Part shown: positions 1 through 33,267 of the stretch, in pieces
Numbering within the stretch: the stretch's first letter is position 1
How the letters are laid out: every line of letters begins with the position of its first letter
NCBI GenBank assembly: GCA_027858745.1
Contig: JAQICB010000152.1
Location: 1 to 33,267 of the forward strand
Length of the DNA: 33,267 nt
Direction of reading: 5' to 3'
Source of the DNA: Bacteroidales bacterium
GTDB lineage: Bacteria > Bacteroidota > Bacteroidia > Bacteroidales > UBA1715
Program-made: the position numbers and the translations under genes
The notes under the pieces: generated by a model
Seen by the model: only the letters and a program-made list of their open reading frames with translations
Database searches by the model: none
Told to the model about the DNA's origin: nothing

Positions 1-135
1 GCATACTTTTTCCGCTTATAAACAGCCATCTTCAGCTCAAAAATAATTTAAAATAACCCGTTATTATTTCATTATTTTTGATTGAACCTCACTATTTATA
101 AGCGTTCTGAATCAAAAAATTATATTGAACTCAGG
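1..135 (-). repeat. Left copy of palindromic terminal repeat
   Basis: This stretch is the reverse complement of 33049-33174, about 95 percent identical by eye. Read on the minus strand it starts with the core CTGAGTTCAATATAATTTTT and continues into a long imperfect palindrome at 13-104, with outer arms CGCTTATAAA and TTTATAAGCG and inner arms rich in AAAAATAAT. The copy here holds about 10 bases that the right copy lacks, at roughly 25-36, and with them the two palindrome arms have nearly equal length. It ends 15 bp from the stop codon of the antiporter gene. No coding sequence is seen in it. Whether it is a MITE-like, REP-like or other element cannot be told from this window. Confidence 0.85.
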
Positions 136-149
136 TTAAAAGGAGATGG

Positions 150-2168
150 TTATGTTAGCGAAGCTTTTGTGTCAGTATCAAGATCTTGATTTTCTTTTGA
201 TAAAAAATAATTTGTTGCAAGCGTGATTTGTTCTTGATTACCCATTAAGTAGGCGATATCGTCTTTTTGTAAAACAAAATCAGGGGTGGGATGTTCTATC
301 ATTTCGGAAGCTCTTTTTACTGCTAAAATTGTTGCACCTGTCTCTTTTCTTAAGTTACTATTTATGATAGCGGTATTGTTCATGCACGAGCCTTCTTCAA
401 TTTCTAATGCCGTAATTGTAATATGAGAAATATCTTGAATTGGAGAAGGTTTATTAATTGTATCTTTTTTCAAAAACTCGCCTAAACAATTAAGTCTAAT
501 TTGGTTTATAATTGTATTGATTTTCTTTTGTGAAAATTGTTTTTTGAGTAAAATTCTATTCCATATACCTATACCAATTTCAAATTTTTCGGGGTATACT
601 TCGTCTGCTCCTAATTTGTATAATTGTTCAACAGATTCCAGATTTTTTGCACGAACAATGATGTGAGATTTTTTGTTGAGCATTCGAATTTTTTCAATAA
701 TAACCATTGTTGGAATTATATCTCCAACGGAAATAAACACAACATCTGCAGTTTCAACGTGAGCTTTCAATAAAATAGGTTCGTTTATGGCATCACCATA
801 TACTACATTGTCACCGTCAGCAAGTTTTTCTCGTGTAATTTCCGGATCAAACACGATAGAAGAGTGTTCGACAGAATATTTTTTTGCCATATTAGAAACA
901 TGCAGCGCACTCCTGTCTTTTCCAATAATTACCAAATGATTGAGTAATTGGGGTATTTCGATTTCCGGAAGAGGAAACAATCCTTTGAGTAGCACATTTG
1001 GTAAAGGAAGCCTCATTAGTGTTTTTGTGAGCAATGGCGAGATGTTTAGTAGAAATGGTGTAAGGGCCATTGTGATAACAGCTACAGCAAGAAATAATTG
1101 ATACACATAATCTGAAATAATATCGTTTTTTAAGCCTATCTTGGCAAGAATAAAAGAGAATTCACCTACTTGACTTAGAGCAAGCCCAATCATTACGGTA
1201 CCCTTAAATGTATGACCGAGTACAAAACCGGTACCTCCCGCAATAATCGTTTTTATTCCTAAAACTAATAAAATACTGAAAAGTACTACTTGGGAGTTTT
1301 CAGCTACAAACTCTAAGTTAAGTAACATTCCTATTGATACAAAAAAGAAACTAGTGAAGATATCTTTAATGGGCAACAGGTTGCCAAACACATTATGACT
1401 ATATTCTGACTCGGAAATCATTAATCCTGCTAAAAAGGCTCCAAATGCGAGAGACATTCCCAAATAATTTGTTAGTAAAGCAATACCAAAGCATGTTAGT
1501 AATATTGCCATCATAAACATCTCTTGGCTTTTTGTATGGGTTATAAGGTTCATGATCTTGGGTAAAAGCCATCGGTTGCCAAAGTACACGAGACCGATAA
1601 TAAATGATGCTTTTATAAGAAGTAGTACTATTTCGTTTAGAATGTTTACATTAGAAGAGCTTAAAATGTTGGTATATAGAAGCAGAGGCACAAGCATAAT
1701 ATCTTGAAAAATAAGAATACCTAATATTGTTCTTCCTGAATTTGAAGTGAGTTCTGAACGTTCTTGTAAAATTTTCAGTACAAGTGCAGAACTGCTCAGT
1801 GTTGCAAGAAAGCCGATAAACAAACCGGATTTCCATGTTAAATCGTAAAAAAATGATATGAAAAAGAATATAATTGTAGTTAAGGTCATTTGAATTAAAC
1901 CACCCCAAAACACAACTTTTCTGATTTTTAATAAATGCTTGAGTGAAAATTCTAAACCAATGGTGAATAGTAAGAAAATCACCCCAATTTCAGCTAATAT
2001 TTCAATATCATGTTGTGCTGTAATTATCCCAAAAACATGAGGTCCCGCAATGATGCCCGTAAATAAATACCCAATAATGGTTGGAATTTTGATGCGAGAA
2101 AATAAAATATTAACGACAGATGCAATTGCAAATATGACGACGATATCTTGTAGAATAGGAGCTTCCAT
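150..2168 (-). CDS. CPA2-family cation:proton antiporter (KefB-like) with RCK domains
   Basis: A 672-residue membrane protein. Residues 1 to about 385 form the Na+/H+ exchanger domain of the CPA2 family, with about 12 hydrophobic segments and the typical FQD motif (residues 154-156) whose aspartate is expected to take part in ion exchange. Residues 410-530 resemble a TrkA-N (RCK) nucleotide-binding domain, but the usual GxGxxG is degraded to IIGKDRS, so NAD binding is doubtful. Residues about 580-655 fit a TrkA-C ligand-sensing domain. Likely role: K+/H+ or Na+/H+ exchange at the inner membrane, gated by a cytoplasmic ligand. It stands alone, divergent from the superoxide dismutase gene 326 bp away. 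Its 3' end abuts the terminal repeat. Substrate ion is not determined by sequence. Confidence 0.88.
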   Translation of the reverse strand: MEAPILQDIVVIFAIASVVNILFSRIKIPTIIGYLFTGIIAGPHVFGIITAQHDIEILAEIGVIFLLFTIGLEFSLKHLLKIRKVVFWGGLIQMTLTTIIFFFISFFYDLTWKSGLFIGFLATLSSSALVLKILQERSELTSNSGRTILGILIFQDIMLVPLLLYTNILSSSNVNILNEIVLLLIKASFIIGLVYFGNRWLLPKIMNLITHTKSQEMFMMAILLTCFGIALLTNYLGMSLAFGAFLAGLMISESEYSHNVFGNLLPIKDIFTSFFFVSIGMLLNLEFVAENSQVVLFSILLVLGIKTIIAGGTGFVLGHTFKGTVMIGLALSQVGEFSFILAKIGLKNDIISDYVYQLFLAVAVITMALTPFLLNISPLLTKTLMRLPLPNVLLKGLFPLPEIEIPQLLNHLVIIGKDRSALHVSNMAKKYSVEHSSIVFDPEITREKLADGDNVVYGDAINEPILLKAHVETADVVFISVGDIIPTMVIIEKIRMLNKKSHIIVRAKNLESVEQLYKLGADEVYPEKFEIGIGIWNRILLKKQFSQKKINTIINQIRLNCLGEFLKKDTINKPSPIQDISHITITALEIEEGSCMNNTAIINSNLRKETGATILAVKRASEMIEHPTPDFVLQKDDIAYLMGNQEQITLATNYFLSKENQDLDTDTKASLT

Positions 2169-2494
2169 AATGTAAAATTATAGTGTAAAAATATACATTA
2201 ATTGTAAGATAGCGTGTCAAATTTAAATTTTATTTATGGTGTGATTGCAAGAAAGCTATGAATTTTATTGTCTTTCATAAAAAAAACTTCTAGAAGTTTC
2301 TTGATATTCAATAAGTACTGCGAATCGGAATACTTTTTTTTAGATGTAAATTACAGGGTTTTCATAAACTTTGCTGTAGTATTGGGATTTTTCGAATTGC
2401 AATTAATTTTCAAGTAATCTGTTCTCGTACCAAGATTATGTAAGGATGTTGTATTACTCACGACTGAATTAATACATAAATTAAAAAAAGTATT
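2169..2494. other. Gene-free divergent intergenic region
   Basis: This 326-bp region separates the divergent antiporter and superoxide dismutase genes. It contains the weak minus-strand promoter at 2188-2195 and a perfect 16-base palindrome AAACTTCTAGAAGTTT at 2284-2299 that could be an operator. No full match to TAnnTTTG was found for the dismutase; TAAACTTTG at about 2365-2373 is close but has one extra base. No open reading frame of note and no RNA gene were seen. Confidence 0.5.
2188..2195 (-). promoter_or_regulatory. Possible -7 element for the antiporter gene
   Basis: On the minus strand the sequence TATATTTT lies about 20 bases upstream of the antiporter ATG. It matches the Bacteroidota -7 consensus TAnnTTTG except for the last base. 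A TTG lies 22 bases further upstream (2218-2220), close to the usual -33 spacing. Confidence 0.35.
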
Positions 2495-3214
2495 ATGATA
2501 CACGGAGCAACTTTTATATTATTCTCGTTTTTATCATTAACGTTTTCAAATGAAGTCGTAAATTTTCAAAATCAAAAAGTTATGGAAACAAATAAACAAG
2601 TATTTAAACAAAACAAATTATCATATGATTATAGTGCATTGGAACCGTATATCGATGCCCAAACAATGCAAATACATTATGAAAAACATCATGCTGCATA
2701 TACAGAAAAATTTAATACTGCACTTTCGGATGTAGATAATATTCCTCAAAATATTTCAGAAATTTTCGCAAATATATCTAAATATTCAATAGCGGTAAGA
2801 AACAATGGTGGTGGATATTTCAATCATAATCTTTATTGGAGTATTTTGACACCAAGTGCAAATAGCAATCCTAATGAGTCTCTTGAAGTTGTTGATGCTA
2901 TAAATACAACATTCGGCTCACTTAGTGAATTCAAAAAAGAGTTTAGTAATGTTGCTGCCACGCGTTTTGGTTCTGGTTGGGCATGGTTAAGTGTAGATTC
3001 GAATGGAAATCTTTTTGTAAGTTCTACAGCCAATCAGGATAATCCTCTTATGAATGTCGTAGAAAAACAAGGTGTTCCAATTTTAACTATTGATGTGTGG
3101 GAACATGCATATTATTTAAAATATCAAAATAAACGCCCCGATTATATTAGTGCATTTTTTAATGTCATTAATTGGGAAGAGGTTAACAAACTTTATAAGG
3201 AAGCTGTTATTTAG
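2495..3214 (+). CDS. sod: Superoxide dismutase (Mn or cambialistic type), probably exported
   Basis: Iron/manganese superoxide dismutase, converting superoxide to oxygen and hydrogen peroxide. All four metal ligands of the family are visible: H61 (in IHYEKHH), H111 (in FNHNLYW), D200 and H204 (in DVWEHAYY). The GGG before the second ligand and Q181 in STANQDNPL are the pattern of Mn or cambialistic enzymes rather than strict Fe enzymes. The 239-residue product has an extra N-terminus of about 38 residues before the SYDYSALEP start of the fold; residues 5-18 are strongly hydrophobic, like a signal peptide with few charges. If the internal ATG (residue 30, position 2582) is used, the enzyme would be cytoplasmic. 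A hairpin terminator follows, so it is a single-gene unit. Confidence 0.93.
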   Translation: MIHGATFILFSFLSLTFSNEVVNFQNQKVMETNKQVFKQNKLSYDYSALEPYIDAQTMQIHYEKHHAAYTEKFNTALSDVDNIPQNISEIFANISKYSIAVRNNGGGYFNHNLYWSILTPSANSNPNESLEVVDAINTTFGSLSEFKKEFSNVAATRFGSGWAWLSVDSNGNLFVSSTANQDNPLMNVVEKQGVPILTIDVWEHAYYLKYQNKRPDYISAFFNVINWEEVNKLYKEAVI

Positions 3215-3281
3215 TTTTTTAGTTTTTTGAGGTTTATGTTAAAACCTAACTTTCTGTGGTTATTTGTTGTTTAGGTTTTGT

Positions 3282-3334
3282 AAGCTTGTAGGGTAATAAT
3301 TTTAATAAATTATTATCTGCAAGCTTATTTTTTT
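3282..3334 (+). terminator. Rho-independent terminator after sod
   Basis: A long stem-loop: arms AAGCTTG (3282-3288) and CAAGCTT (3320-3326) enclose a second pairing of TAATAATTT with AAATTATTA, and a run of seven T follows at about 3328-3334. A further pairing of AAAACCTAA (3241-3249) with TTAGGTTTT (3271-3279) lies just upstream. Confidence 0.7.
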
Positions 3335-3347
3335 GAATATTCTTCTG

Positions 3348-3355
3348 TATGTTTG
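3348..3355 (+). promoter_or_regulatory. -7 promoter element of pabBC
   Basis: TATGTTTG is a full match to the Bacteroidota -7 consensus TAnnTTTG. It overlaps the upstream ATG at 3349, so transcription would begin near 3362 and the next ATG at 3373 must be the pabB start. Confidence 0.6.
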
Positions 3356-3372
3356 TGCGAAGTCAAATAAAA

Positions 3373-4362
3373 ATGAAAATATCTGAAGCTATTTCATATC
3401 TGAATACATTGAGTGAAAAAAAACAAGCTTGTTTTTTTATCATTGATTATGAATTGCAAAATCCTCAGGTCTGGAAAATTTCTGATATTCCCAATGATAT
3501 TCGTATATCTTTTCCTCATTTTGCATGTAATACTCATACTCACATTCAACAATGCGTAGCAAATCCGATTAATCATATTAATCCAATTCCATTTGATGAA
3601 TATGAACATGCTTTTACTCGGGCACAGAAGTATATTTCAAGAGGTGATACTTTTTTGTTAAATTTAACGGTATCAAGTCGTATCGAACTTTTGGCAGATG
3701 ATTTGTCTGAAATATTCCATATTGCATCAGCACCATATAAATTGTGTTATAAAAATCAGTTTGTGGTGTTTTCTCCGGAGCCCTTTGTTTCTATACATAA
3801 TAATAAAATTTTTACGTATCCAATGAAAGGTACCATTGATGCTTCTTTAGAAAATGCCGAAAATGTATTGTTGGGTAATAATAAAGAGCAAGCGGAACAT
3901 GCAACAACGGTAGATTTATTGCGAAATGATATGAGTTTAGTTGCTGAGAATGTTAAGCTTACCAAGTATCGATATATTGACAAAATACACTCACCTTCTC
4001 ATTCAATATTACAAATGAGCTCGTGCATACAAGGTGATATTCGAAAAGATTTGAAATCTCAGATAGGAACAATTTTATTCTCAATGCTACCTGCAGGTTC
4101 TATTTGCGGAGCCCCCAAGCAAAAAACACTCGAAATAATAAATTCTGTAGAAACACATACTCGCGGATATTACACCGGAATTATGGGGTATTTTGATGGG
4201 GAAAATTTGGAAACAGCCGTAATGATTCGCTTTATTGAAAAACAAGATGAAAATATAGTTTATAAAAGTGGGGGAGGCATTACTTTTCAGAGTAATGTGC
4301 ATGAAGAATATGAAGAAATAGTAAAAAAAATATATGTCCCAATTACTTCTCGAAACAATTAA
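3373..4362 (+). CDS. pabB: Aminodeoxychorismate synthase component I (PabB)
   Basis: Chorismate-binding enzyme that, with a glutamine amidotransferase (PabA), makes 4-amino-4-deoxychorismate for p-aminobenzoate and folate. Seen in the sequence: YPMKGT with the lysine typical of PabB, VDLLRND, AGSICGAPK and RGYYTGIMGYFD, all landmarks of the chorismate-binding fold, ending in GGGITFQSNVHEEYEE. At 329 residues it is shorter than enterobacterial PabB (about 450) because the N-terminal part is reduced, which is common in Bacteroidota. An in-frame ATG at 3349 lies within the predicted promoter, so the ATG at 3373 (MKISEAISYL) is preferred. It overlaps pabC by 29 bp, indicating translational coupling. 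No pabA is present in the window. Confidence 0.9.
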   Translation: MKISEAISYLNTLSEKKQACFFIIDYELQNPQVWKISDIPNDIRISFPHFACNTHTHIQQCVANPINHINPIPFDEYEHAFTRAQKYISRGDTFLLNLTVSSRIELLADDLSEIFHIASAPYKLCYKNQFVVFSPEPFVSIHNNKIFTYPMKGTIDASLENAENVLLGNNKEQAEHATTVDLLRNDMSLVAENVKLTKYRYIDKIHSPSHSILQMSSCIQGDIRKDLKSQIGTILFSMLPAGSICGAPKQKTLEIINSVETHTRGYYTGIMGYFDGENLETAVMIRFIEKQDENIVYKSGGGITFQSNVHEEYEEIVKKIYVPITSRNN

Positions 4363-4933
4363 AATTCAAGATGGTGTTATTCATTTGCCTGAATATCATC
4401 AACAAAGGATGTGTAAAACTATGAAAGATTTATGGGGAACGGTACCCGATTTTTCCGTTTCTGAATTATCAATTCCCGTAAAAGCTCGTACCGGTTTATG
4501 GAAATGCCGTGTGGTATATTCTCCCCATATTGTCGATATTTCATTTGAACCATATACCTATAAAAAAATTCATTCTTTACAGTGTGTATATGTCAATGAT
4601 TTCTCGTATGCATATAAATTTGCGAACCGAACTGCATTTGAACAATTGCTATTGCAAAAAAATCAAGCAGATGAAATTTTAATTATTAAAAATGGATTTG
4701 TAACGGATACTTCGTATAGTAATATTGTGTTTTTTGACGGAGATTCATGGTACACTCCCTCTTCTTATCTATTGCCGGGGACTATGCGAGAGTACCTTAT
4801 TGAGACGTGTCAAGTTTATGAGAAAAATATTCAAGTTGCTGATATATCATCGTTTAAAAAAGCTCGATTACTCAATGCTTTTAATGATTTACAAAACGGT
4901 GGTGAAATAACTTGTGATAATATTTTGCAATAA
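4334..4933 (+). CDS. pabC: Aminodeoxychorismate lyase / class IV aminotransferase (PabC)
   Basis: Fold-type IV PLP enzyme, expected to split aminodeoxychorismate into p-aminobenzoate and pyruvate. K95 in YKFANR is the likely PLP lysine, followed by DEILIIKNGFVTDTSYSNIVFF, which matches the family pattern DExLLLxxGxVTExSxSNIFF with aspartate in place of the usual glutamate, and by the LLPGTMRE cofactor-binding loop. At 199 residues it is compact; the N-terminal domain is short compared with the usual 260-280 residues, as in other Bacteroidota homologues found beside pabB. Its start lies inside the end of pabB (29-bp overlap), which supports the assignment to lyase rather than branched-chain aminotransferase. 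Confidence 0.85.
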   Translation: MSQLLLETIKIQDGVIHLPEYHQQRMCKTMKDLWGTVPDFSVSELSIPVKARTGLWKCRVVYSPHIVDISFEPYTYKKIHSLQCVYVNDFSYAYKFANRTAFEQLLLQKNQADEILIIKNGFVTDTSYSNIVFFDGDSWYTPSSYLLPGTMREYLIETCQVYEKNIQVADISSFKKARLLNAFNDLQNGGEITCDNILQ

Positions 4934-4961
4934 AAAGTATGGGTAAATAAAAAAAAATATG

Positions 4962-4969
4962 TAACATTG
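4962..4969 (+). promoter_or_regulatory. Possible -7 element of the lipoprotein gene
   Basis: TAACATTG matches TAnnTTTG with one mismatch, 52 bases before the lipoprotein ATG at 5021. The leader between them is unusually A/T-rich with short AATC and TTAA repeats, a common look for Bacteroidota 5' leaders. Confidence 0.3.
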
Positions 4970-5020
4970 CAAAATAAATCAATCAATCAAACTAATTAAT
5001 TAACTTAAACAAAAACGATT

Positions 5021-5715
5021 ATGAAAAAAATCAGTATTTTAACAGGGGTGTTAGCCTCATTTTTTTAATGACGAGCTGTGGCTCAGATGAGATTAACATT
5101 AGTAACGATATCAACGCTGTTGTTGATGGTTACGTTTATAACGGTGAAACAGGAAATCCAATTGAGGGTGTAAAAGTTGTTGTAAGTGATAAAGCAAGTA
5201 ACTCAAATGCTGAAGGATATTTCAAAATAAGTGGTTTGTCTTCTGGAAGTTGGTGTGCAAAAATTCAAAAAGAAGGTTACGCTACTGTAATGGATTGTGG
5301 ATTTGGATCAATTCCTACTGATTTTTATGGTGATGAATTTCAAACAGCAACTATTTTTGAATTAATTCCTGCAGACAATCAGTTAGAATTAACATTCAGA
5401 TACCAAGATTGGAATACTGATGAAACCGAACTAATTTGGTATGATGTTCCTGCTAATATTGAGGTAAATATTGAATATTCAGACGGTAGTTATATTGATG
5501 TGTTTGAAACTCAAATGACAAATTCAAGTGGTAGAATTGTTGTTGACAATGTTGCATATACAAATCTTGATGTAAATATCGACTTTGTATTAGGAACAGA
5601 TTCGTATAATTTAAATACAACTCTTACCGGAGCATTCTTAAAAAGTAAAGATGGTGTTGTGAGAATTGAAGTTGCGAAATCTGACTTTGCTACACAAGAA
5701 GGTGTTGATATATAA
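5021..5715 (+). CDS. Carboxypeptidase-regulatory-like lipoprotein, signal peptide frameshifted in a T-run
   Basis: From the ATG at 5021 the frame reads MKKISILTGVLASFF and then stops. One more T in the seven-T run at 5060-5066 would continue it as FLMTSCGSDE, a complete lipoprotein signal with the lipid-accepting cysteine, joining the long frame that is open from 5068 to the stop. The acidic residues right after the cysteine (CGSDE) resemble the surface-export signal of Bacteroidota lipoproteins. The mature part begins with a CarboxypepD-regulatory-like beta domain (VDGYVYNGETGNPIEGVKV and onward, about 70 residues) and continues with a second beta-rich domain of no recognised family. As written, the protein would lack export unless it slips; a sequencing or assembly error, or a phase-variable tract, are the alternatives. 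Substrate or partner is unknown. Confidence 0.75.
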
Positions 5716-5740
5716 AAAGCACTTTATTAATAAACATAAA

Positions 5741-5773
5741 AAAACCGATAAAGATTCTTTATCGGTTTTTTTT
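5741..5773. terminator. Bidirectional terminator between lipoprotein and helicase genes
   Basis: Perfect 13-bp stem AAAACCGATAAAG (5741-5753) with CTTTATCGGTTTT (5757-5769), a 3-base loop, a T-run to 5773 on the plus strand and an A-run before the stem that serves as a T-run on the minus strand. It lies between two convergent genes and can end both. Confidence 0.88.
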
Positions 5774-5784
5774 ATGCTATTTTT

Positions 5785-8646
5785 TTATTCAACCAAAAAG
5801 GAGACTTCTTCTTCAGAAAAAGGAATAGACTTCTCGGAGCTGATAATAATATTATTAGCAAGTGCTGCTTTTCGTTCTTGTAATCGTTTAATTTTTTCTT
5901 CAATTGTGTTTTCGGATATAAAGCGATATACGTGCACTTTATTTTTTTGCCCGATTCTGTGAGCTCTACTCACAGCTTGGTTTTCGATAGCCGGATTCCA
6001 CCATGGATCAAGAATGAACACATAGTCAGCTTCGGTTAAATTGAGACCAACGCCACCCGCCTTTATTGAGATAAGAAAAACCTTGCAATCATCATCTTTT
6101 TGGAATTTATTGATAACCTTTTCTCTGTTGGTTGTACTTCCCGTAAGTTGAGTATATGAAATGTTATTCTTTTCAAAATATGATTCAAATAATTGTAAAT
6201 GTTGTACAAACGAAGAAAATATGAGCACCTTGTGATGGTGAATTAGGTTTTCGAGAACCCGAATTGTCTCGTTAAATTTTCCTGAATCAACATCTTCATC
6301 TGAATAATCTTCAGTCAATTTTGGATGATTTGCAATTTGTCTGAGTCGCATAAGTGCTCGTAAAACATTTATGGTTGATTTTTGAAATGTATTGTTTTCT
6401 ATAGTTTCGTATATTAAATTTCGCACCTGTGATTTTTCAGACTCATATATTTTTGTTTGCGAATCAGTCATTTTACACACTCGTATTTGTTCTGTAAGTG
6501 GCGGTAAATCTTGGGCAACTGCTTGCTTTTCTCTTCTAAAAATAAAGGGAGAAACCGTACGTTGCAATTGTTGTTCTACTTGAGGTCTTATGTGATCGGG
6601 AACTTTTAAAAAATGGTCTTTAAATGAATGAATGCTTCCCAACATATTTCGGTTTAGAAAATTCATTTGTGCCCACAAATCAATTAAAGAGTTTTCTATC
6701 GGTGTGCCTGTTAGCACAAGCCGGTGAGAAGAATCTAATTGGAGAACAGAGTTGTATATTTTTGAACGGGGATTTTTAATAATTTGACTTTCGTCGAGAA
6801 CAACATATAAAAAAGAGTATTTTATAAAATTCTCAATATCATTTCGTAATAAACCGTAGGTAGTAATAATAATGTCATAATTTGAAAAGTAATCGAAATT
6901 TTTATCACGTTCGTTACCAATGTATTTGAACACTTTTAAATCAGGTGCAAATTTTTCAAATTCATTATGCCAGTTGTAAATAATCGAAGCAGGACACACA
7001 ATAAGGCTAGCACGGTTATCATCTTGTGCTTTTTGGAGTGAAATAACTTTATATAATAACGTAATTGCTTGTAGTGTTTTTCCTAATCCCATATCATCAG
7101 CCAAACAACCGCCAAAGTTATTTGCGTATAAGAAATAAAGCCATCGGTAACCTTCAATTTGGTAAGGTCTGAGAGTCGCTTTTATTTCAATAGGCACATT
7201 GTTTTTTTTTGCTCCGTTTGTGTCTATATGCAAAAAGCGAGTTTTAATTTCATCTTTGAACTTTACCGGTAAATGTTGTATGGTTTTGTAATGAATAGAA
7301 CGAAGCGAAAACACATCTTCTTTTTCGTTTTTTACGCTATATAAAAATAAGTCGCGATATCGCGTAAACCATTCATAAGGAATAATACCAATTTTATTGT
7401 CGGGTAATAAAACGCGAGGATCTTGATTAAGAATATTTTTTCTTAATTTTTTAAATGGAACTTTATATGGGCCAAAATTTACAATTGCATGAACATCAAA
7501 CCAATCAATAGACTCAGATGCTATCGAAATAGATATTTCAGCTTTATAATTTTGCACTTGCATTTCCATTGATTCATCAAAAATGTTTAAATCTATTGAA
7601 TCAAGAATTGTTTTATTGTTTTGAATCCATTGAAGGGTTTCATAGTACCCGTCTGAATTGTATTCTTTGAGTCGCCAAAAACCCTTATTGTATGTGAGGT
7701 TGTGAGAACAGAGTAAATCGTGACAGGTTTTTTCAAAGTTCAAATCTCTGTAAATACGTGTATATTGAGGGGTGTTTTCAATATTTACATATCTGACGTA
7801 ATATTCTTTCTCTTGTTCTAAATCACTAATTTTCCATTCCTCATAATTAAATGAAATTTTTATACACGCATGATTCTGAATGTCACGAACAATTTTTCCT
7901 TCTAATTTTGGTTGAGGAAATACGTCATTAATTTCAAATCCCTGTGTGTGAACTGTATAGTTTTTTATGCTATTTAAAACAAAGGTGTCATAATATTGTT
8001 GCACAAACTTTTCGGGGATAGTAATTTGTTTTTTGACGAAAAAGGGCAGTAGTTTTTTACAGTCAATACTACTAAACATATATATAGTATGATTAATTGC
8101 CAAAATACCCGGAATGTTTGAAATGAGTATTGGTTTTTTGTCTAATAAATTAAGCGGTTTTTCATATTCAATAATCGATAATGAATATTCCAATTCAGAC
8201 TGTGTTTTCGCAAAACTGAATAATACCTTAGGTTCTTGTTTTTGAAAAAAAAGTTCATCTTCGGGATGAAGATTTGTTTCATTTTCTTCTAAATAAAATG
8301 GAATTGAATGTTCTTTGATAAGAAAAACACATTCCGCCATATTTTTTTCAATATATGGACGGATTTCTTCTTTAAAATAATTTTGGTCTATTTTTTCTAA
8401 AAAGTTTTTTTGGGTATCTTTTTTACGTTTCGAAAATTTGTGAAATAGTTTTTTTTCGTCGTACTCGGCTATAAGTTTTATTAATTTTTTTTTTGTCTCG
8501 GGGGTGTCTTTTGTAATCATTTCTGGCAGAATATATTCAGCCAGTTCATAAAAATCTTTATCCGTTTTGCGTGTTAATTCAAAAGGAGAAAGAATCCATC
8601 CGAGTAAACGATGTCTTTGTAGTATAATCGCAAATTTTGTTTCCAT
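5785..8646 (-). CDS. SNF2-family DEAD/DEAH-box helicase
   Basis: A 953-residue Swi2/Snf2-type ATPase. The C-terminal half carries the two RecA-like lobes: DDMGLGKT (Walker A, about residue 520), VVLDESQ (Walker B, DESQ in place of DEAH, about 617), LVLTGTPIEN, then KAGGVGLNLTEADYV and SRAHRIGQ (motif VI, about 897). The N-terminal 480 residues carry no motif I recognise; bacterial relatives often have a SWIM zinc finger there, but no such cysteine pattern is visible. Expected to translocate on duplex DNA or displace bound proteins, for example RNA polymerase, in the cytoplasm. The frame opens with TTG at 8673, but the ATG at 8646 (METKFAIILQ) is a better start. It is divergent from truA. Confidence 0.88.
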   Translation of the reverse strand: METKFAIILQRHRLLGWILSPFELTRKTDKDFYELAEYILPEMITKDTPETKKKLIKLIAEYDEKKLFHKFSKRKKDTQKNFLEKIDQNYFKEEIRPYIEKNMAECVFLIKEHSIPFYLEENETNLHPEDELFFQKQEPKVLFSFAKTQSELEYSLSIIEYEKPLNLLDKKPILISNIPGILAINHTIYMFSSIDCKKLLPFFVKKQITIPEKFVQQYYDTFVLNSIKNYTVHTQGFEINDVFPQPKLEGKIVRDIQNHACIKISFNYEEWKISDLEQEKEYYVRYVNIENTPQYTRIYRDLNFEKTCHDLLCSHNLTYNKGFWRLKEYNSDGYYETLQWIQNNKTILDSIDLNIFDESMEMQVQNYKAEISISIASESIDWFDVHAIVNFGPYKVPFKKLRKNILNQDPRVLLPDNKIGIIPYEWFTRYRDLFLYSVKNEKEDVFSLRSIHYKTIQHLPVKFKDEIKTRFLHIDTNGAKKNNVPIEIKATLRPYQIEGYRWLYFLYANNFGGCLADDMGLGKTLQAITLLYKVISLQKAQDDNRASLIVCPASIIYNWHNEFEKFAPDLKVFKYIGNERDKNFDYFSNYDIIITTYGLLRNDIENFIKYSFLYVVLDESQIIKNPRSKIYNSVLQLDSSHRLVLTGTPIENSLIDLWAQMNFLNRNMLGSIHSFKDHFLKVPDHIRPQVEQQLQRTVSPFIFRREKQAVAQDLPPLTEQIRVCKMTDSQTKIYESEKSQVRNLIYETIENNTFQKSTINVLRALMRLRQIANHPKLTEDYSDEDVDSGKFNETIRVLENLIHHHKVLIFSSFVQHLQLFESYFEKNNISYTQLTGSTTNREKVINKFQKDDDCKVFLISIKAGGVGLNLTEADYVFILDPWWNPAIENQAVSRAHRIGQKNKVHVYRFISENTIEEKIKRLQERKAALANNIIISSEKSIPFSEEEVSFLVE

Positions 8647-8659
8647 ATATTCTAAGTAA

Positions 8660-8667
8660 CGAAAATA
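8660..8667 (-). promoter_or_regulatory. Possible -7 element of the helicase gene
   Basis: On the minus strand TATTTTCG matches TAnnTTTG with one mismatch and sits 13 bases before the preferred ATG at 8646, inside the longer TTG-started frame. Confidence 0.3.
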
Positions 8668-8740
8668 GTACAAGAAAGTATAACGGCAAGGAAGTTTTGT
8701 TTTTTTTTATGAAGAATTCTCTATTATTTGATGAAAGCTG

Positions 8741-8748
8741 TATTTTTG
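8741..8748 (+). promoter_or_regulatory. -7 promoter element of truA
   Basis: TATTTTTG fully matches TAnnTTTG. The transcript would begin near 8755, only about 8 bases before the truA ATG at 8763, and inside the longer open frame that begins at 8637. Confidence 0.5.
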
Positions 8749-8762
8749 AAGTAAATTTTGAT

Positions 8763-9509
8763 ATGAGATATTTTATACATTTAGCTTATAAAGGAACCGC
8801 TTTTCATGGTTGGCAAAAACAACCTAATGATATTTCGGTGCAAGGCATTGTCGAAGACACATTGTCTCAAATTTTATGCGAGAAAATTAATCTTATTGGT
8901 GCGGGGAGAACTGACGCCGGGGTTCATGCTGAATGCTTTTATGCACATTTTGATACTGATGTTTCTTTTGATTTGAATCGCCTTAAACATTCTCTTAATA
9001 CCATGTTGCCATCAGATATTGGAATATATAGAGTTTTTCCGGTTTGTTCATCAATGCATGCTCGATTTTCGGCTGTGTCTCGAACGTATCAATATACTAT
9101 TTGTCGCATAAAAAATCCATTTTTAATTGATACTGCAATGGTATTGTATGCAGATTTGGATATACAAAAAATGAATGAAGCTGCAGCTCTTTTATATAAG
9201 TATCAGGATTTTACCAGTTTTAGTAAATTACATACCGATGTAAATAATAACAATTGTTCGATATATTCTGCTGAGTGGAAAAAAATAGATTCTACATATG
9301 TTTTTACCATTTCAGCAAATCGGTTTTTACGAAATATGGTGCGAGCTATAGCGGGTACACTGATTGATGTGGGGCTTCATAAAATTGATGTTGAAACTGT
9401 TGCTGAAATTATAGAATCACAAAGTCGTCAAAAAGCCGGAAAATCTGTTGATGCTCGAGGTTTGTCATTGGTCGATATTGTGTATCCGGAAGGTTTTGAT
9501 GTAGTGTGA
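8763..9509 (+). CDS. truA: tRNA pseudouridine(38-40) synthase TruA
   Basis: Converts uridines 38, 39 and 40 of the tRNA anticodon arm to pseudouridine. Starting at MRYFIHLAYKGTAFHGWQ the protein is 248 residues, the normal TruA length, and the invariant catalytic aspartate is D51 in GRTDAGVHA. SRTYQYTI and the RFLRNMVRAIAG helix near the C-terminus are also family landmarks. The open frame extends upstream to 8637, but those 42 residues are not part of the family, would run over the helicase start, and contain a promoter match, so the ATG at 8763 is preferred. The gene converges on the PBP gene with only 7 bp between the stop codons. Confidence 0.95.
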   Translation: MRYFIHLAYKGTAFHGWQKQPNDISVQGIVEDTLSQILCEKINLIGAGRTDAGVHAECFYAHFDTDVSFDLNRLKHSLNTMLPSDIGIYRVFPVCSSMHARFSAVSRTYQYTICRIKNPFLIDTAMVLYADLDIQKMNEAAALLYKYQDFTSFSKLHTDVNNNNCSIYSAEWKKIDSTYVFTISANRFLRNMVRAIAGTLIDVGLHKIDVETVAEIIESQSRQKAGKSVDARGLSLVDIVYPEGFDVV

Positions 9510-9516
9510 TGTTTGG

Positions 9517-11868
9517 TTAATCTCTTCTATCTGAGATTTCCTCGAGTGAAGGAATAATTATATCGGAAACAGGAAGTGTGTCGGTTTTTGTTGAGTCTAA
9601 GCTGTAATATTCTGTTTTACAGTCGTATTCTCGACTTATGTGTGCTGATGTTTGAGGAAATTTTTTTCGAAGATATCTGAAATTTGTGTCTTGCATAACC
9701 TTTTCCATAAATTTCCCATAAATAGGTAAAGCTGTCTTTCCGCCTTCACCTAATTGTGATGTGCGAAAATGAACCGATCGTTCTTCTGCTCCAACCCAAG
9801 TTCCGGCAATTATGTTTGGTGAGATACCAATAAACCATCCGTCAGAGTAGTTTGCCGATGTTCCTGTTTTTCCAGCATAGTCAATGGTGTTTTGAGCAAA
9901 AATATCGTACTGAAATAAAGCCTGTGTTGTAGCATGTGGTTCTGTGAGGGTTCCTGAAAAAAGTTGTTGCATCAGGAATACTGTTTCTTCGTCCAAAACT
10001 TGTTGTTTTACGTGGGTAAATCTAGCACGTATATGTCCAGTATTATCTTCAATACGTGTTACGTAGTGAGGAGACACTTTATACCCACCATTTACAAAAG
10101 GAGTATAGGAGGCAGTTAGTTCTTGTAAATTGACTTCACTTGTGCCTAAGCATAATGAAGGCAAGGTGTCTAACGAGGATTTGATTCCCAATTTATGAGC
10201 AAAATCTATAATTTTTGTAATACCAATTGAGTCTGTCAAACGAACAGAAATTGTGTTAAGTGAACGAGCAAAACCATGTTTGAGAGTTATTTTTTTGTCC
10301 AAATATTCCCAACTTGCATTGTGTGGTTGCCATCTTTTTTTAATGCCGTTTTCAACATAATGAAGCGTGTAGAGGGAGTCCCGTAGACTGTCGCAGGGAG
10401 CCCAACCGTTTTCTATAGCTGCTCCGTACACAAAAGCTTTAAAGGTAGACCCGGGTTGTCGTTTCGACATGCAATAATCGTATTTAAAATGATTGTAGTC
10501 TATACCGCCAACATAGGCTAAAATAGCTCCGCTATGTGGGTCTATCACAAAAAATGCTGCATGCAGTAGTTTTTTTAAATATGAAGTAGCTTCGTACAAA
10601 CTACACACTGTATCAATGTCACCTTCCCATGAAAAAAGGGTGCGAGGTTCTTTTTTGTGAATATAATAATCAATAGAGTCCTGATTGTTGTATTTCTGTT
10701 GTAAATCTTTATAGAATGATGTTCGTTGTATAATGTTGTTTATAAAATCTGGTTTAGTTTGCCATGGCAATTCTTCTTGCCAATGTTCATTAAATGTTTT
10801 TTGTAATTTTTTAATGTGGTTTTTTACAGTTGTTTCCGCATAATTTTGCATAGTATAATTAAGCGTTGTATATATTTTTAGTCCGTCTGTATAAATATTG
10901 TAATTATGTTCTTGAAGCCACGGCGTGATTTCTTTGAGAGCTGCTTGTCTAAAATGATTTGCAATACCATCATATGGGTTTTCAACGTGATAATTTAATT
11001 GTATTGGTTCCTGTATAAATTGTTCGTATTCCTCTTGGGAGATAATATGGTCGCGGAGCATGATTTTTAAAATTACATCGCGGCGCATACGTGCCTGTTT
11101 CGGATTCATAATCGGACTATAGGCAGAAGGGGCATTTAAAACACCAATTAAAAGTGCACATTCTGGTTTGGTGAGATTTTGCGGCTTTTTATTGAAAAAT
11201 GTTTGAGCGGCTGTTTTTATACCGTATGCATTACTTCCAAAATCTACGGTGTTGAGGTATCTAACTAAAATTTCTTCTTTACTGTAATACGATTCTAATT
11301 CAATTGCACTTATCCATTCTTTTGTTTTTATGATAAATATACTTACGTAGGGTATTTTGCCGAATATACCATGGTTTTGTGAGCGCGTGTTATATTGGTT
11401 TTTTATTAATTGTTGGGTTATGGTACTTCCGCCTCGCGGATTTCCTTTGAGAGCTTCTATAAGTAATAAAGGCATCGACTTGAAATCAACGCCATTGTGC
11501 ATATAAAAACGAGCATCTTCGGTTGCGATTAATGTTTGTATTAGAATTTTCGGTATTTCGTCGTATTCGGCAATGCTTCTGTTTTTAAAAAAAAACTTTC
11601 CGAGTAAGTATCCGTCAGATGAGTATATTTCTGATGCAATTTCTTGTTGTGGATTTTGTAGTTCATATGTTGAAGGGATGTATCCGAATGCACCAAATAA
11701 ATTTGAGCGAATAGAACCGATATATATTAAGGGGATGAGAATTAGATAGATAAGTATACGAATGATTTTCCCATACCAGGGATGTTTGCGTATTCGAATA
11801 TATGCCCACATTTTTTGTGTAGGTATCCATATGTAGGTTTTGAGCAATGATACGAAAGAAATATTCAT
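9517..11868 (-). CDS. mrcA: Class A penicillin-binding protein (PBP1A-like, bifunctional)
   Basis: Bifunctional peptidoglycan glycosyltransferase and DD-transpeptidase of 783 residues. A single membrane anchor lies at about 35-55. The glycosyltransferase domain shows ATEDARFYMHNGVD, with catalytic E117, and RGGSTITQQLIKN (145-157). The transpeptidase domain shows the S474-xx-K477 motif in QPGSTFK, SLN at 536-538 and KTGT at 667-670, so all three penicillin-binding motifs are complete. It acts at the periplasmic face of the inner membrane, polymerising and cross-linking cell-wall strands. The C-terminus past the KTG motif is short. Its 3' end meets truA; its 5' end is divergent from the SemiSWEET-umuDC operon. 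Confidence 0.95.
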   Translation of the reverse strand: MNISFVSLLKTYIWIPTQKMWAYIRIRKHPWYGKIIRILIYLILIPLIYIGSIRSNLFGAFGYIPSTYELQNPQQEIASEIYSSDGYLLGKFFFKNRSIAEYDEIPKILIQTLIATEDARFYMHNGVDFKSMPLLLIEALKGNPRGGSTITQQLIKNQYNTRSQNHGIFGKIPYVSIFIIKTKEWISAIELESYYSKEEILVRYLNTVDFGSNAYGIKTAAQTFFNKKPQNLTKPECALLIGVLNAPSAYSPIMNPKQARMRRDVILKIMLRDHIISQEEYEQFIQEPIQLNYHVENPYDGIANHFRQAALKEITPWLQEHNYNIYTDGLKIYTTLNYTMQNYAETTVKNHIKKLQKTFNEHWQEELPWQTKPDFINNIIQRTSFYKDLQQKYNNQDSIDYYIHKKEPRTLFSWEGDIDTVCSLYEATSYLKKLLHAAFFVIDPHSGAILAYVGGIDYNHFKYDYCMSKRQPGSTFKAFVYGAAIENGWAPCDSLRDSLYTLHYVENGIKKRWQPHNASWEYLDKKITLKHGFARSLNTISVRLTDSIGITKIIDFAHKLGIKSSLDTLPSLCLGTSEVNLQELTASYTPFVNGGYKVSPHYVTRIEDNTGHIRARFTHVKQQVLDEETVFLMQQLFSGTLTEPHATTQALFQYDIFAQNTIDYAGKTGTSANYSDGWFIGISPNIIAGTWVGAEERSVHFRTSQLGEGGKTALPIYGKFMEKVMQDTNFRYLRKKFPQTSAHISREYDCKTEYYSLDSTKTDTLPVSDIIIPSLEEISDRRD

Positions 11869-11979
11869 TTAAGAATTTTTAAGGAAGCGTAAAAATAAAA
11901 AAAATAGGTGTTCAAGTGTGCTTTTTTCTTATAATATTTAATTCAATTTATAAATTCACGTTTTTTGAAATAGATATCT

Positions 11980-11987
11980 TATTTTTG
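11980..11987 (+). promoter_or_regulatory. -7 promoter element of the SemiSWEET-umuDC operon
   Basis: TATTTTTG fully matches TAnnTTTG and ends 11 bases before the ATG at 11999. Transcription would start near 11994, leaving a leader of about 5 bases or none. No recognisable LexA-type operator could be picked out by eye. Confidence 0.5.
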
Positions 11988-11998
11988 TACAAAAAAGT

Positions 11999-12289
11999 AT
12001 GGTTTATATAGAAATAGCAGGTTATATTGCAGCGACACTTACGACAATGTCGTTTGTGCCTCAGGCTTTGCAAGTTATAAAAACAAAAGATACACATAGT
12101 ATATCATTAGCAATGTATATTATTTTTGTTTCGGGTGTGTTTTTATGGTTGGTGTATGGATTGTTGATTACAAATTTACCTATGATATTGGCAAATGTAG
12201 TTACCTTGTTTTTTGCCGGCGTTATTTTATATTATAAAATGGGAGAAAGAAAACGAAACAGGAATGTGACAAATAAAGGTCAATTATGA
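11999..12289 (+). CDS. SemiSWEET / PQ-loop family transporter
   Basis: A 96-residue protein with three hydrophobic segments (about 5-22, 38-56, 62-82), the triple-helix bundle of SemiSWEET/MtN3 half-transporters, which work as homodimers for sugars or related small molecules. The PQ motif is in SFVPQALQVIKTKDTHSIS after the first helix. A basic tail (KMGERKRNRN) follows the last helix. Its stop codon overlaps the umuD start (ATGA at 12286-12289), so it is very probably translated with umuD and umuC as one operon. That partnership is odd for a sugar transporter; the substrate cannot be inferred. It is well supported as a real gene by its family match and its promoter. Confidence 0.85.
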   Translation: MVYIEIAGYIAATLTTMSFVPQALQVIKTKDTHSISLAMYIIFVSGVFLWLVYGLLITNLPMILANVVTLFFAGVILYYKMGERKRNRNVTNKGQL

Positions 12290-12717
12290 AACAGGAACAG
12301 ATTAAAATATATGCAGCATCTTCGGAATCTCACCACGATATTCCTTTATATGAAGATAGAATTCAGGCAGGGTTTCCATCTCCGGCTGAAGACTTCTTGA
12401 GAGCTTCTATTGATTTGAATAAAGAATTTATTAAAAACCCGTCGGCTACATTTTTTGGTAGAGTTATGGGCGATTCTATGAAAGATGTTGGAATTAGTGA
12501 TGGCGATTTATTAATAATCGATAAAAGTTTGGAGCCAACTGACGGTAAAATTGCAGTATGTTTTCTCGATGGCGAATTTACGGTTAAGCAAATTGAATTG
12601 CGAGGTGATGAGTGTTTTTTGTTGCCTGCTAATGCCCAATTTAAACCAATAAAAGTAACTGCCGATAATGATTTTATTGTGTGGGGAATTGTTGTTCACG
12701 TTATTAAATCGTTTTAA
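12286..12717 (+). CDS. umuD: UmuD-like translesion polymerase accessory protein (S24 peptidase)
   Basis: A 143-residue LexA/UmuD-type self-cleaving protein. The expected RecA-stimulated cleavage bond is A28-G29 in QAGFPSPAEDF. The catalytic pair is S64 (GDSMKD) and K101 (FTVKQI), spaced 37 residues apart as in E. coli UmuD. There is no DNA-binding N-terminal domain, so this is not LexA. The processed form is expected to pair with UmuC as DNA polymerase V. The gene overlaps the SemiSWEET gene by 4 bp and its stop directly abuts the umuC ATG. Damage-inducible expression is likely from the family, but no operator is seen. Confidence 0.93.
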   Translation: MKQEQIKIYAASSESHHDIPLYEDRIQAGFPSPAEDFLRASIDLNKEFIKNPSATFFGRVMGDSMKDVGISDGDLLIIDKSLEPTDGKIAVCFLDGEFTVKQIELRGDECFLLPANAQFKPIKVTADNDFIVWGIVVHVIKSF

Positions 12718-13983
12718 ATGTTTTTGTTAATTGATTGCAATAATTTTTATGCTTCCTGCGAACGTGTTTTTCGTCCCGATTTGCGTGAGTTGGCTATTGT
12801 AGTCTTGTCTAATAATGATGGCTGTGTTATTGCACGAAGCAACGAGGCAAAAGCCTTGGGCATTCCAATGGGAGCTCCGGCATTTAAATATGCAGATGTT
12901 TTTGCGAAAAATAACGTGCAGGTGTTTTCTGCCAATTTTGCCTTGTATGGCGATATGAGTAATCGGGTTATGAATATAGCAATGTCATATGCTCCTGAAA
13001 GTGAAATTTATAGTATTGATGAGGCTTTTTTATTATTAAAAGGGCATGATTATATTGATTTGGAAGAATATGGAAAGGGTATTCGTAGTCACGTGTTGCG
13101 AGCAACCGGAATACCGGTTTCGGTGGGTATTGCTCCCACCAAAACATTAGCAAAAACAGCTAACAATATAGCAAAGAAATTTTATTCGCACACCGGTGGG
13201 GTTTATTCTATTGATTCTGATGAAAAAAGAACAAAGGCTCTTGCATGGCTTCCAATAAGTGATGTATGGGGGATAGGGCGACGATTTTCTCGTATGTTAC
13301 AGAGCAATGGTATTGTTAAGGCTGCTGACTTTGTAAAATTTCCTGATAGTTGGGTAAAAAAACAGATGTCGGTTGCCGGATTGAGAGTGAAAAAAGAACT
13401 TTTGGGAGAAGCGTGTTTTCAATTAGAATCAGAGGATTCGCAACAACAACGAATTGCGGTAACACGCACCTTCGAAAAAGATTATGAGCTTTTAGATGAT
13501 ATTATTGAGCGAGTAAGTACGTTTGCGGTGTCTGCTGCCGAAAAATTGCGTAAGCAGTCTTTGTGTTGTAATGCTATTTTGGTTTTTATGTATACTAATT
13601 ATCATAAAAGTGAGAAACCACAATATTCACAATCATTGATTGTTCGCATGCCGTTTGCAACTAATTCTTCGATTGACATTGTTCATTATGCTCGAATTGT
13701 TGCTACAAAAATATTCAAAAAGGGCTATGCGTATAAAAAAGCAGGTATTGTTTTACTTGATCTCGTGACCGATTCCTCTCGTCAACTTTCTTTGTTTGAA
13801 ATGCAAAATCCGAAACATGATGCTCTCATGAAAAGTATGGATTCAATCAACAAATCTATGGGTAAATCTTTGGTGCGATTGGCAACGCAAAGTCAAGGAC
13901 GAGTATGGAAAATGAAGCAAGAACATCTTTCACCGGCATATACAACCTCCTTGAAAGATGTTATTACTGTTCGTGCAAAGTAA
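12718..13983 (+). CDS. umuC: UmuC, Y-family translesion DNA polymerase V catalytic subunit
   Basis: A 421-residue Y-family polymerase, the same length as E. coli UmuC (422). The N-terminal MFLLIDCNNFYASCERVF carries the first catalytic aspartate and the steric-gate region; YSIDEAFL carries the second acidic pair. Finger and palm signatures VLSNNDGCVIARSNEAK and PVSVGIAPTKTLAKTANNIAKK follow. Near the C-terminus QLSLF matches the beta-clamp-binding motif, followed by a DUF4113-like end with SQGRVWKM. It copies past damaged bases at the cost of accuracy. Translationally joined to umuD with zero spacing. It converges with the DUF3127 gene, with 11 bp between the stops. Confidence 0.95.
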   Translation: MFLLIDCNNFYASCERVFRPDLRELAIVVLSNNDGCVIARSNEAKALGIPMGAPAFKYADVFAKNNVQVFSANFALYGDMSNRVMNIAMSYAPESEIYSIDEAFLLLKGHDYIDLEEYGKGIRSHVLRATGIPVSVGIAPTKTLAKTANNIAKKFYSHTGGVYSIDSDEKRTKALAWLPISDVWGIGRRFSRMLQSNGIVKAADFVKFPDSWVKKQMSVAGLRVKKELLGEACFQLESEDSQQQRIAVTRTFEKDYELLDDIIERVSTFAVSAAEKLRKQSLCCNAILVFMYTNYHKSEKPQYSQSLIVRMPFATNSSIDIVHYARIVATKIFKKGYAYKKAGIVLLDLVTDSSRQLSLFEMQNPKHDALMKSMDSINKSMGKSLVRLATQSQGRVWKMKQEHLSPAYTTSLKDVITVRAK

Positions 13984-13994
13984 AAAACTATATC

Positions 13995-14363
13995 TTAAAA
14001 TGGCAAGTCATCCGACGGTGACGGAGCATTAAACGATGCATCTTCTTCGGGTGGAGGAGGCGGGAAGTCGCCCGGCGAAGGAGCCGCACTGTTTTGATTT
14101 GATAGTGTTTCAAGTTTCCATGCTTTCACATCGGTATACCAACGGCCATTAAATTCTCGACTTTCTATATTTATAGATGCTTTTATTTCGGCACCCGGTT
14201 GGAGAATAGAATTATCAATTTTATCACCCCACAGACTGACGCATACTTTTTTTGGATATTGCCCCGATGTTTCAACAATAAAATCTTGTTTTTTCCATGT
14301 CCCGTTTCGTCCTTCTCCGGATTGAACGGGAAGTATTTCAATAATTTTTCCGTCTAATTCCAT
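13995..14363 (-). CDS. DUF3127 protein with SSB-like acidic C-terminal tip
   Basis: A 122-residue protein. Residues 1-90 match the DUF3127 pattern of Bacteroidota (MELDGKIIEILP, GTWKKQDFIVET, VSLWGDKID, FNGRWYTDVKAWKLE), a small beta-barrel likely of OB-fold type. Residues 91-115 are a proline-rich disordered linker, and the protein ends SPSDDLPF, very like the DDDIPF tip through which bacterial SSB recruits repair and replication enzymes. I infer a single-stranded nucleic-acid-binding role linked to DNA metabolism, which fits its place next to umuDC; this is not an established function. The proximity is convergent, not an operon. It has its own promoter with a leader of about 7 bases. Confidence 0.85.
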   Translation of the reverse strand: MELDGKIIEILPVQSGEGRNGTWKKQDFIVETSGQYPKKVCVSLWGDKIDNSILQPGAEIKASINIESREFNGRWYTDVKAWKLETLSNQNSAAPSPGDFPPPPPEEDASFNAPSPSDDLPF

Positions 14364-14376
14364 AATATTTTTTTTG

Positions 14377-14384
14377 CAAACTTA
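14377..14384 (-). promoter_or_regulatory. -7 promoter element of the DUF3127 gene
   Basis: On the minus strand TAAGTTTG fully matches TAnnTTTG, 13 bases before the ATG. Directly upstream lies an inverted repeat GCAGT-8 bases-ACTGC at 14386-14403, which could be an operator. Confidence 0.5.
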
Positions 14385-14470
14385 CGCAGTTTTTACAGAC
14401 TGCCCTAATCTTGTTAAAAGTATTCGGGGAATTGTTGAAAAAAACTTTATGTGTATATTTATTTGAAAAC

Positions 14471-14547
14471 CTGATTTCGACGCAATTTTCAAAGTTCGGA
14501 ATTTTGTTTGCGTTTTGAACTCAAAAATTATATGGAACTCAGATTAA
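14471..14547. repeat. Paired degenerate copies of the CTGAGTTC repeat, forming an inverted pair
   Basis: 14471-14499 reads CTGATTTCGACGCAATTTTC and on, a plus-strand copy of the repeat core; 14510-14547, read on the minus strand, contains CTGAGTTCCATATAATTTTT and on, close to the core in the terminal repeat. The two face each other and make an imperfect palindrome of about 75 bp. The TGA stop codon of the membrane protein gene (14539-14541 on the minus strand) lies within the second copy. Confidence 0.65.
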
Positions 14548-15528
14548 TAAATAATTTCTGAAAAAATTAATTAAGGTACCAATAAGTGCAATTACTAGTG
14601 AGAGTACAAGAGTTACTGCAATTACTATTATAATGAGTAAAACAGAGAAAACAGCGTTTATTTTATGTTTTGATTGATTACTATTTTCCTCGTTAGTGGA
14701 AAATAAATTTGTGTAAAATATGCGGTGGATTTTATTTTGTATTCCGCTCAAGCCTTCTCCTTTTTTTCGTGAATCAAGCACAAATTTTGGTGTAAAGCAT
14801 GAAATGAAATACAGAAATGCCGGGCTTAATAATAAATAAGATAATGTGCGAACTTCTTGTTCTTGATAATAGTTTATGAGAATATACCCAATTGGCAAAA
14901 TAAGTGATGTGACAAGAATGAGCCATGAGCCGTTAAATCTTCGTGTGACATGGGAATTAATAATATTTCCCATTTTATTTATAAATGCAATGATTTGTGA
15001 GTCTTTTGTTTCTGATTCTGAAATAGTTTCAAATGTTTTAAGTGCTTTTTTTATTGCTGAATGATGTGGCGGAATACGTATTTCTTCATCGTTTTCGTCG
15101 ATATGAGAGTAGTGCCATTCGCCCCAAATAGTGTAAAGTTTATCCCATACATGTTTTTTTGCAGGAGTTGTAGTGTCTTCATCGTTGTCTGTTTCTGTTT
15201 TAGATAATGGTACAAACCATTTTCGTTTGAACAATAATTGGTATATCATATAAAGAAAGAGAAGTGAATATGTGATGATGACAATGTATATGATTTTTTT
15301 CCACGGGATTCCTGTTGATTCACTCCCTTTTTCGAGAGATGTATTCTCTGAGCTGCTTAATGAATCATTTGTGAATGTGGAATCAGATTGACCATTGTTT
15401 AGAGAATCGTGTTGTGCTGATAGAGCTAAGTTTTGAGCCGTAACTTCTGAATCTGAGAGTTTATTTGCAAAAATAAGCTGAGAAAACAATAGAAAGATTC
15501 CTATTAAAAATGTCTGTGTGTGATTCAT
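14539..15528 (-). CDS. Unrecognised membrane protein with signal peptide
   Basis: I do not recognise a family. From the ATG at 15528 the product is 329 residues; the frame also opens 6 codons earlier with TTG, but the ATG gives a clean signal peptide (MNHTQTFLIGIFLLFSQLIFA). Then comes a Ser/Asn/Asp-rich stretch of about 50 residues, a transmembrane segment at about 80-102, a cytoplasmic-looking charged region of about 100 residues with WDKLYTIWGEWHYSH, two further hydrophobic segments at about 200-245, and a strongly hydrophobic C-terminal segment at about 292-320. No catalytic motif is visible. Its stop codon lies in a dispersed repeat. It is divergent from rimO with 133 bp between them. 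Confidence 0.65.
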   Translation of the reverse strand: MNHTQTFLIGIFLLFSQLIFANKLSDSEVTAQNLALSAQHDSLNNGQSDSTFTNDSLSSSENTSLEKGSESTGIPWKKIIYIVIITYSLLFLYMIYQLLFKRKWFVPLSKTETDNDEDTTTPAKKHVWDKLYTIWGEWHYSHIDENDEEIRIPPHHSAIKKALKTFETISESETKDSQIIAFINKMGNIINSHVTRRFNGSWLILVTSLILPIGYILINYYQEQEVRTLSYLLLSPAFLYFISCFTPKFVLDSRKKGEGLSGIQNKIHRIFYTNLFSTNEENSNQSKHKINAVFSVLLIIIVIAVTLVLSLVIALIGTLINFFRNYLLI

Positions 15529-15636
15529 AATCGTGAGTTTTATCAATAATGTTAAAAGTAGCTTTTTTTTTAGTAAAGAAAAAGGTTTTTAAACGAAATG
15601 TTCTCATAATTTTTAGTCTAAATAACATCACTTATG

Positions 15637-15644
15637 TATCTTTG
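15637..15644 (+). promoter_or_regulatory. -7 promoter element of rimO
   Basis: TATCTTTG fully matches TAnnTTTG and lies 17 bases before the GTG start of rimO, predicting a leader of about 11 bases. Confidence 0.55.
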
Positions 15645-15661
15645 TTGAAAAAATAAAAATT

Positions 15662-16951
15662 GTGAAACACATATCACTTATCACTCTCGGATGTTCAAAA
15701 AATCTTGTTGATTCAGAACATATTGCACGACAACTTGATGCTGCAGGGTACTCGATTATGTTTGATACCGACGACTTTAATGAAATTGTAATAATAAATA
15801 CTTGTGGCTTTATTCATGATGCGAAAGAGGAGTCAATTTCTGTAATTTTACATGCTATAGAGGCAAAAAAAGCAGGCTTGGTTAAGTATGTTTATGTTAT
15901 TGGCTGTTTGTCAGAACGATATGCTGATGAACTTCAGGAGGAAATAGCGGAAGTAGATGCCTTTTTGGGAGCACGAAATATAATGGATGTGTTGCAGGTG
16001 CTCAATGTAACAGAGGAAAAAAAAATACTGCATGAGAGACTCATATCAACACCCTCGCATGTTGCATATTTGAAAATTGCGGAAGGCTGCGACCGAACCT
16101 GCTCCTTTTGTGCAATACCGGCAATACGCGGAAAACATATTTCAGTACCGATTGAAGATATTGTTGCCGAAGCTCGATTCCTTGCCAAACAAGGTGTTCG
16201 TGAGTTGTGTGTAATTTCGCAGGATGTTTCATATTATGGATATGACTTATATGGCGAATCTGCACTCGATAGATTGTTGGAAGACTTAGAACAGATAGAT
16301 GGTATTGAGTGGATTCGATTACATTATTTATACCCGAATAATTTTCCTGTAGAAATTCTCGAGAGAATGAAAATGTCTTCAAAAATATGTCATTATCTCG
16401 ATATGCCCTTGCAACATATTTCTGATTCGGTGCTTCGTTCTATGCGACGCGGATTTACCCGTGAAAAAACTTTTGCTTTGGTACAGAAAATTCGTCAGCA
16501 AGTTCCGGATATTGTTTTGCGTACGACCTTGTTGGTTGGTCATCCGGGTGAAACGGAGGAGGATTTTAATGAATTAGTACAGTTTGTAAAAGATATGCGT
16601 TTCGACAGACTCGGTGTGTTTACGTATTCTCACGAAGATGGAACCTATGCTGAAAAACATTTTTCGGATGATATTCCCGAACATGTGAAGCAAGAACGTG
16701 CAGATTTTATTATGGAATTACAACAACAGATTTCGTATGAAAAAAATCTCGAATTAGTTGGTAAAGAACTGACGGTTATAATTGATAGACGGGAAGAGGC
16801 GGGAGTTGTTGGTCGCACACAGTATGATTCGTATGAGGTTGATAACGAAGTGTATATTCCCGATAATTCATTACAAGTTGGTGCAATGTATTCGGTTACA
16901 ATCACCCGTGCAGATATGTATGATTTGGAAGCTCAATTAGTAACAAAATAA
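15662..16951 (+). CDS. rimO: Ribosomal protein S12 methylthiotransferase RimO
   Basis: Radical-SAM enzyme that adds a methylthio group to an aspartate of ribosomal protein S12. The three N-terminal cluster cysteines C11 (LGCSKN), C48 (NTCGF) and C82 (GCLSE) and the radical-SAM CxxxCxxC (C143, C147, C150 in EGCDRTCSFCAIP) are all present. The C-terminal 65 residues form a TRAM RNA/protein-binding domain. SKNLVDSEH and the 429-residue length fit RimO rather than MiaB. Translation begins with GTG at 15662; there is no earlier in-frame ATG consistent with the promoter. The DUF554 gene follows after 4 bp, so the two are cotranscribed. Confidence 0.95.
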   Translation: MKHISLITLGCSKNLVDSEHIARQLDAAGYSIMFDTDDFNEIVIINTCGFIHDAKEESISVILHAIEAKKAGLVKYVYVIGCLSERYADELQEEIAEVDAFLGARNIMDVLQVLNVTEEKKILHERLISTPSHVAYLKIAEGCDRTCSFCAIPAIRGKHISVPIEDIVAEARFLAKQGVRELCVISQDVSYYGYDLYGESALDRLLEDLEQIDGIEWIRLHYLYPNNFPVEILERMKMSSKICHYLDMPLQHISDSVLRSMRRGFTREKTFALVQKIRQQVPDIVLRTTLLVGHPGETEEDFNELVQFVKDMRFDRLGVFTYSHEDGTYAEKHFSDDIPEHVKQERADFIMELQQQISYEKNLELVGKELTVIIDRREEAGVVGRTQYDSYEVDNEVYIPDNSLQVGAMYSVTITRADMYDLEAQLVTK

Positions 16952-16955
16952 AGGT

Positions 16956-17693
16956 ATGACAGGCACACTTATTAATGCCGGTGCTGTTTTGCTTGGGGGA
17001 AGTATAGGCTTGTTGATGCATGCAAAACTGCCGGAGAAAATAACAAAAATTGTATTTCAGGCAATAGGCTTATTTACTGTTTTTCTTGGCGTTAAAATGG
17101 CTCTTGAAACAGATAATATTTTATGCATGATTCTGAGTTTGGTACTCGGTTCTATTATTGGTCAGATTTTGGATATTGACAGATTTTTACAAAAATTAGG
17201 AACTAATTTATACGGAAAAGGTGGTTCTGCCGGTATGAGGATGTTACGAAGAATATTGTATACTAAAAATACAGACACTTCCGATACAGAAAAGTCACAA
17301 CGGTTTATGAATGGCGTAGTCTCATCTTTTTTGATTTTTTGTATGGGCTCTATGGCTATTCTTGGTGCAATAGAGGATGGCTTGGGAAAAGAACCGAACT
17401 TGTTGATGGCAAAATCTGTACTTGACGGTTTTGCGTCAATTGCTTTTGCTGCAAGTATGGGCGTAGGTGTGCTTTTTTCAATAATACCTTTACTTGTGTT
17501 TCAAGGAGGTATTTCTCTTTTGGCAACTCATATTACTCAATTTTTTGGCGAAGCGGTTATTGTTGAACTGTCTGCTGTTGGAGGAATTCTTTTGATTGGC
17601 TTAGGGTTTTCTATGTTGAAAATTGTGAAAATTCCGGTAATTAATATGTTGCCGGCACTCATAGTTTGTCTTTTTTTGGCATATTTTATGTAA
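16956..17693 (+). CDS. DUF554 family membrane protein
   Basis: A 245-residue inner-membrane protein with about seven hydrophobic segments, matching DUF554 (YdfK-type) proteins: MTGTLINAGAVLLGGSIGLL at the start, GLFTVFLGVKMAL, VLGSIIGQILDID, FCMGSMAILGAIEDGL, and LDGFASIAFAASMGVGVLFS. The family function is not settled; a transport role has been suggested from its topology. It lies 4 bp after rimO and is likely cotranscribed with it, but no functional link is evident. Confidence 0.85.
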   Translation: MTGTLINAGAVLLGGSIGLLMHAKLPEKITKIVFQAIGLFTVFLGVKMALETDNILCMILSLVLGSIIGQILDIDRFLQKLGTNLYGKGGSAGMRMLRRILYTKNTDTSDTEKSQRFMNGVVSSFLIFCMGSMAILGAIEDGLGKEPNLLMAKSVLDGFASIAFAASMGVGVLFSIIPLLVFQGGISLLATHITQFFGEAVIVELSAVGGILLIGLGFSMLKIVKIPVINMLPALIVCLFLAYFM

Positions 17694-17711
17694 CGTAGTG
17701 TAAAAAAAATG

Positions 17712-17719
17712 TAAGTTTG
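17712..17719 (+). promoter_or_regulatory. -7 promoter element of the DUF1573 gene
   Basis: TAAGTTTG fully matches TAnnTTTG, 49 bases before the ATG at 17769, suggesting a leader of about 43 bases. Confidence 0.5.
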
Positions 17720-17768
17720 CAGGTGTTATTCGAATTGTAACATATTTATTCATTTAAATTATTTTATT

Positions 17769-18152
17769 ATGAAAAAAGTAATATATTTATTTCTAATCAT
17801 GTGTGGTTTTTCTGTATTATCACACGCACAAACAAATACAGATTCTCTCGTTTTTGACCACATAGTTTATGATTATGGTACCATTTCTCAAGGGAGTGAC
17901 GGTGCGTGTCAGTTTACATTAACCAACAATGGTGACAATCCCATTATTTTGAGTAATGTAAAAGCTTCATGTGGATGTACAATTCCAACTTGGCCGCGAA
18001 CTCCGATTAATCCAGGAGAATCTGCTGTTATTGATGTGAAGTATGATACAAAACGTATTGGACGATTCAATAAAGCTATAACGGTTTATTCTAATGCGGC
18101 AAATTCTCCTGTTGTGCTTCGAATAATGGGTAGTGTTGAAGTTGCTAAATAA
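17769..18152 (+). CDS. DUF1573 exported protein
   Basis: A 127-residue exported protein. A signal peptide (MKKVIYLFLIMCGFSVLSHAQ) is followed by one DUF1573 immunoglobulin-like beta domain: FDHIVYDYGTISQG, CQFTLTNNGDNPIILSNVKASCGCTIPTWP, INPGESAVIDVKYDT and GRFNKAITVYSNA. The SCGCTIP motif with a cysteine pair is typical. These proteins are abundant in Bacteroidota and periplasmic or envelope-located, of unknown role. The gene has its own promoter and a strong terminator. Confidence 0.9.
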   Translation: MKKVIYLFLIMCGFSVLSHAQTNTDSLVFDHIVYDYGTISQGSDGACQFTLTNNGDNPIILSNVKASCGCTIPTWPRTPINPGESAVIDVKYDTKRIGRFNKAITVYSNAANSPVVLRIMGSVEVAK

Positions 18153-18164
18153 TTAATGATACCT

Positions 18165-18202
18165 AAACGATTTTCTTATAACTAAGAAAATCGTTTTTTT
18201 TT
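18165..18202 (+). terminator. Terminator after the DUF1573 gene
   Basis: Perfect 14-bp stem AAACGATTTTCTTA (18165-18178) with TAAGAAAATCGTTT (18183-18196), 4-base loop, followed by a T-run to 18202. It ends only 6 bases before the trmD ATG. Confidence 0.88.
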
Positions 18203-18208
18203 GAATGT

Positions 18209-18883
18209 ATGAGAATTGATATTTTAACTGTTTTACCCGCTTTGTTAGAAAGTCCTTTTAATATGTCAATTATTAAAAGAGCTCAAGATAATAATGTGGC
18301 AAAAATAGTTGTTCACGATATTCGTGAGTATTCTACCAATAAACACAAACGGGTAGATGATTATATGTTTGGAGGAGGTGCAGGAATGGTTATTCAAGTA
18401 GAACCCGTGCATCGGTGTATACAAAAATTACAAGCAGAGAGAACATACGACGAAATTATCTATATGACTCCTGATGCACCTACATTTACTCAAAAAGATG
18501 CAAATCAATTATCATTATTCAAAAACATAATCATTATTTGTGGTCATTATAAAGGTATTGATTCACGTATTCGAGAACAAATTGTTACACGAGAATTTTC
18601 GATAGGAGATTATGTAATTACCGGAGGAGAGCTTGCCGCAGCAGTTGTGACCGATGCTATTGTTCGATTAATTCCGGGAGCAATGTCCGATATTAGCTCT
18701 GCTTTGAGCGATTCCTTTCAAGATAATTTATTAGCACCACCGGTGTATACTCGTCCCGAAGAGTATAATGGCTGGACAGTTCCCAAAATTCTTTTGTCAG
18801 GAAATACGAAAGAGATTGAGAAATGGCAACTTGAACAGTCAATTGAACGAACGAAACAGATTAGACCAGATTTATTACAATAA
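18209..18883 (+). CDS. trmD: tRNA (guanine(37)-N1)-methyltransferase TrmD
   Basis: SPOUT-fold methyltransferase that makes m1G37 next to the anticodon, preventing frameshifts. Starts [21 protein letters not shown]; contains [27 protein letters not shown], and [21 protein letters not shown], the trefoil-knot residues that bind SAM, and [19 protein letters not shown] with the catalytic aspartate region. At 224 residues it is the usual length for Bacteroidota. A terminator sits 6 bp upstream, so trmD must be transcribed by read-through or from a promoter within or before that hairpin. No rimM, rpsP or rplS is adjacent, unlike in many bacteria. Confidence 0.95.
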
Positions 18884-18894
18884 AGAATCATAAG

Positions 18895-18925
18895 CTGAGT
18901 TCGACGTGATTTTTCGAGTTCAGAT
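18895..18925 (+). repeat. Single degenerate copy of the CTGAGTTC repeat core
   Basis: CTGAGTTCGACGTGATTTTT followed by CGAGTTCAGAT matches the first 30 bases of the terminal repeats (33050-33080 and the reverse complement of 104-134). It begins 11 bases after the trmD stop codon. The long palindromes of the terminal copies are missing here. Confidence 0.65.
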
Positions 18926-18963
18926 TAGCTCCGCTGAGCTCGTCCTTTGTCCTCGGTTGATAT

Positions 18964-19002
18964 AAAAAAGAGGCTACTGAATTAGGGATAGCCTCTTTTT
19001 TT
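18964..19002. terminator. Bidirectional terminator between trmD and the SPFH gene
   Basis: Stem AAAAAAGAGGCTA (18964-18976) pairs with TAGCCTCTTTTTT (18989-19001) across a 12-base loop. T-runs exist on both strands. It lies between convergent genes. Confidence 0.85.
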
Positions 19003-19023
19003 ATGTTTAAAGTTAGTCAAGTA

Positions 19024-19965
19024 TTATTTTTCAACCACCTTTTTGGTATTATCAATAACCGACATTGCCGTTGCAAGCATGCTGCTTATGTCGTTCATGT
19101 TTTGAGGGATAATCATCGTGTTATTAATTTGAGCCAGTTTCCCAAACTCTTGGAGATATTGTTCAGCAATACGCAGGTTAACAGCTTCAATGCCATTTTC
19201 ATGACCAATTGCTTCAGATATTTGTTTTAATCCGGTTGCTGTGGCAGTTGCAAGAGCTTCAATTTCGGACGCACGACCAACAGCTTCATTGATTCTTTTT
19301 TGTTTTTCACCTTCCGAACGAGCTATGAGTTCTTGCTTGTCACCGTCGGCAACGTTAATTTTTGCTTGTTTTGTACCTTCTGACTGAGCTATTGTTGCAC
19401 GTTTTTCACGTTCGGCTCTCATTTGTTTTTCCATAGCATCTTTAATACTTTGGGGGGGGATAATGTTTTTCACTTCGTATCGAGTTACTTTTACACCCCA
19501 TGGGTCACTCGCTTTGTCAACAGCTTCAACAATTACAGAGTTTATAGAATCACGTTCTTCAAACGTTTTATCTAATTCTAATTTTCCAATAACACTTCTC
19601 ATTGTTGTTTGAGCAAGTTGAATTGCTGCAAAAACGTAGTTGTCGATTCCGTAAGAAGCTTTTTTTGCGTCCACAACCTGAAGATAGAGTATACCGTCTA
19701 CTTCGACGGAAATGTTGTCTTTGGTAATACAGGTTTGCGAGGCAACATCTATTGCTTGTTCTTTTAATGTGTGTTTGTAAGAAACTTTATCAATAAAAGG
19801 AATGATAATTTTAAACCCTGCTAAAAGTGTTGTATAATACTTTCCTAAACGTTCAATAATATATGCTTGACGTTGAGGAACTACTTTTATAGAATTTATA
19901 AAGATAAAAAAGAGAAGGATTAAAAATCCAATCAAAAAAATACTTGGTATGTCCATTGTTTCCAT
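19024..19965 (-). CDS. SPFH/Band 7 (stomatin/QmcA-like) membrane protein
   Basis: A 313-residue prohibitin-homology protein. An N-terminal membrane helix (about 6-25) is followed by the Band 7 domain starting KVVPQRQAYIIERLGKYY, with KEQAIDVASQTCITKDNISVEVDGILYLQV, ERDSINSVIVEAVDKASDPWGVKVTRYEVKNI and IIPPQSIKDAMEKQMRAEREKRA. Residues about 185-245 are an Ala/Glu/Lys-rich coiled coil (two IARSEGEKQ-like repeats). Such proteins form large rings in the membrane and organise membrane domains or protease complexes. The NfeD-like gene lies 11 bp upstream on the same strand, the classic SPFH-NfeD operon. An eight-C run codes for the IIPPQ motif and is in frame. Confidence 0.92.
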   Translation of the reverse strand: METMDIPSIFLIGFLILLFFIFINSIKVVPQRQAYIIERLGKYYTTLLAGFKIIIPFIDKVSYKHTLKEQAIDVASQTCITKDNISVEVDGILYLQVVDAKKASYGIDNYVFAAIQLAQTTMRSVIGKLELDKTFEERDSINSVIVEAVDKASDPWGVKVTRYEVKNIIPPQSIKDAMEKQMRAEREKRATIAQSEGTKQAKINVADGDKQELIARSEGEKQKRINEAVGRASEIEALATATATGLKQISEAIGHENGIEAVNLRIAEQYLQEFGKLAQINNTMIIPQNMNDISSMLATAMSVIDNTKKVVEK

Positions 19966-19976
19966 GATAAATAATA

Positions 19977-20420
19977 TTATTTAGTTACTGTGAGTGTTAT
20001 GCTGTCTTTTTTTATAATAGTGACCCTGTCGTCTTTTTTAATTTTGTCTGTTGATAAAGCGCCCCATGCTGCACCTTTGAATTCAATTCGACCGTGATTT
20101 TTTTCAAAGTCGGTAAGTGCGATTGCTTGTTTCCCGATAAATTCATCTTCCAATTCATCTTTATCGATAGCAGTTTGGTTGAAAAAATTTCGGTGAAGAA
20201 CTCTGCGTAATGCCACCAGTGATATGATAGAAATTGATAAAAATAAGGCAAGTTGTATGGTAAGAGAAACATTGGTAAACAACATTAAAAAAGAGGTTGC
20301 CAACGCACCTAATCCAAAGAAAATGATAATTAATCCCGGAAAAATAAATTCAAGCAATAATCCGATTATGCCCGCAATCATCCATATTACTGATGGATCT
20401 GAAAAAATACTTTCGTTCAT
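19977..20420 (-). CDS. NfeD-like membrane protein
   Basis: A 147-residue protein of the short NfeD type. Three hydrophobic segments occupy about 11-75 (VIWMIAGIIGLLLEFIFPG opens the first), and residues 90-147 form the soluble OB-fold domain (EFIGKQAIALTDFEKNHGRIEFKGAAWGALS, then DRVTIIKKDSITLTV). The N-terminal ClpP-like protease domain of long NfeD proteins is absent. It is expected to bind the SPFH protein encoded 11 bp downstream. The start lies only 11 bp after a hairpin terminator, so its promoter is unclear; TATCTTTA inside the hairpin loop is a weak match on the minus strand. Confidence 0.88.
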   Translation of the reverse strand: MNESIFSDPSVIWMIAGIIGLLLEFIFPGLIIIFFGLGALATSFLMLFTNVSLTIQLALFLSISIISLVALRRVLHRNFFNQTAIDKDELEDEFIGKQAIALTDFEKNHGRIEFKGAAWGALSTDKIKKDDRVTIIKKDSITLTVTK

Positions 20421-20431
20421 ATAGGTAAAAA

Positions 20432-20481
20432 AAATGTTTCTGAAAATCTTTATAAAGATAGATTAATTTTCAGAAACATTT
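20432..20481 (-). terminator. Terminator after the T9SS-tail protein gene
   Basis: A perfect 16-bp stem: AAATGTTTCTGAAAAT (20432-20447) pairs with 20466-20481 across an 18-base loop. On the minus strand it is followed by eight T, so it ends the 20504-21730 gene. Confidence 0.82.
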
Positions 20482-20503
20482 CATTATTTATTATAAACTT
20501 ATT

Positions 20504-21730
20504 TTATTGAATGAGTATAGTTTGATTAAACGTGTCTGCAACTATTGAGTACGTACCTGGCGAAAGATTAACTGTACATTGTTGTTGACAGGTTCCTTGA
20601 GAAACAAGTTGACCTGTTAAAGAATATATTGTATAATCAATATCCACACCTTTATTATTACTGATAGTTAATGAATGATCAAAAACCTCAATGGTAATAT
20701 TATTTTCTGCCGTTTCAATATCTGTTTCATCTACTTCAACATATTCGCTTTCGGCAATATTTGACATTGCTAAACTAAAAGGTCCGGAGTTTGCTTTCAG
20801 AACTGTAGGCCAACATGCTGAAGTCATGAGATATCCGATTCTATAAAAATATATTCCATCTTCTTCGATACTTCTGTCCTGTGTCGAAAATGTCGGGTTT
20901 GATAAATTTATGTCTGAAATGGATATTGAGTCGTATCTTACAAAATTATCTCTTGTTTTACTACGGAACATGATAATTTTTTCAATTTTTCCTGATTGAA
21001 ACATTTCTATATCTTTTGTATTACCCCATTTAATTTGCGGCGATCCGTTGATTAAACTTAATTCAATAGTTGGTGGTTCTGCCGACGTGCTATATGCAGA
21101 TTTTGTGTCGTCATTAAAAATTGCCTGTATTTGGTATGATGTGTTGGGTGAGTTTGCAGTCTCAAAATCTTCATACACACTGAGAGAATCAAATGGTAGA
21201 GTATCAATGGCAAACCATTCTTCTTGTAACTTGTATATAATATATTCTTTAATGTTATTTTCGGTTTCTCGTTCCCACACCACATTGTTTAAATTAGTTG
21301 TTGTGTCAACGCGAATCATACAAATAGACGGTTCGTAAACTGTCACATCGGGAGGGAAGAGTATGATGTTATCCATAAACATATTACCTTCGTCTTGAAT
21401 TATGTAATTGTTTATTATATGATTTTCAAATCCGTACTTAGAAAAGGTGATTTCTAGATTAGCCGGCCAATATGGATTAGGAATGCCGGTCGAGTTTTCG
21501 TGTAAATCAAAACTGATAGAGTAAAAGCCTTCACTATTGGTAGTTGTATTGTGCGGTTCTATTATTGTATTACCGGTTGTTGATGTAGTTGTATTATTAA
21601 TTGAAACATCAATACCGGATTGATCCCCAATGACGTTTGTTTGAATATTCCCTGTTATCGTAACGGTCTGACAAATACTTACAGACCAAAAAATAATTCC
21701 GAAAAGTGTTAAAAGTCCTTTATTTTTCAT
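20504..21730 (-). CDS. Secreted protein with type IX secretion C-terminal tail
   Basis: A 408-residue secreted protein starting at the ATG at 21730 (MKNKGLLTLFGIIFWSVSICQ is the signal peptide); the longer frame to 21790 adds residues without a signal character. The mature start (VTITGNIQTNV and onward, about 100 residues) looks like a carboxypeptidase-regulatory or CNA-B beta domain. The middle (about 130-310) has fibronectin-III-like features such as VVWERETENNIKEYIIYKL. The last 70 residues (DIDYTIYSLTGQLVSQG, then LSPGTYSIVADTFNQTILIQ) match the type A T9SS sorting domain. It is therefore predicted to cross the outer membrane and be released or anchored at the surface. No catalytic motif is recognised. 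Confidence 0.82.
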   Translation of the reverse strand: MKNKGLLTLFGIIFWSVSICQTVTITGNIQTNVIGDQSGIDVSINNTTTSTTGNTIIEPHNTTTNSEGFYSISFDLHENSTGIPNPYWPANLEITFSKYGFENHIINNYIIQDEGNMFMDNIILFPPDVTVYEPSICMIRVDTTTNLNNVVWERETENNIKEYIIYKLQEEWFAIDTLPFDSLSVYEDFETANSPNTSYQIQAIFNDDTKSAYSTSAEPPTIELSLINGSPQIKWGNTKDIEMFQSGKIEKIIMFRSKTRDNFVRYDSISISDINLSNPTFSTQDRSIEEDGIYFYRIGYLMTSACWPTVLKANSGPFSLAMSNIAESEYVEVDETDIETAENNITIEVFDHSLTISNNKGVDIDYTIYSLTGQLVSQGTCQQQCTVNLSPGTYSIVADTFNQTILIQ

Positions 21731-21982
21731 TGTGGTAGATTTTAGATTTTTATTTCTGTAAATATAGTGGTTTGTTTTATGAAAAACCAAATTTTTTTCA
21801 CACTTTTTTTATTATCTAATCTTCTGTTACACAATTTTTTAATACAATGTAGGGGATTGTTTTATTTAGTTGTTGTATATAATTATATAGGTGAGTTTCC
21901 TTTTCTTTTTCATGTTTTTTGTATACATTTAATTTTTTTATGGTTTAGGGAGTATTTTGTCTTCTTTTTTTATGAAACCATG

Positions 21983-21990
21983 TATATTTG
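21983..21990 (+). promoter_or_regulatory. -7 promoter element of the TPR/SpoIIE gene
   Basis: TATATTTG fully matches TAnnTTTG; TTTG at 21956-21959 lies 23 bases upstream as a possible -33 element. Transcription would begin near 21997, just before the ATG at 22005. The intergenic stretch 21731-21982 holds nothing else I can name. Confidence 0.6.
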
Positions 21991-22004
21991 TGAAAATTTT
22001 GAAT

Positions 22005-24389
22005 ATGAACGGGAAAAAATATATACTTTTATTTTTTTATGCTTTCCTTTCTGTAATAGTGCAAGGTCAGATTTCAGAGCAAACAGATTCGCTTAAAAAC
22101 CCGAATTCTTATCTTCAGGTTCAAGCAGATATTCAGGCAGCTCAACGTTCTATAGCACAGCAAAATGAAGATTCCACCTTGTTTTATTATAATTCTGCTT
22201 TAGAAAGTGCGCAAAATGCTGAGTTTCTATTTTTGGAAGCTCATGTTTTGTATAATATTGGTAAAGTTTTTTTAATGCTTCAGCAAAAAGATACCGCTGT
22301 TGTTGTGTTTTCTCGGGCAGCTGATATTTGGCGAAAAAATGAAAATTATTATGAGTTAAATAAAACATTAACCAATATATCTTCAATTCTTCAAGAAAAG
22401 GGTGCGAGTTTAAAAGGTTTACAAATATCTCAAGAAGCTATAGATGCTGCACAAAAAGCTGACTATGAAAGAGGTGAGGGGATTGCGTATTTGTTGAGAG
22501 GAAATTTCTTGTATAGTGTAGCTCGATACGAAGAGGCCTTGGAACATTTTCTTGCAGCAAGTGATATTTTTCAAAATATTAATTTTAAAGCCGGTGTTGG
22601 TATGTGTTATAATAGCATTGCAAATATATACAACACTCTTGAACAACATGATAGAGCTTTAGATTATTATACACGAAATTATGAACTTCAAAAAGAAACA
22701 GGCAATAGATTAGAAGAAGCAAATTCAGCTTTAAATATTGGTACCTATTATATAGGCATAAAAGGAAATAATTTTGATGAGTTTACCGAACGTCGTAATG
22801 TCGATTCGATGTTTCAGTATTTGAATATAGCAATAGACACGTATGAACAATTGCAGAATCCCATGGGGATTATTCAAGCCTCTACTAATCTTGGTTTGTC
22901 GTATTTGTATATGAAAAATCCTGATTATGAAAAATCTCGTGAGTTTTTGTTGCGTGCTCAAAAATTAGCTCAACGTAATGATATTCCATCAGAAATAGCT
23001 CGAGCAAAACGTAATATGGCTTTGTTGCATACACGTATGGGTAAATATGAGATGGCAATTGCTGCTTTTAATGAAGCCTACAACTTATTTGTTGAATTAC
23101 ATTTGACTGAAGATGAATTAATGTTATATAAACGTATTTCTGAAGTATATGCTGCCCAAAATGAGTATCAAACAGCATATTCATATTTAAGAAAATACGA
23201 TAAAATGGAAGATTCATTAAGGCAAAGAGAGTCGCAACGGTTAATTGACCAACTTTCTATTCGGTATGAATCGGAGTTGAAAGATCAACAGATTGCAAGT
23301 GCTAAAGTACGTGAAAAGGATTTGAGAGATCGAAATTTTGTGCAAGAACGCTTTAATTTGGTACTTAAAATAGCTATCGGTGCTATTGCAATATTTTTGG
23401 TGCTTGTGTTTTATCAATTTTTGCAAAAACGAAAAGCCAACAAATTATTAACTTCACGAAATATTGAAATTACGAAGCAAAAAGAGGAGATTGAGTTGCA
23501 ACGAAATAGAGTACTTGAGCAAAAAGATATTATTGAGGAACAACAGCAAAATATTATCGATAGTATTCATTATGCCAGTCGAATTCAGGAGGCAATTTTA
23601 CCACAAAAAGAAACTATATCAGAGATTTTTAATGATAATTTATTTGTATTGTTTAAACCACGAGATATTGTAAGTGGGGATTTTTATTGGATAGGTAAAA
23701 AGTTTGATAAGCATATATTTATGGCTTCTGACTGTACAGGTCATGGTGTTCCGGGGGCATTCATGAGTATGTTGGGAACTGCATTTTTGAATGATATTAT
23801 TGTGGGAGAATCTGACACTGTTTCTTCTTATGAAATACTGAATACGCTTCGCGAGTATGTGATTACATCACTACGTCAAACCGGAAAAGAAGGTGAACAA
23901 AAAGATGGAATGGACGTTGCTTTGTGCATGTATGATGAAAAAACAAAAATTGTTGATTTTGCGGGAGCAAATAATCCTTTGGTTGTCGTGCGTGAAGGTG
24001 AAATAGAAAATGATTTTGAGACCTCACGTATTAAATTACAAACATTCGTTTCGGCTTCAAATTCAAAAACCTATTCTATAATTCAAGCTCAAGGCGACAA
24101 AATGCCTATTGGTATTTATGATAATCAAAAACCTTTTGTTTCGGTGTCATTGCAACTCCAAGAAGGTGACACCTTATATGTTTTTTCTGATGGCTATCAA
24201 GATCAATTCGGCGGCGAGAAAAACAAGAAGTTTATGATTAAACGATTAAAACAGCTATTTGTCGATATTAATGGTTTTGATGTGCATAGTCAACATAATC
24301 TGTTGGATAAAACTCTCGATAATTGGATGAAACAATCCGATGCTGAGCAAGTTGATGATATTTTGGTAATTGGATTTAAAGTTTCATAA
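22005..24389 (+). CDS. TPR-repeat SpoIIE/PP2C-type phosphatase, membrane-anchored
   Basis: A 794-residue signalling protein. A signal sequence (MNGKKYILLFFYAFLSVIVQGQ) is followed by a periplasmic domain of about six or more TPR units (about 30-420; for example NIGKVFLMLQQKDTAVVVFSRAADIW), a transmembrane helix at about 450-472 (LKIAIGAIAIFLVLVFYQFL), a coiled coil rich in KQKEEIELQRN, and a cytoplasmic SpoIIE/PP2C phosphatase domain (about 545-790) with SGDFYWIG, ASDCTGHGVPGAFMSMLG, DGMDVALC and YVFSDGYQDQFGG; metal-binding aspartates are present. The start at 21957 would include residues ahead of the promoter, so 22005 is preferred. murF-alr follows 3 bp later. It probably turns an envelope signal into dephosphorylation of an anti-sigma or anti-anti-sigma type partner; the partner is not in the window. 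Confidence 0.9.
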   Translation: MNGKKYILLFFYAFLSVIVQGQISEQTDSLKNPNSYLQVQADIQAAQRSIAQQNEDSTLFYYNSALESAQNAEFLFLEAHVLYNIGKVFLMLQQKDTAVVVFSRAADIWRKNENYYELNKTLTNISSILQEKGASLKGLQISQEAIDAAQKADYERGEGIAYLLRGNFLYSVARYEEALEHFLAASDIFQNINFKAGVGMCYNSIANIYNTLEQHDRALDYYTRNYELQKETGNRLEEANSALNIGTYYIGIKGNNFDEFTERRNVDSMFQYLNIAIDTYEQLQNPMGIIQASTNLGLSYLYMKNPDYEKSREFLLRAQKLAQRNDIPSEIARAKRNMALLHTRMGKYEMAIAAFNEAYNLFVELHLTEDELMLYKRISEVYAAQNEYQTAYSYLRKYDKMEDSLRQRESQRLIDQLSIRYESELKDQQIASAKVREKDLRDRNFVQERFNLVLKIAIGAIAIFLVLVFYQFLQKRKANKLLTSRNIEITKQKEEIELQRNRVLEQKDIIEEQQQNIIDSIHYASRIQEAILPQKETISEIFNDNLFVLFKPRDIVSGDFYWIGKKFDKHIFMASDCTGHGVPGAFMSMLGTAFLNDIIVGESDTVSSYEILNTLREYVITSLRQTGKEGEQKDGMDVALCMYDEKTKIVDFAGANNPLVVVREGEIENDFETSRIKLQTFVSASNSKTYSIIQAQGDKMPIGIYDNQKPFVSVSLQLQEGDTLYVFSDGYQDQFGGEKNKKFMIKRLKQLFVDINGFDVHSQHNLLDKTLDNWMKQSDAEQVDDILVIGFKVS

Positions 24390-24392
24390 TGT

Positions 24393-26849
24393 ATGTTGCA
24401 ATATTCTCTCGAATATATTGCCCGCGTAACACAGAGTAAATTACAGTCTGTAAAACCCGAAACTATTGTGTTGTCTGTTTACACAGATAGTCGTTCAGTG
24501 TTTCATACTCACCAATCTCTTTTTTTGGCTTTGCCGGGAAAGGTGCATAATGGTCATGATTTTATTGAGGAAGTATACAATAAAAATTGTCGTGTGTTTT
24601 GGGTGCAAAAAAATCAATCATACCCCATTTTTGATGATGCTCATTATATTATTTCAGAAAATGTTCTTCACGCTTTTCAACAATTGTGTGGCATTCACCG
24701 AAATCATTATACCTATCCGCTTGTTGGAATTACCGGCAGCAATGGGAAAACTATAGTTAAAGAATGGTTGTTTCATATATTGTCTGAAAAATTTTCTGTT
24801 GTACGAAGTCCCAAAAGTTATAATTCTCAAATAGGTGTACCATTGTCCCTTTCTCTTTTGTCTGACAATTACAATTGTGCAATAATTGAAGCCGGAATTT
24901 CTCAAAAAGGTGAAATGGAAAAATTAGCCCGAATTGTGAAACCAACAGTCGGAATTTTTACCAATATTGGAGATGCTCATCAAGAGAATTTTTCTACATA
25001 TACAGAAAAAATATGTGAAAAATTGCGATTATTTGAGTCTGTAACCGATTTAATATATTGTGCAGATTATCAGGATATCGAAGAGGCTGTTGCAAACCAG
25101 AATCTTTCTGCTTATGTCTATTCATGGAGTGTTCAGAATAAAGGTACGGTGGCTGTTTCTTATTCTCGCAACAAAAATCAAGGTACCGATATTTATATTG
25201 AACACAATACCTTTCGTATGAATTGTACTGTTCCTTTTGTTGATAGAGCATCTTTAGAAAACATTGTACATGTGTGTATTGCTGCACGACTGTTGGGTGT
25301 TGAAGAAATTTCCTCATCTGTTTTGAAGTCGCTTCCTCAAGTAGAAATGAGGTTGGAACAAAAACAAGGAATAAAGAACTGCACGCTCATAAATGATTCG
25401 TATAATTCAGATTTTCAAAGCATTAAAATTGCACTGGAATTTTTGTCTCAACAACATCAGCATGTACGAACAACGGTAATACTCTCCGATGTACAACAAA
25501 CAGGAGTAGCCGAAAATATCTTATATACAGATATTTTTGATTTGATAGAAGCACATGAAATAACAAGATTTATAGGAATTGGTCCGACTATTACGAAACA
25601 TTCGCGACAATCTGCACAAACAAACTTGTTTTTTGAGTCCACCGAACAGTTTTTGGGAGCAATTAATTCTATTGAATTTTCCGATGAGATTATATTATTA
25701 AAAGGTGCACGGAATTTTGCTTTCGAGCGAATTTCACAGTTTTTAGAATTGCAAACACATCGAACGGTATTAGAAATTAATCTACGTGCAATGATAGATA
25801 ATTTAAATTATTTTCGTTCGCATCTTTTTTCAAAAACGAAAATAGTTGTAATGGTTAAGGCTTTTTCATATGGGAGTGGCTCATTTGAAATTGCAAATAT
25901 TCTTCAGCATCAACGAGTTGATTATTTAGCAGTTGCATTTGTTGATGAGGGAATACAGTTGCGGAAATCAGGCATTACCCTGCCAATAATTGTTATGAAC
26001 CCGGAAATTTCAGCAATTAAACAAGCTTTTGAGTATGATTTGGAAATAGAGGTATATAATTATTCTGTTTTGAATGAAGTGCTTCGTATCTCATATTTAT
26101 TTTCGCACAAAGACTTAGGGATTCATGTGAAATTCGACACCGGTATGGTACGATATGGGTTTCACGAAAAAGATGTTGCCACGTTAATTCAAGAGATACA
26201 GAAAATACCATATTGTAAAGTACGTTCCGTTTTTTCTCATCTAGTGGGTGCTGATGATGAAAAAATCGATTCATTTACGCTTCAACAAATTGAAGATTTT
26301 ACACATATTTCACGTCGGTTTATATCGGCATTTGATTATCATATTGATACCCATATTTTAAATTCGGCCGGAATTGAACGTTTTTCTTCGTATCAATTTG
26401 ATATGGTTCGTCTTGGTATTGGATTATATGGAATAAGTGCATCACAAAATTCCAATGTGCGACCAATAAGCTCATTAAAAACGCACATAACACATATACA
26501 AGAAATTGATACAGGTACAACAGTCGGGTATAGCCGAAAAGGTGTTGCCGAGAGAAAAACGCGTATTGCTGTTTTGCCTCTTGGATATGCTGATGGATTG
26601 AGACGGCAGTTGAGTAATGGCGTAGGAACGGTTTTTATTCATGGAAAAGAAGTCCCAATTATCGGCAATATTTGTATGGATGCAACCATGGTTGATATTA
26701 CGGAAATTTCAGCACTTATAGGAGACGAGGTTATTATTTTTGATGAACACCATTCTATTCAAAAATTAGCCGAAAAAATGAATACAATTCCCTATGAAGT
26801 AATTACCGGAATTTCCCAGCGAGTCAAACGAATTTATTATTATGAATAA
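24393..26849 (+). CDS. murF-alr: Bifunctional MurF-Alr: D-Ala-D-Ala-adding ligase fused to alanine racemase
   Basis: An 818-residue fusion typical of Bacteroidota. Residues 1-450 are MurF-like: the N-terminal domain, the ATP loop GITGSNGKT (112-120), IIEAGISQKGEMEKLARIVKP and FTNIGDAHQENF, and LINDSYNSDFQSIKIAL in the C-terminal domain. Residues about 455-818 are alanine racemase: VMVKAFSYGSG with PLP lysine K489, HVKFDTGMVRYGF, VGYSRKG with catalytic tyrosine Y713, and VLPLGYADGLRR. One protein therefore both makes D-alanine and adds D-Ala-D-Ala to UDP-MurNAc-tripeptide in the cytoplasm. It is encoded 3 bp after the TPR phosphatase gene, so both probably share the promoter at 21983. Ddl is not in the window. 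Confidence 0.95.
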   Translation: MLQYSLEYIARVTQSKLQSVKPETIVLSVYTDSRSVFHTHQSLFLALPGKVHNGHDFIEEVYNKNCRVFWVQKNQSYPIFDDAHYIISENVLHAFQQLCGIHRNHYTYPLVGITGSNGKTIVKEWLFHILSEKFSVVRSPKSYNSQIGVPLSLSLLSDNYNCAIIEAGISQKGEMEKLARIVKPTVGIFTNIGDAHQENFSTYTEKICEKLRLFESVTDLIYCADYQDIEEAVANQNLSAYVYSWSVQNKGTVAVSYSRNKNQGTDIYIEHNTFRMNCTVPFVDRASLENIVHVCIAARLLGVEEISSSVLKSLPQVEMRLEQKQGIKNCTLINDSYNSDFQSIKIALEFLSQQHQHVRTTVILSDVQQTGVAENILYTDIFDLIEAHEITRFIGIGPTITKHSRQSAQTNLFFESTEQFLGAINSIEFSDEIILLKGARNFAFERISQFLELQTHRTVLEINLRAMIDNLNYFRSHLFSKTKIVVMVKAFSYGSGSFEIANILQHQRVDYLAVAFVDEGIQLRKSGITLPIIVMNPEISAIKQAFEYDLEIEVYNYSVLNEVLRISYLFSHKDLGIHVKFDTGMVRYGFHEKDVATLIQEIQKIPYCKVRSVFSHLVGADDEKIDSFTLQQIEDFTHISRRFISAFDYHIDTHILNSAGIERFSSYQFDMVRLGIGLYGISASQNSNVRPISSLKTHITHIQEIDTGTTVGYSRKGVAERKTRIAVLPLGYADGLRRQLSNGVGTVFIHGKEVPIIGNICMDATMVDITEISALIGDEVIIFDEHHSIQKLAEKMNTIPYEVITGISQRVKRIYYYE

Positions 26850-27010
26850 TTCCTATTTGATTCTTTTTATATATTCCTCACTTGAGTGCTTTTAAGCGTT
26901 TTAGGTACGTTTTCGTGTGGTAAAAATCGGTAAACTTAAATACCTCATGTTTTTTTATGAAAAAATCTTAAAAACATTTCAAAAAAACATCTTAAATTTT
27001 AGAGAAATTA

Positions 27011-27018
27011 TATCTTTG
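27011..27018 (+). promoter_or_regulatory. -7 promoter element of the methylmalonyl-CoA decarboxylase operon
   Basis: TATCTTTG fully matches TAnnTTTG, 42 bases before the mce ATG, giving a leader of about 28 bases. No -33 TTG is seen at the usual spacing. Confidence 0.6.
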
Positions 27019-27052
27019 TTTCCTGAAATAACAATTTTAAAATTATATATTT

Positions 27053-27463
27053 ATGAAACCTTCACATATAGAACATATAGGTATAGCGGTAAAAAATCTT
27101 GATGAGCAAATCGAGTATTATCAAAAAGTTTTGGGATTAACCTGTTATAATGTTGAAGAGGTTGCCGACCAGAAAGTTAAAACAGCTTTTTTTATGGTTG
27201 GAGAAACGAAAATTGAATTATTGGAATCAACAGACCCAGAGGGGCCAATAGGAAAATATATTGAAAAGAAAGGTGTAGGAATTCATCATATAGCTTTTGC
27301 AGTAGACAAAGCACAAGATTTTCTTGATAATGCCGATAAAAATGGTGTTCAGTTAATAGATAAAACACCGCGAAAAGGAGCCGAAGGACTTAATATTGCT
27401 TTTTTACATCCTAAATCGACTCACGGTGTGTTAACCGAAATTTGTGAAAATCCAAACAAGTAA
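27053..27463 (+). CDS. mce: Methylmalonyl-CoA epimerase
   Basis: A 136-residue vicinal-oxygen-chelate enzyme that interconverts the (R) and (S) forms of methylmalonyl-CoA. Start MKPSHIEHIGIAVKNLDEQIEYYQKVLG; metal-binding residues expected from the family are the H of EHIGIAV, H of GIHHIAF and E of LTEIC, with GPIGKYIEKKGVGIHHI as a signature. It heads an operon with mmdA 34 bp downstream. It supplies the isomer used by the decarboxylase or mutase in the succinate-propionate pathway. A strong promoter match precedes it. Confidence 0.95.
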   Translation: MKPSHIEHIGIAVKNLDEQIEYYQKVLGLTCYNVEEVADQKVKTAFFMVGETKIELLESTDPEGPIGKYIEKKGVGIHHIAFAVDKAQDFLDNADKNGVQLIDKTPRKGAEGLNIAFLHPKSTHGVLTEICENPNK

Positions 27464-27497
27464 TTAACAGTTTCTATTTATAAATTATATATTAATT

Positions 27498-29057
27498 ATG
27501 AGTAATCAAAATAAATTAAACGAACTAATTGATCTTCGCTCGAAAGCAAGATTAGGTGGTGGTGAAAAAAGAATTGAGAAACAACACGAAAAAGGAAAAT
27601 TAACAGCTCGTGAACGTGTTGAAATTCTATTAGACGAAGGAAGTTTCGAGGAGTATGATATGTTTAAAGAACATAGATGTACGAACTTCGGAATGGAAAA
27701 AACTAAATTTCTCGGCGATGGTGTTGTAACCGGTAGCGGTACAATTGACGGTCGTGTTGTATATGTGTTTGCACAAGATTTTACGGTTTTTGGAGGCTCG
27801 TTGTCTGAAACGATGTCACAAAAAATTTGTAAAATTATGGATATGGCAGTAAAAGTAGGTGCTCCTGTTATCGGAATTAACGATAGTGGAGGTGCTCGTA
27901 TTCAAGAAGGTGTGCAAAGTTTGGCAGGGTATTCGGAAATTTTCCAACGTAATATTCAGTCATCTGGAGTGATTCCACAAATATCTGCGATTATGGGTCC
28001 ATGTGCCGGTGGTGCAGTGTATTCTCCAGCATTAACCGATTTTATTTTCATGACTGAGCATAACAGTTATATGTTTTTGACCGGTCCGAAAGTTGTAAAA
28101 ACGGTAACCGGAGAATCTGTAACTGTTGATGATCTTGGTGGTGCTAATGTACATGCTTCGAAATCAGGTGTTGCTCATTTTGTGTCTGACACTGAAGAAG
28201 AATGTTTGTTGCTTATTCGTAAATTATTGTCGTTTATTCCTCAAAATAATTTAGAAGAACCAATTTTTACTGAAAGTACTGATCCTGCTGAGCGAGTGGA
28301 TGATGTGCTTAATTCAATTATTCCTGATAGTACAAATCAGGCATATGATATGACTGAAGTTATTGCGACTATTGTTGATGATAACGAATTTTTGGAGGTG
28401 CATAAAGATTTTGCGAAAAACATAATTGTTGGTTTTGCAAAAATGGGTGGTCAACCTGTTGGTATTGTGGCAAATCAACCAAAATATTTAGCCGGAGTTC
28501 TTGATATTGAATCTTCTCGTAAAGCAGCTCGTTTTGTGCGGTTTTGCGATGCCTTTAATATTCCATTAGTTACGCTTGTGGATGTTCCCGGATTTTTACC
28601 CGGAACAAAACAAGAGTATGGAGGAATTATTGGTCATGGTGCAAAATTAATGTTTGCATATGGGGAAGCAACCGTTCCAAAAATTACTATTACTTTACGT
28701 AAATCATATGGAGGTGCTCATATTGTGATGAGTAGTAAGCAGTTGCGTGGAGATATTAACTATGCATGGCCAAGTGCAGAAATTGCTGTAATGGGTGCCG
28801 AAGGTGCTGTAGAAGTATTGTACGCTCGTGAAATTTCAGCGATTGAAGACGAAGATGGAAAAATCAAAAAAGCGGAAGAAAAGAAAGACGAGTATAACAA
28901 ATTATTTGCTACTCCGTATCGTGCTGCACAGTATGGTTATATTGACGATGTGATTGAGCCGAGAAATACTCGTTTTAGAGTTATTCGTGCATTGCAACGT
29001 TTACAAACCAAAAAAGATACAAATCTTCCAAGAAAACATTGTAATATACCTTTATAA
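27498..29057 (+). CDS. mmdA: Methylmalonyl-CoA decarboxylase alpha subunit (carboxyltransferase)
   Basis: A 519-residue biotin-dependent carboxyltransferase, close to the family length of about 515. The N-terminal half has [54 protein letters not shown] and [16 protein letters not shown]; the C-terminal half has [24 protein letters not shown] and the [13 protein letters not shown] loop, with CoA- and biotin-binding crotonase folds. It moves the carboxyl group of methylmalonyl-CoA to the biotin carrier encoded two genes downstream, releasing propionyl-CoA. The alternative of a propionyl-CoA carboxylase beta subunit is made less likely by the OadG- and OadB-like genes next to it. Confidence 0.93.
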
Positions 29058-29068
29058 ATTTATAACAT

Positions 29069-29428
29069 ATGATTTTACATGATATCGCAAATTTGTCGGA
29101 AGGAACTAATATCTTAATTGTTGGTATTTCTGTTGTTTTTCTAGTTTTATTAATAATGGTTTTATTTATTCATTATATGAAACCGGTAATTGACTATTTT
29201 TCTTCTTTAGGTTCTAAAGTTAAAGAGAAATCTGAAAGCAAAGATATTCCAGCAAATCCTTCAGAACTTTCCGGTCAGGAAAATGCGGCAATAAGTATGG
29301 CAATTTATATGTATTTAGCTGAACAGCATGATTATGAAAGTGGTGTTGTAACAATTAAAACAGTTAAAAAAGCATATTCGCCATGGAATTCAAAAATTTA
29401 CGGAATGAATAACACTTTAAATAGATAA
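29069..29428 (+). CDS. OadG-like small membrane subunit of methylmalonyl-CoA decarboxylase
   Basis: A 119-residue protein with one N-terminal membrane helix (about 14-36: TNILIVGISVVFLVLLIMVLF) and a soluble remainder, matching the OadG-like gamma/delta subunits of Na+-pumping decarboxylases that help assemble the complex. Residues 70-119 have ENAAISMAIYMYLAEQHDYESGVVTIK, usual for Bacteroidota members. It lies 11 bp after mmdA and 7 bp before the biotin carrier gene. Confidence 0.85.
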   Translation: MILHDIANLSEGTNILIVGISVVFLVLLIMVLFIHYMKPVIDYFSSLGSKVKEKSESKDIPANPSELSGQENAAISMAIYMYLAEQHDYESGVVTIKTVKKAYSPWNSKIYGMNNTLNR

Positions 29429-29435
29429 TGGTAAG

Positions 29436-29861
29436 ATGAAAAAATTTACTTTTAAAATACAGGGTAATACTTATGATGTTGAAGTTCTTCAATTCGAAGA
29501 TCAACAAGCCCAAATAGAGGTTAACGGCACTACTTATGACGTTGAACTCGAAACGCCTGTTAAATCAGCTGCTCCTAAAACACCTAAACTTGTTCGTAAA
29601 CCTGCAAATCTTCAGGATGGTGAAAGCTTTATGAATAAAGTGAGTGTAGGCAGTGGTATTAAAGCGCCACTTCCGGGAGTTATTATTGAGATGAGCTCCA
29701 AAGTTGGCGATGCCGTTAAAAAAGGACAAAAACTCTTAATTATGGAGGCAATGAAAATGAATAATGATATTCTTGCCGAAAAAGATGGAACTGTGTCTAA
29801 AATTAATGTGTCTGAAGGCCAATCTGTAATGGAGGGGGATCTTCTTATTGAAGTTGAATAA
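29436..29861 (+). CDS. mmdC: Biotin carboxyl carrier subunit of methylmalonyl-CoA decarboxylase
   Basis: A 141-residue biotin carrier. The biotinylated lysine is expected to be K107 in LIMEAMKMNND, preceded by KAPLPGVIIEMSSKVGDAVKKGQK, the usual flattened beta-barrel. The N-terminal 45 residues form a small beta domain (FKIQGNTYDVEV) and a short Ala/Pro/Lys linker joins them. It shuttles the carboxyl group from the alpha subunit to the membrane beta subunit. The biotin ligase is not in the window. It lies 7 bp after the OadG-like gene. Confidence 0.93.
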   Translation: MKKFTFKIQGNTYDVEVLQFEDQQAQIEVNGTTYDVELETPVKSAAPKTPKLVRKPANLQDGESFMNKVSVGSGIKAPLPGVIIEMSSKVGDAVKKGQKLLIMEAMKMNNDILAEKDGTVSKINVSEGQSVMEGDLLIEVE

Positions 29862-29877
29862 ATTAAAATATATATAA

Positions 29878-31167
29878 ATGAAACGTATAGTAAATTTCTT
29901 TTCTATACTTGTTGTTCTTTTGGGAGTTACATTTGTTGCTCAAACATTTGCAAATACACCAATTGTCGATTCTCAAGACGCACAAGTTGTTCAAGAACAA
30001 TCATCGGACGATTCTCCACAGGAAGAATCTCAAATAATGCATGGATTAAAGCAATTTTACACTAATTCAGCGTTTGCTCATTTTACCTATCAACATTTAA
30101 TTATGATTCTGGCGGGAGGTTTTTTTATCTTCCTCGCTATTCGTTATAATTATGAGCCCTTGCTATTGTTGCCGATTGGTTTTGGTATTATAATAGGTAA
30201 TGTGCCATTTGTTGAAGGTATGCAAGTAGGTATTTATGAAGAAGGTAGTGTGATGAATTACTTGTATTTCGGAGTGCTTAAGGGGGTGTACCCGCCACTT
30301 ATCTTTTTGGGTATTGGTGCAATGACAGATTTTTCATCACTTTTGTCTAATCCCAAATTGATGTTTTTAGGTGCTGCTGCTCAGGTCGGTATTTTTGTTG
30401 CCTTAATCACCGCTCTCTTGTTAGGTTTTACTCCCGAACAAGCCGGTGCAATTGGTATTATTGGTGGAGCTGATGGTCCAACAGCAATCTTTATCTCTTC
30501 GCGATTGGCTCCAAATTTAATTGGTGCAATTGCTATTGCGGCGTATTCGTATATGGCTCTTGTTCCTATTATTCAACCACCGATTATGAAATTGTTGACG
30601 AATAAAAAAGAGCGTGTCATTCGTATGAAACCTGCTCGTCAAGTTTCTAAATTGGAGAAAATTTTGTTCCCGATTTTTGGGCTTTTATTAACAACAACTT
30701 TTTCACCACCTTCTATGCCTTTACTTGGAATGTTATTCTTTGGTAATTTATTAAAGGAATCTACAGTTACTAAACGTTTAGCAAATACCGCAGCAAATCC
30801 ATTAATAGATATCGTAAATATTTTATTATGTGTTACTGTTGGTGCATCTACGCAAGCTGACGTATTTTTAACAAGCGATTCTTTGTTGATTTTTGGATTA
30901 GGTGCTTTTTCGTTTGTTATTGCAACAACTGGTGGTGTGCTTTTTGCGAAATTTATGAATTTATTTTTGTCAAAAGAAAACAAAATCAATCCTCTTATTG
31001 GAAATTCGGGAGTCTCTGCCGTGCCTGATAGTGCCAGAGTTTCGCAACACGAAGGTCAGCGATACGACCCCTCAAATCACTTATTGATGCATGCTATGGC
31101 TGCTAACGTGTCAGGAGTTATTGGCTCTGCTGTTGCTGCCGGTGTGTTGTTGAGTTTTTTGACCTAA
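29878..31167 (+). CDS. mmdB: Na+-translocating decarboxylase beta subunit (MmdB/OadB)
   Basis: A 429-residue polytopic membrane protein that decarboxylates carboxybiotin and pumps Na+ out. About nine hydrophobic segments; D199 in GIIGGADGPTAIF is the conserved Na+-site aspartate region, followed by AYSYMALVPIIQPPIMKLLTNKKERVIRM, another strong signature. Unusually the first 45 residues before the family start add a predicted hydrophobic segment (NFFSILVVLLGVTFVAQTFA) and an Asp/Glu/Gln-rich stretch, common in Bacteroidota members. It ends the mce-mmdA-oadG-mmdC-mmdB operon, with a terminator 35 bp downstream. Confidence 0.93.
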   Translation: MKRIVNFFSILVVLLGVTFVAQTFANTPIVDSQDAQVVQEQSSDDSPQEESQIMHGLKQFYTNSAFAHFTYQHLIMILAGGFFIFLAIRYNYEPLLLLPIGFGIIIGNVPFVEGMQVGIYEEGSVMNYLYFGVLKGVYPPLIFLGIGAMTDFSSLLSNPKLMFLGAAAQVGIFVALITALLLGFTPEQAGAIGIIGGADGPTAIFISSRLAPNLIGAIAIAAYSYMALVPIIQPPIMKLLTNKKERVIRMKPARQVSKLEKILFPIFGLLLTTTFSPPSMPLLGMLFFGNLLKESTVTKRLANTAANPLIDIVNILLCVTVGASTQADVFLTSDSLLIFGLGAFSFVIATTGGVLFAKFMNLFLSKENKINPLIGNSGVSAVPDSARVSQHEGQRYDPSNHLLMHAMAANVSGVIGSAVAAGVLLSFLT

Positions 31168-31202
31168 AATTATTGATTAAATACAATAATGATATATAAA
31201 AG

Positions 31203-31236
31203 AAAGGTTGTTTTAATTTTAAAACAACCTTTTTTA
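31203..31236 (+). terminator. Terminator of the methylmalonyl-CoA decarboxylase operon
   Basis: Stem AAAGGTTGTTTT (31203-31214) pairs with AAAACAACCTTT (31221-31232) over a 6-base loop and runs into a T-run at 31231-31235. Confidence 0.88.
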
Positions 31237-31270
31237 TTTTTACGATGTATATACATTTACGAAAAAATTG

Positions 31271-31278
31271 TATATTCG
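31271..31278 (+). promoter_or_regulatory. Possible -7 element of the DUF389 gene
   Basis: TATATTCG matches TAnnTTTG with one mismatch, 22 bases before the ATG at 31301. It lies after the operon terminator, so the DUF389 gene is a separate unit. Confidence 0.4.
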
Positions 31279-31300
31279 TTTATTCCAATAAAATAAACAT

Positions 31301-32632
31301 ATGAATACATTGTTTCGCAGAATTATTAGTGTTATTTCTCTTGAAAATCACTTAGATGATTTTGATGCAATTCATGAAAGTATTGTGAAGGGTATTAATT
31401 TTAGGGGGACGAATATTTGGATTCTCGTGTTTGCAATACTCGTTGCCTCGGTTGGACTCAATATGAATTCTACTGCGGTAATTATTGGTGCCATGTTAAT
31501 ATCTCCTCTTATGGGACCTATTAATGGTGTGGGCTATAGTATTGCAACATATAACTTCCCGCTATTTCGTAAATCAATTAAAAACTATGGTTTTGCGGTT
31601 GCTGCCAGTTTGTTTGCATCTACTTTTTATTTTGCTTTAAGTCCTATTTCTACTGCTCATTCTGAATTGTTGGCTCGTACAAGTCCTACTATATATGATG
31701 TGTTAATTGCTTTGTTTGGTGGTTTGGCTGGTATTGTTGCCATGACGAGTAAACAAAAAGGTAATGTTATACCCGGTGTTGCTATTGCAACAGCTCTTAT
31801 GCCACCTTTATGTACAGCAGGCTATGGTCTTGCAACCGGCCAATTTATCTATTTTTTTGGAGCTCTGTATTTGTTTACTATTAATAGTGTTTTTATTGCT
31901 ATTTCTGCATTAGTTGTTTCTCAATTTTTACGGTTTCCCATACGTACCATTATTGATGGTAAAAAAAGAGCTCAAATTAATAGATGGATTACAATTGTTA
32001 TATTTTTTACGGTAATACCAAGTATTTACTTTGGGTATGGTTTGGTGCAAACTGAAAAGTTTACCGAAAATGCGTCACGATTTGCCAAAACAGTTTCTGT
32101 GTATGAAGGTAATTTTTTGTTGAATCACGAGGTGAATTCTAGTTCGAAAGAAATTCTTCTTGTCTATGGAGGAACTTCTTTTACGCAAGAGCAAAAAGAT
32201 GAATTAAAATCTAAATTAAAGAATTTTAATTTGGAGAATGGCACTCTAACGATTAAACAAGGTTTTTCTTTAGATGATACAGATAAAGAAAATGCTGAGA
32301 TTAGAATGTTGAAATCTGAAATTGCTCGGCAGAGCGATATTTTAACTGAGAAACAACAAATTATTGATAGTGTGTTGAGTTGGCCTCAAGTAGGAAAACA
32401 AATACTGAATGAGGCAAGAGTATTGTTTCCTCATATAACATCGTGTAATTATAGTCATGCTCAAATATATAATGATACCTTAAGTGTATATCAGGATTTT
32501 GCTATTGTTATTTTTCAAGTGCAGAACTCTGATGAGTTTCAAGAGCAGAAAAAACGTTTGATTTATGATTGGCTTAAAACACGCTTAGAGGATAAAAATA
32601 TTAAAGTCTTCTATGAGTATATTGAGCAATAA
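31301..32632 (+). CDS. DUF389 family membrane protein
   Basis: A 443-residue inner-membrane protein. Residues about 35-250 contain six or seven hydrophobic segments with the DUF389 signature VGLNMNSTAVIIGAMLISPLMGPINGVGYSI, then ALFGGLAGIVAMTSKQKGNVIPGVAIATALMPPLCTAGYGLATGQ. A C-terminal soluble domain of about 180 residues (from VQTEKFTENASRFAK) carries a short coiled coil (LKSEIARQSDILTEKQQIIDSV) and is predicted periplasmic or cytoplasmic. The family function is unknown; no catalytic or transport motif is recognised. No terminator is obvious after the gene. Confidence 0.85.
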   Translation: MNTLFRRIISVISLENHLDDFDAIHESIVKGINFRGTNIWILVFAILVASVGLNMNSTAVIIGAMLISPLMGPINGVGYSIATYNFPLFRKSIKNYGFAVAASLFASTFYFALSPISTAHSELLARTSPTIYDVLIALFGGLAGIVAMTSKQKGNVIPGVAIATALMPPLCTAGYGLATGQFIYFFGALYLFTINSVFIAISALVVSQFLRFPIRTIIDGKKRAQINRWITIVIFFTVIPSIYFGYGLVQTEKFTENASRFAKTVSVYEGNFLLNHEVNSSSKEILLVYGGTSFTQEQKDELKSKLKNFNLENGTLTIKQGFSLDDTDKENAEIRMLKSEIARQSDILTEKQQIIDSVLSWPQVGKQILNEARVLFPHITSCNYSHAQIYNDTLSVYQDFAIVIFQVQNSDEFQEQKKRLIYDWLKTRLEDKNIKVFYEYIEQ

Positions 32633-32745
32633 TTATACGTGAACCTTTTGCTTATTTCTGAAGATTCTTCTGATTATTTTTACCTACACCCATACGTACT
32701 CTATTGTATTTCGCTTCAAATAAATACTCAATTTACTGAAAATCA

Positions 32746-32776
32746 TTGACTTATAAATTTATTAAGTGTATATTTG
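32746..32776 (+). promoter_or_regulatory. Consensus Bacteroidota promoter in the intergenic end region
   Basis: TTG at 32746-32748 and TATATTTG at 32769-32776 are separated by 20 bases, the closest match to the full -33/-7 arrangement in this window. No coding start follows. A second full -7 match, TAGATTTG, lies at 32805-32812. Confidence 0.6.
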
Positions 32777-32782
32777 TATTAG

Positions 32783-33032
32783 AAAATAAAAACGTTCATT
32801 ATTATAGATTTGTAAGTAGAGTTATGTGAGATTGATTCGTGAAGTTGGAGATACAGATATGTATCATTTTTCATTTTTATTCAAATATTCTCGGTAGTGA
32901 AGTTGGTATGATGGTATAGTTTTGGTTTATGATTAGTTTTTCATTTTTGTAGAGGTTTGAGGTAGATTGATGGAGTGAGATCCGAGAATATTTAAAGAGG
33001 TTGTCTGTTTTTCAGACAACCTCTTTTTTTTT
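32783..33032 (+). ncRNA. Candidate structured noncoding RNA
   Basis: A promoter (32746-32776) and a strong terminator (32994-33032) bracket about 250 bases with no reading frame of useful length. Inside, AAATATTCTCGG (32883-32894) pairs perfectly with CCGAGAATATTT (32982-32993) around an 87-base domain, and GATAC/GTATC (32850-32865) forms a small hairpin. The segment GTGAAGTTGG occurs twice, at 32839 and 32897, and TTTTTCATTTTT occurs twice, at 32867 and 32937, so two imperfect repeat units may be present. I do not match it to a known RNA family; 6S-like or Bacteroidota-specific RNAs were considered without a firm match. It could also be a decayed gene or an untranslated leader. Confidence 0.35.
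32994..33032 (+). terminator. Strong terminator of the candidate RNA
   Basis: Perfect 14-bp stem AAAGAGGTTGTCTG (32994-33007) with CAGACAACCTCTTT (33013-33026), 5-base loop and a T-run to 33032. Confidence 0.9.
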
Positions 33033-33048
33033 GAGATGAGTCTATAAA

Positions 33049-33174
33049 CCTGAGTTCGATATAATTTTTTAGGTTCAGAACGCTTATAAATAGTGAGGTT
33101 CAATCAAAAATAATGAAATAATAACGGGTTATTTTAAATTATTTTTGAGCTGTTTATAAGCGGGAAAAGTATGC
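33049..33174 (+). repeat. Right copy of palindromic terminal repeat
   Basis: Inverted partner of 1-135. It starts CCTGAGTTCGATATAATTTT, passes through the palindrome at 33081-33162 (outer arms CGCTTATAAA and TTTATAAGCG), and ends AAAAGTATGC. About 10 bases present in the left copy are missing from the right arm here, and a few single-base differences are scattered. It lies 16 bases after the terminator of the candidate RNA. Confidence 0.85.
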
Positions 33175-33175
33175 T

Positions 33176-33267
33176 TTGCATAAAAAACAGTTTTTCTGCG
33201 TTAAATTATTTCACAATAGCTCGCTATTATTCAATAATTTGCCTTGATAAACAGCTTTTTATATCAA
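33176..33267 (+). repeat. Second long imperfect palindrome next to the right repeat
   Basis: Centred at about 33222: inner arms AATAGC (33215-33220) and GCTATT (33223-33228), middle arms AAATTATT (33203-33210) and AATAATTT (33233-33240), outer arms resembling ATAAAAAACAG and its complement near 33252-33264, about 70 percent paired overall. It has the same architecture as the palindrome at 33081-33162 but a different sequence. The window ends in or just after it, so its full extent is unknown. Confidence 0.6.

Follow-up and report, generated by a model that had tools for sequence, protein, structure and literature searches.

A locus close to the end of the analysed DNA very probably represents an independent non-coding RNA gene, as judged from its layout and its conservation in a second species (Table 1). 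The window, by which we mean the entire 33,267-nucleotide stretch, corresponds to contig C83 of a 2.9-Mb genome (G000). We compared it with a second genome (G001), the sole other genome of the genus in our comparison set. Since promoter and layout are shared with G001, and the long-range stem shows matching two-sided changes there, a stand-alone small RNA (sRNA) gene is very probable. As to its type and mode of action, we favor with moderate confidence an independent sRNA gene of about 250 nt, possessing a sigma-ABfr-type promoter and an intrinsic terminator, whose product would act in trans by base pairing. The RNA would be best read as an undescribed, genus-restricted addition to the known intergenic sRNAs with sigma-ABfr-type promoters. 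The gene layout, the conservation, and the covarying stem can be read directly from the two genomes, and we describe them in this order before turning to the predicted function.

Table 1. Features of the predicted small RNA locus in window coordinates.
Feature	Position	Strand	Remarks
Promoter GAAAATCATTG	32738..32776	+	Contains the -33 TTG (32746-32748), a 20-base spacer, and the -7 box TATATTTG (32769-32776)
Predicted small RNA gene, ~250 nt	32781..33032	+	Start predicted from the -7 box; colinear homologue in G001 (L012, ~1557-1855)
Conserved 5' block GTTCATT	32794..32800	+	From the alignment with G001
Conserved block GTGAGATTG	32826..32834	+	Identical in G001; putative contact site
Small hairpin GATACA/TGTATC	32850..32865	+	No counterpart in G001
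Long-range stem, 5' arm AAATATTCTCGG	32883..32894	+	12 perfect pairs; changes in G001
Conserved loop block ATAGTTTTGGT-TTATGAT	32916..32933	+	Within the long-range stem; from the alignment with G001
Long-range stem, 3' arm CCGAGAATATTT	32982..32993	+	12 perfect pairs; changes in G001
Intrinsic terminator	32994..33034	+	14-bp hairpin (32994-33026) with a loop of 5, followed by a T run

The earlier note had described the best promoter pair of the window, followed by no gene and closed by a perfect 14-bp terminator, and all three claims hold. Scanning both strands of the window for the pattern TTG-N17..23-TANNTTTG gave five matches, among which only the one with its TTG at 32746 has both TATATTTG and the 20-base spacing; TATATTTG occurs in one further match, whose TTG (21957) lies at a spacing of 23. 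The predicted RNA is preceded by a -33 TTG and a -7 TAnnTTTG with no gene behind them, the combination that serves as the criterion for sigma-ABfr sRNAs. No open reading frame of at least 80 amino acids overlaps the predicted RNA in the window, and a search for tRNA and tmRNA found none. A Rho-independent terminator stands at the 3' end of the predicted RNA in the window as well as in G001; in the window, one terminator was found, whereas shuffles yielded 0.1 on average. The predicted RNA is single-copy in its own genome except for the terminator hairpin, whose sequence is found again, at 78-92% identity, elsewhere in that genome and in several relatives.

The layout of an independent small RNA, which the earlier note had proposed from the window alone, is borne out by G001, where the same succession of promoter, RNA body, long-range stem, and terminator stands between different genes. 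Both GAAAATCATTG and TATATTTG are identical there, their spacing is unchanged, and they are followed by a colinear RNA. The global alignment of the two RNAs scored 369, a value that none of 1,000 dinucleotide shuffles attained (mean 222.5, s.d. 24.9). None of 7,454 natural pieces of other loci scored as high either (maximum 278), a lenient control as their composition differs. In a gap-permissive alignment, 154 of the 186 aligned bases were identical, with 261 columns overall. The G001 RNA ends in a 14-pair terminator of other sequence (L012, 1817-1849). The small hairpin and the two imperfect repeats pointed out in the earlier note, namely GTGAAGTTGG occurring twice and a 21-nt pair at 81%, are present in the window RNA but find no counterpart in the alignment with G001. 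Conservation refers throughout to just two sequences, those of G000 and G001.

The perfect 12-bp long-range stem is confirmed as the longest perfect stem of the window transcript, the best of 100 dinucleotide shuffles reaching 9 pairs. When the G001 RNA is taken alone, its longest perfect stem also comprises 12 pairs, which 0 of 100 shuffles reach, and it lies at the position homologous to the window stem. The compensatory changes for which the earlier note had proposed to search do occur: among the 11 stem pairs compared between the window and G001, seven are unchanged, three have changed on both sides, one has changed on one side, and none is broken, only 4 of the 11 pairs being variable at all. 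The twelfth, outermost pair of the window stem, which lies outside this count, is T-T in G001, and the G001 stem gains two pairs at its inner end. The register of the stem was taken from an alignment bridged by two constructed hybrid sequences; in a plain gapped pairwise alignment, the arms lose their register and the stem is not recovered by RNAalifold.

With the terminator included, the window RNA folds with a z-score of -2.8, and 0 of 200 shuffles were as low. The 12-bp stem is present in the centroid fold of this RNA and absent from its minimum-energy fold; the stem pairs have probabilities of 0.53-0.67 in this RNA and of 0.61-1.0 in that of G001. Taken over its full length, the G001 RNA folds only slightly better than its shuffles (z = -1.53, with 6 of 100 equally low or lower). 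The long-range stem is fairly well supported, and we regard the remainder of the RNA as mostly unstructured. The word "structured" in the earlier note can be kept for one long-range helix and the terminator, but not for the small hairpin and the repeats.

Ahead of the terminator, the RNAs of both species contain 5.6% C and 23.5% G. Among 213-nt stretches taken from both window strands in 10-base steps, all those with a G-over-C skew of at least 0.5 start at 32730-32820 on the + strand. Because the strand is C-poor, it should fold little and stay largely single-stranded. We propose that transcription would proceed from a primary-sigma (sigma-ABfr-type) promoter and stop at the intrinsic terminator, giving an RNA that is nearly free of C and would for this reason be largely single-stranded. 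The terminator-proximal stem of ~12 pairs would hold the 3' half as a loop of ~90-110 nt. The likely contact sites would be GTGAGATTG before the stem and ATAGTTTTGGT..TTATGAT in the loop, both presumably single-stranded. The most likely action would be base pairing with messenger RNAs, which may alter their translation or decay, perhaps together with an RNA-binding protein.

We searched both genomes for sites that such contact blocks could address. Leaving aside the RNA itself, the complement of ATAGTTTTGGT was found 9 times in G000 and 10 times in G001, compared with 4 and 7 for the reversed-pattern control. One of the G001 sites is located just upstream of a gene start and one in the first codons of another gene; from their reading frames, we take these genes to be O-acetylhomoserine-sulfhydrylase-like and PNPase-like, respectively. 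Neither site has an exact counterpart in G000, and the two were not counted as evidence. The exact complement of GGTGAGATTG has no G001 site but its own and six sites in G000, whose block lacks the first G, and the 10-base search pattern CAATCTCACC fits the G001 block only, so that this search covered the G001 form of the block. The searches of G000 and G001 found no conserved target site.

That no target common to both species was found would also agree with an RNA that binds an RNA-binding protein or a second RNA through its C-poor single strands, the stem serving as a scaffold and messenger pairing playing no part. C is scarce over most of the RNA body in both species, and Bacteroides RbpB is reported, in the part of the publication considered here, to bind single-stranded parts of sRNAs (PMC11697453). 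However, we found no conserved repeated short motif of the kind that would mark a titrating RNA, and the window repeats have no equivalent in G001, and we regard such a protein-binding or sponge RNA as rather unlikely. It is also doubtful that the C-depleted RNA, perhaps evolving fast and confined to one genus, uses its terminator-proximal stem to present the ~100-nt loop as an open guide or sponge surface; general literature searches found no description of this design for Bacteroidota.

The favored reading, a stand-alone sRNA that pairs in trans, places the window RNA next to the intergenic sRNAs of Bacteroides thetaiotaomicron. For this species, the consulted sections of one study report 124 intergenic sRNAs, a canonical sigma-ABfr promoter for 76% of the intergenic candidates, and 49 high-confidence sRNAs with a terminator, 27 of which are strain-specific; several of the sRNAs have extended unfolded regions (PMC7366714). 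According to the same sections, the shared features are the promoter type, the intergenic place, the terminator, the low GC content, the partly unfolded state, and the frequent restriction to a lineage (PMC7366714). The long-range stem around a C-poor loop is the window RNA's own, and the likeness is one of layout, predicted on our side. The FopS sRNAs of the FopS/GibS group, which are reported to pair near start codons and to bind RbpB, and whose family is reported as deposited in Rfam, resemble it in the canonical promoter, the single-stranded 5' stretch, and the terminator at the end (PMC11697453). Unlike the single-copy window RNA, FopS has 14 copies in B. thetaiotaomicron, and the consulted part of that report describes its consensus as a terminator plus a single-stranded stretch, with no long-range stem (PMC11697453). 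No sequence relation between the window RNA and known Bacteroides sRNAs was found, and kinship is by layout. General literature searches found no description of the window RNA. If the prediction is true, it adds one more conserved, undescribed small RNA to a phylum in which work on small RNAs has centered on Bacteroides; by itself, it opens no new RNA class.

The conserved block GTGAGATTG also bears on the coding potential. In both species, a short frame starts at the same conserved GTG of this block, with 23 codons in the window and 36 in G001, as a messenger for a small protein or a dual-function RNA would require. The two peptides have their first three residues in common, in a comparison of two sequences, but by our measure their similarity does not go beyond chance (118 of 2,000 shuffles as high). 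Moreover, the frames part at the stem, where the changes are compensatory. A peptide encoded by this frame is improbable.

As far as our tools reach, the RNA appears to be confined to the genus, although more distant homologues of a C-poor RNA that evolves fast could escape detection. The conservation in relatives that the earlier note had called for is narrow: both genomes of the genus (2/2) carry the RNA, but searches of the family's other 12 genomes did not detect it. A DNA search with the window sequence in 60 genomes (own included) gave a match in seven, own included, and the matches outside the own genome fell mostly on the terminator hairpin. Two places lay elsewhere: G001:C29, which is the homologue and matched at the promoter and the transcript start, and G042:C149, a 28-base match that we rejected as a homologue as no such RNA was seen there by eye. 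The promoter pattern occurs at four places in three of the 14 family genomes; L037 and L038, two of these places, both precede protein genes and were rejected as this RNA. With the G001 RNA as DNA query, 10 of 295 genomes of the order gave a match, with two candidates scored per listed genome, and none showed the layout when 500 bases around each of the ten were inspected by eye in the orientation of the contig. This search is insensitive, as the window genome was among the 295 yet remained unscored.

Covariance models gave the same distribution. A model built from the window RNA alone (R1) scored G001 at only 10.1 bits, within noise. We therefore refer below to model R2, which was built from the window and G001 RNAs together and which both match by construction. 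In the 295-genome sample of the order, R2 gave 26 matches at E <= 1, with the own genome at 4.8e-29, the next at 0.018, and nothing else significant; G001 was absent from these matches, which we took to mean that it had not been drawn. Among the 14 family genomes, nine matches had E <= 1, only G000 and G001 fell below 0.29, and the 12 others gave nothing significant. Twelve weak R2 loci reached E-values of 0.0007-0.013 when rescored in a smaller search, which we took as noise from the smaller search space, and none of ten weak loci examined by eye had the layout. A pattern of the three conserved blocks retrieved 13 stretches from the collection genome_contigs. One of them is the G001 contig (L093, JAAYPM010000087.1, a Bacteroidales MAG) with 5.5% C and a 12-pair stem; the other 12 have 11.8-27.2% C and no perfect stem of more than 9 pairs. 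In the collection viral_contigs, two block patterns matched 1 and 29 stretches; the single one lacks the layout, and R2 over all 30 gave no E-value better than 0.063. A protein scan found no relative.

It is very improbable that the locus is a decayed gene, part of a mobile element, or a product of chance. A dispersed repeat of ~220 bp does start at 33047, right behind the terminator, but the RNA is single-copy apart from the terminator hairpin and conserved in G001, a comparison with the 3-kb locus of G001 detected no repeat copy, and the plasmid and phage collections gave no match. The repeat, up to ~230 bp long, occupies both contig ends (window 1-137 and 33047-33267) and occurs at seven of the own-genome loci that were compared (L135, L003, L132, L134, L121, L002, and L015), ~88-98% identical where matched. 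The assembly was probably interrupted by this repeat, which may represent a MITE-like or REP-like element.

The genomic neighborhoods differ between the two genomes. In the window, a DUF389 gene on the same strand precedes the RNA, with ~110 bases between its stop and the beginning of the promoter; this gene is found in 17 of 41 genomes (own included), not in G001. There, the RNA is flanked by a divergent FGAM-synthase-type gene and by a convergent gene with a thrombospondin-type-3 repeat match. The FGAM-synthase-type gene is present in 12 of the 14 family genomes; a scan of its flanks for the -7 box, GTTCATT, and GAGATTG, partly read, revealed no such RNA in the 11 genomes besides G001, with ~220 bases covered in G005. 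As the own promoter and terminator are kept while the neighbors change, the RNA is best read as an independent unit. A promoter, a stem, and a strong terminator in a row would also suit a cis-acting leader or attenuator of a downstream gene, and in the window any such gene would be off the contig, which ends behind the RNA. Behind the G001 terminator lies a co-directional 60-aa frame (L012, 1893-2075), but this frame runs into the end of the convergent gene, and we consider it a chance occurrence. Since the first long gene behind the RNA in G001 is the convergent one, and since the flanks differ, a leader role is unlikely. The RNA would also seem too C-poor in composition to provide a good antiterminator strand against GAGGTTGTCTG. 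Taken together, we consider a leader highly improbable.

The earlier note could not assign the RNA to a described family, and in our search no Rfam family reached its cut-off over the window (0 matches). On the region at E-values up to 5, nine matches appeared, all below their own cut-offs and most of them on the terminator hairpin. Bacteroidota RNA motifs with Rfam numbers are listed in the consulted part of an earlier survey (PMC2864571). Among described families, 6S-Flavo (RF01685) and Bacteroidales-1 (RF01693) are likewise stand-alone Bacteroidota RNAs, and neither matches the window RNA. Neither these two models nor the 6S model RF00013 hit the window at cut-off, and searching the region at E-values up to 5 brought up none of the three. 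Across G000, RF00013 and RF01685 found nothing, in a search whose controls rang in 5 and 0 of 14 genomes, respectively; none of the five is a Bacteroidota genome by name, and both models are weak for this group.

6S RNA forms a long rod that is closed by its 5' and 3' ends. A diverged 6S RNA of the genus, to which the similar length, the promoter-driven stand-alone gene, and the lack of any other 6S hit in G000 (with models weak for the group) might point, is extremely improbable, as no 6S model matches the locus, the long stem begins ~100 nt from the 5' end and does not close both RNA ends, and G001 carries a separate 6S-like RNA at another locus (L138, 1480-1640; 6S-Flavo, 37.2 bits, below cut-off). 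A further diverged 6S-like RNA lies in G013 (L139, 1476-1660; Bacteroidales-1, 30.8 bits, below the Rfam cut-off). Rfam cut-offs miss the diverged 6S-like RNAs of both G001 and G013. The one in G001 is flanked by genes that we take, from their translations, to be ZapA-like and RNase Y-like.
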